Assembly: GCA_945947905.1 (NCBI GenBank)
Contig: CAMEZO010000003.1
Location: forward strand, 1-59,326
Direction of reading: 5' to 3'
Length of the DNA: 59,326 nt
Origin: an uncultured bacterium
GTDB lineage: Bacteria > Verrucomicrobiota > Verrucomicrobiia > Verrucomicrobiales > Akkermansiaceae
The notes under the pieces: model-generated
Told to the model about the DNA's origin: nothing
Seen by the model: only the letters and a program-made list of their open reading frames with translations
Database searches by the model: none
Translations under genes and position numbers: made by a program
Part shown: piece by piece, positions 1 through 59,326 of the stretch
How the letters are laid out: each line of letters opens with the position of its first letter
How positions within the stretch are numbered: position 1 is the first letter of the stretch

Positions 1-2
1 GA

Positions 3-1529
3 CTGTGGAAACGCGTACGGATGTGGCTGGGGATAGGCGCGGCGGTCTTGGTACTGGCGGGGGTGGTGGGGTACCACCGGCTGTTGTCATACCTGCAGGG
101 CGACGGGTTCCGCGCGGATGCGGCGGGCGTGGTAGCCAACAAAGCGCAGGCCGACAAGGCGGAGTTGAAGGGGCGCTTAAGCATCTCCGGCGGGCATGTA
201 ACGCTGCCCGCCTTCGAGCTCCGGCGGCGTGACGCCGTAGACCGGGTAACCGCAGAAGGCATTCAGGCGGACATCAACCGCGGCGAGCTGTGGGACCGCT
301 GCCTGCACATCACCAAGCTGACGATGGAGGAGCTGGACGTGCAGTTGGATGCCCTGCGCCTCGGTAAAAAGCTACCCCCCGTCAAACCGGGCAAGGACAC
401 CTTTGTGAGCCGCTTTCTGCCGAACCGTGTGAAGGTGGGCAAGATCGAGTGCAAGGATGCGGATTTGAACGCCACGCTGCTTGCCGGAGAGTTGCGCCTG
501 ATGGGTTGCGGGCTGAATGCCACCCCCCTCAACGGCGGAGACGGGTGGACGGTGAACCTGACCAACGGCAAGGCACGTTTGCCGCTCTACGGGCTGAATG
601 AGTGCGGCCTGCGGAGTGCGTCCATTCACTACAGCCCCCGGCGGGTGAGTCTTTCCAACTGTTACCTTTCCCTCACCCCGGGAGAGATGCACCTCACCGC
701 GAACTACGAGCCGGGCAGCGGCGGCTGGCGAGCGAAGGCCCGTGTCTCCAAGGCGAACGTGGAGCGAGTGTTGACAACCGACTGGAAACAGCGCATACGG
801 GGTGATTTGTTCGGCGAGTTGGAGATGAGCGGCACCCGCGGCTTACAGAGTGCCCGCGGGGTGGTCTCCCTGAAGGATGGGTACCTGGAGGGGCTGCCGA
901 TTCTCTCCGAACTGCCCTTCCCGACCATGAAACCCTACCGCAGCATGGAGGTAGAGAAAGCCGAATGCCGCATCACCTACCCCTACACGGAAAGCAGCCT
1001 GAACATCACCGACGCGTGGATGATTGACAACATCGACATCCGGGCCGGCGAAGGGAAGCTGCTCATCAAGGGGCACGTCATCATCGGCACGGACGGGACC
1101 CTCGGCGGGTCGCTGCGCATCGGCCTGCCGCTTTCGATCACCGAGGCGTTGCCGGTCCCCGTGCACTCCCTGTTTAACACCGGAGACGATGCGGGGTATT
1201 CCTGGATTACCATGAACCTGAGCGGCACGCTGGACCAACCGCAGCAAGACCTGAGTGTGCGCATGCACTCGATCCTGACCGCGCTGCCCGGGGCGGCCAT
1301 TGATACTGCCACGGGAACCCTGCGGGACCTGACGAAACGCTTCACCGACAAGAATCAGCCGCAGGAGGGCAACCCGGAAGCCCCGGCAGAAGACACCCCG
1401 ACGGAGGGTGAGCCGCAGAGCACCCCGACCGCCCCCGCTGAACCCTCTGCCCCCGCCGACGCCAATCCCGTGAAAGGCATCCTGGACGCCGCAGGGAAAG
1501 CCGCAGGCGGCATCTTCTCCACCCTCTGA
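3..1529 (+). CDS. AsmA-like envelope protein, 5' end outside window
   Basis: The product has one N-terminal membrane segment (about 20 residues after the first ATG at 21) followed by a long beta-rich region of the kind seen in AsmA/TamB-like proteins, which span the periplasm and are linked to outer-membrane lipid homeostasis. The frame is open to the window edge, and the codons before ATG 21 encode basic residues (K-R-V-R) that fit a cytoplasmic flank of the membrane segment, so the true start is probably upstream and the gene is partial here. From ATG 21 it is 502 residues. The C-terminal 70 residues are rich in Pro, Glu and Ala and look disordered. The family call is from general architecture and is moderate; an unrelated exported protein is possible. 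Confidence 0.6.
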   Translation: MWKRVRMWLGIGAAVLVLAGVVGYHRLLSYLQGDGFRADAAGVVANKAQADKAELKGRLSISGGHVTLPAFELRRRDAVDRVTAEGIQADINRGELWDRCLHITKLTMEELDVQLDALRLGKKLPPVKPGKDTFVSRFLPNRVKVGKIECKDADLNATLLAGELRLMGCGLNATPLNGGDGWTVNLTNGKARLPLYGLNECGLRSASIHYSPRRVSLSNCYLSLTPGEMHLTANYEPGSGGWRAKARVSKANVERVLTTDWKQRIRGDLFGELEMSGTRGLQSARGVVSLKDGYLEGLPILSELPFPTMKPYRSMEVEKAECRITYPYTESSLNITDAWMIDNIDIRAGEGKLLIKGHVIIGTDGTLGGSLRIGLPLSITEALPVPVHSLFNTGDDAGYSWITMNLSGTLDQPQQDLSVRMHSILTALPGAAIDTATGTLRDLTKRFTDKNQPQEGNPEAPAEDTPTEGEPQSTPTAPAEPSAPADANPVKGILDAAGKAAGGIFSTL

Positions 1530-1542
1530 ACCCCGAACGACG

Positions 1543-1791
1543 ATGGCCAAGACAGAACTCTATCCCTCCCGCTACATCGACTGCACCTGTGAGCTGCAGG
1601 AGCAGATAGCCCCCACGGCCTACCACGGCCTTTTGCCCAACGGCAAGCGCACCATCGCCTTTGTGGAACACCGGGATGCCGAGCTGCTGCCCCTGCTGGC
1701 CCCCGGCTGCCGCGTATGGGTGACGATGAGCCCCGCCGACTTCGACCGTGCCCGCATCCGCGGCTTGAAAACCCCCGACGGCGCAGTCTGA
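1543..1791 (+). CDS. IF-1-like OB-fold protein
   Basis: This 82-residue protein resembles translation initiation factor IF-1 in its second half: an L-x-N-G-K turn (compare L-x-N-G-H), a G-C-R-V-W-V stretch where IF-1 has G-D-K-V-x-V, and S-P-A-D-F-D-R-A-R-I where IF-1 has S-P-Y-D-L-T-R-G-R-I. IF-1 binds the 30S A site during initiation. Usual IF-1 is about 72 residues and highly conserved, so this divergent sequence may be a paralogue rather than the housekeeping factor. It lies 13 nt after the AsmA-like gene and is probably cotranscribed with it. An unrelated small S1/OB-fold RNA-binding protein cannot be excluded. Confidence 0.6.
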   Translation: MAKTELYPSRYIDCTCELQEQIAPTAYHGLLPNGKRTIAFVEHRDAELLPLLAPGCRVWVTMSPADFDRARIRGLKTPDGAV

Positions 1792-1826
1792 TAACCATCC
1801 CCGCCGGGCTGTGACGCATATTACGC

Positions 1827-1855
1827 TTGCAACGCAACGTAAAATGTGCTAAAGT
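1827..1855 (+). promoter_or_regulatory. Promoter for the sugar transferase gene
   Basis: TTGCAA (1827-1832), a 17-bp spacer and TAAAGT (1850-1855) preceded by TGC. The predicted transcription start is near 1862, which places ATG 1870 rather than GTG 1846 as the start codon. Confidence 0.7.
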
Positions 1856-1869
1856 GTCGCGCGACCTTC

Positions 1870-3270
1870 ATGACATCCTCCAAAGCTTATCTTCCCCGCT
1901 TGCTTCCCCTCGCGGATCTCGTGCTCATCATCCTATGCGCGTATTACGCCCCGTGGATCACGAATGCTGTCGCCCCCCTTCTCGGCTGGCAGCAGGGCCC
2001 GTGCTTCGATGTCTTCACCACCACCTTCATCGCCGGCATAGCCGTAGCGGCAGCCCCCGTGGTACTGTATGTACTGGGCTTCTACCGCCGGCGCAACCTG
2101 CAGCGCGTCAGCACCGCCCTGCGCCAGGTAAGCTCTTTTACCGTCTACTATCTCTGCGTCATCGCCGTCTACCAAAGCTTGGGGGAGCACAGTAAACACT
2201 TCAACCATGTGGTGATGGTGTGCATCGTGCTGGTGCCGCTGGTTATTTTTCTGCGCTACCTGGTGTGTCACTATATCTCCCTGTATTGCTGCGGACACGG
2301 CAGTCTGCGCCCCACCATTCTGGCCGGCATGAGCTTCGAGAGCATCGAGCAGGGCTGGGCAGGCACACCGTCCTACTGGCGCAGGTCCTTCAACATCGTG
2401 GCCCGCACCACCCCGGCGGAATACGATGAAAAGGCCATCCAGCGGGTCATCGAAGACGACCACGTGGAGCAGCTCATCATCATCGACGGCACCCAATCCG
2501 CCGTGGCCAACTACGCCCTCTACCAGCTCTGCGCCGTCCAGGGCATCGATGTCTACGTCTTCCGCCCCCACAAGAAAGGAGTCACCGCGCGGGTGGAGCT
2601 CACGGAGATAGGCGACAGCAGCGTGCTGGTATTCAGCTCCACCCCCGCCGTCTCCTGGGCACGTTTGGTCAAGAGCCTGGCGGACCGCCTGTGTGCCTTG
2701 GTACTGCTGCTGCTCAGCTCCCCGCTGTGGATTATCGTAGCCATCGGCATCAAGATCAGCGACCCCAAGGGGCCCGTATTCTTCCGCCAGCAGCGCTCCG
2801 GTCTTTACGGTCGGCCTTTCAACATGTGGAAATTCCGCTCCATGTACAGCGGGGCGGACAAGCAGTTGGACCGCATCAAGAAGGAATACGGCAACGACGT
2901 GGACGGCCCGATTTTCAAGCTGGAGAATGATCCGCGCATCTTCCCCTTCGGGCAGTTCATCCGCAAGACCTCGCTGGATGAACTGCCGCAGCTGCTCAAC
3001 ATCCTGCTGGGGGATATGAGCATCGTGGGCCCCCGCCCCCTGCCCACTTACGAGACGGCGCAGTTCCCGGAGATCAGCGACCGTCGGCGCCTCAGCGTCA
3101 AGCCCGGCCTTACCTGTTACTGGCAGATCGAGGACCGCAGCAACGCCAAGAGCTTCGATGTGATGCGCGAGAAGGACCTGAAGTACATCGACAACTGGAG
3201 CCTGTGGCTGGACGTCAAGCTCTTCTTCCGCACCATCCCCGCCGTACTCTTCGGCCGCGGTGCCAAATAA
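1870..3270 (+). CDS. Polyprenyl-phosphate sugar phosphotransferase (WbaP/WcaJ-like)
   Basis: A 466-residue integral membrane enzyme expected to transfer a sugar phosphate from a nucleotide sugar to undecaprenyl phosphate, the first step of capsule, exopolysaccharide or O-antigen assembly. The N-terminal third has about four hydrophobic segments, the middle is a soluble nucleotide-binding-like region, and the C-terminal ~200 residues are a classic bacterial sugar transferase domain: another membrane hairpin, then G-P-V-F-F-R-Q-Q-R, K-F-R-S-M, R-K-T-S-L-D-E-L-P-Q and the G-P-R-P-L motif. No other glycan genes adjoin it. The start at 1870 is chosen because the promoter -10 ends at 1855; the longer GTG start would lie inside the promoter. 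Confidence 0.9.
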   Translation: MTSSKAYLPRLLPLADLVLIILCAYYAPWITNAVAPLLGWQQGPCFDVFTTTFIAGIAVAAAPVVLYVLGFYRRRNLQRVSTALRQVSSFTVYYLCVIAVYQSLGEHSKHFNHVVMVCIVLVPLVIFLRYLVCHYISLYCCGHGSLRPTILAGMSFESIEQGWAGTPSYWRRSFNIVARTTPAEYDEKAIQRVIEDDHVEQLIIIDGTQSAVANYALYQLCAVQGIDVYVFRPHKKGVTARVELTEIGDSSVLVFSSTPAVSWARLVKSLADRLCALVLLLLSSPLWIIVAIGIKISDPKGPVFFRQQRSGLYGRPFNMWKFRSMYSGADKQLDRIKKEYGNDVDGPIFKLENDPRIFPFGQFIRKTSLDELPQLLNILLGDMSIVGPRPLPTYETAQFPEISDRRRLSVKPGLTCYWQIEDRSNAKSFDVMREKDLKYIDNWSLWLDVKLFFRTIPAVLFGRGAK

Positions 3271-3276
3271 CCCACC

Positions 3277-3747
3277 ATGTTCCACATCGTCCTCTACCAC
3301 CCGGAGATCCCCCACAACACCGGCGCCGCCGGCAGGCTGGCCGTGGCTACCCAATCCCGCCTGCACCTCATCCGCCCCCTCGGTTTCAGCCTGGATGATA
3401 AGCACGTACGCCGCTGCGGGTTGGATTACTGGCAATATGTGGACCTGCATCTGTGGGACAGCTTGGAGGAACTGACCGCCGCCGCGACACCCGGGGCGCG
3501 CTTCTGGTACCTCTCCACCAAGGCACGCCATGGCATCTGGGAGCCGAGCCTGCCCCTGCGAGACGGAGATTATCTCGTCTTCGGGCCGGAGACGAAAGGG
3601 CTGCCGCAGAGCTTTCTGGAGGCGCACCCGGATACGGCCCTGCGCATCCCCATGCCCGGGGAGCACTCCCGCTCCCTCAACCTCTCCACCTCCATCGCCA
3701 TTGTCCTCTACGAGGGACTGCGGCGCACCCTTTCTGCCGGCTCATGA
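3277..3747 (+). CDS. trmL: tRNA (cytidine/uridine-34-2'-O)-methyltransferase TrmL
   Basis: A 156-residue SPOUT-class RNA methyltransferase expected to methylate the ribose 2'-OH at the wobble base of tRNA-Leu isoacceptors, using S-adenosylmethionine. The start H-I-V-L-Y-H-P-E-I-P-H-N-T-G, the F-G-P-E-T-K-G-L-P motif and the C-terminal knot L-N-L-S-T-S-I-A-I-V-L-Y-E match TrmL throughout, and the length is normal for the family. It begins 6 nt after the sugar transferase gene, and its stop overlaps the start of the next gene (ATGATGA), so the three are probably one transcript. Confidence 0.95.
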   Translation: MFHIVLYHPEIPHNTGAAGRLAVATQSRLHLIRPLGFSLDDKHVRRCGLDYWQYVDLHLWDSLEELTAAATPGARFWYLSTKARHGIWEPSLPLRDGDYLVFGPETKGLPQSFLEAHPDTALRIPMPGEHSRSLNLSTSIAIVLYEGLRRTLSAGS

Positions 3748-4310
3748 TGAATATCGTTTACTTTGACCTGGAAACCCGCTACTCCGCCGCCCAGGTAGGC
3801 GGCTGGGGAGAAGCCGGGAAGATGGGTATCTCCGTCGCCGTCACGTTCTCGACCCGCGATAACGAATACCACATTTATACCCAGGATGAAGCGGACAGCC
3901 TGATTACGGAGCTGAAGGAAGCCGACCTGGTGGTGGGCTACAACCACATCGGCTTCGATTACCAGGTGCTGCAACCCTTCACCTTCTGGACGATGGCAGA
4001 AACCACCCGCAACCTCGACATCTGCGCCTACCTGACACACCGCCTCGGCCACCGGCTCAAGCTCGACTCCGTCGCCACACCTACCCTGCGCGGCAACTCC
4101 AAGACAGCGGAGGGTACCGATGCCCTCAAATGGTGGGCGGAATATGAGAAAGAAGGCGACCCGCAGAAGCTGATAGACATTGCCCGCTACTGCTGCTATG
4201 ATGTGAAAGTAACCATGGAGGTTTACAAATTCGGCGCACAGAACGGCTACATCCTCTACCTGGACAAGCAGGGCAACGAGGTGCGCGTGGAGGTCGATTG
4301 GCCCTGCTGA
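3744..4310 (+). CDS. RNase H-like (DnaQ/YprB-type) exonuclease-like protein
   Basis: A 188-residue protein that starts with an RNase H-fold exonuclease motif, Y-F-D-L-E-T at residues 5-10, continues with [11 protein letters not shown] (the second acidic cluster) and ends with Y-C-C-Y-D-V-K-V-T, which matches the third DEDD-type motif. It is therefore likely a metal-dependent 3'-5' nuclease, although the substrate is unknown. It has no helicase or zinc domain attached. Its start overlaps the trmL stop, giving translational coupling; either ATG 3744 or 3747 could be used. recA follows after 71 nt behind its own promoter. Confidence 0.7.
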
Positions 4311-4345
4311 AGGAGGGGAAATCTCTGCGGGGGCAGACTTTTGGC

Positions 4346-4374
4346 TTGCATTGCACCGATGAAACAGGTAAGCT
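4346..4374 (+). promoter_or_regulatory. Candidate recA promoter
   Basis: TTGCAT (4346-4351), 17 bp, TAAGCT (4369-4374). A transcription start about 7 nt downstream would fall on or next to the recA ATG at 4382, predicting a leaderless mRNA. I see no recognisable LexA box. Confidence 0.5.
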
Positions 4375-4381
4375 GGGCTAT

Positions 4382-5407
4382 ATGGCAAAAGAATTGAACC
4401 TTGATGACAAGCAGGCTGCCCAGCGCCAGCGCGCCTTGGATGCCGCCCTGCTGCAGATCCAGAAAGACTTCGGCGAGAACGCTATCATGCGCCTGGGGGA
4501 CAAGAAGACCATGGAGGTTGACACCATCCCCACCGGCAACCTCCTCATCGACCGCGCGCTGGGCGTGGGCGGTTTCCCCCGCGGCCGCATCGTGGAGATA
4601 TACGGGCCGGAGTCTTCCGGTAAGACCACCCTCACCCTCACGGTCATCGCCCAAGCCCAGAAGTCGGGCGGGCTGGCGGCCTTCATCGATGTGGAGCACG
4701 CGCTGGATCCCGCCTATGCGGCCAAGTTGGGCGTGAACCTGGATGACCTGCTCGTCTCCCAGCCCGGCAGCGGTGAGGAGGCCCTGCAAATCTGCGAGGC
4801 ACTGGTGCGTTCCAACGCCATCGATGTTGTGGTGGTTGACTCCGTGGCCGCGCTCGTCACCAAGCAGGAACTGGAGGGCGAGATCGGCGACAGCACCGTG
4901 GGTGCCCAGGCGCGTCTGATGAGCGCCGCGCTCCGCAAGCTCACCTCGCTCATCTCGAAGGCCCGCACCATCTGCATCTTCACCAACCAGATCCGCGAAA
5001 AGATCGGCGTGATGTTCGGTAACCCGGAGACCACCCCCGGCGGCCGCGCCCTCAAGTTCTACGCTTCCGTACGCTGCGATATTCGCCGCATCGGCCAGAT
5101 CAAGGGCACGGATGGCTCCGTTTCCGGCAATCGCACCAAGCTGAAGGTGGTCAAGAACAAGGTAGCCCCGCCCTTCACCGAATGCGAGTTCGATATCATG
5201 TATAACGAAGGCATCTCCTCCGTGGGCAGCCTCATCGACCTGGCGCTGGAGTACGACATCATCCAGAAGCGCGGCTCCTGGTTCAGCTACAACGGCGCCC
5301 AGCTCGCCCAAGGCCGCGACGGTGCCAAGGAGGCCCTGCGTAACAATCAGGCCCTGTACGACGAGATTACTGCCGCCGTGCTGGCCAAGATGGACGCCGC
5401 CAAGTAA
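4382..5407 (+). CDS. recA: Recombinase RecA
   Basis: A 341-residue RecA, the ATP-dependent strand-exchange protein of homologous recombination and the SOS co-protease. Visible motifs are Walker A G-P-E-S-S-G-K-T at residues 75-82, Walker [11 protein letters not shown], the loop region [12 protein letters not shown], and the [11 protein letters not shown] strand. Length and order are normal; the acidic C-terminal tail is very short. ATG 4382 is chosen because the sequence M-A-K-E-L-N begins the normal N-terminal helix; an in-frame TTG at 4298 lies inside the previous gene. A strong hairpin follows the stop. Confidence 0.98.
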
Positions 5408-5418
5408 CCCCGTCACCG

Positions 5419-5447
5419 CCCCGGCAGTCACACCCCGACTGCCGGGG
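5419..5447 (+). terminator. Hairpin after recA
   Basis: An 11-bp perfect inverted repeat (arms 5419-5429 and 5437-5447, CCCCGGCAGTC type) with a 7-nt loop lies 12 nt after the recA stop. The following CTGTCT is a poor U-tract, so termination may be partial. Confidence 0.7.
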
Positions 5448-5465
5448 CTGTCTACCCTACCTACC

Positions 5466-6000
5466 ATGCCCCGATACAACCTACCCCCCATGCCCCGCAT
5501 GGAGACCCCCGAGGAGGTGCTGACCTACGCCGCAACCTGCGCCGAGATCATCGGCCTGCACGACTGGACATTTACGCTGAGCAAACGCTGCACGCGAGCC
5601 TTAGGTCTCTGCTACACGAGCCACAAACGAATCACCTTTTCTCTCCATTTCGTCAAGCTGTGCCTACCCGGTCCCTCCCCCCTACCTCCGGGAGACAGTC
5701 CTGCACGAACTGGGACATGCCCTCGCGCACACATCCCCCGACTACAAATGCCGCAGAATCCACGATTCCGAATGGCGCCGGGCCTGCGCTGACATCGGGC
5801 TTGAAAACGCACTGACCGGAACGGTGCTTCCGTACAGCATATCGAAGGCTCTCTCGATGCGGAGGAAAAGGAAGCGCCGCATGGAGTTCATCGGTGAAGA
5901 TGAACATGGCTTACACTACATGTACCGCCGCTCCCCCCTGGTAACCGTATACATCACCCGCAAAAGAAAAGCCCCGAAGTCACAGGACGGGCCGAGTTAG
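5466..6000 (+). pseudogene. SprT-like zinc metalloprotease gene with a frameshift
   Basis: Two adjacent frames together encode a SprT-like protein. Frame one starts at ATG 5466 and runs through the N-terminal helix and I-T-F-S-L-H-F-V-K-L. The zinc-binding motif H-E-L-G-H (codons 5704-5718) and the rest to the stop at 5998-6000 lie in the next frame. The shift falls in a C-rich tract near 5671-5682 that contains a run of six C. SprT-like proteins are metalloproteases related to the eukaryotic DNA-protein crosslink protease Spartan. Whether this is a true pseudogene, a sequencing error or programmed slippage cannot be told from sequence alone. It is the last gene of the plus-strand block. Confidence 0.65.
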
Positions 6001-6017
6001 GCCGATTTCAGGAGGCC

Positions 6018-6053
6018 ATACCCCTGAATCCAGGGATCCCGGGAATGGGGTAT
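6018..6053. terminator. Hairpin between convergent genes
   Basis: ATACCCC (6018-6024) and GGGGTAT (6047-6053) form a stem between the convergent SprT-like and GntR genes, with smaller CCC/GGG pairings inside. There is no clear U-tract. A related sequence (CTGAATCC-GGGAT core) occurs on the other strand near 22217-22240. Confidence 0.4.
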
Positions 6054-6101
6054 AGTTCAAAGGGAGCCCTTGTCGTTTCTGAAGGAGCGTTCGGTGGCTC
6101 C

Positions 6102-6773
6102 TTACTCTGCCGGGAGGTGGGAGTAGTCGAAATCCACGATTTTCGCCACGATGTTGCGGGCGGAGGTTTCGTCGCGGCGGCGGAGGGCTTGCAGGAGTTC
6201 CTCGTGCAGGCGGAGGGCGGCGGGGTCGTATTGGCGCTCGGCGAGGAGGTCGGAGAATTGGCTGCGCAGGTAGTCGACAATCACGCGGTAGATGTGGCTG
6301 AGGAGGGGGTTGCCCGCTGCGTCTGCGATGGCGATGTGGAAGGCCATGTCGTCCTCGATGCCGCGCCCGGTGCGCTCGCCGCAGCGCGCCCAAGCGGCAT
6401 CGATGTCTGCCAGCTCCGCCGGGGTACAGCGGCGGGCGGCCAGGGCTACCACGGCCTGCTCGATGGCCAAGCGAGCCTCCAGAATGCGCGCGGGGACGGC
6501 CTCCTCGCACAGGCGGTTCGTCAGCGCCGCGTCCAGCTTGTCGGTAGCTGTTACATATGTACCGTCACCCGGCCGCACGCAGAGCATACCGGTGTGCACC
6601 AGCCCCTGCACGGCCTCGCGGACTGTGTTGTGCCCCACCTGGAAGAGGCGCATCAGCTCCGGCTCGGCGGGAATGCGCTGCCCCACGGCCCACTCGCCGT
6701 CGCGGATGAGGCTCTCCATGCTCTCCAGCACCTGACGCGAGAGCGACTTGCGGACCGGTTTGCGGATGGGCAC
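6102..6773 (-). CDS. FadR-type GntR family transcriptional regulator
   Basis: A 223-residue regulator with an N-terminal winged helix (G-Q-R-I-P-A-E-P-E-L, then H-N-T-V-R-E-A-V-Q-G-L and G-D-G-T-Y-V) and a C-terminal all-helical FCD ligand-binding domain with the expected metal-binding-type residues (D-M-A-F-H-I-A-I-A and R-L-H-E-E-L-L). FCD regulators respond to small organic acids, but the ligand is not visible here. It begins 15 nt after the ABC ATPase gene stop and is probably cotranscribed with it, so it may control that transporter or the neighbouring ilvC. Confidence 0.88.
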   Translation of the reverse strand: MPIRKPVRKSLSRQVLESMESLIRDGEWAVGQRIPAEPELMRLFQVGHNTVREAVQGLVHTGMLCVRPGDGTYVTATDKLDAALTNRLCEEAVPARILEARLAIEQAVVALAARRCTPAELADIDAAWARCGERTGRGIEDDMAFHIAIADAAGNPLLSHIYRVIVDYLRSQFSDLLAERQYDPAALRLHEELLQALRRRDETSARNIVAKIVDFDYSHLPAE

Positions 6774-6788
6774 GGCGGAAAAGAGTTG

Positions 6789-7577
6789 TTATTCGATGAC
6801 ACTCCACAGCCGCCCGTTGCGGCCGGGAATCAGGCGGATATTCATTCCGAACGCCTCGTTCAGCAGGGGCTCGGTAAGCACCTCCTCCCGCGGTCCGTCG
6901 GCCAGGATTTCGCCCTCCCGCAGAATCATGCCGCGTGTGAACTCCGGCAGGATGTCCTCGATGCGTTGGGTGATAAACACCAGCGTCAGCTCCGGACGCA
7001 CCGCCGCCAGATCGGCGATAGTGCGCAGCAGGAATTCCCGCCCCGCGATGTCCAGGAACACGCTCGGCTCGTCCAGAATCATCAGCTCCGGGTCTGTCAT
7101 CAGAGCACGTGCGATCAGCACCTTAACCTGTTCGCCGCTGCTCATCACCGACACAGGCCGCTCCATCAGGTCGGTCGCGCGGAGAGACTCCATCAGCTCG
7201 GCAGCGCGGGCCTCCTCCGCCTCCGTGGGGGTGCGGAACAGCCCTATCGTTGCGTCCGGCCCGGAGAGCACCATCTCCCGCCCCGTCCAATCGCGGTCAC
7301 CCAGCCAGCGGTGCATCAGCGGACTCACCCAAGCGATGTGCCGCCGCAGCCCCTGCAGGTTCACGCCGCCGAAGCGCTTGCCCAGTACCTCCACCGTGGC
7401 ACCGAAGAGCGGCCAGGCATAGCCCAGCAGCATGCGTACCAAGGTGGTCTTGCCGGCTCCGTTGGCCCCGAGAATAAAATAACGCCCGCCGCGTTCCACC
7501 TGCCAGCGGATGTCCTTCAACACCCGGCGGCCGGAGAGATAAACCGTGGCATTCTCTATATGGATAACAGATGGCAT
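6789..7577 (-). CDS. ABC transporter ATP-binding protein
   Basis: A 262-residue ABC ATPase with Walker A G-A-N-G-A-G-K-T-T, the signature S-S-G-E-Q-V-K-V-L-I-A-R and Walker B L-M-I-L-D-E-P. The signature S-S-G-E-Q is a less common form of L-S-G-G-Q. The switch region (V-F-I-T-Q-R) has Gln where His is usual. No permease or binding-protein gene is adjacent, so it may work with a membrane partner encoded elsewhere or act as a soluble ABC protein of the ModF/YlmA kind. The start at 7577 (M-P-S-V-I-H-I-E-N) is chosen over an upstream in-frame ATG, which would overlap the ilvC terminator. Confidence 0.9.
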   Translation of the reverse strand: MPSVIHIENATVYLSGRRVLKDIRWQVERGGRYFILGANGAGKTTLVRMLLGYAWPLFGATVEVLGKRFGGVNLQGLRRHIAWVSPLMHRWLGDRDWTGREMVLSGPDATIGLFRTPTEAEEARAAELMESLRATDLMERPVSVMSSGEQVKVLIARALMTDPELMILDEPSVFLDIAGREFLLRTIADLAAVRPELTLVFITQRIEDILPEFTRGMILREGEILADGPREEVLTEPLLNEAFGMNIRLIPGRNGRLWSVIE

Positions 7578-7590
7578 GGCGATAGAAAAG

Positions 7591-7624
7591 CCCCGCCCGG
7601 CGGCTTGCATCCATCCGGGCGGGG
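7591..7624 (-). terminator. Intrinsic terminator of ilvC
   Basis: A 10-bp perfect stem (arms 7591-7600 and 7615-7624, CCCCGCCCGG type) followed on the minus strand by CTTTTCT. It lies between the ilvC stop and the ABC ATPase start. Confidence 0.85.
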
Positions 7625-7640
7625 GATGTATCAAAGCAAT

Positions 7641-8621
7641 TTACTTGCGCTCGAAGAGGGCGCGGATCTTCTTGCCCACGATCTCCACGGGATGATCGGC
7701 CAGGGCAGCGCGCTTGGCCTGCAGGTTCGGGGCACCGGCAGCGGCCTCCGCCAGCCAATCCTTGGCAAACTGACCGGACTCGATGCGCTTGAGGCTCTCC
7801 TTCATCTTGGCCTTCACCTCCGGGCCGAGAATCTGCGGGCCGTTGTAGTACTCACCGAACTCGGCGGTGTTGGAGATGACGGAGTTCATGCGCTGGATGC
7901 CGCCGGCGTAGATCAGGTCCACGATCAGCTTGGCCTCGTGCACGCACTCAAAGTAAGCCATCTCGTGCGGATAGCCGGCCTCGATCAGTGTCTCGAAGCC
8001 GTACTTCATCAGGTCCACCAGACCGCCGCAGAGCACGTTCTGCTCGCCGAACAGGTCCTCGTAGGTCTCCTGGGCCATGGTGCACTCCAGCACGCCGCCG
8101 CGGGTCAGACCCTCCGCCTTGGCGATGGCCAAGGCGACCTCGCGGGCTTGGCCGCTCGGATTCTGGAACACGGCGATGAGCCCCGGGCAACCGAAGCCCT
8201 CCTCGAACACGCGGCGCACCTCCGTGCCCGGGCCCTTGGGAGCCACCATGATCACGTCCACATCCGCCGGCGGCTCGATCGTCTTGAACACGTAAGCGAA
8301 GCCGTGGGAGCAGCACAGCGTCTTGCCGGCCTTCATCGCGGGCTTGATCTGCGTGGCATACACCTCGCCGTGCTTCTCGTCCGGCAGCAGCAGGTGCACG
8401 ATGTCGGCCTTCTCGGCAGCCTCGGCCACGGGCATCACCTCGAAGCCGTCCTGCACCGCAGCGTCCCAGCTCTTGCCGGGGCGCAGACCGATGATCACAT
8501 GCACACCGCTGTCGCGCATGCAAAGCGCCTGGGCGCGGCCCTGCGCACCATAGCCGATAACGGCCACCGTCTTTCCGTTCAGGAGGCTCACATCGCCGTC
8601 CTTGTCATGGAGAATATTCAT
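7641..8621 (-). CDS. ilvC: Ketol-acid reductoisomerase, class I
   Basis: A 326-residue enzyme that converts acetolactate and acetohydroxybutyrate into dihydroxy acids in valine and isoleucine synthesis, using Mg2+ and NAD(P)H. The N-terminal Rossmann motif is G-Y-G-A-Q-G-R-A-Q, and the knotted C-terminal domain includes E-T-Y-E-D-L-F-G-E-Q and N-T-A-E-F-G-E-Y. The cofactor loop reads G-L-R-P-G-K-S-W and is shorter than the common G-L-R-x-G-S-x-S-W form, so cofactor preference is uncertain. The gene stands alone with its own promoter, a 5' hairpin and a strong terminator; no other ilv or leu genes are nearby. Confidence 0.96.
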   Translation of the reverse strand: MNILHDKDGDVSLLNGKTVAVIGYGAQGRAQALCMRDSGVHVIIGLRPGKSWDAAVQDGFEVMPVAEAAEKADIVHLLLPDEKHGEVYATQIKPAMKAGKTLCCSHGFAYVFKTIEPPADVDVIMVAPKGPGTEVRRVFEEGFGCPGLIAVFQNPSGQAREVALAIAKAEGLTRGGVLECTMAQETYEDLFGEQNVLCGGLVDLMKYGFETLIEAGYPHEMAYFECVHEAKLIVDLIYAGGIQRMNSVISNTAEFGEYYNGPQILGPEVKAKMKESLKRIESGQFAKDWLAEAAAGAPNLQAKRAALADHPVEIVGKKIRALFERK

Positions 8622-8646
8622 GGTTGTAATAATGAAGTGAAAGATG

Positions 8647-8671
8647 CAGACATCCCATGTTCGGATGTCTG
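8647..8671 (-). promoter_or_regulatory. Hairpin at the 5' end of the ilvC transcript
   Basis: A perfect 9-bp inverted repeat (CAGACATCC arm, 7-nt loop) occupies 8647-8671. The predicted transcription start is at about 8670, so the stem would form the very 5' end of the mRNA or serve as an operator overlapping the start site. Confidence 0.55.
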
Positions 8672-8676
8672 AGGAC

Positions 8677-8704
8677 AGCATAGCACGCTCTGCGCGGGAA
8701 TCAA
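8677..8704 (-). promoter_or_regulatory. ilvC promoter
   Basis: On the minus strand, TTGATT (8704-8699), 16 bp, TATGCT (8682-8677) with TG one base upstream. It is divergent from the penicillin-binding protein promoter at 8739. Confidence 0.65.
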
Positions 8705-8738
8705 GGCAAATAATGGAGTATGACAAAAGAAATGAGAC

Positions 8739-8767
8739 TTGCGGGGCGTGCGCGGGTGTGGTAAGCT
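8739..8767 (+). promoter_or_regulatory. Promoter of the penicillin-binding protein gene
   Basis: TTGCGG (8739-8744), 17 bp, TAAGCT (8762-8767) preceded by TGG. A purine-rich AGGAGAGGGAGG follows at about 8781-8792, 15 nt before the ATG, which is rather far for a Shine-Dalgarno sequence. Confidence 0.6.
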
Positions 8768-8807
8768 GGTGCAGGGTCACAGGAGAGGGAGGCCCGAACG
8801 GCAGCAG

Positions 8808-11426
8808 ATGAGCCCGCGATACAAAGCAATGGAGGAGGACCCCGCACCCGAGCACCGGGAACGGGGACGCCGCTATGCGCAGCCGCAGGCCGCCCCGAGG
8901 CCTCGTCTGCAACCCGCGCGCCCCGAGCCGGCCCCGGAGGAGGAGCCGACCCCGCCGCCGAGGGACGAGTACACCGCACCCGCCGCGCCCCGCCGTGCGC
9001 CGGAACCCGCCGCCCCACCGCCCCGGCGCGAGGAAGTGCCGCCCCGCCCCGCCCCCACAGCAGAGCCGCCCCCCCTGCCGGGCTCGTGGCGGGAGTTTGC
9101 GCAGAGCCTCAAACCGGCGGAGGATAACCCGCTGCAGGAGGTCATTCGGCCGCCGAAAAAAGGCATGACCCTGTGGCGCGGCGTGTGGCTGTTCTGCACC
9201 TTCCCCTTCCGCTTCATCTATTTCGTCACGCGCACGCTGCCGAAGGTGATTCTGTGGCCGCTGCGTTTCATCCTCAGTTTTGCCTTTGTTGGCCTCTTTG
9301 CGATGGTCCTCGTGGCCATCATCTACGGCATCAAAGCCGGGCGATACGACATCACCCAGATCCACCGCATGCCCGAGCGCAGCATCGTGCTGGATCGCCG
9401 AGGAGAGGAGGTGGGCACCCTGCACGGGGAGAACCGCCGCAGCATCACGAACCTGCACGCCGAGGTGCCGAGTTATTTTATCGACGCGCTCATCCTGCAG
9501 GAGGACCGCTCCTTCTTTACCCACGGCGGCGTAGATTTTCGCGGTGTGATGCGCGCGGTGGGGCAGGTATTCAAACACCACCGCACCACGCAGGGGGCTT
9601 CCACCCTCACCATGCAGCTGGCCAAGACTACCTACAACCACCGCCGCCGCAACTTCGATGCAAAGCTCACGGAGATGGCCCTCGCTCGGCGTATCGAGTC
9701 TACCTTCGACAAGCAGACCATCCTCACCTGCTACATCAACCGCATTTTCTGGGGCCATACCTTCATGGGACTCAAGCAGGCGGCTGCCGGGTATTTTAAC
9801 AAAACGCCCATGCAGTTGACCCTGGGGGAGGCGGCCATGCTTGCCGGTATCATTTGCAGCCCGAATGTCTTTTCTCCCTATCATGACCACCATGCCGCCG
9901 TGGTGCAGCGCGACAAGGTGCTGAACCTCATGTTCGAGTACGGCAAAATCAGCAAAAATCAGCTGGAGGCCGCGCTCGCCGAGCCGCTCGTGACCAACAA
10001 ACCGGAGCCCCGCGGTACGGATAATTATGCGCTGGATCTCGTCCGCAGCGAGGTGGACCACATCCTCGATATGCTGGAGAAAAATAACCGGGGCATCAAA
10101 GAGGAGACGGTCTATGCCGGCGGGCTGCGGGTACAGACTACCCTGGACCTGGACCTGCAGGACGGCGTGATGCAGGAGCTGGACACGCGTCTGACGGCCA
10201 TGTTCGAGAATAACCGCAAGTACCCGCACCAGACGCGCGTGCAGTTTCAGGCACAGCGAGCCGCCCTCCCCCCGGAGGAGGCGGAGAGGCTGCGTCCGCG
10301 CTACCTGCAGGCGGCCTGTGTTATTCTGGACAACGCAACGGGGGCACTGTTGGCGGTGGTCGGCGGACGCGACAGCGGGGAGTCGCCGCTGAATCGCGCG
10401 GTGCAGAGTCGGCGCCAGGTGGGGTCCATCTTCAAGCCCTTCGTCTATTCCTCCTTCTTCGAGCGCGGAGGGACGGAAAATACCCTTGTATCCGATGACA
10501 GGATTCAGCCCGGGGAGATAGCGGGTGCACGCAACTGGCGTCCCGGGAACTCCGACGGGCGTTTCACGGGACTGCACCCCGCCGGCTGGGGGCTGCTCAA
10601 GAGCCGCAACACCATGACAGTGCGGGTGGGTAACCGCGCCGGGCTCAGCAATGTGGCTACCTACGGGCTTATGGCGGGCTTTCCGCTGGCTACGCGGCCC
10701 AAGGGGCCCACCATCTACCTGGGCACTTGGGAGGCCTCGCCCCTGGAGGTGGCGGGGGCGTTTACCATTTTTGCCAACGGTGGGGTGCGTCCCACCCCGT
10801 TTATCATTGAGAGTATCACCGATGCGGAGGGGCATGTCCTCTGGAAGAATCAGCCGGAGCACCGGCGCGTGTTCTCGCGGAACACGGCTGTGCGTACGTC
10901 GGCCATCTTGCAACAGATTACGAAGCCCGGCGGCACGGCGGGCAGCATGCAGCGGCTGGGGTTCACGGCTCCCTGCGGCGGGAAGACGGGTACGACGAAC
11001 AGTTATAAGAATGCGTGGTTCTGCGGATTTACCTCGGACCTGACAGCGGCGGTGTGGGTGGGGTTCGACCGCCCCGCTACCATTGCGGATCGCGCTTACG
11101 GCGGCACGGTGGCGCTGCCTCTGTGGGTGGGGGCCATGCAGCGCGCGGCGGCGCGTGGGTACAGAATGGGGGAGATACGCACCACCCCGGCGACCGTGCG
11201 CGGGTCGGGGATGCGCCTCTGTCGCAAATCCGGGCTCTTGGCGCACACGGGCTGCGAGCATGCGGGTACGGCTTATTCCGAGCCGCTGGCGGACCCCGCC
11301 AAGCACACCGGGCTCTGCACGGCGCACAGTGCCTACTCGGCAGCGGATGAGGACGACATAGCGGTGGACCCGGACGAGACGCCGGACATCGACGGCGAGG
11401 ATCCGGTGGCCGAGGAGGTGCCGTGA
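8808..11426 (+). CDS. Class A penicillin-binding protein (PBP1-type)
   Basis: An 872-residue bifunctional peptidoglycan synthase. Residues 1-105 are a cytoplasmic tail extremely rich in Pro, Arg and Glu. Hydrophobic segments between about 120 and 175 anchor it in the inner membrane. A GT51 glycosyltransferase follows, with Q-E-D-R-S-F-F-T-H-G-G near residue 230 and G-A-S-T-L-T-M-Q-L. The transpeptidase has the S-I-F-K tetrad near 538, S-R-N, and K-T-G-T-T near 725. A short acidic tail ends it. Start codon 8808 follows the promoter; ATG 8829 is an alternative. The uracil-DNA glycosylase gene downstream has its own promoter. Confidence 0.93.
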   Translation: MSPRYKAMEEDPAPEHRERGRRYAQPQAAPRPRLQPARPEPAPEEEPTPPPRDEYTAPAAPRRAPEPAAPPPRREEVPPRPAPTAEPPPLPGSWREFAQSLKPAEDNPLQEVIRPPKKGMTLWRGVWLFCTFPFRFIYFVTRTLPKVILWPLRFILSFAFVGLFAMVLVAIIYGIKAGRYDITQIHRMPERSIVLDRRGEEVGTLHGENRRSITNLHAEVPSYFIDALILQEDRSFFTHGGVDFRGVMRAVGQVFKHHRTTQGASTLTMQLAKTTYNHRRRNFDAKLTEMALARRIESTFDKQTILTCYINRIFWGHTFMGLKQAAAGYFNKTPMQLTLGEAAMLAGIICSPNVFSPYHDHHAAVVQRDKVLNLMFEYGKISKNQLEAALAEPLVTNKPEPRGTDNYALDLVRSEVDHILDMLEKNNRGIKEETVYAGGLRVQTTLDLDLQDGVMQELDTRLTAMFENNRKYPHQTRVQFQAQRAALPPEEAERLRPRYLQAACVILDNATGALLAVVGGRDSGESPLNRAVQSRRQVGSIFKPFVYSSFFERGGTENTLVSDDRIQPGEIAGARNWRPGNSDGRFTGLHPAGWGLLKSRNTMTVRVGNRAGLSNVATYGLMAGFPLATRPKGPTIYLGTWEASPLEVAGAFTIFANGGVRPTPFIIESITDAEGHVLWKNQPEHRRVFSRNTAVRTSAILQQITKPGGTAGSMQRLGFTAPCGGKTGTTNSYKNAWFCGFTSDLTAAVWVGFDRPATIADRAYGGTVALPLWVGAMQRAAARGYRMGEIRTTPATVRGSGMRLCRKSGLLAHTGCEHAGTAYSEPLADPAKHTGLCTAHSAYSAADEDDIAVDPDETPDIDGEDPVAEEVP

Positions 11427-11461
11427 AGCAACCGTTGAAGGGCCCCTGTCAGGCTCCGTGC

Positions 11462-11490
11462 TTGACCCGGCGGCGGCCTTCTGCTACCAT
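11462..11490 (+). promoter_or_regulatory. Promoter of the uracil-DNA glycosylase gene
   Basis: TTGACC (11462-11467), 17 bp, TACCAT (11485-11490) preceded by TGC. The predicted 5' UTR before ATG 11503 is only about six nt. Confidence 0.7.
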
Positions 11491-11502
11491 AGGGGCAGCG
11501 CG

Positions 11503-12441
11503 ATGAATACACTCCACCTGGTCACCGAATACCTCCGTGCCCTGCAAGAGCAGGGTACCGGGTATGTGCAGGTGGATGACGAGGCGCGCGGCATCCTGCG
11601 TCAATGGATGCAGGCAGCCAAGGCCAACCGCCGTGCCGCTCGTCCGGGGGAGGCGCCTGCCGCAGAGCCGCCCCGACCGATTAAGGCACCCGAGGCGTCC
11701 GAGAAGCGCGGCCCGCTTCTGTCGCTCTTTGAGGAGGCCCGCGCCGGGGCTGCGGATGATGCTGAGGGCGAGGAGGAGATCATCCCCTTTTTTCGTCCTC
11801 CGGGCGATACCCCCGAGCAACGCTGGCAGAGCTTTGACGCGATGCTTTCCGCTTGGCGGCCCATTCTTTCGCTCGGCACCCTGCGCCGCACGCCCGTGCC
11901 GGGCTGCGGGAACCGAAACGCGGATATCATGTTCGTGGGGGAGTACCCGAGCTACGAGGACGAGGCGGCAGCTACACCTTTCCGATCCGCCGCCGGGGAT
12001 AAGCTGGATGCCATGCTGCGCGCCATGGGGCTCACCCGCGCGGCCATTTACCTCACTCTCCTGGTCAAGTTCCGCCCTCTTCAGCAGAACCAAACCACCC
12101 AGACCCGCCCCCCCACGGCCCGAGAGATTGCCTTTAACCTCCCCATCCTCGAGACGGAGATCAACCTCGTGCGCCCCAAGGTGATCGTTGCGCTCGGCGT
12201 CATCGCCGCCCGAGGGCTCCTCGGCCACTCGGACCTCCCCCTTTCCTCCTTCCTCTCCCGCCACTGGTCCTTCAACGACATTCCCGTCGTCGTAGCACAC
12301 CACCCCAGCTACCTCCTCCGCACCTTCAACCTCCCCGAACGCCGCCGCCTCTGGGAAGAAATGCTCTTCGTCATGCAAACCGCCGGCCTCCCCATCTCCC
12401 CCACCCAGCGTAACTTCTTCCTACCGAAGGCAACTGCGTAA
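11503..12441 (+). CDS. Uracil-DNA glycosylase superfamily protein (family 4/5-like)
   Basis: A 312-residue protein whose C-terminal two thirds match the uracil-DNA glycosylase fold: F-V-G-E-Y-P-S-Y-E-D-E (compare G-E-A-P-G-x-x-E-D), A-G-D-K-L-D-A-M-L, a central V-A-L-G-x-x-A strand and V-A-H-H-P-S-Y-L-L (the H-P-S active-site loop). It would remove uracil from DNA to start base excision repair. The N-terminal ~100 residues are charged and Pro/Ala-rich. The iron-sulfur cysteine set of family 4 is not obvious; only one Cys lies near the expected position, so activity or cluster binding is uncertain. The start at ATG 11503 is set by the promoter. Confidence 0.85.
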   Translation: MNTLHLVTEYLRALQEQGTGYVQVDDEARGILRQWMQAAKANRRAARPGEAPAAEPPRPIKAPEASEKRGPLLSLFEEARAGAADDAEGEEEIIPFFRPPGDTPEQRWQSFDAMLSAWRPILSLGTLRRTPVPGCGNRNADIMFVGEYPSYEDEAAATPFRSAAGDKLDAMLRAMGLTRAAIYLTLLVKFRPLQQNQTTQTRPPTAREIAFNLPILETEINLVRPKVIVALGVIAARGLLGHSDLPLSSFLSRHWSFNDIPVVVAHHPSYLLRTFNLPERRRLWEEMLFVMQTAGLPISPTQRNFFLPKATA

Positions 12442-12649
12442 AACAGGCCCCGCCTAACCGAGTCAGGAGCGGTGCGGAACTCCGCCGCGATTACATCACG
12501 CTGTAGCAGTCATCTTTCTCCGTCTTGCCACCCTTATGGTGTGTATTCGTTCGATACTGTGATGATTCGAATCTCTGGCCCGAAGAGTCGGAGAAATGCA
12601 GCACACAATCAGAATGCTCCGGCCATGGATGTGGATTAATAATTTGCGC
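12442..12649. other. Intergenic stretch without a gene
   Basis: This stretch separates the uracil-DNA glycosylase gene from the McrBC island. A+T content rises from about 12540 onward. I see no open frame, terminator or RNA gene that I can support. Confidence 0.5.
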
Positions 12650-12678
12650 TTGACAAGTCTGTGAAAAGGAGCTATATG
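12650..12678 (+). promoter_or_regulatory. mcrB promoter
   Basis: TTGACA (12650-12655), 17 bp, TATATG (12673-12678). The transcription start would be near 12685, so ATG 12686 could be used as a leaderless start instead of ATG 12680. Confidence 0.6.
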
Positions 12679-12679
12679 T

Positions 12680-14791
12680 ATGAGCATGACATCTCCTTCC
12701 GATAGTGATACACAGCCGGCCGACAAATCCGAACAGTTTGACTGGGTTGGAATATACAGCAGATTTGCGGACCGACTTCTTGACTTTGAGAATGATCGGC
12801 CTGCGCTCATTGCATGCATCAGACGCGCCTTTGAGGCGGCAAAAATGGATTTGCCAACGTTAGAACAAAAGGGTTCAGAGCTCCTTGATATCTGCCCTTT
12901 TACGGTTATTGCTCTGTTCAACAAACAGATGAAAAGAGAGAAGCGGAGTATCATCCTGGAACACCTTCAGAAGGAGCTCGACCTCCCGGTCGAGAGTCCC
13001 GGAAATTTTGACGGCATACCTCTTTTGAATCCGCAAAGGGCCACTTTCTATTGGTTTGCCGAAGAACGCGGAGAAAATGATATAGACACTCTCTGGAAAA
13101 TGTTTCGCATAGCAATCACTTATGCTGATCGCCCCGACACGGAGACAAGGAGAGAATTCATCGAACTCTATGATCGCTGTATAAAGCAACGAGGAGTCAA
13201 GGTCAATTTGAGTATGGGGTTATATTGGATTCGACCAACTTGTTTTCTCGGCTTGGATAAATATAATCGTCTCTATCTGCAGAACGCAGGTATTTTTGAG
13301 GAAGTGGCTGATGAATTGTCCAAGGATGTTCTCAATGGAGAAAAATATTTGTATATTATTGATCGGATACGCAAAAAACTTAATCAGGATGAGACCTACC
13401 GAGACTTCGTAGACCTCTCGCAGAAGGCATGGCTTGCATCCAAGGACACCAAGGCAGATAAGAAAGGTCAGAAGAAGCTGCAGGAGCTTGAGGTGCGGCA
13501 GGTAACGGTTAAGGACGGTGTCTACACAGCTAATATCGACATCACCACAGAAGAGTGGAAGCAAATGCTGCAAAATCCGGATGTGTTCTATCCACCTGCC
13601 CTCGAGATGGTATTAGATTGGTATCATCAACCCGAACACAGAGGAAGCAATAAGGATGTAATGCGCGAAACGCATCCAACCTACAAAGGAACACCCTACA
13701 ATGGCATCGTGAAATCCTTAGGAAAACGAATCATTCGGTTTTTGAGACGTTTTGAACTGCGTGATTCCCAAAGCGAGGGTCCTACATATTGGATCCTCCC
13801 CTTCGAGGGCTGGTATGGCGAAAAGCATTTTATATGGAAGTTGAGGGACGAGCTGGTGCAGGCGATTGAGGAACTGCATCTGGATGACTCAATCCCCTCT
13901 GCTATTGAGTCGGATGAGGCTATTGAGGAAGAACCTCAAGGAGAGAACCTGACCTCCGAGCCCTACACAGAGGCGAATTTCCTAGAAGATGTCTACCTTG
14001 CCCCTGAACAGTTCCGCGAACTGAAAGAACGACTTCTGCGCAAAAAGAATATCATTCTGCAGGGTGCGCCGGGTGTGGGCAAAACCTTTTGTGCGAAACG
14101 CCTTGCATGGGCTATTCTCGGCAGCAAGGATAACGCCCGAATCGAGATGGTTCAATTCCATCCCAATTACAGCTACGAGGACTTCATGCTGGGATACCGG
14201 CCCGAAAAAGACGGATTTGAATTACGACCCGGCCCCTTTTATCGCTTCTGCAAAAAAGCGGAAGCCGACCCGGAGCAACCCTATATTTTTATTATTGACG
14301 AGCTGAACCGTGGGAATCTCAGCAAAATTTTCGGTGAACTATTCGTGCTTCTGGAAGACGGCTATCGAGATATGCCCTTGCGACTGATGCACGGTGATGA
14401 GTTATTCTGTATACCCAAAAACCTTCTGCTGATAGGCATGATGAGCACCGCAGACCGCAGCTTGGCTTTGGTCGATTATGCACTGCGTCGCCGCTTTACT
14501 TTCTTCGAGCTTGAGCCTGCTTTTGATTCCGACGGTTTTATCAAATGGCGCAAACAAGTCGGAAGTGTGCGGCTTGATCGCCTCGTTGAGGAGGTCAAGT
14601 GTCTCAACCTTGAGCTGGAGAGCGGGTGGCGCATCGGGCATAGTTTCTTCTGTGAGCACGGAACTCCGAGTGATGCCGACCTGGCCACGACGGTACGTCA
14701 CGAACTCATCCCCCTGCTTCGAGAATATTGGTTCGATGAGCCCGACAGGGTGCAAAAATGGGAGGAACGTCTTACCCATTTTCTGCAATGA
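12680..14791 (+). CDS. mcrB: McrB-type AAA+ GTPase of a modification-dependent restriction system
   Basis: A 703-residue protein with a ~420-residue N-terminal part of unknown specificity, expected to recognise modified DNA, and a C-terminal McrB AAA+ motor. Walker A is G-A-P-G-V-G-K-T near residue 460 and Walker B is F-I-I-D-E-L-N-R-G-N. The McrB signature M-N-x-x-D appears as M-S-T-A-D-R-S with Asn replaced by Ser, followed by A-L-R-R-R-F. With McrC it would cleave DNA carrying modified cytosine. The gene is visibly A+T-richer than its neighbours, which suggests transfer. Its stop overlaps the mcrC start (ATGA). ATG 12686 is the alternative start. Confidence 0.88.
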   Translation: MSMTSPSDSDTQPADKSEQFDWVGIYSRFADRLLDFENDRPALIACIRRAFEAAKMDLPTLEQKGSELLDICPFTVIALFNKQMKREKRSIILEHLQKELDLPVESPGNFDGIPLLNPQRATFYWFAEERGENDIDTLWKMFRIAITYADRPDTETRREFIELYDRCIKQRGVKVNLSMGLYWIRPTCFLGLDKYNRLYLQNAGIFEEVADELSKDVLNGEKYLYIIDRIRKKLNQDETYRDFVDLSQKAWLASKDTKADKKGQKKLQELEVRQVTVKDGVYTANIDITTEEWKQMLQNPDVFYPPALEMVLDWYHQPEHRGSNKDVMRETHPTYKGTPYNGIVKSLGKRIIRFLRRFELRDSQSEGPTYWILPFEGWYGEKHFIWKLRDELVQAIEELHLDDSIPSAIESDEAIEEEPQGENLTSEPYTEANFLEDVYLAPEQFRELKERLLRKKNIILQGAPGVGKTFCAKRLAWAILGSKDNARIEMVQFHPNYSYEDFMLGYRPEKDGFELRPGPFYRFCKKAEADPEQPYIFIIDELNRGNLSKIFGELFVLLEDGYRDMPLRLMHGDELFCIPKNLLLIGMMSTADRSLALVDYALRRRFTFFELEPAFDSDGFIKWRKQVGSVRLDRLVEEVKCLNLELESGWRIGHSFFCEHGTPSDADLATTVRHELIPLLREYWFDEPDRVQKWEERLTHFLQ

Positions 14792-15834
14792 TTCCCATTC
14801 GTAACATTTACTACATGCTCGCTTATGCCTTTGATGAATTGGGGAGACCTGATTATCATCGGTGCCGAACCGAACCCTTTACTCATGCGGTAGACCTATT
14901 GTCAGCCATTTTGGTCTGCGGTATAACAGCGCAACTCAAACGCGGCTGTGCACGTGATTATCGACCCGAGGTTGAGCGCCTCCCCGGGGTACGCGGTCGC
15001 ATACTTACCGAAGAGACCATACGAACGCGGGCTATTCTCTACCGCGAGTTTGTCTGTGAGCATGATCTTTTCGATGAAAATTGCTACCCCAATCAGGTTC
15101 TCAAAACAGCCATGCTGCGACTCATGGCTCCTGATTTGCGTTCTGAAGTACCGGACGAACGCAGATTGGAATTGAGACGCCTGCTGGGTTATTTCAGCAG
15201 AGTGGATGAATTGTCCTACCGGCATATTGATTGGAAGCGCCTGATAACGTGTCGGTATTCAGGCTATACTTTCCTGATGAATATTTGCGAGATGATATGC
15301 AAGGATTTACTGCTTACTGAGGAAGACGGTTCAGTATTCATGCGGCATCTGTTTACAGAGGAAAAGGAGAAATGCCACCTCTATGAGAAATTCATCCGAA
15401 ACTACTTTAAGCGAGAGCACCCGATGCTGCGTTCGAGTGCGAAGTACATTCCATGGGCCTTACAAGGCCTTCCGGATGCCCTGTTGCCCACGATGAAGGC
15501 TGATGTCGTTTTGCGGTTCGGGAGACGTACCCTGATTATCGATGCAAAGTACTACGGGAAAAATACAAGTGAGCAGCACAATACCAGGAAGTTGCACAGC
15601 GCTAATCTATACCAAATATACACATACGTCGACAACTATCGCAAGACACATCCCGATGAGCAGGTAAGCGGCATGCTGCTTTACGCCATGACAGAGGAAT
15701 CAATGCAGCCGGATGCTCAACTTGACCTCGTGGATGTACCCCTGTCGAGCCGCTCTCTGGACCTCAGCCGTGACTTCTGCCTCATTGCGCAGCAGTTGAA
15801 TGCTATCGCTTGTTCATTGATTCCCGATAATTGA
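14788..15834 (+). CDS. mcrC: McrC-type nuclease subunit
   Basis: A 348-residue McrC-like protein with the typical opening I-P-I-R-N-I-Y-Y-M-L-A-Y-A and a C-terminal PD-(D/E)xK nuclease core: A-D-V-V-L with the conserved Asp, then L-I-I-D-A-K-Y-Y. It should form the nuclease partner of the McrB GTPase. Coupled translation through the 4-nt overlap supports a two-gene operon. Base composition matches mcrB and differs from the flanking genes. The gene ends 66 bp from the convergent alpha-2-macroglobulin gene. Confidence 0.9.
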   Translation: MIPIRNIYYMLAYAFDELGRPDYHRCRTEPFTHAVDLLSAILVCGITAQLKRGCARDYRPEVERLPGVRGRILTEETIRTRAILYREFVCEHDLFDENCYPNQVLKTAMLRLMAPDLRSEVPDERRLELRRLLGYFSRVDELSYRHIDWKRLITCRYSGYTFLMNICEMICKDLLLTEEDGSVFMRHLFTEEKEKCHLYEKFIRNYFKREHPMLRSSAKYIPWALQGLPDALLPTMKADVVLRFGRRTLIIDAKYYGKNTSEQHNTRKLHSANLYQIYTYVDNYRKTHPDEQVSGMLLYAMTEESMQPDAQLDLVDVPLSSRSLDLSRDFCLIAQQLNAIACSLIPDN

Positions 15835-15844
15835 CGACGCAAAA

Positions 15845-15878
15845 GCGCCCGCTGAGGCGTGGGGGCGACAGCGGGCGC
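15845..15878 (-). terminator. Terminator of the alpha-2-macroglobulin gene
   Basis: A 10-bp perfect stem (arms 15845-15854 and 15869-15878) is followed on the minus strand by CTTTTGCG. It may also stop mcrC transcripts arriving from the other side. Confidence 0.7.
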
Positions 15879-15900
15879 GGGGTGGGTAGGCGGTGGGGTG

Positions 15901-18900
15901 TCAGTGGGACTCGATGCGCGTGTTGGGCGAGAGGCCGTAGGTCTGGGGCTCGTACATGAGCTGGGCCTCGGCCGGGGGGGCCATGGAGGTGCCGGCGCGT
16001 TTGACACGGGCGTAGTAGCGCATGTTCAGGAGGTCGCGGCCGCCCCACTTGGTGCAGAAGCCGCGGACTCGCTCCGGGAGGAACTCGCGGTGGTCAAACC
16101 AGAAGCTCCAGGGCGACCACTCGAGGCCGGCGGCTTGGGAGGGCACGTTCGGGTTGATGGCCTCCATGCAGGAGGGCAGGTAGTCCTCCAGCACGAAATA
16201 GCGCAGCTCGTCCGCCACCTTGGCGCAGGTGAGGGTGACGCGCACCACATCGCCGACCTGATAGGAAGTTGCGGGACGCCAGACGCCGTCCGCATCCTTC
16301 TTCTCGTACAGGCGCGTGATCTGCAGCCCCTTCTCCGTCACGCCGGGGTAGTCCGACTTCTCCGGCGTGGCCTTCACCTTAACGGTAGCGTAAGCCGTTC
16401 CCGAAGCGACCTTGTAGGCAGCCTTCACCTCGCGGAGCGTACCGGAGAAGCGGAAGGACGTCGCACCGTTATTCAGCGTCACCACTGACCCGTCCGGCAA
16501 GGCGAGCGAGGCAGAACCGGCATCCTTCGGCATACTCTGCACATACTCATAGAGCGCGATCATCGCCCAACCGCTCTGCCAGGTCGTGTTGTGGCGGTAG
16601 TCATGCCCGTGGCTGCGCATCCACAGCAGGAACGCCTCGTGGCGCCTCGTCGGCTCCGTGAGCAGGGCGCGGAGGAGTCGCAGCTCCGGCTGCACCGAGC
16701 TGCAGAACCAATCCGCCTCATCCCCCTTCCGCGACAGCGCGCGCAGCATGATGTCCCTATCCCCCAGCGCGCGACCGAGGGCATAGAGCGTCGACGTGCT
16801 CCACAGGTACTTCTTCTGCTGCTCCAGGGCGGACAGCCGCTGATACTCCTTCTTCAGGTAGCTGCGGAGGTCCGGCATCAGCCCCTCCGGCAGCGTGTAG
16901 CCCTGCTCCTTCGCCATGGTCAGCACCATGGCTGCATGAGCCGAGGCCCAGAAGCAAGACTCCCGAGCATCGCCCCAGTAACTGAGCCCTCCATCCGGAC
17001 GCTGACGCTCCGCCAGCCGCTTGACGGCATCGTTCACCACCTCGACCACCTTCTGCTGCGGCGTCTCCGCCAGCTTGGGACAGAAGGGAGCCAAGCGGTC
17101 ATAGAGCAGCCAAGGCAGCAGCCCGGTAGCCGTCTGCTCCGTGCAACCGTAGGGATAGCCCAGCGCGTAATCCGCACAGCCGGCCAGGTGCAGCAGAGGA
17201 TTCGCCGAGAAGACCACCTCCATCTCCGCCCGCGGGGTACCCACGAGCTCCGGCGCGATGAGCGACACCGCATCCAGCGTCTTGCCGTCCTCCAGCACCA
17301 AACGGTGAGCCTCCTTGAGCAGCGGCGCGGGGAAGCGCACGTTGAAGCTTCCCTGCACGGCATCCTGCCCCGGCTTGCCCTCGGCCACCCAGTTGAGCTT
17401 CGTCTCGCCCTCCGCAGCAGCGGTGTAGTCAAAGTACACCGTACCGGCCACACCGGGAGCCAGGCGGATTTCCTGCGGCGCGTCACTGCCCTCCAGCGTC
17501 ACGCGCCAGGTGGCTTCCTCCTCGGTGTTATTAGCAATAGTCACGGGCAGACGCAGGGTGTCGCCCACGCTCATGAAGAGCGGGGTACCCGGCGTGAGCA
17601 TCACGGGACGATTGACGAGCAACTCCCCGGTCTGCGAACCGAAGCACGCACCGCTGACATCCGCCGCGCAGGCAAACACGCTGTAGGTCGTCAGAGTATC
17701 CGGCACCTTGAAGTCCACGGCAAAATGCCCGTCGGCATCCGTCTTCACCCATGCCTTCCAGACCGCGACCGGCTCGAAGTTCGTGCGCAGACGCGGCTTG
17801 GGCGCGTCTGTCCCCTCCTCGATAGCCTCGCCTTCATCATCCTCAGAGGCGTCGCATTCGTACGCTAAACCCTCATCCTCCTCCTCTGCTACTCTTGAAG
17901 CTTTCGCACATGCCGGGGCGATGCAGTTTGCCACCGGCGCGGGCGCACACTCCATCATCGCCATGTCGCAATCATCGGACTCCTGCTTGCCATAGCAATT
18001 CTGACTCGCCCCGAGCAGTCTTGCACGCCTCCGATACACTCCTCCGGTGACGAGCCTGCCGCCGGAACCGGGGCGATCCGGAGACAGCATATAGGTGATA
18101 TCCGGCTTGGACACCAACTGTCCCATCCACACATTCGGCATCACCGCAGGCGCCGAGAGTGTACCCTCGGTCGCATGCACCGCCATGTAGGGCTGAGGAC
18201 GGTAATAAGGCATGTCGAAAGAGGGCCTGTAGGGGTTGGGATAGAAGTGCCTGACCAGATCCGGAGCCTTCGTGCTGCTCCCGCTCACGCTCAGCATCCC
18301 TTTGTCCACGGCATACAGCATCACCTCCGCCGAGACAGGCGAGCCATTCGGCGCGCAGACAAGGCCCTCCACATGCACATCCGCCCCCGGCAGCACCGAG
18401 GTACCCGGCAGGGAAAGCTGCAAGCCCAGGGTCTTGCTCAGGCGGGGCACGTTTACAGAGGCTCTGCCCGACTCAAAGCCGGTGTAGAATCCGGAAGCAT
18501 CCTTGAGGGGCTGTACCACCATGAGGGACACATCCCCCTCATCGGCGAGCTCCAGCGGCATGTCCACCGTGGTCTCACCCTCGGCAAACTCTCGGGGCTC
18601 CACCTTCATTCCGCTCCCACCGTTGCGCACCAGGAAAGCCGGGCCGGCTGCGCGAATCAGCAGCTTCGCACGAAGCCCGCGCTCCACGGCAGCCACATCC
18701 CGAGGCGTCCCGGGACGCGCGGCAGAGGTCTCACCCGTGTAGGTCAGCTCGGTAATTTCCGGCTCGGGGAGCTTCTCCTCCGGCTCGCGATAGTAGCGCC
18801 ACATGGGGTGCAGACTCTGCTCCAAACGCATGGCACGCCCGGCGGCATCCGTACCGGTAAGCTCCACACGCAGGTCGCTGAAGTTCTGTTTGTCCGGCAG

Positions 18901-21900
18901 ATCAATCACCGTCGGCTCGGCATCCCTGTCCTTGGTGCCGAATACCGTCGCCGTCACGTCCTGCTCCAACAGAACGGCGTCCTTGCCGGTGGTGAAGCTG
19001 AAGCCGTTGGGCAGATATTCCGTCGTGGTTTCCGTACCCGTCACCTTCACATGGACCTTCTGCTCGCGGCGGGTAGCCTGTTCCTCCACGGAGCGCAGGC
19101 TGAGGCGCAGCGCGGACTTCTGCTGTGCGTCGAGGTTCAGCGGACGCACGCCGCCGGGGTTCCGCATGCTCACCTCCGCCCGGAAGTCAGCGGAGTAGAA
19201 GTGCTCACTCCTGGACTGCAGGCGCAGCACCTCCTCGCGGTCATTCCGCAGCTCGGCACCGAAGCTGACGGTGTGGCCGTTGTGCGGCTGCTCCGCCAGC
19301 GGAGTGAACTTCAGGTCCAGTTCCCCGGCTTGATTCAGCGGGGCCGTCAGGGTGTAGCTGTACTGATTCTCATTTCGCTGCGGCAGGCGGATGTACACCA
19401 TGCCGTCCTCTTGGCTGTTCCCCTCCTGTCCCGTGACATCCTTGGCACCGGGGATGTTCAATTTAACATCGGAGTGGATGGTCAGGGATGCACGGGCATT
19501 GCCGATAGCCACGCCGCTCAGGTCCTTGGCGCGGATGGTGTAGGTGCTCTCCCCGGGGGCGATCCGCTGTACGGTCAGGCCCGTCTCCGCCTCCATAGAG
19601 TCGCGGCGGAAGACCTCGGCGGATACCTCCTCGCAGATCGTCGAGTCGCCGGCCGAGAATGTCACATCGTAATCACCCGTCACATCCTCCTCGCCCTTGG
19701 GCAGCTCGAATTCAAAGGAGAAGGTACCGAATTCATCCACGGGCACATCGCGCTGCAGCAGTTGCTCACCGTTCGGGCGATTCACCTTCAGCCGGGCCAT
19801 GGAGTCAACGGCGGCCGGATGCAGCACACCATCCTCCGTTCTGCGCACTAAGCCGTAGAAGTGCACCGTGTCACCGGGACGGTACAGGTCACGATCGGAT
19901 TGCATGTAGATCGCATTTTCTATCTCTTCGGCGTTGCGGCGGTGGTAATAAGTCTCCTCTCTTTCCGCTGCCAATGCGGCATCCTCCCCACACTGCAGCA
20001 GCGTGTAGATTCTGCCGCGTTTCTTTTGGGGTATTGCCGGCAGCTCGGCCAAGCCGTCTTTAACAGCGGAGCTATCCAACAACTCCGGCGTCGCGTAGCC
20101 GTAGCGACCGGAGTATTCCTCGGCGATATACCGTGTAACGGCACCCTCTGCCAGCGGTTTGCCGGTGGTGGCAGAGCACACCAGGGCGACCCCGGCGCGT
20201 TGTCCGCAGACGCCTATCAAGTCACTCACGTTGACAAGCGCATAGAAGGGCTCCGGCTGCTGCGGCAGGCCCAGTTCACCCAGCAACTGCACGGCGGGTT
20301 GAGAGAGGGTGGGCTGCAGCTTGAGGATGTAGAACCCGGGCTTCAGGTTACCCCCCGCGGCGGCATCCAAATCCACCTGCAGATCGCGGGAGATGCGGCA
20401 CAGGCCGTCCTGCGGGTTCTCCGCCACGGGCACAGCCACGGGGGCATAGGCCTGCGCCCTCTTCAGCACCTTCTCAAAGGTGCGGCGCAGCTTAGCGTAC
20501 TCGGTGTCCTTCTCCACGCGCATGTAGTTCTTGCGCATCTCCGGGGAGATCTGCATGCCGGCGGCCTCGCGCTTCTTGAGCAGGGCACGAGTATAGGCGG
20601 CGTTATACACCTCCATATCGTTGTTCCGCCGAACATAGTTGAGAATGGTTTCACGCGAGGTTACAAAGTCGTCGGCATCCACCCGATACGCCGTTGCCTC
20701 CAATCCGGCTACATTGATCGAATCCTTCAAGCGTAGTTTGTGCGGCCCGCTCGGGTACAGGCGCAGCATGTCGCTGTTCACGAGTGAGATTTCCGGCATA
20801 GCGGGGCTGAGAATCACCCGGTGCACATGGTTGCTCGCCGTGGCAAAGCCCAACACCGAGGCCGTACCGGCCTTCACCGTCACATCCACCTGCTTGTTAT
20901 CCGCCTTGCCTGTCACCTTCACGGTCAGGTGGCTTGTTTGATGCGGCGGCTCATAGGCAACACCCTCTCGGTTATTCTGTTGCGGCTTTTCCTCCTCCTT
21001 AGGCTCAACAAGGGAGAAAGTAATGTTGCCGTCATTCGTGTTCAGCGTCTTACTCACCCCATCCTCAGCGGTCTGCGCCGTGGCTCCGGCGCATGTAAAC
21101 TCGATGCTGCCGAACAACTCCCTGAGTTTCCGGCTGTCCATGGGTTCGGAGAAAGCGATGTGCAGGAACATCTCCGGCGTACCCTCCTTCGTTATTCCGA
21201 AGCTCTGGAACAGCTCCGTGCTCAGCTCGGCGGGGTACATGTGATCCTGCTCGACCGTGCTCCAGCGGTGCTCACCCGACTTCCCCTTAGCGCAGATGCG
21301 GTATGTTACCCCTTTCTCCAGGGCCTTGGCAGGCGTCAGCAACACGGCGCCGGGCAACTCACTCTCCGCGTTCAGGGCAGCAAAATCTACCTTCTGCTCC
21401 TGCATCAGCTCCAGGCGGGTATCATTCACCCCGTGCTTCAGCCGCGCGGGCTCCACCTTCGCGGGAATCGGCGTACCCTTCACCTCGCGGCGCATCACCC
21501 GCGTCACCGGTACAAAGCTGTACTCCAGCCCGCTCGCGGTGGAAAAGCTGCGGCTCTGCGCACTGCGGAAGTCCACCGGGCTCACCAGCACGGAGGGCAC
21601 GGCAGCGTTCAGCGGACGCAGCTGCAAGCGCGACGGACCCTGGCGGAAGCGTATGTCCTGCTGCTTGATGGGAGCCCCGCCCAGGTAAGTCGTCCCGGGC
21701 TTAAAGCGCAGGGTGTACTCCGTCTCGCTGTCCGTCCCCTCCGGGAAGCTGATGCTCAGGCGGTTCTGGTCAACCCAGCGCACAATGGGGCAGTGCTCGG
21801 GATCTCCCGTCACGGTGAACAGATCCAAACCGAGGTCGGCATCGCTCAGCGGCCCCTTGTCATCATTGCTCCGGTATCGGCGGTCCGCAATGGCCTTGCT

Positions 21901-22029
21901 GACCACGGGCTCCGGGAACCTCACCACCACATCCGACCCCGAAGGGCGGACGCTGATTTCTCCCGCCCCGCTCGGCAGGGAACCTATCCCCATCGCAGCC
22001 AGAGCTGTCATCAATAGTTTTTTATTCAT
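15901..22029 (-). CDS. Bacterial alpha-2-macroglobulin, large exported protein
   Basis: A 2042-residue protein with a cleavable signal peptide (M-N-K-K-L-L-M-T-A-L-A-A) and no lipobox, so it is probably free in the periplasm. It has the macroglobulin-domain series, a thioester motif G-C-T-E-Q near residue 1626 and a final receptor-binding-like beta domain. Such proteins trap proteases by covalent thioester coupling and protect the envelope. Between about residues 1346 and 1400, just before the conserved domain that starts V-A-V-W-K-A-W, there is an insert rich in Cys and then in Glu/Asp. No pbpC gene is adjacent, unlike the common pairing. The start at 22029 is the first Met giving a signal peptide. 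Confidence 0.93.
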   Translation of the reverse strand: MNKKLLMTALAAMGIGSLPSGAGEISVRPSGSDVVVRFPEPVVSKAIADRRYRSNDDKGPLSDADLGLDLFTVTGDPEHCPIVRWVDQNRLSISFPEGTDSETEYTLRFKPGTTYLGGAPIKQQDIRFRQGPSRLQLRPLNAAVPSVLVSPVDFRSAQSRSFSTASGLEYSFVPVTRVMRREVKGTPIPAKVEPARLKHGVNDTRLELMQEQKVDFAALNAESELPGAVLLTPAKALEKGVTYRICAKGKSGEHRWSTVEQDHMYPAELSTELFQSFGITKEGTPEMFLHIAFSEPMDSRKLRELFGSIEFTCAGATAQTAEDGVSKTLNTNDGNITFSLVEPKEEEKPQQNNREGVAYEPPHQTSHLTVKVTGKADNKQVDVTVKAGTASVLGFATASNHVHRVILSPAMPEISLVNSDMLRLYPSGPHKLRLKDSINVAGLEATAYRVDADDFVTSRETILNYVRRNNDMEVYNAAYTRALLKKREAAGMQISPEMRKNYMRVEKDTEYAKLRRTFEKVLKRAQAYAPVAVPVAENPQDGLCRISRDLQVDLDAAAGGNLKPGFYILKLQPTLSQPAVQLLGELGLPQQPEPFYALVNVSDLIGVCGQRAGVALVCSATTGKPLAEGAVTRYIAEEYSGRYGYATPELLDSSAVKDGLAELPAIPQKKRGRIYTLLQCGEDAALAAEREETYYHRRNAEEIENAIYMQSDRDLYRPGDTVHFYGLVRRTEDGVLHPAAVDSMARLKVNRPNGEQLLQRDVPVDEFGTFSFEFELPKGEEDVTGDYDVTFSAGDSTICEEVSAEVFRRDSMEAETGLTVQRIAPGESTYTIRAKDLSGVAIGNARASLTIHSDVKLNIPGAKDVTGQEGNSQEDGMVYIRLPQRNENQYSYTLTAPLNQAGELDLKFTPLAEQPHNGHTVSFGAELRNDREEVLRLQSRSEHFYSADFRAEVSMRNPGGVRPLNLDAQQKSALRLSLRSVEEQATRREQKVHVKVTGTETTTEYLPNGFSFTTGKDAVLLEQDVTATVFGTKDRDAEPTVIDLPDKQNFSDLRVELTGTDAAGRAMRLEQSLHPMWRYYREPEEKLPEPEITELTYTGETSAARPGTPRDVAAVERGLRAKLLIRAAGPAFLVRNGGSGMKVEPREFAEGETTVDMPLELADEGDVSLMVVQPLKDASGFYTGFESGRASVNVPRLSKTLGLQLSLPGTSVLPGADVHVEGLVCAPNGSPVSAEVMLYAVDKGMLSVSGSSTKAPDLVRHFYPNPYRPSFDMPYYRPQPYMAVHATEGTLSAPAVMPNVWMGQLVSKPDITYMLSPDRPGSGGRLVTGGVYRRRARLLGASQNCYGKQESDDCDMAMMECAPAPVANCIAPACAKASRVAEEEDEGLAYECDASEDDEGEAIEEGTDAPKPRLRTNFEPVAVWKAWVKTDADGHFAVDFKVPDTLTTYSVFACAADVSGACFGSQTGELLVNRPVMLTPGTPLFMSVGDTLRLPVTIANNTEEEATWRVTLEGSDAPQEIRLAPGVAGTVYFDYTAAAEGETKLNWVAEGKPGQDAVQGSFNVRFPAPLLKEAHRLVLEDGKTLDAVSLIAPELVGTPRAEMEVVFSANPLLHLAGCADYALGYPYGCTEQTATGLLPWLLYDRLAPFCPKLAETPQQKVVEVVNDAVKRLAERQRPDGGLSYWGDARESCFWASAHAAMVLTMAKEQGYTLPEGLMPDLRSYLKKEYQRLSALEQQKKYLWSTSTLYALGRALGDRDIMLRALSRKGDEADWFCSSVQPELRLLRALLTEPTRRHEAFLLWMRSHGHDYRHNTTWQSGWAMIALYEYVQSMPKDAGSASLALPDGSVVTLNNGATSFRFSGTLREVKAAYKVASGTAYATVKVKATPEKSDYPGVTEKGLQITRLYEKKDADGVWRPATSYQVGDVVRVTLTCAKVADELRYFVLEDYLPSCMEAINPNVPSQAAGLEWSPWSFWFDHREFLPERVRGFCTKWGGRDLLNMRYYARVKRAGTSMAPPAEAQLMYEPQTYGLSPNTRIESH

Positions 22030-22330
22030 GGTACTGTATGTGTAAAAGTTCAGGGCAGTGCGCAGCCACACACCCTCTTCCGCAGATGAAAAGGCCCCCA
22101 CCCGCAACAATCCGCGACTTTTTCTGAAAAAAGAAAGGCGTATGACACAAGCAAGCACTCAGCCCGCCGTCACCTCCTTATACCATACCCCACCCCGCAT
22201 GTCCAATAAAAAATGCGCCTGCATCCCCGGATTCAGGGAGATGGTATCCTGAAAAGCCATACCTCCGGACCTGATGACCTCCCTTCCGGGGGGAGCGCCG
22301 TAAATTTACGCGCTGTTGCCGCCTTTCTGC
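22030..22330. other. Divergent regulatory region
   Basis: This region lies between the divergent alpha-2-macroglobulin and lipoprotein genes. It holds an interrupted palindrome at 22294-22314 with a perfect 10-bp core GTAAATTTAC (22300-22309) that could be an operator. I cannot place a convincing promoter for the minus-strand gene, and I see no gene here. Confidence 0.45.
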
Positions 22331-22359
22331 TTGACACCTCCCCCTGAAGGTGGTAAATA
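22331..22359 (+). promoter_or_regulatory. Promoter of the transglutaminase-like lipoprotein operon
   Basis: TTGACA (22331-22336), 17 bp, TAAATA (22354-22359) preceded by TGG. ATG 22369 lies about three nt after the predicted start of transcription. Confidence 0.8.
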
Positions 22360-22368
22360 GAGTGGAAT

Positions 22369-24654
22369 ATGTTTGAACGCAGCAGAAACGTCGCGTTGGG
22401 TGTGCTGGCACTGGGGCTCATGACCCCTGCTCTGCTCTCCTCCTGCGGCGATAAAGAAAGTGGGAAGCAACCCTCCTCGGCGCGGAAGGTGGCGAAAAAA
22501 CAGCCGAAAAAGGAGAAGCTGCCCGCCCTGCCGGAGCTTGTGCAGTCTGCCGTGGAGTCCGGTAACTATGTCGCCGCCTATCAGGCAACGCTGAATGAGT
22601 TGAAGGGCATCAGCGACCTGAAATCGCCGGAATACGGGCGCATGAGCAAGGTGCTGGAGGTGCTGCGTGTGAGCTCGCCCGAGGTGCTGAAAGCCTTTGC
22701 CGATGAGAACCCGAGCCACAAGGCCTTCCTGAAGGAGTTTTTGATGGACGAGGCTTGGCAGGAGATCTACCTGAGCTGCGGCTTGGTGCCCTACCACACA
22801 CCGTGGGGGGTGAAGGTGCTGCATGATATCTGGAAGGACAACGACGGGGTGGTGAGCAACAAGCCGCTGGCGGTGGCGCTCGCCTCCTGCTGGGGGGGCG
22901 GCGAGACCATGCAGGATTCCAACGTCCGCAAGCTGGACCCGGCACTCTACAATCCCGTGTGGCGCTACAATTTCTTCCAAAAACAGCAGGCTAAGGGTGC
23001 GCTGCACCCGGGATTCCGCAACCTGAAGGCGTGGGAGCTGCGCTTTGTGGTCTGCAACGTGTGGCAGGATTGGGATGACGCCTCCCTCGAGTGGTGCAGC
23101 AAGCACCTGAACCTGCCCTGGGATCGCTATTTCATCGCCCATGATGCTGCTGTTTATACAGACCCCTCCAAGTTCGGCGACAATGTACAATCCGGTGAAT
23201 TCCTGATGCCCTTCAGCTTCGAGAGCAAGGCTGAGACCACGCAGCTGAACGGCGGCGTCTGCGGCTCCATGTCGCACCTGGGCTGCTTCGCGGCCATGGC
23301 GCACGGCATCCCGGCCTATTGCGTGGGACAGCCCTCGCACTGCGCCTACGGGGTGCGTCCCAAGCGCGGCATGTGGCAGGGCGGGTTCGGCGGCCCGGAC
23401 GGCGATTTGCAGAACTCCATTCTGGGCGGCAAGGCGCCTACATCCTACATGCTGATGGAGGACGTATTCGGCGAGGACGATGCTGTGGCCGAGGCCTACC
23501 GGAAATCCTGGAAAGCGCGCGCGCTGGAAGCCGCGGGTGACAAGGACAAGGCGATTCTGGCGTGGAAATCCGTATTGAAAGACAGCCCGATGCACCCCTT
23601 CTTCCGCAAGGAGCTGCACCGCCTGATGACGGAGAAGGGCTTGAACGCGAATGACTGCTACGAGTATCTCATGAAGGCGCTCGATTCGTACAAAAAAGGC
23701 CGTTATTACGGCGTACACGGCTTTGCGGCGGCTGACATGATGGATGACCTGAAGCCCGTCATCGAACAGATGACGGATACCCAGCGCGTGAAACTGTATA
23801 CCAAGTTGCACGGCCTCATCGCCCTCACGCGGTCGTCCTGGGCCGTGGGTTGCGGGGACATGCTGAAGAGCCAAGCGGCGACACTGAAGAGCGATGCCGC
23901 CAAGGAGGACTACCTGACCAACCTGCTCAAGGCGCACCTGCGCGGCGGCGGTGTGACCTTCGGCCAAGTGCTGGAGTGGGCCGTGGCCGCCTATGTGGAG
24001 CAGGGGAAAACCGAGGCCTTCGGACGCGCCTTCTCGCGGGCGGCTCAAAGTGATGTGAAGACGGCCTCCATGACTCCCGAGCAGGCCGAGGAGCGCAAGA
24101 ATAAGATGAAGGAGGCCTACAGTAAGGCCCTGATGGCCGCCGAGGCGGCGCGTTCTCCCCAAGCGTACAAGGCCCTCTGCGCTGCGGCAAAGAAGGTATG
24201 CCCGCCGGCGGACGCCCCGCGCATCTCCCGCCCTGCGGCCCTCACGGGCAAGCCCGTGCCGCCCAACGGCCTGCTGCGCTGCTCTTCGACCTCCCAATGG
24301 GATAAGCCGTGGACCCACCTGGACGTGCTGACCGAAAAGGGAGGCCAAACGCATACGGCATCCGAGAAGACGCCGGAGTTCGTGGCGCAGTTGGATGGTA
24401 ACTACCTGCTCTCCGGGTGCGTGATTCGCAAGACAAACGGCGCCGAGGAGCGCATGCGCAAGGCAACCGTGTACACGAGCGAGGACGGCGCCACCTGGAT
24501 GCCGAAGGCCACTACCGAGGACATGCCGAAGGAGTGGACGGTGGTGTTCCCGGAGAATACGCGTGCGCGCCATGTTAAGATTGCCTTTGATAACTCGTCC
24601 GGCAACAATTTCGCGCATATTTCTCACTTTGTTGTCTACAGAAAAGAAAAATAA
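22369..24654 (+). CDS. Lipoprotein with transglutaminase-like motifs and a C-terminal beta-sandwich
   Basis: A 761-residue lipoprotein: the signal ends in the lipobox L-L-S-S-C. Near residues 295-326 it has G-G-V-C-G-S-M-S followed by G-I-P-A-Y-C-V-G-Q-P-S-H-C-A-Y-G, the Cys and His layout of a transglutaminase-like (papain-fold) domain. The middle is helical and may be TPR-like. The last ~120 residues (Y-T-S-E-D-G-A-T-W, then R-A-R-H-V-K-I-A-F) resemble an F5/8 type C carbohydrate-binding sandwich. Substrate and role are unknown. The next gene starts 14 nt later and is probably in the same operon, with a terminator after it. Confidence 0.7.
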   Translation: MFERSRNVALGVLALGLMTPALLSSCGDKESGKQPSSARKVAKKQPKKEKLPALPELVQSAVESGNYVAAYQATLNELKGISDLKSPEYGRMSKVLEVLRVSSPEVLKAFADENPSHKAFLKEFLMDEAWQEIYLSCGLVPYHTPWGVKVLHDIWKDNDGVVSNKPLAVALASCWGGGETMQDSNVRKLDPALYNPVWRYNFFQKQQAKGALHPGFRNLKAWELRFVVCNVWQDWDDASLEWCSKHLNLPWDRYFIAHDAAVYTDPSKFGDNVQSGEFLMPFSFESKAETTQLNGGVCGSMSHLGCFAAMAHGIPAYCVGQPSHCAYGVRPKRGMWQGGFGGPDGDLQNSILGGKAPTSYMLMEDVFGEDDAVAEAYRKSWKARALEAAGDKDKAILAWKSVLKDSPMHPFFRKELHRLMTEKGLNANDCYEYLMKALDSYKKGRYYGVHGFAAADMMDDLKPVIEQMTDTQRVKLYTKLHGLIALTRSSWAVGCGDMLKSQAATLKSDAAKEDYLTNLLKAHLRGGGVTFGQVLEWAVAAYVEQGKTEAFGRAFSRAAQSDVKTASMTPEQAEERKNKMKEAYSKALMAAEAARSPQAYKALCAAAKKVCPPADAPRISRPAALTGKPVPPNGLLRCSSTSQWDKPWTHLDVLTEKGGQTHTASEKTPEFVAQLDGNYLLSGCVIRKTNGAEERMRKATVYTSEDGATWMPKATTEDMPKEWTVVFPENTRARHVKIAFDNSSGNNFAHISHFVVYRKEK

Positions 24655-24668
24655 ACTGATTTTCGAGC

Positions 24669-25964
24669 ATGAAACACGTATTGATTGCCATGGCCCTGGC
24701 GTTTGCGGCCCTGTCTGCGGGCGCCGCGCCGAAACTGCCGGATATTGAGCAAGCCCGCGCAACAGCCCGGTCGGCAGGCAAGCCTTTGCTGGCTGTCTGG
24801 TATTTCTCCGAGCAGGCCCCGGATGCCGTGAAGAAGGCTTATTCCGGCTGGGAGGGACTGGGTTCCAAACTGCCGGGGGTCGTCGTGTCGCAGTATGACG
24901 AGTTGCCCACCATTCCCGCCGAGAAACGAGCGGAGAAGACGGGGGTGCATATGTATAACCTACCCTGCGCGCTGCTGTATACCCCGGAGGGAGATTTCTT
25001 CGCCTCCGTGGATCGAAATACGACGCTGAATGCGGAGAAGTTGGCCGAACAGGTGAAGAAGCTGAGTGCCGATGTGCCGAAGTTCGCCGAGCTATTGAAG
25101 AAGGCAGCGGAGGCGGACTCCGGGAACAATAAAGCTGCGGCGGAACTCGCCGGCAAGGCTCTGGCGCTGATGCCCGCACAGGATGTATCCCGCCAGCGTC
25201 GTTTGGTAGAGATTATCAACCGCAATGACCCGGATGATACGACCGGTATGCGGGCGATGTACACCATCGATCACCTCGGGATGTACCGGCAGATTAACCT
25301 TATCCTCACAGGGGGAGATCAGGGCGGCTTGAGCGGAGCGAATCGTCGCTTCAACGAGGCGCTGGAGTATGTGGACCGTGCACTGGCGCACAAGGAGCTT
25401 AAGGGCGAGCGCCGCCAGCAGTGGATGGCGGGCCGCGCCTATGTGATGCGCGAGAAGTTAGGCTCGCAGCCGGGGGACTGGGCGAGCAAGGACTACCGTC
25501 CGCTGGTGCAGTATTACCGTGATATCGCTAAGCTGGATCCGAAGTCTCAGTACGGCATCGGTGCAGCGGCTTATGCGGATTACTGGGACAAGGAGGCCCC
25601 GTGCATCATTACGAGCATGTTCTATGATAGCCGTTATGCCCGCAAGCGTCCGACGGCTTGGTATGTGGATGTTACGAAGTCCATTAAGGGCGCGGGAACC
25701 TACGAGTTCAAGCTGGTGCCGACCATTGATAATGCAATGGAGGCCCGGGATTTCCGGCTTTTCGTTGACGGCAAGGAAGTGGCCAAGTCCTCGGAGGATC
25801 CCAACGCCAATGTGCGCTCGGCGACCTTTAAGGTGCCGGCGGTGAAGAAGGGCGCCAAGGTGGAGGTACGGCTCATCAATCATTGCAAGGATCACTGGCT
25901 CGCCAGCTCCGGGTTCATCGAGATGAACAAGGTCGGCGCCGGGGAGAAGGCATCCCGCAAATAA
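24669..25964 (+). CDS. Exported protein with thioredoxin-like N-terminus, function unknown
   Basis: A 431-residue protein with a signal peptide (M-K-H-V-L-I-A-M-A-L). Its first ~140 residues look thioredoxin-fold-like but lack a C-x-x-C motif, with S-E-Q-A in that area. The middle is helical, and the last ~110 residues are a beta-rich domain (F-K-L-V-P-T-I, then D-F-R-L-F-V-D-G-K-E-V) resembling a galactose-binding sandwich. It is cotranscribed with the transglutaminase-like lipoprotein, which has a similar C-terminal fold, so both may act on one envelope or extracellular substrate. I do not recognise a named family. Confidence 0.65.
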   Translation: MKHVLIAMALAFAALSAGAAPKLPDIEQARATARSAGKPLLAVWYFSEQAPDAVKKAYSGWEGLGSKLPGVVVSQYDELPTIPAEKRAEKTGVHMYNLPCALLYTPEGDFFASVDRNTTLNAEKLAEQVKKLSADVPKFAELLKKAAEADSGNNKAAAELAGKALALMPAQDVSRQRRLVEIINRNDPDDTTGMRAMYTIDHLGMYRQINLILTGGDQGGLSGANRRFNEALEYVDRALAHKELKGERRQQWMAGRAYVMREKLGSQPGDWASKDYRPLVQYYRDIAKLDPKSQYGIGAAAYADYWDKEAPCIITSMFYDSRYARKRPTAWYVDVTKSIKGAGTYEFKLVPTIDNAMEARDFRLFVDGKEVAKSSEDPNANVRSATFKVPAVKKGAKVEVRLINHCKDHWLASSGFIEMNKVGAGEKASRK

Positions 25965-25987
25965 GCCGCTTCGAGTGCGTTTTCCGG

Positions 25988-26013
25988 CCCCGATTGCTCC
26001 CCGGCAATCGGGG
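25988..26013 (+). terminator. Intrinsic terminator
   Basis: A 10-bp perfect stem (CCCCGATTGC arm at 25988-25997, partner 26004-26013) lies 23 nt after the stop. T-rich sequence including an eight-T run follows, starting about 18 nt after the stem. Confidence 0.7.
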
Positions 26014-26070
26014 TCAGCGGTGTTTTGTGGCTTTTTTTTCACAAAAAAGCGCTTGTGGCGGATATTGAGC

Positions 26071-26099
26071 GTGACAAGCCGCGCGAGTGGTGCTAAAAT
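26071..26099 (+). promoter_or_regulatory. nadB promoter
   Basis: GTGACA (26071-26076), 17 bp, TAAAAT (26094-26099) preceded by TGC. The start codon at 26123 follows an ordinary short leader that contains GAGG. Confidence 0.7.
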
Positions 26100-26122
26100 G
26101 CCGCAACGCGAGGTATTCCGTC

Positions 26123-27721
26123 ATGATTACGTCAGATTTTTTGGTCATAGGCAGTGGCGTTGCCGGGTTGAGTTTTGCCCTGCGCGCTGCCGAGCATGGT
26201 AAGGTGATCGTCCTCTGCAAGAGCGACCCGCTCATCTCGAGTTCTGCGAAGGCTCAGGGCGGCATCGCTGCGGTGATGGATAAGAACGATACTTTTGAGG
26301 AGCATATAGCCGATACACTCGATGCCGGCGCGGGACTCTGCGATGAGGCGGCGGTTCGTACGATTGTGGAGGAGGCGCCGGAGGCCATTGCGGAGCTGCT
26401 GCAGTGGGGGGTCGATTTTGATACCGAGGAGGACGGGGAGTTCGAGCTGGGGCGCGAGGGCGGCCACGGCAAGCGCCGCATTCTGCATGCCAAGGATACG
26501 ACGGGGTTGGAGATCAGTACCAAGCTGCTGCATTGTGCGCAGCAGCATCCCAACATCACCCTGCTGGACCACCGCATCGCCATCGACCTGATCACGACGG
26601 CCAAGCTGGGTTGCGTGACGGAGGACAGGGTGCTGGGGGCTTATGTGCTGAATCCCGCGACGGGGGAGGTGGACATCTTCCGCAGTGATCGTGTGCTCTT
26701 GGCCACAGGCGGCACGGGGCGCGTATATATGTATACCACGAACCCGCAAACGGCTACGGGTGACGGTATCGCGATGGCTTGGCGCGCCGGTGCTAACATT
26801 TCCAACATGGAGTTCGTGCAGTTCCATCCCACGACTTTCTTCAACCCGAAGAGCAACGACCGCGAGGGGCTTACCTTCCTGATTTCCGAGGCCGTTCGCG
26901 GGGAGGGCGGTATCCTCAAGGGGCCGGATGGCAAGGAGTTCATGCAGAAGTACGACCCGCGGAAGAGCCTTGCCCCGCGTGACATCGTGGCTCGCGCGAT
27001 TAACAGTGAAATTCTGCGCACGGGCAGCCCCTGCATGTATCTGGATATGACGCACAAGCCCAAGGGGTTCATGGCAGAGCGTTTCCCGTATATTTACGAG
27101 ACCTGCAAGAGTTACGGGGTTGATGCGGAGAAGGATATGATCCCCGTCGTGCCGTCTGCGCATTATCAGTGCGGCGGCGTGCAGACAGATACGAACGGGC
27201 AGTCATCGCTGCGCGGGTTGTTTGTTGCGGGTGAGAGCGGCTGCACGGGGCTGCACGGGGCGAACCGTTTGGCGAGTAACTCGTTGCTGGAGTGCGTCGT
27301 GATTACCAAGCGTGCTTTGGCGGCTATGCTGCGCGGTCTGCCGCTGGCGCACAAGATGGAGTCCTATCCCATCCCGGAGTGGGTGCACGGTGCCAAGGCG
27401 GAGCGTGATGACTTGGCTATTTTGTACCATTGCTGGGATGAGGTGCGGCGGACGATGACCGATTATGTGAGCATCGTGCGCACGAATCACCGCCTGCAAC
27501 GTGCAGCGACACGGCTGCGCAACATCAATCGAGAGATTCACGAGTACTATTGGGGTTATCGGGTCACGCCGGAGATTATCGACCTGCGCAACTTGGCGCT
27601 GACGGCTTCGTTGATTGTTGATTGTGCCATCCGTCGACAGGAGAGCCGCGGCCTGCACTACACGCTGGATGCCCCGGATAAGTTGCCGAATGCGGTTCCG
27701 AGTGTCATTCATAACTGGTAG
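26123..27721 (+). CDS. nadB: L-aspartate oxidase
   Basis: A 532-residue flavoprotein that oxidises L-aspartate to iminoaspartate in de novo NAD synthesis. It has the N-terminal FAD motif V-I-G-S-G-V-A-G-L, A-K-A-Q-G-G-I-A-A-V, the R-I-L-H-A-K-D-T-T-G region, L-L-A-T-G-G-T-G-R and the C-terminal G-L-H-G-A-N-R-L-A-S-N-S-L-L-E. These features separate it from succinate dehydrogenase, as does the lone context without sdhB. nadA and nadC are not in the window. Two further genes follow with gaps of 4 and 6 nt, so this is the first gene of an operon. Confidence 0.95.
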   Translation: MITSDFLVIGSGVAGLSFALRAAEHGKVIVLCKSDPLISSSAKAQGGIAAVMDKNDTFEEHIADTLDAGAGLCDEAAVRTIVEEAPEAIAELLQWGVDFDTEEDGEFELGREGGHGKRRILHAKDTTGLEISTKLLHCAQQHPNITLLDHRIAIDLITTAKLGCVTEDRVLGAYVLNPATGEVDIFRSDRVLLATGGTGRVYMYTTNPQTATGDGIAMAWRAGANISNMEFVQFHPTTFFNPKSNDREGLTFLISEAVRGEGGILKGPDGKEFMQKYDPRKSLAPRDIVARAINSEILRTGSPCMYLDMTHKPKGFMAERFPYIYETCKSYGVDAEKDMIPVVPSAHYQCGGVQTDTNGQSSLRGLFVAGESGCTGLHGANRLASNSLLECVVITKRALAAMLRGLPLAHKMESYPIPEWVHGAKAERDDLAILYHCWDEVRRTMTDYVSIVRTNHRLQRAATRLRNINREIHEYYWGYRVTPEIIDLRNLALTASLIVDCAIRRQESRGLHYTLDAPDKLPNAVPSVIHNW

Positions 27722-27725
27722 TTTC

Positions 27726-28736
27726 ATGAAGTTCGTTACATCTCTCTTCGCCCTTGTCCTTTCCTCCCTGACCGCGTTCGGTTCGGGTGCCGCGCCGGTG
27801 CGCTCGGCCTTGACTCCGGAGCATGTGCAGCGCGAGAACCGCCTTGTTACCAGCATCAAGTCGGATTCGAGGCGGAAGCACTTGGATGACAGCCTTGTGG
27901 CGGCTTCCGTGCGCAACGGCCCCATTCCGGCAGAGCGCGACCAGAGTGCACGCAGCAACTTTCCGGATCCCAAGAAAATGAAGTACCCGCCTCGCGCGGG
28001 GGCGTACCCGTGGCATTTCGACATCACAGCCACTTACTTCTACATCGGTGAGCTCGCAACACAAAATAACCCTACGCCGAACACGGCGAGCAGCTGGGAC
28101 AGCATGTGGGATGATAATTACGGCGGTTTCGATGACCCGAATCCCGCTAACCGAGATCCGAAAACCTTCGCTCCCAAGGCGTTTACGCCGCGGCTGAATC
28201 CTTTCTACGTTGCACTGCCGTACAATGACATTCAGCAGGGCGGGCCGAGGCCGGAGGCGGAGAAGGTGATTCCTTGGTATCGTCGGGACAAGGAGGGAAA
28301 ATACGAGTCTGTCTGTCGCGGAACTTGGGTTCAGATATGGTATAACGGACGCTATTGTTTCGCACAATGGGAGGATGTGGGTCCCTTCTGTGTGGACGAC
28401 TGGCAATACGTGTTCGGAGGCGAACGCCCGAGGAATCAAGCCAACAATTGCGCGGGAATTGATATTTCCCCGGCGGTTCGCGATTACTTGGGTATCAAGG
28501 GCGGTACGGCAAAGGTTCACTGGCGTTTCGTGGATTTCTCGCTCGTTCCGGGCGGCCCTTGGGCGCGTTTCGGGAAGGACAATCCTTTTGTTAATCCCGC
28601 ACTCAAAAAGGCGGTGCAGAAGTACGAGCGGCGGCTCCGTACGCGCAGCGTGGTGTCTCGCTCACGCTCGGCCGGGGGAGCCACACTCCGTGGCTCGGCC
28701 CATCCGACCCTGCGCACAACGGATAACAAGAAGTAA
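27726..28736 (+). CDS. Exported protein, possible double-psi beta-barrel fold
   Basis: A 336-residue protein with a signal peptide (M-K-F-V-T-S-L-F-A-L-V-L). After a polar N-terminal part comes a Cys- and Trp-rich region (W-V-Q-I-W-Y-N-G-R-Y-C-F-A-Q-W-E-D-V-G-P-F) and then G-I-D-I-S-P-A-V-R-D-Y-L-G-I-K-G-G, which recalls the double-psi barrel of RlpA-like and expansin-like proteins. The C-terminus is basic and Ser/Arg-rich. RlpA-like proteins act on or bind peptidoglycan, but that role is only inferred. It sits between nadB and the HAD-FolB fusion in one transcript, with no obvious functional link. Confidence 0.55.
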   Translation: MKFVTSLFALVLSSLTAFGSGAAPVRSALTPEHVQRENRLVTSIKSDSRRKHLDDSLVAASVRNGPIPAERDQSARSNFPDPKKMKYPPRAGAYPWHFDITATYFYIGELATQNNPTPNTASSWDSMWDDNYGGFDDPNPANRDPKTFAPKAFTPRLNPFYVALPYNDIQQGGPRPEAEKVIPWYRRDKEGKYESVCRGTWVQIWYNGRYCFAQWEDVGPFCVDDWQYVFGGERPRNQANNCAGIDISPAVRDYLGIKGGTAKVHWRFVDFSLVPGGPWARFGKDNPFVNPALKKAVQKYERRLRTRSVVSRSRSAGGATLRGSAHPTLRTTDNKK

Positions 28737-28742
28737 TTTCTG

Positions 28743-29741
28743 ATGTTCCGTAACCTGATTTTCGATTGGTCCGGCACGTTGTGCGACGATCTGGCACTGA
28801 CGATTGAGGCTACCAATGATGTGTTGTCTCACTACGGCATTCCTCCGCTGGACAGGGCTGCATTCCGCGCGGAGTTTCAGCTCCCCTATCCCGCCTACTA
28901 CGCACGCAAGACGCCGGGAGTGCCGCTGGAGGAGCTGGAGAACCATTACCGCTGCGCATTCGACCGCTCGGCTACAAAGGTGTCGCTTTTGCCTCATGCC
29001 GCGGCCTTTCTCCGCTTCTGCGCCGCGCGGGGTATTCGTTGCTTCGTGCTCACGAGCATGGACCCGCCGGCCTTCCTGCTTCAGGCGAAGGAGCTGGGGG
29101 TGCTCTCCTTTTTCGAGCATGTTCATTCCGGTGTCCGCCACAAGGATACCTATATAACCGGGCTCATGCAACAGCATGCCCTCAACCCGGAGGAGACGGC
29201 CTTCATCGGCGACATGCAGCATGATATTCATGCCGCCCACAGCGCCGGCATCACCTCCGTCGCCGTTCTGACCGGTTACAACAACGCCGCCCAACTCGCC
29301 GAGGCCGAGCCGGATCTCATCATCCCCGACCTCCGCACCCTGCAGAACCTCCTCAGCCGCTCCGCCGCCGCTCCCCGCCCCTCCGACGACTGCATCTGCA
29401 TCAACGGCATGGAACTCTCCTGCCACATCGGTGTCCCTCCCGAGGAACGCGCCACCCCCCAGCGCCTGCTCCTCAACGTCCGCCTCACTCCCCCCAACCC
29501 CTTCTCTACTCTCGGCGACGCCCTCCCCCGCACCATCGACTACGACGCCCTCTCCCGTCGCCTCCGCCACCTCGCCGAATCCACCCCCTCCATCCTCCTC
29601 GAAACCCTCGCCCACCGCCTCGCCACCGCCTGCACCCGCGAATTCGGCGCCCTCTCCGCCACCGTCGAGCTCCACAAATTCATCCTCCCATCCATCCACT
29701 CCACCTCCGTCCGCACCACCTCCCACCGTACAGAGGAGTAG
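28743..29741 (+). CDS. HAD phosphatase fused to dihydroneopterin aldolase (FolB)
   Basis: A 332-residue fusion. Residues 1-205 form a HAD-superfamily hydrolase of the phosphoglycolate-phosphatase type: motif I F-D-W-S-G-T-L, a Thr motif in F-V-L-T-S-M-D, and motif IV I-G-D-M-Q-H-D. In motif I the usual second Asp is Ser, as in DWxGT phosphatases. Residues 215-330 are a FolB-like domain: I-N-G-M-E-L-S-C-H-I-G-V, E-E-R-A-x-P-Q-R-L, T-I-D-Y-D-A-L, and L-L-E-T-L-A-H-R-L-A. FolB cleaves dihydroneopterin to hydroxymethyl-dihydropterin in folate synthesis. The phosphatase may supply the preceding dephosphorylation of dihydroneopterin phosphate. It is the third gene of the nadB operon. Confidence 0.85.
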   Translation: MFRNLIFDWSGTLCDDLALTIEATNDVLSHYGIPPLDRAAFRAEFQLPYPAYYARKTPGVPLEELENHYRCAFDRSATKVSLLPHAAAFLRFCAARGIRCFVLTSMDPPAFLLQAKELGVLSFFEHVHSGVRHKDTYITGLMQQHALNPEETAFIGDMQHDIHAAHSAGITSVAVLTGYNNAAQLAEAEPDLIIPDLRTLQNLLSRSAAAPRPSDDCICINGMELSCHIGVPPEERATPQRLLLNVRLTPPNPFSTLGDALPRTIDYDALSRRLRHLAESTPSILLETLAHRLATACTREFGALSATVELHKFILPSIHSTSVRTTSHRTEE

Positions 29742-29813
29742 CCCCGGAAACCCGGAATCATTCGATGTCACAGAGACCTGCTAGCTCTGACACGGCACAA
29801 GAGAGGAGAGACG

Positions 29814-29860
29814 ACGGGGACTCGCCCCACGTCATCTCGAAGAGAAAACGAAGTCCCCGT
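29814..29860. terminator. Possible hairpin between convergent genes
   Basis: ACGGGGACT (29814-29822) and AGTCCCCGT (29852-29860) pair over 9 bp with a 29-nt loop, between the convergent HAD-FolB and plsX genes. The loop is long and there is no U-tract, so this is tentative. Confidence 0.4.
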
Positions 29861-29896
29861 ATATCAGACAGCCAGGAACCTCATCTGTACCACTTA

Positions 29897-30955
29897 TCAG
29901 GGGACTAGCCCCTCGCTGTCGTGGTTCCAGTAGGCGTTGATGGCGCCCATGGTGTCGACGATGCGGTCGTTGACACTGTTGCGGCACATGCCCTCGGCCA
30001 TGCGCATGGCGTTGAGGATGGCGAGGCCGGTGGCGGAGCCGTGGGCGATGATGGAGACGCCGTTGACGCCCATGAGGGGGCAGCCACCGATGCTGTCGGC
30101 GCTGAGTTTTTCGGAGATGCGGCGGAAGACGCGGCGCATGGCGAGGGCGCCGAGCATGGCCATGAAGTCGGCCTTGATGCCGGCCTTGAGCCAGTGAGCA
30201 AAGGCCTTGGCCGTGGCCTCCACGCTCTTGAGAAGGATGTTACCGGTGAAGCCGTCCGTCACAGCAACATCCAGGTCGGTTTCTAACAGGTCGTGGCCCT
30301 CGCAGTTGCCGGCGAAGTTGAAGGGGAGCAGCTTGTTCTCTGCTAACTCCTGCAGCGCGCGGAAAGTCTCCTTGGAGAACTTGCTACCCTTGCAGTCCTC
30401 CGTGCCGTTGCTCATCACAGCTACTTTGGGCTGCGGTCGGTTATAAATATAACGAGCCATGAGGGCGGCCATCACGGCGTAGCCGACCAGCAAACGGGGC
30501 CCAGCAGGATCCGGGTTAGCGCCTGTGTCCGTCACAAGTACATAACCGTGCACACTGGGCAGGGGCGAGACGATCCCCGCGCTCTTAATACCCGGCAGGC
30601 GGCGCAGACCGAAGGTGCTGGCCGCCACGGCGGCCCCCGTGTTGCCGGCGGACACCACCGCGTCTGCCGTGCCGTCCTTCACCAGGTTGACGGACACGCC
30701 CATGGAGGAGTCTTTCTTCTTGCGCAGCACATCCAGCCCGCTCTCGTCCATCCCCACCACCTCGGAAGCATGGACAATCTCCAAGCGAGCATCGCGGGCT
30801 ATACCGGCAGCCTCACATCGCTTCTTTAACTCCGCCTCATTGCCGACAAGATACAACTTTTCCAACGAGCTCAGCTTGCTGAGAGCAAGCACAGCTCCAT
30901 CGACATTGATTTGGGGCGCGTCATCGCCGCCCATGGCATCGAGAGCTAACTTCAT
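29897..30955 (-). CDS. plsX: Phosphate acyltransferase PlsX
   Basis: A 352-residue enzyme that makes acyl-phosphate from acyl-ACP for phospholipid synthesis. It opens with the family hallmark L-A-L-D-A-M-G-G-D and shows V-S-A-G-N-T-G-A, M-S-N-G-T-E, G-N-C-E-G-H-D and V-T-D-G-F-T-G-N, all PlsX signatures. In most bacteria plsX follows rpmF and precedes fabH; here neither is adjacent and the gene has its own promoter. Confidence 0.96.
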   Translation of the reverse strand: MKLALDAMGGDDAPQINVDGAVLALSKLSSLEKLYLVGNEAELKKRCEAAGIARDARLEIVHASEVVGMDESGLDVLRKKKDSSMGVSVNLVKDGTADAVVSAGNTGAAVAASTFGLRRLPGIKSAGIVSPLPSVHGYVLVTDTGANPDPAGPRLLVGYAVMAALMARYIYNRPQPKVAVMSNGTEDCKGSKFSKETFRALQELAENKLLPFNFAGNCEGHDLLETDLDVAVTDGFTGNILLKSVEATAKAFAHWLKAGIKADFMAMLGALAMRRVFRRISEKLSADSIGGCPLMGVNGVSIIAHGSATGLAILNAMRMAEGMCRNSVNDRIVDTMGAINAYWNHDSEGLVP

Positions 30956-30988
30956 ATAAAAAGCAATGTTGTGTGCTGCAACGGGACA

Positions 30989-31018
30989 AATTTACCAGAA
31001 AAAGCGCCCTTCTGTCAA
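30989..31018 (-). promoter_or_regulatory. plsX promoter
   Basis: On the minus strand, TTGACA (31018-31013), 18 bp, TAAATT (30994-30989) preceded by TGG. The ATG is about 27 nt downstream of the predicted transcription start. Confidence 0.7.
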
Positions 31019-31117
31019 GATATAATGCACGGCAAGCGAAAAAAAGGAAGCCTGTGTGCGATTTCAACGGGTAAAGGCATTCCGCGCCCGGGCCCTGCCC
31101 CCGGGTGATCAGCCGCC

Positions 31118-32230
31118 TTAATCGGGGACTGACTCGCCCCTCTCGTTGAGCTTGACCTCCCAATAACCGTTTCTCCTGCCGTTTCGGCGTTCTATGAACC
31201 CCTTTTGGGTCAGGTGAACAGTCATGGACTTGACTGTTCTTTCTGATTTACCGAGGTGGACAGCGATTTCCTTTTGTGTTGCTTTAGGATCCTTCCGAAG
31301 CAAATTCAGCAGGGCAAGTTCCTCCAAAGTGCAATTCAAAGTGCAAAAATTGCACTTTGGGCTGAGCTCCGGGGAGGGATTCTGCAACGAAGCGGGGTCG
31401 GACACAAGCATAACGCGGTTGAGGAGCTCATTGTGCTCGGAGAGGATAAGGTTACGGAAGAAAGCCTCCAGGAATTCCGTGGTAGCATGAATGCCCTTGG
31501 GCAGGTTCTTGTAGTTAGCGCGAACCAAAGCATTGCGAAAATACCACGAATGCCGGGCAAAAGCGTCGTTTTGAATATCGAAGCCGAACGAGCGCAGGTA
31601 TTTGATGGTGAAAACAGCCGTTGTGCGGGTGTTACCCTCCCCGAAGGGATGGATTTGCCAGATGCCGGAAATAAACCGGGCGATGTGCGGAACGGCTTCG
31701 CTGATATTCAAATTCCCGTAGTTGAAATTCCTCTCCGTCTCGAAATCGTAATCGAGGGTCTCGCGAATGATACCCGCAGCGGTATAGAGAACCGAGTCCC
31801 CCCGCAGCACCCATTCCTTCTTGCTGATATTGTGATTTCTGATTTTTCCGGCAAAGGGATAAATGTTCTCGAAAAGACGGCGGTGGATGTTAATATACTC
31901 AACGGGCGAGAAAGTGAAGGCCTGCTCCGAAAGGATCTCCGCGATGCGCGCCGAGACCCTATCGGCCTCCTCAGTTCGGTCCTCCTTCGTTACACGAAAT
32001 GCCTTAGATTGATAATAACTATCAATCATCTGATTAGCCTCCCGAATGGTGATAGCACCCTCGATGTGCTGACGGGCCGTTTGCAGCAAGTACTCGGAAG
32101 GCTTCAGGTTATCCACCGCCTGCAAACCGATGGCCGTCCGCCAGGCATAGCACTTCTCCCGCATCCCCGGCTCACCCAGTTGCGTATATGCCTCAAAATC
32201 ATCCGGAGCGTTCTCATCGGGTTCCTTCAT
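31118..32230 (-). CDS. Fic-domain protein with C-terminal winged helix
   Basis: A 370-residue Fic protein, expected to transfer AMP or another nucleotide phosphate onto protein side chains. The catalytic motif near residues 193-203 reads H-P-F-G-E-G-N-T-R-T-T; the usual H-P-F-x-x-G-N-G-R has Thr in place of the second Gly, while His and Arg are kept. An N-terminal stretch R-Q-H-I-E-G resembles the inhibitory helix S-x-x-x-E-G but lacks the Ser. The last ~65 residues form a winged-helix DNA-binding domain (T-Q-K-E-I-A-V-H-L-G-K-S-E-R-T-V), so it may regulate its own gene. No antitoxin gene is adjacent. Confidence 0.88.
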   Translation of the reverse strand: MKEPDENAPDDFEAYTQLGEPGMREKCYAWRTAIGLQAVDNLKPSEYLLQTARQHIEGAITIREANQMIDSYYQSKAFRVTKEDRTEEADRVSARIAEILSEQAFTFSPVEYINIHRRLFENIYPFAGKIRNHNISKKEWVLRGDSVLYTAAGIIRETLDYDFETERNFNYGNLNISEAVPHIARFISGIWQIHPFGEGNTRTTAVFTIKYLRSFGFDIQNDAFARHSWYFRNALVRANYKNLPKGIHATTEFLEAFFRNLILSEHNELLNRVMLVSDPASLQNPSPELSPKCNFCTLNCTLEELALLNLLRKDPKATQKEIAVHLGKSERTVKSMTVHLTQKGFIERRNGRRNGYWEVKLNERGESVPD

Positions 32231-32263
32231 GTGCCCGCATGATACACCGCTGCGGCGGATATG

Positions 32264-33535
32264 TCAAGCCTGCCGTGCGGTGGCGAGCATGAGCTTGATG
32301 CGGTTCTCACGGTTGACGGCGGAGGAAGAAGCGTCGTAGTCGAGAGCGAGGATATTGGCGTGCGGGGCGACCTTGCGGACGCGGTTAATCATGCCGCGCC
32401 CCACGATGTGATTCGGGAGGCAGCCGAAGGGTTGCACGCAGATGATATTAGGGTAACCGTGGTTGGCGAGCTCGAGCATCTCGGCCGTGAGGAGCCAGCC
32501 CTCGCCCATATTGTTACCGAGACCGACGATGCCGGCGACCGAGGCACGAAGCTCCGCATAGGAAGCGGGGAGAGGGAAGCCCGCCGAGGCCATGGCAGCG
32601 CGGAGGAGCTTCTCCTGCCGCCCGAGGACCCACATGGCGAAGCTGTTGGAGAGAAGGCTCTTCAACCTGCCGCCGTAGAGGCGGAAATCGACCACATAGG
32701 TATCTACACAATAGAGCAGGAAATGAAGAATACCCGGCACCATACACTCGCAGTTCTGCTCGGCGAGAAAAGCCTCCAGGTTATCATTGCCGAGCGCAGA
32801 ATACTTGATGTAGACCTCCCCCACGATACCGACCTTCACCGTAGGACGCTCGGGGTCGACAGGCAGGGCTGCGAAGTCCTGCATGATCTGCGGGAGCAGG
32901 CGGCGCATGGTCCTGCGCTTGTGAGCCTTACCCTCCGCATAGAGCTGCTCAAGACGCTGCAGCCAACTCTCCGCCAGGGCATCCGTGCTGCCGGGAGTGA
33001 GCTCGCGAGGGCGTTGTTTGTTAGCGGCAAACATCATGGCATCCCCGTACACCATAGCCGCGAGCGCGTTACGCAGCATGTGCAGATCGATGCGGAAGCC
33101 CGGATTCTCCTCCATGCCCTGCACATTCAGACTGATGACCGGCACATGCCCGAACCCCGCCGTGCGCAGCGCCCGCCTCAGCAGGTAGATGTAATTTGAA
33201 GCCCGACAACCGCCCGCTGTCTGCGAGATGATAACCGCCACGCGATCGGTATCGAAGCCGCCGTTCTCCAGCGCATGAATGACCTGCCCCACGACCAGCA
33301 GAGCCGGGTAGCAAATATCATTATGCACGTAACGCAGCCCCGTCTCCACCACGGCCTGCCCCGTGTTGTGCAGCAGCTCCGCCTTGTAACCGCACTGCAT
33401 GAAAGCCGCCCGCAGCAGGCGCCAATGCAGGGGCAACATGGCAGGCATGAGGATGGTATGCGTGTGCTTCATCTCCTCCGTAAAAACGGGCGAAGCGGGG
33501 GAATTATCCGGTACAGATGTTGAGCAGACAGACAT
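32264..33535 (-). CDS. 2-hydroxyacyl-CoA dehydratase-like component
   Basis: A 423-residue protein resembling the C-terminal part of the large acyl-CoA dehydratase activase proteins and the HgdB-like dehydratase fold. Conserved Cys residues that could bind a [4Fe-4S] cluster include N-D-I-C-Y-P, G-G-C-R-A-S-N and I-I-C-V-Q-P-F-G-C-L-P-N-H. It starts 6 nt after the activase gene, so the two form an operon. Related proteins are often a single chain of about 1400 residues; here the function is split over two genes. An alternative start is ATG at 33472. The substrate is unknown. Confidence 0.8.
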   Translation of the reverse strand: MSVCSTSVPDNSPASPVFTEEMKHTHTILMPAMLPLHWRLLRAAFMQCGYKAELLHNTGQAVVETGLRYVHNDICYPALLVVGQVIHALENGGFDTDRVAVIISQTAGGCRASNYIYLLRRALRTAGFGHVPVISLNVQGMEENPGFRIDLHMLRNALAAMVYGDAMMFAANKQRPRELTPGSTDALAESWLQRLEQLYAEGKAHKRRTMRRLLPQIMQDFAALPVDPERPTVKVGIVGEVYIKYSALGNDNLEAFLAEQNCECMVPGILHFLLYCVDTYVVDFRLYGGRLKSLLSNSFAMWVLGRQEKLLRAAMASAGFPLPASYAELRASVAGIVGLGNNMGEGWLLTAEMLELANHGYPNIICVQPFGCLPNHIVGRGMINRVRKVAPHANILALDYDASSSAVNRENRIKLMLATARQA

Positions 33536-33541
33536 GGTGAA

Positions 33542-36514
33542 TCAATGCAGAGGCTCCCGAATGCCGGCGGCAGCGAAGAGACTGCGCAGTCGTATCTTAG
33601 CCGCCCCCGGGTTATCAATATCATCTATCTTGATTTGAGTATACAGACGCCCGGCATTCTCCAGCAGGCGCCGGCACTCATCCGCCGTGATGGCATCACA
33701 ACCGCAGCCGAAACTCACCAACTGCACGAACTCCGCATCTGCGTGTCGGCACACATACTGAGCAGCAGCATATAACCGCGCATGGTAGGACCACTGATTG
33801 AGCACCTGCAAATCCGCCGTACCCACAGCGAGATGCGCCACGGCATCCTCCGTCACCACCGCCGCCCCGAGCCCGGTGATCAGGCGGTCGATACCGTGAT
33901 TGATCCGCGGGTCGATGTGGTAGGGCCGCCCCGCCAACACGACTATATGCTTCCCGAGCCGCCTCGCCTGCCGCATGATGTCCGCCCCCGCGGCACGAAC
34001 CGCCTGCGCATAAGCCTCCTGCGCCGCGAAAGCCGCAGCCACCGCCGCCTTGACATCCCGCCGGCGGATCTGCGGAAAATGCGGCCGGAACATCGCCGTC
34101 AGCCGATCCGTCAGCAGCCCCCGGTCCTCCAGGCCCAGGTAGCCGAAATGGCAAGTAAGCGTCGCAAGCTCCGGCACATTGGCCGCAAGCACCTCCGGAT
34201 AATACGCCACCACGGGGCAGTTGTAGCAATTATCCGCACCCTCCTCCCGCACGTTGTAAGTCATGCATGGGTAGAAGATATGCCGCAAACCCTGCGCCGC
34301 CAGCCAACGCACCTGCCCGTGCATCATCTTCGCCGGAAAGCACACCGTATCATCCGGGATGGAATTCTGCCCCAGACGGAACACACACCGATCATCCACG
34401 GGACCGGTTATCACCTGAAAGCCCAAGGAGGTCAGCAGACATTGCCAGAAAGGCAGCAGCTCATAGATATTCAGACCCATGGGGATGCCGATCGGCCCGA
34501 GCGGGGCATCGCTCCCCCGGCGCGGCAGATCGGCAAGCATACGCAGCTTGCGGCGGCAGAGGTTCAGTTCGTCCGCCGGCGCGGTGTTGGTAACAGGCCG
34601 CTCGCAGCGATTGCCGCTGATATAATTTTTACCGTTCCCGAAGCTGTTGATTGTGAGCCGGCAGCGATTCGTGCAGCGCCCGCAGACCGCACTGCGTGTG
34701 CTGTGGCAGAAAGCCTGCAACTCCTCCTTCCCCGCGAGCGGCGGCGTGTTCGGCTGCTGCCGGAACCGATCCCGCGCGTAAAGCGCAGCCCCGAAGGCCC
34801 CCATGATGCCCGCGATATTCGGGCGAATCACCTGCAGCCCCAGCTCCTGCTCAAAGGCCCGCAGGACGCAATCGTTCAGGAAGGTACCACCCTGCACGAC
34901 AATATGTTTACCAAGGTCATCCGGTCCCGTGGGACGAATCACCTTATAGAGTGCGTTCTTGATGATACTGCGTGACAACCCCGCACTGATATCCGCCACA
35001 CAGGCGCCATCCCGCTGCGCTTGCTTGACGCTGCTGTTCATGAACACCGTGCAGCGGCTCCCCAACTCCACGGGCGCCCCCGCCCGCAGGCCCAAGCGCG
35101 CGAATTCCTCCACCCCGTAGCCCAGCTGCTCCGCGAAGGTTTGCAGAAAGCTGCCGCATCCGCTGGAGCAGGCTTCATTCAGGAAAATGTTATCAATCGC
35201 ACCGTTCCGAATGCGCATGCACTTGATGTCCTGCCCGCCGATATCAAGAATGAAGTCCACTTTCGGCAGAAAATGCCGCGCCCCCGTGAAATGCGCCACC
35301 GTCTCCACCACCCCGAAGGGGATGCGGAAGGCGTGGCGTATCAGCTCCTCCCCGTACCCCGTAGCCGCCCCGGCCACCGGACGACACTGCGGGTGGCGCG
35401 TGTACAGACGCAGCAAATAATCGCGCACGGCGGGAATGGGGTTGCCGCGGTTGCTTTCGTAAAAAGAATCCAACAAATGTCCCTCTGCATCAATGAGGGC
35501 GATCTTGATAGTCGTGCTACCGGAATCTATGCCGATGAAAGCCTCGCGCGCCTGCTCCGGGGAACCGAGCGGCACGGCATGGGCCGCGTGGCGGGCGCGG
35601 AAGGCCTCATACTCCCCGTCATCGCGGAAGAGGGGGTAGGGACAGGCATTTCCCCGCGCCGGGACCCGCCGAACCCGCGCCGCCAAGTCGCTGAGCCTTA
35701 CGGGGCGATCCGCACACAGCGCGCAGCCGATCGCTACATAGTACAGGCTGTTCGGAGGACAGATTCCTTGCACATGTAATTTGTCATCGAAGCACTTTCT
35801 CAGGCAACTCTGGAAGGTGAGCGGCCCGCCCAGGTACAGCACCCTGCCGCCGATACTCCGCCCCCGCGCCAGCGAAGCGATGGCCTGGTCCGCCACGGAG
35901 GAGAAAACAGCCGCCGCCAGGTCCTCACGCGCGGCCCCCTGATTCAGCAGGGGTTGTATGTCACTCTTGGCAAAAACACCACAGCGGCTCGCGATGGTAT
36001 AGGTAGTGGTCGACCGCGCGGCCAGGGCATCCAGCTCCTCCGGTTGCGCGTTCAGCAGCCCCGCCATGCGGTCGATGAAGGCACCGGTTCCGCCCGCACA
36101 GCTATCATTCATCCGCGCATCGAAATGCGGCCCGGGGAAGAGCATCTTGGCGTCCTCGCCGCCCAGCTCGATGACAGCGTCCGTACCCGGATTCAGGGTC
36201 TCGGTAGCCACTTTTTCCGCATACACCTCCTGCACGAAGGGGAGATCGCAGGCCTCTGCAATGCCGATGCCCGCGCTGCCGCTCACCGCCAGCAATACTT
36301 CCTCTGCCGCCGGAAATGCCGCGCACAGTTCATCTAACATATCCGCAACGGTTTCCCGCACCAGACTGCGGTGGCGGCGGTAGCGCGTGTGGAGCATCTC
36401 GCCCCCCTCGCCCGGCACGGCCACCTTCACAGTGGTGCTGCCGACGTCGAGTCCCACGCGCAAAGGGGCATTCATTGCCCGCTCTGCCGAGTTGTCGGTT
36501 ATCTTTGCATTCAT
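33542..36514 (-). CDS. Acyl-CoA dehydratase activase (BadF/HgdC-like), double ATPase domain
   Basis: A 990-residue protein with two ASKHA ATPase modules of the BadF/BadG/HgdC type. The first begins V-G-L-D-V-G-S-T-T-V-K and the second, near residue 330, G-I-D-S-G-S-T-T-I-K. Each has its Cys-based cluster loop: D-S-C-A-G-G-T-G-A-F in the first and A-C-S-S-G-C-G-S-F in the second. A Cys-rich linker (C-G-R-C-T-N-R-C) and a DUF2229-like region follow. Activases use ATP to push an electron into a 2-hydroxyacyl-CoA dehydratase. The start at 36514 fits the promoter; 36475 (M-N-A-P-L-R-V-G) is possible. Confidence 0.88.
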   Translation of the reverse strand: MNAKITDNSAERAMNAPLRVGLDVGSTTVKVAVPGEGGEMLHTRYRRHRSLVRETVADMLDELCAAFPAAEEVLLAVSGSAGIGIAEACDLPFVQEVYAEKVATETLNPGTDAVIELGGEDAKMLFPGPHFDARMNDSCAGGTGAFIDRMAGLLNAQPEELDALAARSTTTYTIASRCGVFAKSDIQPLLNQGAAREDLAAAVFSSVADQAIASLARGRSIGGRVLYLGGPLTFQSCLRKCFDDKLHVQGICPPNSLYYVAIGCALCADRPVRLSDLAARVRRVPARGNACPYPLFRDDGEYEAFRARHAAHAVPLGSPEQAREAFIGIDSGSTTIKIALIDAEGHLLDSFYESNRGNPIPAVRDYLLRLYTRHPQCRPVAGAATGYGEELIRHAFRIPFGVVETVAHFTGARHFLPKVDFILDIGGQDIKCMRIRNGAIDNIFLNEACSSGCGSFLQTFAEQLGYGVEEFARLGLRAGAPVELGSRCTVFMNSSVKQAQRDGACVADISAGLSRSIIKNALYKVIRPTGPDDLGKHIVVQGGTFLNDCVLRAFEQELGLQVIRPNIAGIMGAFGAALYARDRFRQQPNTPPLAGKEELQAFCHSTRSAVCGRCTNRCRLTINSFGNGKNYISGNRCERPVTNTAPADELNLCRRKLRMLADLPRRGSDAPLGPIGIPMGLNIYELLPFWQCLLTSLGFQVITGPVDDRCVFRLGQNSIPDDTVCFPAKMMHGQVRWLAAQGLRHIFYPCMTYNVREEGADNCYNCPVVAYYPEVLAANVPELATLTCHFGYLGLEDRGLLTDRLTAMFRPHFPQIRRRDVKAAVAAAFAAQEAYAQAVRAAGADIMRQARRLGKHIVVLAGRPYHIDPRINHGIDRLITGLGAAVVTEDAVAHLAVGTADLQVLNQWSYHARLYAAAQYVCRHADAEFVQLVSFGCGCDAITADECRRLLENAGRLYTQIKIDDIDNPGAAKIRLRSLFAAAGIREPLH

Positions 36515-36550
36515 GATGAACTTGCGAAAGCGCGACGCGCTGCTGCGGGC

Positions 36551-36579
36551 ATTGTAGCATCCCCTCCGCGCCGAGTCAA
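36551..36579 (-). promoter_or_regulatory. Promoter of the activase operon
   Basis: On the minus strand, TTGACT (36579-36574), 17 bp, TACAAT (36556-36551) preceded by TGC. It is back to back with the oxidoreductase promoter at 36616. Confidence 0.75.
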
Positions 36580-36615
36580 GCAGCATGTTCGGCATGGTGC
36601 AGACGCAATGGATGC

Positions 36616-36644
36616 TTGACAGCGGGGCGGGGCTGTGCTACTCT
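36616..36644 (+). promoter_or_regulatory. Promoter of the flavodoxin-fold oxidoreductase gene
   Basis: TTGACA (36616-36621), 17 bp, TACTCT (36639-36644) preceded by TGC. The predicted 5' UTR before ATG 36655 is about four nt. Confidence 0.8.
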
Positions 36645-36654
36645 GCCCAGCACT

Positions 36655-37209
36655 ATGAAGAACATTCTCATCGTTTCCGGGCACGTGGATCTGAATGATT
36701 CCGTGGCCAACAAGGAGATCCTCAGCGTCCTGGAGAAGAAACTCCCCGGCGCGACCTTCGATTACCTGGACCGCCTCTACCCCGACTTCCGCATCGACAC
36801 GGCGGCGGAGCAGCAGAAGCTGGTGGCGGCCGATGTCATCGTGCTGCAATTCCCCATGTTCTGGTTCTCCATGCCCTCCCTGCTGGAGCGCTGGATGGAG
36901 TGCACCTTCCTGCACGGCTTTGCCCACGGCAGCACGGGTGATAAACTGCGCGGCAAGAAGCTGGTGATCTCCTACACCACGGGGGCGCCGGCCGAGGCCT
37001 TCACGAAGGAGGCTATGGGCTGCACGGCGGAGGACATCTTCCTGCCGGTGCGCTTGGCCTGCGGTTTCACGGGTATGGAATACGCGGGTGCCGTGGCTAC
37101 AGGCGGCGTCTCCTACCACATGCGCAGCGGCAACGGTGCTACGGACCAAATCCGCGCCAAGGCAGACGACCACGCCGAGCGCCTTCTGGCTCTGCTGGCC
37201 ACCCTGTAA
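36655..37209 (+). CDS. NAD(P)H oxidoreductase, flavodoxin-like fold (MdaB/KefF-like)
   Basis: A 184-residue flavoprotein-like quinone or nitro reductase. It opens with I-L-I-V-S-G-H (the strand and phosphate loop for FMN/FAD), then has L-Q-F-P-M-F-W-F-S-M-P-S-L-L-E-R-W, the hallmark of the NQO1/MdaB/YwrO group, and S-Y-T-T-G-A-P as the flavin ring loop. Such enzymes reduce quinones in two-electron steps and protect against electrophiles. The start is set by the promoter, which ends at 36644. The gene marks the left edge of the accessory region. Confidence 0.88.
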   Translation: MKNILIVSGHVDLNDSVANKEILSVLEKKLPGATFDYLDRLYPDFRIDTAAEQQKLVAADVIVLQFPMFWFSMPSLLERWMECTFLHGFAHGSTGDKLRGKKLVISYTTGAPAEAFTKEAMGCTAEDIFLPVRLACGFTGMEYAGAVATGGVSYHMRSGNGATDQIRAKADDHAERLLALLATL

Positions 37210-37272
37210 GCGCCCGCTCCGGGAGAGGAGCCGCCCGGCCCTCCCTAACCCTGTGGCCATAGGGGGCAAGCA

Positions 37273-37365
37273 ATGATACGGAACGTGAAGTTCAACGCCA
37301 AGCCAGCGAAGGAAGCCCCATGCGTGCCTCTGAGCTACATTCCGGGGTTGAATGATGGTGTGTAA
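37273..37365 (+). CDS. Possible 30-residue peptide gene
   Basis: An open frame of 30 codons starts at ATG 37273, with AGGGGG about 6 nt upstream as a plausible Shine-Dalgarno sequence. The peptide is basic at the N-terminus (M-I-R-N-V-K-F-N-A-K) and ends P-L-S-Y-I-P-G-L-N-D-G-V. A perfect 12-bp hairpin follows 25 nt after the stop. I do not recognise the peptide; chance occurrence is possible. Confidence 0.3.
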   Translation: MIRNVKFNAKPAKEAPCVPLSYIPGLNDGV

Positions 37366-37390
37366 GCCATTCTTCAGTGCGTAGACCGGT

Positions 37391-37420
37391 GAAGGCGCAG
37401 GTGAACATACCTGCGCCTTC
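37391..37420 (+). terminator. Perfect 12-bp hairpin
   Basis: Arms GAAGGCGCAGGT (37391-37402) and its complement (37409-37420) enclose a 6-nt loop, followed by TTGG. The U-tract is weak; it may end the peptide transcript or the oxidoreductase transcript. Confidence 0.6.
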
Positions 37421-37793
37421 TTGGTGCCGGAATTCAGTATCCCCGGCAGTAAGAATGATACACCGCCTATCCCCGCTGTCACCGGACTGCAAGGTGAACA
37501 GGGCGGTTTGCCATACCGAACAGGCCTTTTCACATACCGATTTCGACTCCGCACCTTTCAGAAGCAACGGCAAAAAGCCTTATTCTGTAAGCTCTGCCGC
37601 TTTCAGAACATCTAACATCAGCATCTTCTTTTCCCGGTATGTCCCTCCTATGCGTTCGCCTGCGTGCGCACGCACACACGCGCGTAAGGCACATTTTTAC
37701 TGCAATGCGCTGCTTCCGTTGAATGCCTATATCCCGAAAACCCTTGATTCTATTGAGAATTCTCCTTATTATAATAATATTTTTATATAAAAA
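37421..37793. other. Intergenic region with A+T-rich tract
   Basis: No gene is apparent. The right end (about 37764-37793) is almost pure A+T and directly precedes the iteron-like array. Three further sites of the array motif lie here: two on the minus strand (37511-37518, 37532-37539) and one on the plus strand (37635-37643). Confidence 0.5.
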
Positions 37794-37888
37794 AGGTATG
37801 TAAGTATAGGGGGGCGGTATGTCAGAGGAGGTGGTCAGTATGTCTGTGAGGAGGGAGGCAGTATGTCAGTCGGTGGTTCCGGTATGTC
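37794..37888 (+). repeat. Iteron-like array of five direct repeats
   Basis: The motif (A/C)(A/G)GTATGTC starts at 37794, 37815, 37836, 37859 and 37880, so the spacing is 21, 21, 23 and 21 bp, about two helical turns. The first copy ends TA instead of TC. The array is next to a 30-bp A+T-rich tract, the arrangement seen in iteron replication origins and in some operator arrays. No replication initiator gene is visible in the window. Confidence 0.6.
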
Positions 37889-37893
37889 GGAAT

Positions 37894-38170
37894 GAGACTT
37901 CCCCCGCCGCCGGGGCTGCCGCGAGCGAGTGGGGGTGAACGCGGAATGAAGGGAATTTCGGGAAAGTCGCCGGCATGCTCAGCCCGGCGCAGCCTTCACT
38001 CCGCCGAGGTAGCAGGCCCCTTATCTTTTGCCGGAATCCCAAAGCCACCTACTATGAATTTGCCTTAAACTCCTGCCCAAGCTCCGAAGGCCGATCACCT
38101 TCCCATCCTTCCTAAAATTCTGCGTTCCGAAAAACTTCACCTACCTACCACCCCGGCGGCGGGAAGTCTC
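37894..38170 (+). repeat. Palindromic interspersed element, full copy A
   Basis: A 277-bp element with terminal inverted repeats: GAGACTTCCC-CCGCCGCCGGGG at the left (37894-37915) and the complement of GAGACTTCCCGCCGCCGGGG at the right (38151-38170), one base shorter. The arms inside also pair (GCGGAATGAAGGGAATTT-like against its complement). It carries no gene, so it looks like a MITE. It ends about 80 bp before the restriction-modification gene. Confidence 0.75.
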
Positions 38171-38216
38171 CCACCCCCTCTGCCCGGTCCGCGGTCCTCT
38201 CCTGTGCATTTTCCCC

Positions 38217-38244
38217 TTGCTTTGTCACGGGATTATGCTAAAAT
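38217..38244 (+). promoter_or_regulatory. Promoter of the MmeI-like gene
   Basis: TTGCTT (38217-38222), 16 bp, TAAAAT (38239-38244) preceded by TGC. Transcription would start at or next to ATG 38251, predicting a leaderless mRNA. Confidence 0.75.
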
Positions 38245-38250
38245 GTCCGC

Positions 38251-40974
38251 ATGGCAGTCACACTGGGACAGAACGAAATCAGCGCGAGGGCGGCGAAGTT
38301 TGCCGAGGAGTGGAAGGACACGGAGCGCGAGGAGGCAGAGGCGCAGTCCTTCCTCATCGACTTCTTCGGCGTGCTGGGGGTCAGCCGCAAGCGGGTGGCC
38401 ATCTTCGAGCACAAGGTGCAGTGCGCGGACGGCAGCAAGGGGTACATCGACCTGTTCTGGAAGGGCCACATCCTCATCGAGATGAAGTCCCGCGGCAAGG
38501 ACCTGGCCAAGGCCTACGAGCAGGCCAAGCGCTATGCGGACACGCTCGCGCCGCACGAGTTCCCGCACGGCATCCTGGTCTGCGATTTCGAGAACTGGCA
38601 CTACTACGACCTGGATCACGACGCGCAGTGCACCCGCTTCCGCCTGGCGGAGCTGCCGCAGTTCATCCACCTCTTCCACTACCTGGCCGGCTACGAGCAG
38701 CGCGAGTACCAGGAGGAGGACCCCGTGAACGTGCAGGCGGCGGAGCTGCTCGGCAAGCTGCACGACCGCCTGAAGGCCATCGGCTATGTGGGCCACCCGC
38801 TGGAGGTCTACCTAGTGCGCCTGCTCTTCTGCCTGTTCGCGGAGGATACGGGTATCTTCCGCAAGGACGCTTTCCACCGCTTCCTGCTGGACTGCACCTC
38901 CGAGGACGGGCGCGATCTGGCGGCGCGCCTGGCGGAGCTTTTCCAGACCCTCAACACCCCGGAGGCGCAGCGGCTCTGCCTGCGGGATGCCGCGGTGAAT
39001 GATTTCCCCTATGTGAACGGCGGGCTGTTCGCGGAGTTCCTGCCCATGCCCGCCTTCGATACGGCCATGCGCTCGGCCCTGCTGGACTGCTGTGCGCTGG
39101 ATTGGGGCCGCATTTCCCCCGCCATCTTCGGCTCCATGTTCCAGAGCGTCATGAATGCGGAGGAGCGCCGCGCCCTCGGTGCCCACTACACCAGCGAGCG
39201 CAACATCCTCAAGCTCATCAACCCCCTGTTCATGGACGCCCTGCGGGAGGAGTTCGCCGCCCTGCAACATGATAAATCGAACCGCAAGATCACCCGCCTG
39301 CAGGCCTTCCACCGCAAGCTCGCCTCCCTCACCTTCCTGGACCCCGCCTGCGGCTGCGGTAACTTCCTCATTATCGCCTACCGCGAGCTCCGCCGCCTCG
39401 AGCTGTCCCTCATCGCCGAGCTCGAGCAATGCCAAGAAACCGCCGGCACCGCCTGGCTCCTCTCCGCCAACGATGTCTGCCTCGTCAATGTCAACCAATT
39501 CTACGGCATCGAGCTGGAGGAATTCCCCGCCCAAATCGCCCAGGTCGCCATGTGGCTCATGGACCACCTCATGAACATCGAGGCCGGTAACCACTTCGGT
39601 GTGGCCTACGCCCGCATCCCCCTCACCGCCTCCGCCACCATCGTCCGCGGCAACGCCCTGCGGATTGACTGGGAATCCGTCGTGCCTAAGGAGAAGCTCA
39701 GCTACATTATGGGCAACCCGCCGTTTATCGGACACAATGTGAGAAGTGATGCTCAGAAATCTGACATGGAGCAAGTGTTCGGCAAAATCAAAACGGATAA
39801 GATTGACTATGTAGCCTGTTGGTTCTGGAAGGCAGTCCGGTACATGAAAGGCGCCGATACCCGCACGGCTTTTGTCGCGACCAATTCCGTGTGCCAGGGT
39901 GTTTCCGTCGGCACGCTGTGGAAGCATGTCTTTGACTCGGGGTTCCATATAGATTTTGGCTGGTCCACCTTCATTTGGGATAACGAAGCCGCAGGTAAAG
40001 CTCACGTTCATGTCGTCATTGTGGGATTCTCCGAGAATCCTAAACAGGAAAAAGTAAGACTTTATACGGAAAACTCGGTAACGGTGTGCAACAACATTAA
40101 TGCTTATTTGATAGATGCACCGGATGTATTTCCCGATCGTCGTACAGCTCCGCTGTCAAATGTACCCCGGATACGGGTCGGCAGTCTGCCTCGTTCCTCG
40201 GCCTTTACGGTGACAGCAGAAGAAAAGCCCTTGTTCATTGCGGACAATCCCCTTTGCGAAAAATGGATAAAACCATATATAGGCTCTGATGAATTTATCA
40301 AGGGGAGAGAGCGATATTGCTTATGGATGAAAGGGGCTGATATTAAGGAATTGAGGTCTTGCAAAATGGTGATGGAGAGAATTGAGCAGGTACGGCAGGC
40401 GAGACTTGCAAGCCCGGCAGCAACGACCAGACGAACAGCAGAAACGCCGACGCTCTTCGCAGTAGATGCCCAGCCGGAATCGAATTATCTCATCATTCCG
40501 CAGGTTTCGTCTGAAAGACGCAAATACATACCTATCGGATTCATGTCGCCCGATGTGATTGCCAGCAATCTCGTGTTTGTTGTTCCCGATGCGACTCTGT
40601 ATCACTTTGGTGTTCTGACATCAGCGATGCACAATGCATGGGTACATGCAGTTGCAGGGAGACTGGAAATGCGATATCGTTATGGCGGCGATTTAGTTTA
40701 TAACAACTTCCCCTGGCCGGAATGCACGGAGGCGCAGCAAGAGAAGATCGCGGAGTTGGCTCAGGGCGTTCTGGATGCCCGCGCCCTGTACCCGGACAGC
40801 AGCTTGGCCGACCTCTACGACCCCCTGACCATGCCGCCCGAGCTGGTAGCAGCCCACCGCAAGCTGGACAGCGCCGTGGAGAAAGCCTACGGCCGCAAGT
40901 TCACGGACGACGCCGAACGCGTCGCCTTCCTCTTCGAGAAATACAGCGAACTCACACAGACCAAACCGCAGTAA
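38251..40974 (+). CDS. MmeI-like restriction-modification enzyme (type IIL/IIG)
   Basis: A 907-residue single-chain restriction enzyme and adenine methyltransferase. The N-terminal PD-(D/E)xK nuclease shows D67, E77 and K79 in Y-I-D-L-F-W and I-E-M-K-S. A helical linker follows. The methyltransferase has motif I F-L-D-P-A-C-G-C-G-N-F near 363 and motif IV G-N-P-P-F near 490. Target recognition lies in the C-terminal half. In this family one recognition domain sets specificity for both cutting and methylation. Codons from about 39690 to 40715 are clearly A+T-richer than the rest, which suggests replacement of the recognition domain by recombination. The start matches the promoter. Confidence 0.9.
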   Translation: MAVTLGQNEISARAAKFAEEWKDTEREEAEAQSFLIDFFGVLGVSRKRVAIFEHKVQCADGSKGYIDLFWKGHILIEMKSRGKDLAKAYEQAKRYADTLAPHEFPHGILVCDFENWHYYDLDHDAQCTRFRLAELPQFIHLFHYLAGYEQREYQEEDPVNVQAAELLGKLHDRLKAIGYVGHPLEVYLVRLLFCLFAEDTGIFRKDAFHRFLLDCTSEDGRDLAARLAELFQTLNTPEAQRLCLRDAAVNDFPYVNGGLFAEFLPMPAFDTAMRSALLDCCALDWGRISPAIFGSMFQSVMNAEERRALGAHYTSERNILKLINPLFMDALREEFAALQHDKSNRKITRLQAFHRKLASLTFLDPACGCGNFLIIAYRELRRLELSLIAELEQCQETAGTAWLLSANDVCLVNVNQFYGIELEEFPAQIAQVAMWLMDHLMNIEAGNHFGVAYARIPLTASATIVRGNALRIDWESVVPKEKLSYIMGNPPFIGHNVRSDAQKSDMEQVFGKIKTDKIDYVACWFWKAVRYMKGADTRTAFVATNSVCQGVSVGTLWKHVFDSGFHIDFGWSTFIWDNEAAGKAHVHVVIVGFSENPKQEKVRLYTENSVTVCNNINAYLIDAPDVFPDRRTAPLSNVPRIRVGSLPRSSAFTVTAEEKPLFIADNPLCEKWIKPYIGSDEFIKGRERYCLWMKGADIKELRSCKMVMERIEQVRQARLASPAATTRRTAETPTLFAVDAQPESNYLIIPQVSSERRKYIPIGFMSPDVIASNLVFVVPDATLYHFGVLTSAMHNAWVHAVAGRLEMRYRYGGDLVYNNFPWPECTEAQQEKIAELAQGVLDARALYPDSSLADLYDPLTMPPELVAAHRKLDSAVEKAYGRKFTDDAERVAFLFEKYSELTQTKPQ

Positions 40975-41052
40975 CCCCCACTCACCGACCGCACAGCCCC
41001 GACAAAAGGCACCTTACCGCAAAAGAGTCTTGACTTTTTTCAAAAAAATGTC
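40975..41052. other. Spacer before the NYN unit
   Basis: It contains an extra TTGACT at 41030-41035, 23 bp before the -35 box of the NYN promoter, followed by a T6CA7 stretch. I see no gene and no clear terminator for the upstream gene. Confidence 0.45.
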
Positions 41053-41157
41053 TTGACTTTTCCTCCCGCTTCTTGTAAACTTCTCCTCGTCAGGAGGTAA
41101 ACTCCGAACCCTTATCCGCCCCTGTTAGTAATTCTCCCGCGATCTGGGAAGTTTATG
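41051..41157 (+). repeat. Promoter-leader direct repeat, copy 1
   Basis: This 107-bp sequence matches 41967-42073 at 104 positions. It runs from the -35 box through the leader to an ATG. Two of the three differences lie between the -10 box and the GGAGG motif and one at its edge; copy 1 can pair CTCCT with AGGAG and copy 2 CCTCC with GGAGG. Confidence 0.9.
41053..41081 (+). promoter_or_regulatory. Promoter of the NYN leader RNA
   Basis: TTGACT (41053-41058), 17 bp, TAAACT (41076-41081). The predicted RNA starts near 41088. Confidence 0.8.
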
Positions 41158-41176
41158 AAAGCAGGGGCTTTTTTTG
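41088..41176 (+). ncRNA. Structured leader or small RNA ending in an intrinsic terminator
   Basis: The predicted RNA is about 88 nt. It can form GGAG-GTAAA-CTCC (41093-41105), an inner TCCC/GGGA hairpin (41135-41149) and a closing stem GCCCCTG (41118-41124) with CAGGGGC (41162-41168), followed by seven T (41169-41175). That is a terminator placed just before the NYN gene, so the RNA may act as an attenuator, a riboswitch or an independent small RNA. It matches no riboswitch class I can name. Confidence 0.6.
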
Positions 41177-41181
41177 AATGT

Positions 41182-41865
41182 ATGATTAGGACCGCTATTT
41201 TGGTGGACGGTGGGTTTTACCGTCGAAAGATGAAGAAGAGGCAGGACAGTCCGGAGGAGGCAGCTAATACACTCTTTCAGTATTGCCTTAAAATACTCCA
41301 TTCTTTTAAGAATGAGGAATGCTTTCTATACCGCGTTCTGTACTACGACTGCAAACCATCCCAAAAGATAGTTTATCACCCGCTCTTGAAGAAGACCATT
41401 AATTTGGGAAAGGAACCACAGTTTCAATGGAATACCGCCTTCCTGAACGCGCTTTGCACCAAGCGTAAGTTTGCGCTGCGATTAGGGAAACTGGCTGATG
41501 AGCAGGCGCGATATCTCTTAAGTCCGGATGCAACTAAGGATTTACTGAATGGAAAACGGACGATTGATGACCTCACCGAAAGAGATTTCTCGATCTCAAT
41601 CAAGCAGAAGGGTGTCGATACCCGCATCGGCATTGATATTGTTGCAATGGCCTTAAAACATCAGGTTGACAGAATCATCCTAATTGCCGGAGATAGCGAT
41701 TTTGTTCCCGCTGCAAAATTTGCGAGGCGGGAGGGTATAGACATGATCCTCGATCCCATGGATTCACCTATCAAGCCTGAACTCAGTGAGCACATTGACG
41801 GACTAAAAACAGTTATTCATAATTTCTCAACAAAACGGACTGATTCCTCCGACGAGGAGGAATAA
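41182..41865 (+). CDS. NYN-domain (LabA/DUF88-like) putative RNase
   Basis: A 227-residue protein of the NYN (PIN-like) family, which includes metal-dependent RNases. It begins A-I-L-V-D-G-G-F with the first catalytic Asp (D9), has K-G-V-D-T-R-I-G-I-D-I-V-A-M with the second acidic pair, and A-G-D-S-D-F-V-P-A-A-K-F-A with the third. The tail is acidic (S-S-D-E-E-E). An in-frame ATG at 41155 would add nine residues but lies inside the leader terminator stem, so ATG 41182 is preferred. The gene sits between two copies of its own promoter and leader and has its own terminator. The low G+C content differs from the housekeeping genes. Confidence 0.82.
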   Translation: MIRTAILVDGGFYRRKMKKRQDSPEEAANTLFQYCLKILHSFKNEECFLYRVLYYDCKPSQKIVYHPLLKKTINLGKEPQFQWNTAFLNALCTKRKFALRLGKLADEQARYLLSPDATKDLLNGKRTIDDLTERDFSISIKQKGVDTRIGIDIVAMALKHQVDRIILIAGDSDFVPAAKFARREGIDMILDPMDSPIKPELSEHIDGLKTVIHNFSTKRTDSSDEEE

Positions 41866-41879
41866 TGCATAGTATATCC

Positions 41880-41922
41880 CTTAGTCCTCCTTGGCTGAAC
41901 ATACCGGGGAGGCTAAGTTTTT
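41880..41922 (+). terminator. Terminator of the NYN gene
   Basis: CTTAG-T-CCTCC (41880-41890) pairs with GGAGG-CTAAG (41908-41917) with one bulge, followed by five T. It lies 14 nt after the stop. Confidence 0.8.
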
Positions 41923-41966
41923 CCTTGCAACGGTGGAGTCCGGGTTCAAAAAACTCTCGAAAAAAG

Positions 41967-42073
41967 TCTTGACTTTTCCTCCCGCTTCTTGTAAACTCCT
42001 CCACATCAGGAGGTAAACTCCGAACCCTTATCCGCCCCTGTTAGTAATTCTCCCGCGATCTGGGAAGTTTATG
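41967..42073 (+). repeat. Promoter-leader direct repeat, copy 2
   Basis: This is the second copy of the 107-bp unit. Identity ends exactly at the ATG (42071-42073); what follows is not the terminator arm CAGGGGC-T7 of copy 1 but CGGCTTTTTGG and then a palindromic repeat. No NYN gene follows, so the copy is an orphan promoter and leader. Confidence 0.9.
41969..41997 (+). promoter_or_regulatory. Promoter of the orphan leader copy
   Basis: TTGACT (41969-41974), 17 bp, TAAACT (41992-41997), identical to the NYN promoter boxes. Confidence 0.75.
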
Positions 42074-42080
42074 CGGCTTT

Positions 42081-42190
42081 TTGGCAGGAAGTCTGTGCCG
42101 AGCTAAGCACGCCGCAAACTCTCCAAAAATTCTCTTTATTCCGCGGTCCTCAACCATCTCGCCCTCTACCGCCCCGGCGGTGTGAAGTCT
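42081..42190 (-). repeat. Palindromic interspersed element, half copy B
   Basis: Read on the minus strand it is one arm unit: GAGACTTCACACCGCCGG, a GCGGAATAAAGAGAATTTT core, TGCTTAGCTCGG and a closing AGACTTCCTGCC. The other half is missing. It abuts the orphan leader copy. Confidence 0.65.
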
Positions 42191-42262
42191 CGCCCGGGCT
42201 TCGCACGGCCTGTATCCTTCCCTTCCTCTGCGGGTCAGCTTCCATTGAGTGTTCTTTGCAGG
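42187..42262 (+). repeat. Flank repeat shared with 42943-43016
   Basis: About 75 bp beyond the element end recur after element C. The common core is CGGGCTTCGCACGG, then ATCCTTCCCTTCCTCTGCG and TTGAGTGTT. The repeat therefore extends past the terminal inverted repeat. Confidence 0.6.
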
Positions 42263-42280
42263 GCTATTCAGAAAAATGCC

Positions 42281-42309
42281 TTGACATTTCCCAAGGTATC
42301 TCCCATAAT
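42281..42309 (+). promoter_or_regulatory. Promoter of a small-RNA-like unit
   Basis: TTGACA (42281-42286), 17 bp, CATAAT (42304-42309). The predicted RNA starts near 42316. Confidence 0.75.
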
Positions 42310-42315
42310 GGGGGC

Positions 42316-42378
42316 ACGTAAGCCGCTTCGCATCGTTCGAAGCTCCCTGCTCAGGTGCGTCCGGGCGGGGCTTTTTAA
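42316..42378 (+). ncRNA. Possible small RNA with intrinsic terminator
   Basis: A 60-nt predicted RNA with a hairpin GCTTCG (42325-42330)/CGAAGC (42338-42343). AGCTCC (42341-42346) could alternatively pair with GGGGCT near 42367-42372 before the run of five T (42372-42376). It is not similar in sequence to the NYN leader but has the same promoter-RNA-terminator layout. It may also be the leader of the 55-codon gene. Confidence 0.5.
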
Positions 42379-42411
42379 TAGGCCGAACAGAGCAAAAGAA
42401 GAGAAAGGCTA

Positions 42412-42439
42412 TTGACAAATAATACCAGTGTGATATACT
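42412..42439 (+). promoter_or_regulatory. Promoter of the 55-codon gene
   Basis: TTGACA (42412-42417), 16 bp, TATACT (42434-42439) preceded by TGA. The predicted transcription start is about nine nt before ATG 42455. Confidence 0.75.
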
Positions 42440-42454
42440 CTCTCGTGCGAGCTT

Positions 42455-42622
42455 ATGACAACGCTTGAGACCATAGAAGCCATGGATGAACAGTCCTACG
42501 TGGAGATTTCTTGTCTCCTCAGTCACGGGAACGTCACCTTACAGAACGGGGGCATCCTGACGGAGAAGGATTTTGATGCACTTCTGGATATTGCCCTCAG
42601 TACAGAACTCGGGGAGAACTGA
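42455..42622 (+). CDS. Small acidic protein, 55 residues, unknown
   Basis: A 55-residue open frame directly behind a good promoter. The product begins M-T-T-L-E-T-I-E-A-M-D-E, has a central S-H-G-N-V-T-L-Q-N-G-G and ends D-I-A-L-S-T-E-L-G-E-N. It is acidic, has one Cys and no membrane segment. I do not recognise a family. Size, acidity and position beside a restriction enzyme and an RNase-like gene would fit an antitoxin, an anti-restriction or a control protein, but nothing in the sequence shows this. Confidence 0.55.
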   Translation: MTTLETIEAMDEQSYVEISCLLSHGNVTLQNGGILTEKDFDALLDIALSTELGEN

Positions 42623-42667
42623 GTTATGGCGGGTTTGTCTTCATTGGCGGAGGCGTTCCGTGACAAG

Positions 42668-42946
42668 GAGACTTCACACCGCCGCAGTAGTAGGGAGCGA
42701 GAAAGTCTGACCGCGGAATGAAAGGATTTTTCGGAGACTGATTGGCCTTCGGAGCTTAGGCAAGGCTTCCGAGCAGATCCGTAGTAGGTGGGCCTCAGAA
42801 TTTTGTCAAAAAACACCGGGGGCCTCCTACTATGAATTTGCCTTGAACTCTTGCCCAGGCTCCGAAGGCCGATCACTTTCCCATCCTTCCGAAAATTCTG
42901 CGCTCCGAAAACTTCACCTACCTCCCACCCCGGCGGCAGGAAGTCT
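42668..42946 (+). repeat. Palindromic interspersed element, full copy C
   Basis: A 279-bp element bounded by GAGACTTCACACCGCCGC at the left and the complement of AGACTTCCTGCCGCCGGG at the right. The arms pair: CGGAATGAAAGGATTTTTCG against its near-complement near 42893-42910, and GGCCTTCGGAGCTT against AGGCTCCGAAGGCC. The centre contains CCTACTATGAATTTGCC, as in copy A. Confidence 0.75.
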
Positions 42947-43016
42947 GCACCGGGCTTCGCACGGCTTGCATCCTTCCCTTCCTCTGCGGTCAGACTCCTT
43001 TGAGTGTTCCCTACAA
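42943..43016 (+). repeat. Flank repeat shared with 42187-42262
   Basis: This is the second copy of the sequence that follows half element B. It ends about 60 bp before the promoter of the Ppx/GppA-like gene. Confidence 0.6.
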
Positions 43017-43075
43017 GTCTACCTTTCTTTCGTCCGCGTCTCCGTTTCTCGCGGGGGCGCAGCCGCATTTGCTGC

Positions 43076-43104
43076 TTGCCATGGGGGCGGAAACGGTGTA
43101 GAAT
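43076..43104 (+). promoter_or_regulatory. Promoter of the Ppx/GppA-like gene
   Basis: TTGCCA (43076-43081), 17 bp, TAGAAT (43099-43104) preceded by TG one base upstream. The 5' UTR before ATG 43116 is about five nt. Confidence 0.7.
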
Positions 43105-43115
43105 GCTCGGTGACG

Positions 43116-44711
43116 ATGGCTAAGGACAAAGTGAAGCAGAAGGCAGCGGAGAATGCACCGGAGGTTCCCGGCGGCGGGGAGCCGCAGCGGCAGGCGGTTA
43201 TTTTTCTGGGCGCGGGGGCCTGCGCGATGATGGTGGCGGAGCAGCCCCCGGTCGGGCCGCTGCGTGTGCTGGATGTCCTCTCGCGCCCCATCGAGCTGGC
43301 GCACGATGTTTTCAGCACGAACAAGGTCTCTCGCGAGACGATGGACCGCTGCGTGCAGGTGATGCGGGGCTACAAGGAACTGCTGGCCGAATACGGCAGC
43401 GGCGGGGAGCCCGTTCCGGTGCGTTTGTTAGCAACGAATGTGCTGACGGATGTCACGAACATGGATGCCTTCGTGAACCGCCTGCAGACAGCCTGCGGCC
43501 TGCATCTGGAGGTGATGGACGACGGCGAAATGACCCGCCTGCTCTACCAAAACATGCAGACCATGCTGCAAAGCCACCCCGAACTCGCCAGGAAGCGTTC
43601 GGTCGTGCTGCACGTCGGCCCGGGTAACACGCGCCTGCTGCTCTTCGAGCGCGGGCGTCTGGCCTACTACGCCAGCTACCGGATGGGCGCGCACCGCACC
43701 GGCGAGGCCATCATCGCCTCCGATGCGGGTGGGTCGGACAGCGAGTGCTCACTCATCCGCGAGCATGTGCGCGGCGTGATGGAACAGCTGCGCCACGATG
43801 CCGCCGACGCCCTGGCCGATGTGCCCGACGCTCTGGTGATTTTCGGGCCGGATTTCCACTGCATCTCTTCCCCCCTCATTGTCGGCGATACCATCACGGC
43901 AGAGGGGCTTACCCGCCTGGTGGAAGAGATAGCCGATACCCCCTATAACAGCCGCATGGAACGCTATGAGGAGGACTATGTGGGCGTGGTGGCCCTGCTG
44001 CCCACGGCTGTTATTTACCAGGCCGTGGTCAGCGAATTCTCGCCCCGCAGTATCTTCATCGCCAAGGAGGAATACACCCATGAATTCCTGCGCAGTCTGC
44101 TGAATAACAGCGACAACGACAGCGCGCTGGAAGAGGAGATGCTCCACTTCTCCATGCTGCAGGCCAGCCGCTACAAAGTGGACCGCGCACACAGCCAGCA
44201 GGTGCGCAGGCTCTGCACGGCGTTGTTTGATAATTTGCAAGACTTGCACGGCCTGGGGCACCACGACCGCCTGCTGCTGAAGGTAGCTGCTATCCTGCAC
44301 GAGGTCGGCACCTACATCAGCCCCAAAAAACACCACCACCACAGCCAGTATATCATCCTGAACTCCGAGATCTTCGGGCTCTCCCGCCACGACGTGGAGA
44401 TCGTGGGCCTGCTGGCGCGCTATCACCGCCACTCCACCCCCTCCGTGCAGGACCGCCATTATGCCGAGCTGGACCTGCAGGACCGCCTGCGTGTGCAAAA
44501 AATGGCCGCACTCCTGCGCGTGGCCGATGCCCTGGAGCGCGCTCATGCCCACCGCATCGCCGACTTCACCGTGCGCTACAAGCCCCGCCGCCTGGAACTC
44601 CTCGTCCCCGGCGTGCGCGACCTCACCATCGAGAACCTCGCGCTGCGCTCCAAAGCCGACCTCTTTACGGAAATCTTCGGCTACGACATCCAACTGCTCC
44701 CCGCTGAATAG
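43116..44711 (+). CDS. Ppx/GppA-like protein with HD-type C-terminal domain
   Basis: A 531-residue protein with the two-part layout of exopolyphosphatase/guanosine pentaphosphatase. The C-terminal HD-like domain is well kept (A-A-I-L-H-E-V-G, then H-H-H-H-S-Q-Y-I). The N-terminal ASKHA phosphatase loops are not: the usual D-x-G-S-N-S appears as F-L-G-A-G-A, and D-x-G-G-G-S appears as H-V-G-P-G-N. It may therefore bind nucleotide or polyphosphate without normal hydrolysis. The start follows the promoter. The histidine kinase gene begins 111 nt downstream behind its own promoter. Confidence 0.8.
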   Translation: MAKDKVKQKAAENAPEVPGGGEPQRQAVIFLGAGACAMMVAEQPPVGPLRVLDVLSRPIELAHDVFSTNKVSRETMDRCVQVMRGYKELLAEYGSGGEPVPVRLLATNVLTDVTNMDAFVNRLQTACGLHLEVMDDGEMTRLLYQNMQTMLQSHPELARKRSVVLHVGPGNTRLLLFERGRLAYYASYRMGAHRTGEAIIASDAGGSDSECSLIREHVRGVMEQLRHDAADALADVPDALVIFGPDFHCISSPLIVGDTITAEGLTRLVEEIADTPYNSRMERYEEDYVGVVALLPTAVIYQAVVSEFSPRSIFIAKEEYTHEFLRSLLNNSDNDSALEEEMLHFSMLQASRYKVDRAHSQQVRRLCTALFDNLQDLHGLGHHDRLLLKVAAILHEVGTYISPKKHHHHSQYIILNSEIFGLSRHDVEIVGLLARYHRHSTPSVQDRHYAELDLQDRLRVQKMAALLRVADALERAHAHRIADFTVRYKPRRLELLVPGVRDLTIENLALRSKADLFTEIFGYDIQLLPAE

Positions 44712-44773
44712 CTTTCGCCGCGGAATCCTGAATCGCTCCGATAGCTCCCCGCCTCAACGGCGCGGGAAAATGC

Positions 44774-44802
44774 TTGCCAAAGACCCCCGCGTGGTGTATG
44801 AT
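44774..44802 (+). promoter_or_regulatory. Promoter of the histidine kinase gene
   Basis: TTGCCA (44774-44779), 17 bp, TATGAT (44797-44802) preceded by TG one base upstream. Confidence 0.75.
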
Positions 44803-44822
44803 GAGGGCACAGCCGCAGAACC

Positions 44823-46271
44823 ATGACAGCATCCGTTCCCAGCAGCGAGGAAGCCCTCGAACGCCTCAAGCGCGTGTACTTTAACGACCCCGGCCGCGAG
44901 GTAGAATTCCGCGCCGGCGAGCTTGTGATGGCCCAAGGTGTGGAAAACCGCCGCATCTACCTCGTGAAGGAGGGGGCCTTGGTGGCCTACCGACGCGAAG
45001 CCGCCGCCGGCGTGGAGTCCCTGCCGGAGGACAGCACGGGCCGCAGCTATGAGGTGTTCCGCAGCGGGCCGGGTTCCTTTGTGGGGGTGCATGCCTTCTT
45101 CTCCGGCACCTTTTGCAGTAACACGGACGTGGTGGCCGTGGAACCGACCCGACTGGCCTATGTAGATGATACGACCCCGATTATCGACGAGGCGGGCCAG
45201 GGCGATTTCCTGCACCAGTTTGTACCGGTTCTCATTCACGAACTCTTTGTGCGCAACAGCCGCATCTACGCGCGCGCCACGGAGAAGGAAGAGGCCCTGC
45301 GCATGCTCAGCCGCGCCGAGATGTCTGCTACCCTGGCCCAGTTGACCGCCGGCATCGCCCATGAGCTGAACAATGCCGTGGGCGTGATCACCAGCCGCAT
45401 GCAGTTTGTGGCCGAGCAGCTCACCTATTGCCTCGCGGAGGAGAATCCGCTCAACTCCAAGCTCTTCACCTTGGGTTATGTGGATAAAAGTCACCTGTCC
45501 GCGTCAGAGCTCCGCAACCTCTCCCGCCGCTATGAGCGCGAGCTCGGCATCTGCCAAGCGGCCGCCAAGGTGCTGGCACATCTGGCGCCGAACCAGGAGG
45601 AGCTGAAGCGTTACGATAAGAAGTTTTTGCGTAACATCGACCGCTGCTATCGCTTCTGGGAGCTGGGGCACGACCTGCGGGATATGCAGATGGCTGCCAA
45701 GCATGCCGCCGGCATTGTGAAAGGAGTGAAGCGTCTGGGCCGTGCCTCCACCGAGCGCGAGCCGGGGGTCGATGTGGCCGATACGGTGCAGGATGCCGTC
45801 AATCTGTTAGCCAACATGCTCAAGCGCGTGACCCTGCGCACGGAGCTTGCCCCCCTCCCGGGGATCACGGCGGACTCCACGGAGCTGGTGCAGGTGTGGA
45901 CCAACATCATCAAGAACGCCTGCGATGCCATGAACCAGGCCGCTACGCCGCAGCCGACGGTTACCATCACGGCCGATGTGTACCACGCCGACGGTATCAC
46001 CCTGCTGCCGGAAGATTATATCCGTGTCTCTGTCTCCAACAACGGCCCGGAAATTCCGCAGGAGATACGCGAGAAGATTTTCCAGCCCAACTTCACGACC
46101 AAGAAGCAGGGGCTGGACTTCGGGCTCGGGCTCGGGCTGGCCATTGTGCGACGCGTGGTAGACAGTTACGCCGGCACGATTGCCCTGGAGAGCAAGGAGG
46201 GTGAAACGACCTTCACGATCTTCCTGCCCATCAATCCTCTGTCACAATCTCAATCTGTTGAATCGACATGA
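44823..46271 (+). CDS. Soluble sensor histidine kinase with cyclic-nucleotide-binding-like domain
   Basis: A 482-residue protein without membrane segments. Residues 10-130 resemble a cyclic-nucleotide-binding beta-roll (F-R-A-G-E-L-V-M-A-Q-G, then G-P-G-S-F-V-G-V). A helical linker leads to the H-box L-T-A-G-I-A-H-E-L-N-N-A near 175-186. The ATPase part has the N-box (I-I-K-N-A-C-D-A-M), F-T-T-K-K and the G box F-G-L-G-L-G-L-A-I-V. No response regulator gene is adjacent. About 100 residues of extra helix lie between H-box and N-box. Its stop overlaps the start of the porin-like gene, so both are translated together. Confidence 0.88.
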   Translation: MTASVPSSEEALERLKRVYFNDPGREVEFRAGELVMAQGVENRRIYLVKEGALVAYRREAAAGVESLPEDSTGRSYEVFRSGPGSFVGVHAFFSGTFCSNTDVVAVEPTRLAYVDDTTPIIDEAGQGDFLHQFVPVLIHELFVRNSRIYARATEKEEALRMLSRAEMSATLAQLTAGIAHELNNAVGVITSRMQFVAEQLTYCLAEENPLNSKLFTLGYVDKSHLSASELRNLSRRYERELGICQAAAKVLAHLAPNQEELKRYDKKFLRNIDRCYRFWELGHDLRDMQMAAKHAAGIVKGVKRLGRASTEREPGVDVADTVQDAVNLLANMLKRVTLRTELAPLPGITADSTELVQVWTNIIKNACDAMNQAATPQPTVTITADVYHADGITLLPEDYIRVSVSNNGPEIPQEIREKIFQPNFTTKKQGLDFGLGLGLAIVRRVVDSYAGTIALESKEGETTFTIFLPINPLSQSQSVEST

Positions 46272-47548
46272 AAAAACATATACTGATGCTGCTTGCAGGG
46301 GTCTGCTGTGCCTCCGCCGCCACCCCCGCTGTAACCACCTCTGCCTCCGCTCCGGAGGACTGGACGGACGCCGTCAAGAAGGCCTTGGTAGTGTATGAGA
46401 ACAAGGACGGCGTGCTGCAGAAGGTGCGCCTTGCCTGGGTCGAGATGTTCCAGATGTCCGCCGTGCAGCCCGCCGGCGGGAACGGCGACCACCTGAAAGC
46501 CGGCGCAAGCCCCGTGAACCAGGAGTTCCGACGCAGTTACTTGGGTGTGAACCTGGACTTCTCCACCGGCACAAAGTTCCACACCTGGGTGCGTCCCGGC
46601 GGCTTGCCCGTGCGCGAGACTTATTCTAAAGGGCGCACGAAGAAAAACTACTCCTACTTCAGCTTCTATGACATTTATGTGAGCCAGACCATCCCCGGCG
46701 TGGAGGGTCTCACGCTCACCGTGGGTAAGATGGGCACCAAGCTCACGACGGACTACATCACGTCCAGCTCCAAGATCCGCTGCATCGAGCGCTCCCTGCT
46801 CAGCAACCAGTTTGCGCAGGATTCCAACTGGGGCATCGGCCTCACCTGGAAGCCGAACAAGGACACGCAGGTGTTCGGCCAGTGGATGCTCAACGACCGC
46901 GCCTCCGCCTCCAAGAGCCTGACGCACTCGGATGTTTACCGCGACGGACGCGGCTTCAAGGGTGAGTTCGGGTATGAGGATAAGTGCTTTGCTATCGTGG
47001 GTGCTTCTCACCGCTTCAATAAGAGCGAGGAGGGCTACATGGAGGTGTCCGGGCAGTACATGCACGACTTTAACAACGCCTACGGCAATCGCCGCAAGAA
47101 GGGTGCTAACTGCTACGGCATGGGCTTCCAGGATGCGGTGTCTCTGGGCTTCGATTACAAGAAAGGCCGCCTGACGCTTATCAATAACGTGGTGGCTGCG
47201 TTCCGTCCGCTGGGCGCACCGGATAAGGGCTCCAAGAACATCGGCTTGCAAATTCAACCCATCTGGGAGGTGAACAAGCATGTGGACGCCGTTTTCCGCT
47301 ACACGGGGATGGAGGGCAGCAATGCAGTGCGCATCGCCGGTGATCGTTTCATCTGCACGCAGACAACGACCCCGAGCTGGGTGAGCCACCTGCACGCGTT
47401 CTACTTCGGCGCGAATATCTATGCCTCCGCCAAGAACAAGGACGCCCTCAAGTTCATGGTGGGTGCGGAGTATACCAATGCCCACAAGGACGGCAAGAGT
47501 GCTTTTTCCGGCTGGGCTTTCCAGTCCTCCGTGCGCTGGAGCTTCTGA
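46268..47548 (+). CDS. Porin-like outer-membrane beta-barrel protein
   Basis: A 426-residue exported protein with a signal peptide (M-K-K-H-I-L-M-L-L-A-G-V) ending near A-S-A-A. The mature part is rich in alternating polar and aromatic residues and ends in W-S-F, the C-terminal Phe typical of outer-membrane barrels recognised by BamA. Its general look is that of phosphate- or carbohydrate-selective porins, but the transported solute cannot be called. The ATGA overlap with the kinase gene means the sensor and this barrel are coexpressed. mutS follows 28 nt later. Confidence 0.75.
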   Translation: MKKHILMLLAGVCCASAATPAVTTSASAPEDWTDAVKKALVVYENKDGVLQKVRLAWVEMFQMSAVQPAGGNGDHLKAGASPVNQEFRRSYLGVNLDFSTGTKFHTWVRPGGLPVRETYSKGRTKKNYSYFSFYDIYVSQTIPGVEGLTLTVGKMGTKLTTDYITSSSKIRCIERSLLSNQFAQDSNWGIGLTWKPNKDTQVFGQWMLNDRASASKSLTHSDVYRDGRGFKGEFGYEDKCFAIVGASHRFNKSEEGYMEVSGQYMHDFNNAYGNRRKKGANCYGMGFQDAVSLGFDYKKGRLTLINNVVAAFRPLGAPDKGSKNIGLQIQPIWEVNKHVDAVFRYTGMEGSNAVRIAGDRFICTQTTTPSWVSHLHAFYFGANIYASAKNKDALKFMVGAEYTNAHKDGKSAFSGWAFQSSVRWSF

Positions 47549-47576
47549 TGCCGACATCGCCTCTTGATAGCATTTC

Positions 47577-50081
47577 ATGGCAGCACAGTCAGCAAACAGT
47601 CCGATGATGGAGCAGTACCTGCGGATGAAGCAGGGACTGCCGGAGGATGTGTGGCTTTTCTTCCGCATCGGTGACTTCTATGAAATGTTTTTCGAGGATG
47701 CCGTGGAGTGCGCCGCCGCACTGGGGCTGACGCTGACGAAGCGCCAGAGTATCCCCATGTGCGGCGTGCCGCACCACGCGGCGGAGGCGTATATCGGGCA
47801 GATTGTCAAGCTCGGTAAGCGCGTGGCCATCGCGGATCAGATGACCGTGCCGGTGCCGGGCAAGTTGGTGGAGCGCGAGATTACGCGTATCATATCCGCC
47901 GGCACGTTGGCGGACATGTCGCTGCTGGATGCGGGTGAGCACAATTACATAGTTGCCTGTTATCACGACAAGAAAACCTGGGGACTGGCCTGTGCGGATC
48001 ACACCACGGGTGAGTTCACGGTAGCTGACTACGGCAGGCTCGAGGAGCTGGCTGAGGAAGTGGGGCGCATTCACCCCAGCGAATTGTTGGTGAGTGATGA
48101 GCAGAAGGAGGATTTCCCGGGGCTGCCCGTTACACAGTATTATGATGGCTATACCTTCCTGCCCGGGGTGGCCAAGACCTCGCTGGAGAGTCATTTCCGT
48201 GTGCATTCGCTGGAGGGATTCGGCTGCGCGCAGCTCACTTGCGCGCTCGGAGCGGCGGCGGCCATTCTGCATTATCTGAAGCACCAGCTGCGCCGCAAGA
48301 CGGACCACCTGCGCCGGCTTTCTCTGCGTCCCACGGCGAACGCGGTGTTGATTGATACGGCGAGCCGTCGCAACCTCGACCTGACAGAGGCACGGGGCGG
48401 TTTCAGGAATACCCTGCTCGGCACGCTGGATAACACGGCTACCCCCATGGGGGCGCGTAAACTGCGGGACTGGATTCTGCACCCGATCTGCGATTTGTCG
48501 ACCCTCACGCTGCGGCAGGAGACGATCGCGGCTTTCCTCAGTGAGCCTTTCCTGATGGGAAAGCTGCGGGACTCCCTCAAGGGGGTGCGGGACCTGGAGC
48601 GCCTCAGCGCCCGGCTGTCGCAGGGGGCAGGAAATGCACGCGATTTGTTAGCCCTCGGTACTTCCCTGCAGCGCCTGCCGGATGTGTTGCAGGATCTGCG
48701 GGTGCTGGAGCCGCGTTTCCCGCTGTTTTCGCCGCTCATTGAGCGCATCGGGGAGTTCTCGGCGCTTTCGTCGCTGTTAGAGTCGGCCATGGCGGATGAG
48801 CCGCCCGTGACCGTGAAGGAGGGCGGGATGATCCGCGATGGTTTCGACGCGAAGCTCGATGAGCTACGGGCGGCTTCCCGGGATGGGAAGAGCTGGTTGG
48901 CGCAGCTCGAGGCGCGGGAGCGGGAGGAGACGGGGATCGATTCATTGAAGATCCGCTATAACAATGTTTTCGGCTACTACATCGAGGTGACTCGGGCGAA
49001 CTACTCGAAGGTGCCGACCGACCGTTATGTGCGCAAACAAACGCTGGCGAATGCGGAGCGTTTCGTGACGGAGGAGCTGAAGCGGATGGAGGGTACCATT
49101 CTGGGGGCCGATGAACGCTCCCGCCAGTTGGAATACGAGATTTTCTGCCGTCTGCGTGACGAGGTGGGGCAGTACATCGATGCCATTCAGGGCAGCGCGG
49201 ATGCACTGGCGGAGGTGGATGTGTTGCTCTGCCTGGCGGAGCAGGCGCGGCAGCATCGTTATTGCCGTCCCGTGTTGGATGACAGTCGTGTGCTGCACAT
49301 CGTCAACGGTCGCCACCCCGTGATCGAGCAGGTGCAGACGGATTCCGCCTTTGTGCCGAACGATACGGAGATGGATGCAGAGGAGAATCGGGTGCTCATC
49401 CTGACGGGGCCGAATATGGCGGGTAAGAGCACTTATATTCGGCAGGTGGCACTCATCACGCTTATGGCGCAGATCGGGTCCTATGTGCCGGCGGATTCGG
49501 CTCACATCGGGTTGGTGGATCGCATTTTCTGTCGCGTGGGGGCCAGCGATGACATCGCGCGCGGGCAGTCCACGTTCATGGTGGAGATGAGTGAGACGGC
49601 GCTCATTCTGAACAACGCGACGCAGCGGTCGCTGGTAATTCTCGATGAGATCGGGCGCGGTACGGCGACCTTTGACGGTCTGTCGATTGCCTGGGCCGTG
49701 GCGGAGCATCTGCACGATGTCATCGGGGCGCGGACGATGTTTGCTACTCATTACCACGAGATGGTCGACTTGCAGCACACGCATCCCGCGGTGTCGAATT
49801 GGCATGTGGAGGTGCGGGAGTGGCAGGATGAGATTGTTTTCCTGCGTAAGGTGCTGCCCGGGCCGGCGGATAAATCATACGGCATTCAGGTGGCGCGCCT
49901 GGCGGGGCTGCCGCCGGTGATCATCGACCGCGCCAAGCAGATTCTGACGCACTTGGAGATGAGTGCTGCCTCCCGCGAGCCGGGGGAGCTGCGGCGTAAG
50001 CGGGCTCGTTCTTCGGGGCTGCCGGCTTCGGAGCGGGCGGATACGGGGCAGCTCGATATGTTTGACTTGTTGGATTCCTAG
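47577..50081 (+). CDS. mutS: DNA mismatch repair protein MutS
   Basis: An 834-residue MutS. The mismatch-wedging Phe and Glu sit in G-D-F-Y-E-M-F near residue 33. The lever and core domains follow, with N-N-V-F-G-Y-Y-I-E-V-T. The ATPase has Walker A G-P-N-M-A-G-K-S-T near 612, the S-T-F-M-V-E-M motif, Walker B L-V-I-L-D-E-I-G-R-G-T and A-T-H-Y-H. The end is Q-L-D-M-F-D-L-L, resembling a beta-clamp-binding peptide (Q-x-x-L-F type). mutL is not in the window. The serine dehydratase gene starts 7 nt after the stop. Confidence 0.97.
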   Translation: MAAQSANSPMMEQYLRMKQGLPEDVWLFFRIGDFYEMFFEDAVECAAALGLTLTKRQSIPMCGVPHHAAEAYIGQIVKLGKRVAIADQMTVPVPGKLVEREITRIISAGTLADMSLLDAGEHNYIVACYHDKKTWGLACADHTTGEFTVADYGRLEELAEEVGRIHPSELLVSDEQKEDFPGLPVTQYYDGYTFLPGVAKTSLESHFRVHSLEGFGCAQLTCALGAAAAILHYLKHQLRRKTDHLRRLSLRPTANAVLIDTASRRNLDLTEARGGFRNTLLGTLDNTATPMGARKLRDWILHPICDLSTLTLRQETIAAFLSEPFLMGKLRDSLKGVRDLERLSARLSQGAGNARDLLALGTSLQRLPDVLQDLRVLEPRFPLFSPLIERIGEFSALSSLLESAMADEPPVTVKEGGMIRDGFDAKLDELRAASRDGKSWLAQLEAREREETGIDSLKIRYNNVFGYYIEVTRANYSKVPTDRYVRKQTLANAERFVTEELKRMEGTILGADERSRQLEYEIFCRLRDEVGQYIDAIQGSADALAEVDVLLCLAEQARQHRYCRPVLDDSRVLHIVNGRHPVIEQVQTDSAFVPNDTEMDAEENRVLILTGPNMAGKSTYIRQVALITLMAQIGSYVPADSAHIGLVDRIFCRVGASDDIARGQSTFMVEMSETALILNNATQRSLVILDEIGRGTATFDGLSIAWAVAEHLHDVIGARTMFATHYHEMVDLQHTHPAVSNWHVEVREWQDEIVFLRKVLPGPADKSYGIQVARLAGLPPVIIDRAKQILTHLEMSAASREPGELRRKRARSSGLPASERADTGQLDMFDLLDS

Positions 50082-50088
50082 CTGTGCC

Positions 50089-51468
50089 ATGTACACAGGT
50101 CTGTTTGACATTTTCTCGATCGGTATCGGTCCTTCCAGTTCACACACCATGGGGCCTATGCGAGCGGCGGCGCGTTTTGTCCGCGAACTCCGGGAATCGG
50201 GGGTACTGGCAGATACCTCGCGGGTCTTTGTGGAGCTTTTCGGTTCGCTGGCGCTGACGGGTGAGGGACACTGTACGCCGCAGGCCGTCGTTTACGGTTT
50301 GTTGGGGCTGGACGCGGAGACCATGGACCCTCAGCAGGATGCGGCGGGGCAGGTGCAGGCAGCGGGGCGTTTAGCCTTGGGCGGGGAGCATGAGGTGGAT
50401 TTCGATGTGCAGCGGGATGTCCTGTTGCGGCGGGGCGTTGTTCTGCCGGGTCACGCCAACGGCATGCGCATGCAGGCTTTGGGGGCGAACGGCACGCCGC
50501 TGCATACGGCGGTATATTATTCCGTGGGAGGTGGAACGGTGTTGCGCGAAGACGAGCTCGGCCGGCGCAGTCCCGCTTCCGTGCGTGTGCCCTACGAGTT
50601 CGGGAATTGCCGTCAACTGATGGATCTCTGTGAGAAGCACGGTTTGAGTGTGGCGCAGCTTGTGCTGCTCAATGAGCTGAGTTTGCATGCCGAGGAGGAA
50701 ATCGACGCGCGCCTCGACCGCATTCTGCGGGTGATGGATGAGGCGGTGGAGCGTGGGCTCACCGGGCAAGGTGTGCTCCCGGGGCCGCTGCATCTGCCCC
50801 GCCGTGCGCCGTCCATTCTGGCGGATTTGGAGCAGCGTTTTCGCTCGAACGCGGAGGATGCGCTCACCATCATCGACTGGATCAATCTGTGGGCTTTCGC
50901 TGTTTCCGAGGAGAACGCAGCGGGCGGTCGTGTGGTGACGGCGCCGACCATGGGCAGCGCGGGGGTCATCCCGGCGGTGTTGCGCTATTTCTCGCGCTAC
51001 GGGTATCGGGAGGCGGGTGTCCCCTGCCGCGAGGGGCAGTTGCGCTTTCTGTTGACGGCTTCGGCTATTTGTTGTCTCTACCGTACGAATGCCTCCATTT
51101 CCGGCGCTGAGGTCGGCTGCCAAGGGGAGGTGGGGGTCGCGTGTTCCATGGCGGCGGCGGGTCTGGTGGCGGCCATGGGCGGCAGCAATGCCTGCGTGGA
51201 GAATGCAGCGGAAATCGCGATGGAACACAACCTCGGCCTCACCTGCGACCCGATTTGCGGGCTGGTCCAGGTGCCGTGCATCGAGCGCAACGCCATCGGC
51301 GCCGTCAAGGCCGTGAACGCCGCCCGCCTCGCCCTCCGCGGCGGCGGCTCGCATTTCGTCAGCTTGGACAGCGTGATCGCGGCCATGGACGAAACCGGCC
51401 GCGCCCTCTCCTCCCGCTTCCGCGAAACCTCCCTCGGCGGCCTGGCGAAAAACGCCTTTACCTGCTGA
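50089..51468 (+). CDS. sdaA: L-serine ammonia-lyase, iron-sulfur type
   Basis: A 459-residue single-chain L-serine dehydratase that converts serine to pyruvate and ammonia with a catalytic [4Fe-4S] cluster. The N-terminal domain has F-S-I-G-I-G-P-S-S-S-H-T-M-G-P-M. The catalytic domain has A-E-V-G-C-Q-G-E-V-G-V-A-C-S-M and L-T-C-D-P-I-C-G-L-V-Q-V-P-C-I-E-R-N, which include the cluster-binding Cys residues. Length and order match the SdaA/TdcG group. The start M-Y-T-G-L-F-D is the usual family start. It is probably cotranscribed with mutS. Confidence 0.96.
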   Translation: MYTGLFDIFSIGIGPSSSHTMGPMRAAARFVRELRESGVLADTSRVFVELFGSLALTGEGHCTPQAVVYGLLGLDAETMDPQQDAAGQVQAAGRLALGGEHEVDFDVQRDVLLRRGVVLPGHANGMRMQALGANGTPLHTAVYYSVGGGTVLREDELGRRSPASVRVPYEFGNCRQLMDLCEKHGLSVAQLVLLNELSLHAEEEIDARLDRILRVMDEAVERGLTGQGVLPGPLHLPRRAPSILADLEQRFRSNAEDALTIIDWINLWAFAVSEENAAGGRVVTAPTMGSAGVIPAVLRYFSRYGYREAGVPCREGQLRFLLTASAICCLYRTNASISGAEVGCQGEVGVACSMAAAGLVAAMGGSNACVENAAEIAMEHNLGLTCDPICGLVQVPCIERNAIGAVKAVNAARLALRGGGSHFVSLDSVIAAMDETGRALSSRFRETSLGGLAKNAFTC

Positions 51469-51485
51469 GACGCTTGGCTCAGTTC

Positions 51486-51760
51486 AGACTGCATGCGCCC
51501 GGGGTGGTAGAAGGCGAGATGGTTGAGACCGCGGAATAAAGGGAATTTTCGGAGAGTCAGAGGCATGCTTAGCTCGGTTCAGACTGCATGCCGCCGGGAT
51601 AGTAGCGCCCTTGGTTATTTTAACAAAAATCCGAGGCTACCTACAATGAACCTGCTTCGACGTCTTGCCGAAGTTCCGACGGCCAATCAGTTTCCGAAAA
51701 TTCCTTTTATTCCGCGGTCAGCTCCTTCCCGCTTCCTTCTACCTCGGCGGTATGAAGTCT
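51486..51760 (+). repeat. Palindromic interspersed element, full copy D
   Basis: A 275-bp element bounded by AGACTGCATGC at the left and GGCGGTATGAAGTCT at the right. The left arm ACCGCGGAATAAAGGGAATT and the right arm, complementary to ACCGCGGAATAAAAGGAATT, could form a long hairpin. An internal AGACTGCATGCCGCCG starts at 51581. The copy begins 17 bp after the sdaA stop. Confidence 0.75.
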
Positions 51761-52064
51761 CGCACCCCCTCCGCGTGGCTCCGTATCCGTGCCCTCCGTG
51801 TCATCCGTGGACCGAATTTTACCCCTCCGATGAGCGAGGCGGGGGTGGACCTCGGCACCGGGTGAGCCTATCTCGGGCAGTTGCTTATTTTAATTTAGGG
51901 GCTTAAATTAAAATAAGGGAGGTGCTTATTTTAGTTTCACTCATTGCCCGGAAACATCGGGGAGAGGAGAAGATCGAGAAGTGAAGGTGTCGCTAGGGCC
52001 GGGAAGTGCAGTCCACGGATGACACGGATTGCACGGATTAGCGATGGACGGCAGGCGGGGAGAT
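51761..52064. other. Intergenic region with an A+T-rich perfect palindrome
   Basis: No gene is supported. A perfect 14-bp inverted repeat (CTTATTTTAATTTA at 51884-51897, partner 51904-51917) with a 6-nt loop is followed by a partial third copy (51924-51937). Degenerate copies of the motif CCGTGTCATCCGTGG occur at both ends (near 51797 and 52011). Confidence 0.5.
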
Positions 52065-52153
52065 AGACTTCATGCCGCCGGATCGAGAGAGAACGTGAAG
52101 GACTGTGGAATGAAGGGAATTTCGGGAAAGTGGGGTGGTATGCGTGGCTCGGT
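52065..52153 (+). repeat. Palindromic interspersed element, single arm E
   Basis: The sequence AGACTTCATGCCGCCGG, then GTGGAATGAAGGGAATTTCGG and GCGTGGCTCGG match one arm unit of the family. The second arm is absent. Confidence 0.6.
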
Positions 52154-52300
52154 ACAAAAAAGCACAGCAGGAGTGGCAGGTTCGGGTGATCGTGGCTTTT
52201 CTGTCTTACAAGGGAGATGTTCTTCTCAGATTGCGTAACAACAGAAAGGCCGATCGCTGATGACCAACGACCGACCTGATTCTGCAAATTGTCAAAAATG

Positions 52301-52852
52301 TCAGGGGGCAGTACCTTCTGTGACTTTCAGTTTTTCAAAGCTTACGTAATTCCGCTCGTTATCATTAACAAGGTAATACAGCTGATTAATCTTCGGATTT
52401 AAATTAACCTCGCCCTTGGCAGGATCTCCCGTATACACAAAATTCTGCAGACCGGAGGTGGCATTAAATCGGAAGAGTCCATCAAGCTCCTTATCAGGAT
52501 TCCGAAAGTCCTTATACTTTACATTAGTATCCGACCACCCATAAATGAGGAAACTATGCGGGGAAACCTCCTCAAACGTATCAATCTTAACCTGATATAC
52601 CGTTCCTCCGTCGACGGTCAATTCGCACGAGATAGAGTCCGTACCCGGATTCTTGAAACATAAGATCACATCATGCGTAGCTTCGTCCGCTCCGATCACG
52701 TTGCCATGCAACTCAATACTCGTTGTCCGCTCTGTAACCAAGGGAGTCGAAGGACTTTTAGGGTAACCTTCGGCTACGGTGCTACCACCGCCACACCCAA
52801 GCAGAAACAGCCCGCACAAACCCGACAGAAAGAAAACAGCAACCCTTCTCAT
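52301..52852 (-). CDS. Small lipoprotein, unknown function
   Basis: A 183-residue lipoprotein: the signal M-R-R-V-A-V-F-F-L-S-G-L leads to the lipobox F-L-L-G-C and then G-G-G-S. The mature part is beta-rich with two further Cys residues (V-I-L-C-F and I-S-C-E-L) that could form a disulfide. No family is recognised. It lies 12 nt after another small lipoprotein gene with a similar plan, so the two form an operon and may be distant paralogues. Confidence 0.7.
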   Translation of the reverse strand: MRRVAVFFLSGLCGLFLLGCGGGSTVAEGYPKSPSTPLVTERTTSIELHGNVIGADEATHDVILCFKNPGTDSISCELTVDGGTVYQVKIDTFEEVSPHSFLIYGWSDTNVKYKDFRNPDKELDGLFRFNATSGLQNFVYTGDPAKGEVNLNPKINQLYYLVNDNERNYVSFEKLKVTEGTAP

Positions 52853-52864
52853 GAGCCAAGGAAA

Positions 52865-53383
52865 TCAGTATGATGCCGTAATAATCTCGTAATTCACATT
52901 CGTCCCTACCGAATCCTGAGCAGTACCCGTCGCCCCCAAACCAAAGCCCAAGGTCGCATGGGGCGACATAGAAATAACCGTATCAGGAGCGGTGAAAGGG
53001 AGCGTGTTGTCCACCTCTGTCTCAGAGAGACCGTAGAGATGCACCATCATACGAGCGGGTTTATTGTCCTGAAAAACAATGGTATAATCTGCATACCCGG
53101 TTTCACTTCCCTGTGTAGAACCATAGGGAGCATAATTGATGAGCACCGTATTGGCCGTAACCTGGTTCTCCTGAATCTCCGCGGATGTGAACTGACCTCT
53201 GCCCACGACCTCCACATTGCTATCCCCTGCGCCCTTGTAGAGGATGGAGAAATTACCATTCACGAAGGGAGCGAGCCACTCAGATAGATTCCGATTGTTC
53301 CCGCCGCCACCGCCGCCGCAGGAGGAGAGAGCCAACGCCCCTGCGAGGCAGGAGCACAACACCAAAAAGAGCTTCTTTTTCAT
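52865..53383 (-). CDS. Small lipoprotein, unknown function
   Basis: A 172-residue lipoprotein with signal M-K-K-K-L-F-L-V-L-C, lipobox A-L-S-S-C and a run of six Gly right after the Cys, a flexible tether. The rest is beta-rich with no other Cys. The start at 53383 is chosen because the upstream in-frame Met lacks a signal; the promoter at 53423-53450 and a small leader hairpin lie ahead. It is the first gene of a two-gene operon. Confidence 0.7.
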   Translation of the reverse strand: MKKKLFLVLCSCLAGALALSSCGGGGGGNNRNLSEWLAPFVNGNFSILYKGAGDSNVEVVGRGQFTSAEIQENQVTANTVLINYAPYGSTQGSETGYADYTIVFQDNKPARMMVHLYGLSETEVDNTLPFTAPDTVISMSPHATLGFGLGATGTAQDSVGTNVNYEIITASY

Positions 53384-53403
53384 AAAATTAAAGTGGACGT
53401 TTG

Positions 53404-53420
53404 CCGCACTCAACGTGCGG
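53404..53420 (-). promoter_or_regulatory. Leader hairpin of the lipoprotein operon
   Basis: CCGCAC (53404-53409) and GTGCGG (53415-53420) form a 6-bp stem at the predicted 5' end of the transcript. Confidence 0.4.
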
Positions 53421-53422
53421 AC

Positions 53423-53450
53423 ATTGTAGCGGAATGAGCGGCTAAGTCAA
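53423..53450 (-). promoter_or_regulatory. Promoter of the lipoprotein operon
   Basis: On the minus strand, TTGACT (53450-53445), 16 bp, TACAAT (53428-53423). Confidence 0.7.
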
Positions 53451-53500
53451 GGAAAAAAATCAGAATTCGGGGGAGAGGGGCAAAAAAATCGGCCGGGGCC

Positions 53501-53809
53501 TCAATTTTCCGGGGCAAAGAGGGCGGGGAAGTCGATCCAGCGGGAGAGGATACCGAGGATGAGGCCGACGACGAGGACCCAGAATACGAGTTTGGTGAAC
53601 CAGTAGACCAAGGAGGCCAGGAAGATGGACCAGCGCTCCCGCAGGCCGGGAGGGTTGGCGGCGTAGTAGGCGGCGCGGCACTCCGGCGAGCAGAAGCCCA
53701 GGGCCTTGCAGACGCCCGGGTAGGTGCTGCCCTCCAGCGTGACGGAGAAATCGAAACCCTTACCGCAGCGGCGGCAGTCGTGGTGCTCCCAATCGGTGAT
53801 CTTCTTCAT
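53501..53809 (-). CDS. Small membrane protein with N-terminal zinc-ribbon-like motif
   Basis: A 102-residue protein. Residues 10-45 hold C-R-R-C and C-K-A-L-G-F-C-S-P-E-C, enough Cys for one or two zinc sites of the treble-clef type. Residues 60-90 form one long or two short membrane segments. No family is recognised with confidence. Its start overlaps the stop of the FAD-dehydrogenase gene, so it is the last gene of the four-gene operon that begins with the polyprenyl synthetase. Confidence 0.7.
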   Translation of the reverse strand: MKKITDWEHHDCRRCGKGFDFSVTLEGSTYPGVCKALGFCSPECRAAYYAANPPGLRERWSIFLASLVYWFTKLVFWVLVVGLILGILSRWIDFPALFAPEN

Positions 53810-55386
53810 GACAGCGGCATTTGCTGAACGGCCTCGGCGCAGCGGCGCCCATCGAGAGCGGCGGAAACGATACCGCCCGCAAAGCCCGCCCCCTCGCCGC
53901 AGGGGAAGAGCCCCGCGAGCTGCGGGTGCTGCAGGGTAGCGGCATCGCGCGGGATGCGCACGGGCGAGCTGGTACGCGTCTCGCAGCCGATGAGCAGGGC
54001 ATCCTCGCCCGCGAAGCCCCGCAGCTTGCGGTCAAAGAACACCAGCCCCTCCCGCATGCGCGAGCACACACTCGGCGGCAGCAGCGCATTGAGGTCCCAG
54101 GGCGTGATGCCGGGGTGATAGCTCGTGACAGGCAGGCTCGCGGACACCCGCCCGGCCAGGAAATCCTGCACCCGCTGAGCCGGCGCACGCATCATCCCCC
54201 CGCCCGCCTGCGAGGTCGCCACCTCCAGCGCCTTCTGATAAGCGATACCGGACAAAGCCCCGTGCTCCCACAGGAAGGCATCCGTATCCTCCGGCTCCAC
54301 CGTCACCACGAAACCGGAATTAGAGAAAGGCGAATTACGCCGCGAAAGCGACATACCGTTGACCACCACCTCATCATTCTCCGTAGCAGCCGGCACAATG
54401 AAGCCACCCGGGCACATGCAGAACGAATGCACCCCCCGCCCCTCGATGGACGTCGCCAACGTATAACGCGCCGCCGGCAGCCCCTCCGGACGCGGAGCAC
54501 CGGGACGCAGGTGGTACTGCACCGCATCGATGAGCGACTGCGGGTGCTCGATACGCACCCCCACCGCGAACGGCTTGCGCTCCAGCTTCAGCCCCATGTC
54601 CCGCAGCATGCGGTAGACATCACGCGCGCTGTGCCCCGTCGCCAGAATCACCGCGCAGCCCGTGTACTCCGTACCGTCCGCCGTCCGCACCCCGCAGACC
54701 CGCGTGCCGCCCCGCTCCGTCAGCAGCTCCACCACACGCGAGCGGAAATGCACCTCGCCCCCCGCGTTGATGATACTCGTGCGGATGGACTTGATGATAT
54801 TCGGCAACTTGTTAGAACCCACATGCGGGTGCGCATCAGTCAGGATGGCGGGATCCGCCCCATGTGCCACGAAAGTCTCATACACCTCCGCCACCGGCCC
54901 GCGCTTGGTAGCGCGCGTGTACAGCTTACCGTCCGAGAAGGTACCGGCGCCGCCCTCCCCGAAGCAATAATTCGAATCCTCCACCACGAAACCGCGGCAG
55001 TTAATGGGCTGCAGGTCAAACCGCCGCGCCGAGACATCCTTACCGCGCTCCAGCACGATGGGACGCATCCCCAGCTCCAGGCAACGCAGAGCCGCGAACA
55101 AACCGCCGGGCCCGCTGCCCACGATGATGACCCGACGCGCCCCCTCCCCCACCGGCGCATAATGCCGCACGGGCAGCTCCTGCGGCGGCAGCGGCTCATC
55201 CACCGCCACCAGCAGGCGCAACTGCTTGCAGATGGGACGCCGCCGGGCATCAATACTCTCCTTCAGCAGACGCATCCCCTGCACGCGCGAAGGCGAGATC
55301 TGCAGAGCATTCGCCACCTCCTTACGCTGCGCCTCCTCCCGCAGAGCACGGGGCAGCGGCATGTGTATGTCCACCTCGGTTATCAT
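53806..55386 (-). CDS. NAD(P)/FAD-dependent dehydrogenase-like flavoprotein
   Basis: A 526-residue flavoprotein of the uncharacterised FAD-dependent dehydrogenase group. The N-terminal ~90 residues are a small alpha/beta domain. The FAD motif V-I-I-V-G-S-G-P-G-G-L-F-A-A follows, with G-E-G-G-A-G-T-F-S-D-G-K-L, V-I-L-A-T-G-H-S-A and the C-terminal L-F-P-C-G-E-G-A-G-F-A-G-G-I, all usual for this group. The substrate is unknown. It overlaps both neighbours by 4 nt, giving tight translational coupling with the serine acetyltransferase upstream and the zinc-ribbon membrane protein downstream. Confidence 0.88.
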   Translation of the reverse strand: MITEVDIHMPLPRALREEAQRKEVANALQISPSRVQGMRLLKESIDARRRPICKQLRLLVAVDEPLPPQELPVRHYAPVGEGARRVIIVGSGPGGLFAALRCLELGMRPIVLERGKDVSARRFDLQPINCRGFVVEDSNYCFGEGGAGTFSDGKLYTRATKRGPVAEVYETFVAHGADPAILTDAHPHVGSNKLPNIIKSIRTSIINAGGEVHFRSRVVELLTERGGTRVCGVRTADGTEYTGCAVILATGHSARDVYRMLRDMGLKLERKPFAVGVRIEHPQSLIDAVQYHLRPGAPRPEGLPAARYTLATSIEGRGVHSFCMCPGGFIVPAATENDEVVVNGMSLSRRNSPFSNSGFVVTVEPEDTDAFLWEHGALSGIAYQKALEVATSQAGGGMMRAPAQRVQDFLAGRVSASLPVTSYHPGITPWDLNALLPPSVCSRMREGLVFFDRKLRGFAGEDALLIGCETRTSSPVRIPRDAATLQHPQLAGLFPCGEGAGFAGGIVSAALDGRRCAEAVQQMPLS

Positions 55387-56207
55387 GATTCATCCAGGCA
55401 CTGAGTCATCTCCACGGCAGGCCGACACATCCCCGTGCAACCCACCGGCACCGCCGGCACACCCGCCACCGTGGTATGCGCCGGCACATCCGCCAGCACC
55501 ACCGAGGAAGCCGCCACGCGCGCGCACTCGCCTATCTCCACCCGCCCGAGCACCTTGGCCCCTGCGCCGATGAGCACACCGCTGCGGACGATGGGGTGGC
55601 GCGCGCCGCCCTTCTCCTTACCCGTGCCGCCCAGCGTCACCTCATGGAACAGAGAGACATCATTCTCCACAATCGCCGTCTCGCCCACCACGAAGCCCGC
55701 CCCGTGGTCCAGCAGAATGCCGCAACCGATGCGCGCGGCGGGGTGAATATCAATGCTGAACACCTCACTGCCCGCACTCTGAAAATACAGCGCCAGCAGA
55801 TGCCGCCCCTGCTGCCAGAGCACATGCGCGATGCGGTAGGTAGCCAGGGCGTGAAAACCCTTGAAGAACAGCAGCGGCTCCAGCGCGCTGTGGCAGGCCG
55901 CATCGCGCTCCACAATGGCCTGCAGATCCGCCGCCATGCACTCCACCACGCCCGGATGACTGCGCAGGATGGTGCGGAAAAGCGGCTCCAGGTCATCCCG
56001 CCCCATATCCCGGCGCGAGAGCTTGCGCGCCAGGCGCACCGCCACAGCATTGGTGAGCGAATGGCGGCTGAGCACCACGTCATCCAACAAGCCATCCATC
56101 TTCGGCTCCTGCTCCACCGCCTGTTGGGCAGCGGCGTAAATATCCTGCCACACGCGCTCCGCCATACCGGGGCGGCGGGGTTCCATGTATTCCGGGCGCA
56201 GTTCCAT
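55383..56207 (-). CDS. cysE: Serine O-acetyltransferase
   Basis: A 274-residue enzyme that makes O-acetylserine, the carbon precursor of cysteine. The N-terminal helical domain (L-L-F-F-K-G-F-H-A-L-A-T-Y-R) is followed by the hexapeptide beta-helix with D-I-H-P-A-A-R-I-G, H-G-A-G-F-V-V-G-E-T and V-T-L-G-G-T-G-K, which carry the catalytic and CoA-binding residues. The longer N-terminus groups it with the E. coli-like form. The start at 56207 lies 4 nt after the polyprenyl synthetase stop. No cysK is in the window. Confidence 0.93.
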   Translation of the reverse strand: MELRPEYMEPRRPGMAERVWQDIYAAAQQAVEQEPKMDGLLDDVVLSRHSLTNAVAVRLARKLSRRDMGRDDLEPLFRTILRSHPGVVECMAADLQAIVERDAACHSALEPLLFFKGFHALATYRIAHVLWQQGRHLLALYFQSAGSEVFSIDIHPAARIGCGILLDHGAGFVVGETAIVENDVSLFHEVTLGGTGKEKGGARHPIVRSGVLIGAGAKVLGRVEIGECARVAASSVVLADVPAHTTVAGVPAVPVGCTGMCRPAVEMTQCLDES

Positions 56208-56211
56208 AGGC

Positions 56212-57222
56212 TCAGTCCGCGCAGCAATCGCGCAGCATTTCATCCAGACGCCAGGTCATCTCGGCCAGGGCCTCCCGCGCCGGGCTGTCCGGCAGCAGCC
56301 ACAGCACCTCGCGGGCCTCCTCATTGCGCTGCAGGCCCTCCTCCACGGAGCAGCGGATCGCCTCGCGGAAGGCCTCCGTGCCGCGCAGAGCGGTGTAGTC
56401 GATGGCCTCCCGGTGCTCCAAGCGGCGGCGCACCTCCTCCGCCACATCCTCGCAGCTGCTCTCCATCAGGAAGAAAACGGGCAGGGTCAGCTTGCCCTTC
56501 TCGGCGTCCGTGCCCAGGGTCTTGCCGGCGGCGGTGTCATCCCCCGTCAGGTCCAGGCAGTCATCGTAAATCTGGTAAGAGATACCCAGCAGGGTACCCA
56601 TGCGCTGCAGGTTCTCCACCATCTCGTCATCCAGCCCCTGCAGGTAAGCCGCGCCGGCCATGGCTGCGGCAAAGAGGGTGGCCGTCTTCTTGCGGATAAG
56701 TTCGTAGTAATCCGAGCGGGACATCTCGGTATCCCACAGGCGGGTCGACTGCTCCACCTCGCCCTGGCAGAGGTCGCGAACGGCCATGGCCATGCGGCGC
56801 ACGAAGCGGGCATCCCCGATCTCCGAGCCCATCACCATGGCCTGGGAGAGCATGGTATCCCCCAGCAGGACGGCCAACTCATTACCCCAGAGGGCGTTCG
56901 GGGTGGGGTTATCCCGCCGCGTGTCTGCCTTGTCCAGCACGTCATCGTGGATGAGGGAGGCCATGTGGATCATCTCCATGATGGCCGCGAAGGTGATGTG
57001 CTCATCCTTCACCCCGCCGGTGGCAGCGGCCGTCAGCAGCACCAGACCCGGGCGGATCATCTTGCCGCGCCCCTTGCAGATTTGCTCCATGTAGCGCCGC
57101 GTGTGGGGTTCATAATCCGCTGCCTGGGCCGCAATGCAGGCACGCACCCGCTCCAGCTCATGCTTGACAATCTTGATATGAGCCTTGCGGTTGCGCAGTT
57201 TACTGAAGAAAGGAAAACTCAT
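56212..57222 (-). CDS. ispB: Long-chain trans-polyprenyl diphosphate synthase (IspB-like)
   Basis: A 336-residue prenyl elongase that adds isopentenyl units to make the side chain of a quinone. The first Asp-rich motif is I-H-D-D-V-L-D-K-A-D-T-R-R and the second I-Y-D-D-C-L-D-L-T-G-D, with G-K-G-R-G-K-M-I-R-P near the N-terminus. The residues before the first motif (M-I-H-M-A-S-L) are small, as in long-chain synthases. Exact chain length cannot be read from sequence. It is the first gene of the operon with cysE; the start at 57222 gives the normal family N-terminus. Confidence 0.9.
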   Translation of the reverse strand: MSFPFFSKLRNRKAHIKIVKHELERVRACIAAQAADYEPHTRRYMEQICKGRGKMIRPGLVLLTAAATGGVKDEHITFAAIMEMIHMASLIHDDVLDKADTRRDNPTPNALWGNELAVLLGDTMLSQAMVMGSEIGDARFVRRMAMAVRDLCQGEVEQSTRLWDTEMSRSDYYELIRKKTATLFAAAMAGAAYLQGLDDEMVENLQRMGTLLGISYQIYDDCLDLTGDDTAAGKTLGTDAEKGKLTLPVFFLMESSCEDVAEEVRRRLEHREAIDYTALRGTEAFREAIRCSVEEGLQRNEEAREVLWLLPDSPAREALAEMTWRLDEMLRDCCAD

Positions 57223-57262
57223 GACGAAGGTGGCGCGCGCACGATACACGGGCGCGGCGGCG

Positions 57263-57291
57263 ATTGTACCAGAACGCGCCGCGCTTTGCAA
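57263..57291 (-). promoter_or_regulatory. Promoter of the ispB-cysE operon
   Basis: On the minus strand, TTGCAA (57291-57286), 17 bp, TACAAT (57268-57263) preceded by TGG. The -35 box lies just beyond the stop of the lipase-like gene at 57295. Confidence 0.75.
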
Positions 57292-57294
57292 TGC

Positions 57295-58989
57295 TTAATT
57301 GCGCTTGCCCGACTCTTTTTCGCACGCCCGGGCATATTCCAGCAGCAGGTACGCCAAGTCCAACGCTGCCGTCTTCGTATCCTGCACGGAGTGGTCACTG
57401 AGCACGGTTGTCTCCGTCCCCCAATTCAGGTGAGAGGAATAATAAGGCACCACCCCGTCGCTGCTGCGCGCGAGCTGCCCCCCCGGCGGGAAGCGCTTGA
57501 CGCCGATGACGGAGTGGGTACGGGCAGGACGTACGCGCAGGGGACCCAAGCCGCGGATGGAATAGCTGCTCGGCGAGAGCTGTCCCACGCTGGTGAACCA
57601 GTCCGTCAACTGCGAGGGGTCGGCCAGCAGGGAGTCCTGTTGCAGCGTAACGAGATCAACCGCGGCGCTCAGCAGGTTGGTGGGCAGCTCCACCAGGCGC
57701 GTGAGGAAGGCGACGATGCGGTAGCTTGCCAGCGGGGCGCCCCGGTGCGGGGTGGCCATGTACACCACCAAGCCGGCCTGCACGGGGCGGAAGTAGAATT
57801 GCTCCCGGAAGGCCTCACGGCGGGGATTGTCGAAGGGCGTGTCGATGTAGCGGGCCTGCAGCAGCTCGGGGGCGGGGCGCAGTTTGTCCGGCAGGCTGCG
57901 GAGCATGTCCCAGGGGTTCTCGCACTGGCTGTAGTGGGTGATCAGCCCGCCCATGGAGTGGCCGACAACGACCATGCGGTCCCAGTTGCGGTTCTTGTGC
58001 TCGGGGTCCAGCACCTCACGGGCATTCGCCAGGGCCTTGCGGTACTCCGCCGCCGTCACCACCCAGGAGATGCCCGTGGGGTAGTTGAAGTACCAGAATT
58101 GGTAGGTTTCGCGGATTTCCTTGACGGTCATCAGGCGGTTCACCAGCTTATCCCAAGTGCCGGCGCTGGACATGAGGCCGTGCGTGAGAATAACGGGGAT
58201 TTTGCGCGGGTTGTATTCCTCCGCGCTGCTCAGGCCCTCCAGCGGGCGTAGGGCCTGCGGACGCAGCATGCCCAGCCAGCGGTTATCTTTCACCCGAGTA
58301 AGCCCCCAGTACACCTCCAGCGGCGCGGAGAAATCAGCGGCCAGTTGATAACGCATGCGCCCGACGGGGTAGGTATCCTGCCGCAGGCGGCGGAGAAAGA
58401 CGAGCTCCGGCCGGCCGCTGCCCCGGGGGAAGTCCAGGACGGCGGTCATGGTGCTCACCGTACCCTTGGCGCTGAAGTGCACCTTGGCCTGCGGCCCGAA
58501 GTGCTTGAGGCGATCCCAGGGCACCACGCCCACCACGGGCACACCGAGCCCGGGTTCGTGGTAGTGCTCGGCCGGGTCCTCCATGGGCACGTCATCGGCG
58601 GGGACGATGTCGTCATACAGCTCCTTGGTGCTGAAGCTATGCGTACCGGGCATGTCGGCATAGCGCACGGGGAAAGCCTGCAGCAGGGGAGCCTGCTCCG
58701 GGCGCAACTTGCCGGCGCGCACCTGCAGGGCTTGGTGCCGCATGGCGCGCAACAGATCCAGCAGCGCCCGGTTGTACGCCGCCACGACCCTGCCGCGCGC
58801 CTCGGGGCTCAGGTCCGGCCGCCGCAGCTCCGCCCACTGTCCGCGCAGCTCCTCCACCAGCACCGCAGCTCCCTCCCCGCGCGCCGATGCCGGCGTAAAA
58901 GCCGGCGGCAACAAGGGACGCGGCGTACACCCGCCTATCAAAACACAGAGTACGCAGAGAATAACCAAAGGGTTCCTGTTCGCCTTCAT
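57295..58989 (-). CDS. Alpha/beta-hydrolase lipoprotein, lipase/esterase-like
   Basis: A 564-residue lipoprotein with signal and lipobox L-I-G-G-C. The alpha/beta-hydrolase fold shows the oxyanion strand V-I-L-T-H-G-L-M-S-S, the nucleophile elbow V-V-V-G-H-S-M-G-G-L with Ser, and M-A-T-P-H-R-G-A-P, typical of lipases and large esterases; the acid and His lie near the C-terminus (S-D-G-V-V-P-Y and L-S-D-H-S-V). The substrate is unknown. The start at 58989 is set by a promoter that predicts a leaderless transcript; an earlier in-frame start would overlap the promoter. Confidence 0.85.
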   Translation of the reverse strand: MKANRNPLVILCVLCVLIGGCTPRPLLPPAFTPASARGEGAAVLVEELRGQWAELRRPDLSPEARGRVVAAYNRALLDLLRAMRHQALQVRAGKLRPEQAPLLQAFPVRYADMPGTHSFSTKELYDDIVPADDVPMEDPAEHYHEPGLGVPVVGVVPWDRLKHFGPQAKVHFSAKGTVSTMTAVLDFPRGSGRPELVFLRRLRQDTYPVGRMRYQLAADFSAPLEVYWGLTRVKDNRWLGMLRPQALRPLEGLSSAEEYNPRKIPVILTHGLMSSAGTWDKLVNRLMTVKEIRETYQFWYFNYPTGISWVVTAAEYRKALANAREVLDPEHKNRNWDRMVVVGHSMGGLITHYSQCENPWDMLRSLPDKLRPAPELLQARYIDTPFDNPRREAFREQFYFRPVQAGLVVYMATPHRGAPLASYRIVAFLTRLVELPTNLLSAAVDLVTLQQDSLLADPSQLTDWFTSVGQLSPSSYSIRGLGPLRVRPARTHSVIGVKRFPPGGQLARSSDGVVPYYSSHLNWGTETTVLSDHSVQDTKTAALDLAYLLLEYARACEKESGKRN

Positions 58990-58996
58990 CTCTGCT

Positions 58997-59024
58997 ATTG
59001 TACAGCTTCCTCCACCCAATGCAA
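58997..59024 (-). promoter_or_regulatory. Promoter of the lipase-like gene
   Basis: On the minus strand, TTGCAT (59024-59019), 16 bp, TACAAT (59002-58997). Transcription would start at about the ATG (58989), giving a leaderless mRNA. Confidence 0.7.
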
Positions 59025-59063
59025 GCCTATTTTCTGTCCGCCCGGGTGAGAAACTTCAAAGCG

Positions 59064-59326
59064 CCGACCCGGTAGAGAGCGAGAGGTGTCTGACCGCGGA
59101 ATGATTGGGTGAAGGGGAGTGGTGTGCTTGGCTTTGAGCAGACTTCACACCGCCGTGGTAGAAGAACCCGAGAGGATTGATAACCGCGGAATAAAAGGAA
59201 TTTTTGGAGAGGTAGTGGCCTGCTTAGCTCGGTTCAGACTGCATGCCGGCGAGATAACAGCTCCCTTGGTTATTTTGATAAAATTCTAAAGCCACCTACT
59301 GTGAATTTGCCCTGAAGTCTCGCCTG
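59064..59326 (+). repeat. Palindromic interspersed elements F, running off the window
   Basis: A half arm (ACCGCGGAATGATTGGG, then GTGTGCTTGGC) is followed by a copy that starts AGACTTCACACCGCCG at 59140. That copy has the internal AGACTGCATGCCGG at 59236 and the centre CCACCTACTGTGAATTTGCC, and is cut by the window end. No gene is present from 59025 to 59326. Confidence 0.7.

Follow-up and report, generated by a model that had tools for sequence, protein, structure and literature searches.

The 59,326-nucleotide stretch of Akkermansia DNA analysed here (the window; contig CAMEZO010000003.1, from an uncultured member of the Akkermansiaceae) holds a gene for an NYN-domain protein between two near-identical promoter-leader copies, the first of which ends in a terminator just before the gene. 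This raises the question of what a leader that stops transcription short of a putative nuclease is for. A preliminary description of the locus proposed that the leader RNA controls the NYN protein or is its substrate or antidote, in an arrangement recalling type III toxin-antitoxin loci and with the second copy acting in trans, and it suggested looking for the leader upstream of related NYN genes and for covariation in its stems.

The NYN locus in the window

The features of the locus are collected in Table 1. The direct repeat (41044-41157 / 41960-42073) spans 114 nt at 96% identity and is thus larger than the 107-bp promoter-leader unit first recognized, within which we also count 3 mismatches (104/107 identical); a promoter scan finds the same TTGACT-17-TAAACT promoter in both copies. 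From copy 1 transcription would start near 41088, and the predicted transcript is a two-hairpin RNA of ~85 nt. The copy closes as originally described, with a 7-bp GCCCCTG/CAGGGGC stem and T7 (41118-41175) that end 6 nt 5' of the ATG at 41182, and its leader folds better than shuffled sequences (z = -3.1). A genome search finds the leader only twice in the source genome, whose closest named relatives are Akkermansia MAGs, and Rfam yields no match on the window at the gathering threshold and only chance matches below it. The repeat is more than a promoter unit: at its core lies a conserved RNA family. An in-frame ATG upstream of the gene start, at 41155, was considered as the start of a leader ORF and rejected, as it lies inside the conserved internal-loop strand and its frame is lost in relatives.

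Table 1. Features of the NYN locus and its upstream neighbour in the window.
Feature	Position	Strand	Evidence or remarks
MmeI-type (type IIL) restriction-modification enzyme, neighbour	38251..40974	+	all five MmeI Pfam domains; context only
Copy 1 sigma-70 promoter, TTGACT-17-TAAACT	41053..41081	+	promoter scan
Leader RNA 5' stem-loop, GGAG/CUCC	41089..41109	+	folding
Conserved RNA element of copy 1, intrinsic terminator	41111..41176	+	R1 59.4 bits, E 2.3e-15 (rough); covariation on alignment A2
Copy 1 outer stem	41117-41125/41161-41169	+	
Copy 1 internal loop	AGUA 41127-41130 / GAA 41157-41159	+	
Copy 1 inner stem	AUUCUCCC 41131-41138, 3' arm within 41146-41156	+	
Copy 1 7-nt loop, GCGAUCU	41139-41145	+	
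Copy 1 T-run	41169-41175	+	
NYN-domain nuclease gene, 227 aa	41182..41865	+	phrog_5783 family; invariant D9, D146, D152, D171, D173
Probable NYN-gene terminator hairpin (CTTAGTCCTCC...GGAGGCTAAG, T5)	41887..41922	+	by eye
Promoter-leader copy 2 (96% identity with 41044-41157)	41960..42073	+	repeat search, promoter scan; promoter 41969-41997 intact
Damaged RNA element of copy 2	42028..42084	+	R1 13.7 bits, E 0.38 (rough); fold z +0.83

Copy 2 lacks AAAGCAGG and with it the outer stem's 3' arm and the GAA strand of the internal loop, in agreement with the terminator arm earlier reported as lost. The family model described below scores copy 1, which is one of its 62 seed sequences, at 59.4 bits (E 2e-15) and copy 2 at 13.7 bits (E 0.38), with E-values that are rough, and copy 2 folds no better than its shuffles. 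The copy is damaged and probably inert, and the trans action first proposed for it is not supported, because neither the outer stem nor the conserved internal loop survives.

The NYN protein matches PF01936 (E 1.2e-9; 39.2 bits against a curated cut-off of 24.2), the sole Pfam family matched, and homologues back the start of the gene (MIRTAILVDGG against MIKTAILVDGG). Its family is annotated in PHROG as of unknown function, and we found nothing on phrog_5783 in the open-access literature. Five aspartates are invariant across 69 sequences (Table 1), and on this comparison the acidic residues expected of the NYN metal site are present. A PDB sequence search with the protein returned no match, and plain Foldseek on the AlphaFold model (pLDDT 92) gave nothing meaningful, the top rows having a TM of about 0.2; structural realignment brought out NYN domains as the nearest solved folds (MARF1 NYN, Z 16.4; VPA0982, Z 16.1), followed by the phage T5 flap endonuclease at a Z of about 10. 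The library of antiphage models holds only distant NYN models. The CRISPR-associated NYN protein of Bacteroides fragilis is a Mn-dependent, sequence-nonspecific ssRNA nuclease (PMC11346440), and by analogy the window protein is likely to be an RNase. Both that protein and the NYN domain of MARF1 share the fold of the window protein but are of a different family and context, with no leader RNA reported there. The gene probably also has the terminator of its own that had been ascribed to it, a hairpin with T5 visible by eye that the terminator scan does not list because its loop is longer than 8.

Other small elements lie beyond the second copy. At 42281-42376 a promoter (TTGACA-17-CATAAT, 11/12) has a hairpin rich in G+C and a T-run no more than about 70 nt behind it; this element is unrelated to the NYN leader and is possibly a second small RNA. 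The stretch 42412-42622 has an extended -10 promoter (TTGACA-16-TATACT, preceded by TG) upstream of a 55-aa ORF without a Pfam match. The ORF is flanked by diverged intergenic direct repeats at 42083-42266 and 42922-43021 (68 nt at 85%, 29 nt at 83% and 34 nt at 76%), and there is a 35-nt inverted repeat at 42157-42191 / 42668-42702.

A conserved and covarying RNA motif

Alignment of 62 leaders (alignment A2), from which the family model R1 was built, defines a motif with an outer 9-bp terminator stem, an AGUA/GAA internal loop, an inner stem, a 7-nt loop and a T-run. The covariation suggested for the stems is present: all 17 of the nested pairs examined show compensatory changes across the 62 sequences, with a score of 0.633 against 0.245 when shuffled and at most 0.195 for slid controls. 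The inner-stem pair 23-49, for example, is GC in 24 sequences, UA in 18, AU in 7 and CG in 6. The outer stem of any terminator covaries by necessity; the inner stem and the unpaired letters are dispensable for termination and yet are conserved and covarying across phyla. The unpaired AGUA is conserved at 81, 89, 100 and 98%, the GA at 85 and 97% and the AU of the loop at 94 and 97%, such that U20 (100%), A21 (98%), A52 (97%) and U37 (97%) are nearly fixed. We take AGUA/GAA to be the consensus sequence of a bulged-G motif (also called loop E or sarcin-ricin), a motif to which proteins often bind. Mimicry of an anticodon loop by the 7-nt loop (ACCAUAA) was considered and rejected, as the anticodon-like positions vary. 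Upstream of the motif, 28 of 39 loci of the family have a short 5' hairpin with a dG of -2.5 or below, the mean z being -1.7. Promoter-like sites precede the RNA at 51 of 83 loci, where shuffled sequence would be expected to give 4.1.

Association of the RNA with NYN genes

By DNA similarity alone the leader is found in 8 further genomes among 193 relatives, all of them Akkermansia and all with the leader directly 5' of NYN or its remains, and every R1 match above 50 bits in the Akkermansia relatives is likewise an NYN locus or what is left of one. Distant NYN homologues carry it too: the hairpin lies 5' of genes whose products are about 40-55% identical, in Clostridia, Actinomycetes, phages and plasmids, and in two MAGs, one of Clostridia (55%) and one of Actinomycetes (49%), it is built in the same way from other letters and in the same place. 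Phage and plasmid NYN loci of Lactococcus, Dorea, Streptococcus, Moraxella, Thermus and Xanthomonas also have it, the Thermus locus sitting inside a BREX cluster.

A profile scan of viral contigs gave 80 NYN loci whose upstream sequences carry the same hairpin. R1 reaches at least 20 bits just 5' of NYN in 73 of the 76 viral loci searched, a count that is partly circular, and matches 5' of NYN in 21 of the 24 outside the model-building set, a count that is not; almost everywhere else within the same loci it stays below 23 bits. The order promoter, RNA, terminator and NYN gene is common to 73/76 of these loci. Among 391 Clostridia genomes, 10 have NYN, nine of them with R1 immediately 5' and the tenth with a matching hairpin by eye. 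An integrase lies downstream of NYN in 9/10 sampled phage loci, the upstream neighbours tested being mostly repressor-type regulators or metalloproteases, and in prophages the gene is usually found between repressor and integrase. Lysogenic accessory genes, for example those for superinfection exclusion, are usually found in this interval.

In Akkermansia, L024 and L025 represent a divergent NYN group without an R1 match; these proteins are 37-40% identical, and the L024 gene lies near an integrase-like gene and is itself preceded by a different hairpin. Similarly, NYN loci of lambdoid E. coli and Proteus phages and of Campylobacter plasmids have hairpins in the same place that R1 does not recognize. 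Such hairpins of other sequence, seen at 2850-3000 in L037 and in L038 and at 2820-2990 in L040 (lambdoid phages of Proteus/E. coli and pTet plasmids of Campylobacter), are possibly diverged forms of the RNA. R1 therefore understates the diversity on the RNA side. The distances of RNA and protein correlate weakly (Mantel r 0.26), which co-inheritance alone explains. One phage contig with the NYN module (L107) also has an Rfam match to the Pistol ribozyme at 414-476 on the minus strand.

The proposal that ties the leader RNA and its terminator to NYN therefore stands as far as the leader is kept 5' of NYN and its stems covary, while the role of the RNA as an antidote is something we infer.

Identity with Rfam TEG147 in Bacillota

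The Rfam model RF03535 (TEG147) matches directly 5' of NYN in L088 (80.9 bits), L073 (58.3 bits) and L087 (56.3 bits), against a threshold of 56.1, and by these model matches the NYN-associated RNA in Bacillota is TEG147. The same model has no match at its gathering threshold on the window copy. It is narrow, leaving the Akkermansia copy unmatched while scoring Bacillota members before NYN at 56-81 bits; its lack of matches in a set of control genomes says nothing either way. The available portions of the literature list Staphylococcus aureus Teg147 among bona fide sRNAs, with a length of 60 nt (PMC5826253), and among the RNAs of genomic islands (PMC3053349), and they describe the Rfam family as one built in a student course (PMC7779021); in those portions no protein partner of Teg147 is named. 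The open-access literature gave no report that pairs NYN with an RNA antitoxin or a type III system, although one may exist that we did not see.

RNA copies without an intact NYN gene

Eight viral contigs carry the RNA with no NYN match in the record, some of these records being fragments. The neighbours of these orphan copies are genes for terminase (L189, L194), scaffold and major head protein (L195), endolysin (L185) and integrase (L182), and a HicB-like gene (L196). In the Clostridia set there are 8 further R1 matches of at least 46 bits without an adjoining NYN, and in 7 Clostridia genomes with such an orphan no NYN was found anywhere in the genome. Sixteen orphans, aligned by fitting to the R1 model, retain the fold and show compensatory changes as a set (0.522 against 0.194), and several have a promoter and a terminator of their own. 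Some look like remnants after loss of NYN, to judge from L199, which retains the first NYN codons, and L196, which has a possible start. HicB-like antitoxin genes adjoin the orphan RNAs of L200, L203 and L196, with profile confirmation in L196 only.

L110 carries two copies, one before NYN and a second (66.7 bits) directly before an integrase gene; in the latter (3438-3560) a ribosome site lies where the NYN start would fall. A near-identical RNA occurs in L196 (8554-8640) with no gene directly behind it.

The converse arrangement is also seen. In several Akkermansia NYN is broken and the RNA intact, and in many E. coli O157:H7 prophages NYN is truncated and the leader, in its diverged lambdoid form, is kept (for example in NZ_CP014314.1 near 3616136, where the leader is intact). 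The RNA thus outlasts broken NYN genes in both, so the expected signature of selection is present. Although the orphan in the window appears inert, the intact orphans elsewhere make trans action of the RNA family plausible.

A proposed RNA/NYN module and its alternatives

In type III systems (ToxIN, AbiQ, CptIN and TenpIN; PMC5086642) a single promoter is likewise followed by an RNA, a Rho-independent terminator and an RNase gene, on mobile elements, and this order, with the NYN gene in the position of the toxin, is found in the window. Type III antitoxins are by definition RNAs of tandem nucleotide repeats (PMC5086642), the repeated unit being a pseudoknot, whereas the RNA family of the window is, to judge from its nested pairs, a covarying hairpin, and a single unit of it stands before NYN both here and in those leaders that were read; the preliminary description had already remarked that its repeats are not tandem. 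Nor is the protein a toxin of the ToxN/AbiQ kind, NYN being its only Pfam match and NYN domains its nearest folds (Z about 16). Because both the repeat and the toxin fold were tested for and are absent, the NYN module is not a classical type III toxin-antitoxin system; what survives of the original comparison is the same order and a resemblance in working, not membership.

A closer likeness is AbiF/RCd22 from a Clostridioides difficile prophage, whose RNA neutralizes the toxin both in cis, through termination, and in trans, through protein binding (PMC12373285). Both systems are prophage-borne, with a promoter, a short structured RNA and a terminator before the gene of an RNase-like toxin, in our case a putative one, which is expressed by read-through. 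AbiF, however, is an Abi_2 protein related to the ancestors of Cas13 and not an NYN nuclease, and RCd22 carries a pair of motifs followed by a terminator distinct from them, whereas here, as far as sequence tells, one motif is itself the terminator. By this analogy, two-step control through termination in cis and binding in trans is the most likely mode. For the orphan RNAs of phages there is a precedent in pseudo-ToxI, an antitoxin mimic carried by a phage (PMC3475682).

We therefore propose, with slightly better than even confidence, a mobile two-component module of an RNA and an NYN RNase in which the RNA would act as an antitoxin in the manner of type III or AbiF/RCd22 systems. A constitutive promoter would give an ~85-nt RNA that begins with the 5' stem-loop, continues through a linker containing a GCUAAU-like motif and closes with the terminator hairpin, in which the AGUA/GAA internal loop is conserved and the apical loop has 7 nt. 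Transcription would mostly end at the hairpin, with occasional read-through giving the NYN ribonuclease; because the protein would be made by such read-through only, the RNA would always be in excess. The protein would recognize the RNA through the internal and apical loops and thereby be kept inactive, such that the RNA limits NYN expression in cis and probably binds NYN in trans. Phage infection would upset the supply of RNA and free NYN, and copies of the RNA without NYN, some of them in phages, could serve as antidotes. We infer binding, toxicity, neutralization and a defensive role for the pair; a part in anti-phage defence is likely because the module sits in prophage lysogeny cassettes, on plasmids and beside restriction and BREX genes. 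The broader proposal, that this is a widespread, so far unrecognized RNA-controlled NYN antiphage module of at least four bacterial phyla, with an antitoxin RNA that is the terminator itself and decoy RNAs carried by competing phages, we put forward only tentatively.

The main rival is an autoregulatory attenuator, in which NYN would bind or cleave its own leader hairpin and so tune read-through, the RNA having no antitoxin role. Some RNases do control their own mRNAs. In favour of this, RNA and terminator are one and the same immediately ahead of the gene, the internal loop shows the conservation expected of a protein site, a terminator hairpin with a protein-binding loop and no tandem repeats is equally expected, and Rfam classes TEG147 as Cis-reg. 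This explanation fits the position of the terminator equally well but leaves the orphans unexplained, several of which have their own promoter and terminator and precede no NYN, and it sits poorly with the intact RNA beside broken NYN genes; we judge it unlikely, if far from negligible. Less probable again is a conditional attenuator, by which a phage or host factor or a ligand would cause read-through and turn on NYN, and which would also control integrase or other genes. The copy before the L110 integrase, with its ribosome site, and the conserved terminator geometry speak for it; against it, no alternative anti-terminator fold is seen, most orphans are misplaced for gene control and the outer-stem letters vary freely, which is hard to square with a competing anti-terminator pairing. 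That the RNA is a cofactor or guide steering the nuclease to targets might be suggested by the near-obligate pairing of one RNA with one nuclease across phyla, but there is no variable spacer-like segment, the apical and internal loops are nearly invariant and the variation of the stems is explained by pairing, which makes a guide very improbable. Finally, intrinsic terminators are common and their outer stems covary in any case, but a mere strong terminator insulating NYN, associated with it by chance or lineage, is scarcely credible given the conservation of inner stem and unpaired loop letters that termination does not need and the low R1 scores elsewhere in the same loci.

If the proposed antitoxin module is correct, it would give a function and a partner to Teg147, an expressed and so far unexplained sRNA of S. 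aureus, and would add a further nuclease fold, after those of ToxN and AbiF, to the RNase modules neutralized by RNA. The design would be very economical, the antidote being the terminator. The stand-alone RNAs of competing phages would be the natural counterpart of pseudo-ToxI, and with RNA copies lying in phage structural and lysis modules, decoy counter-defence can be tested directly in laboratory systems.
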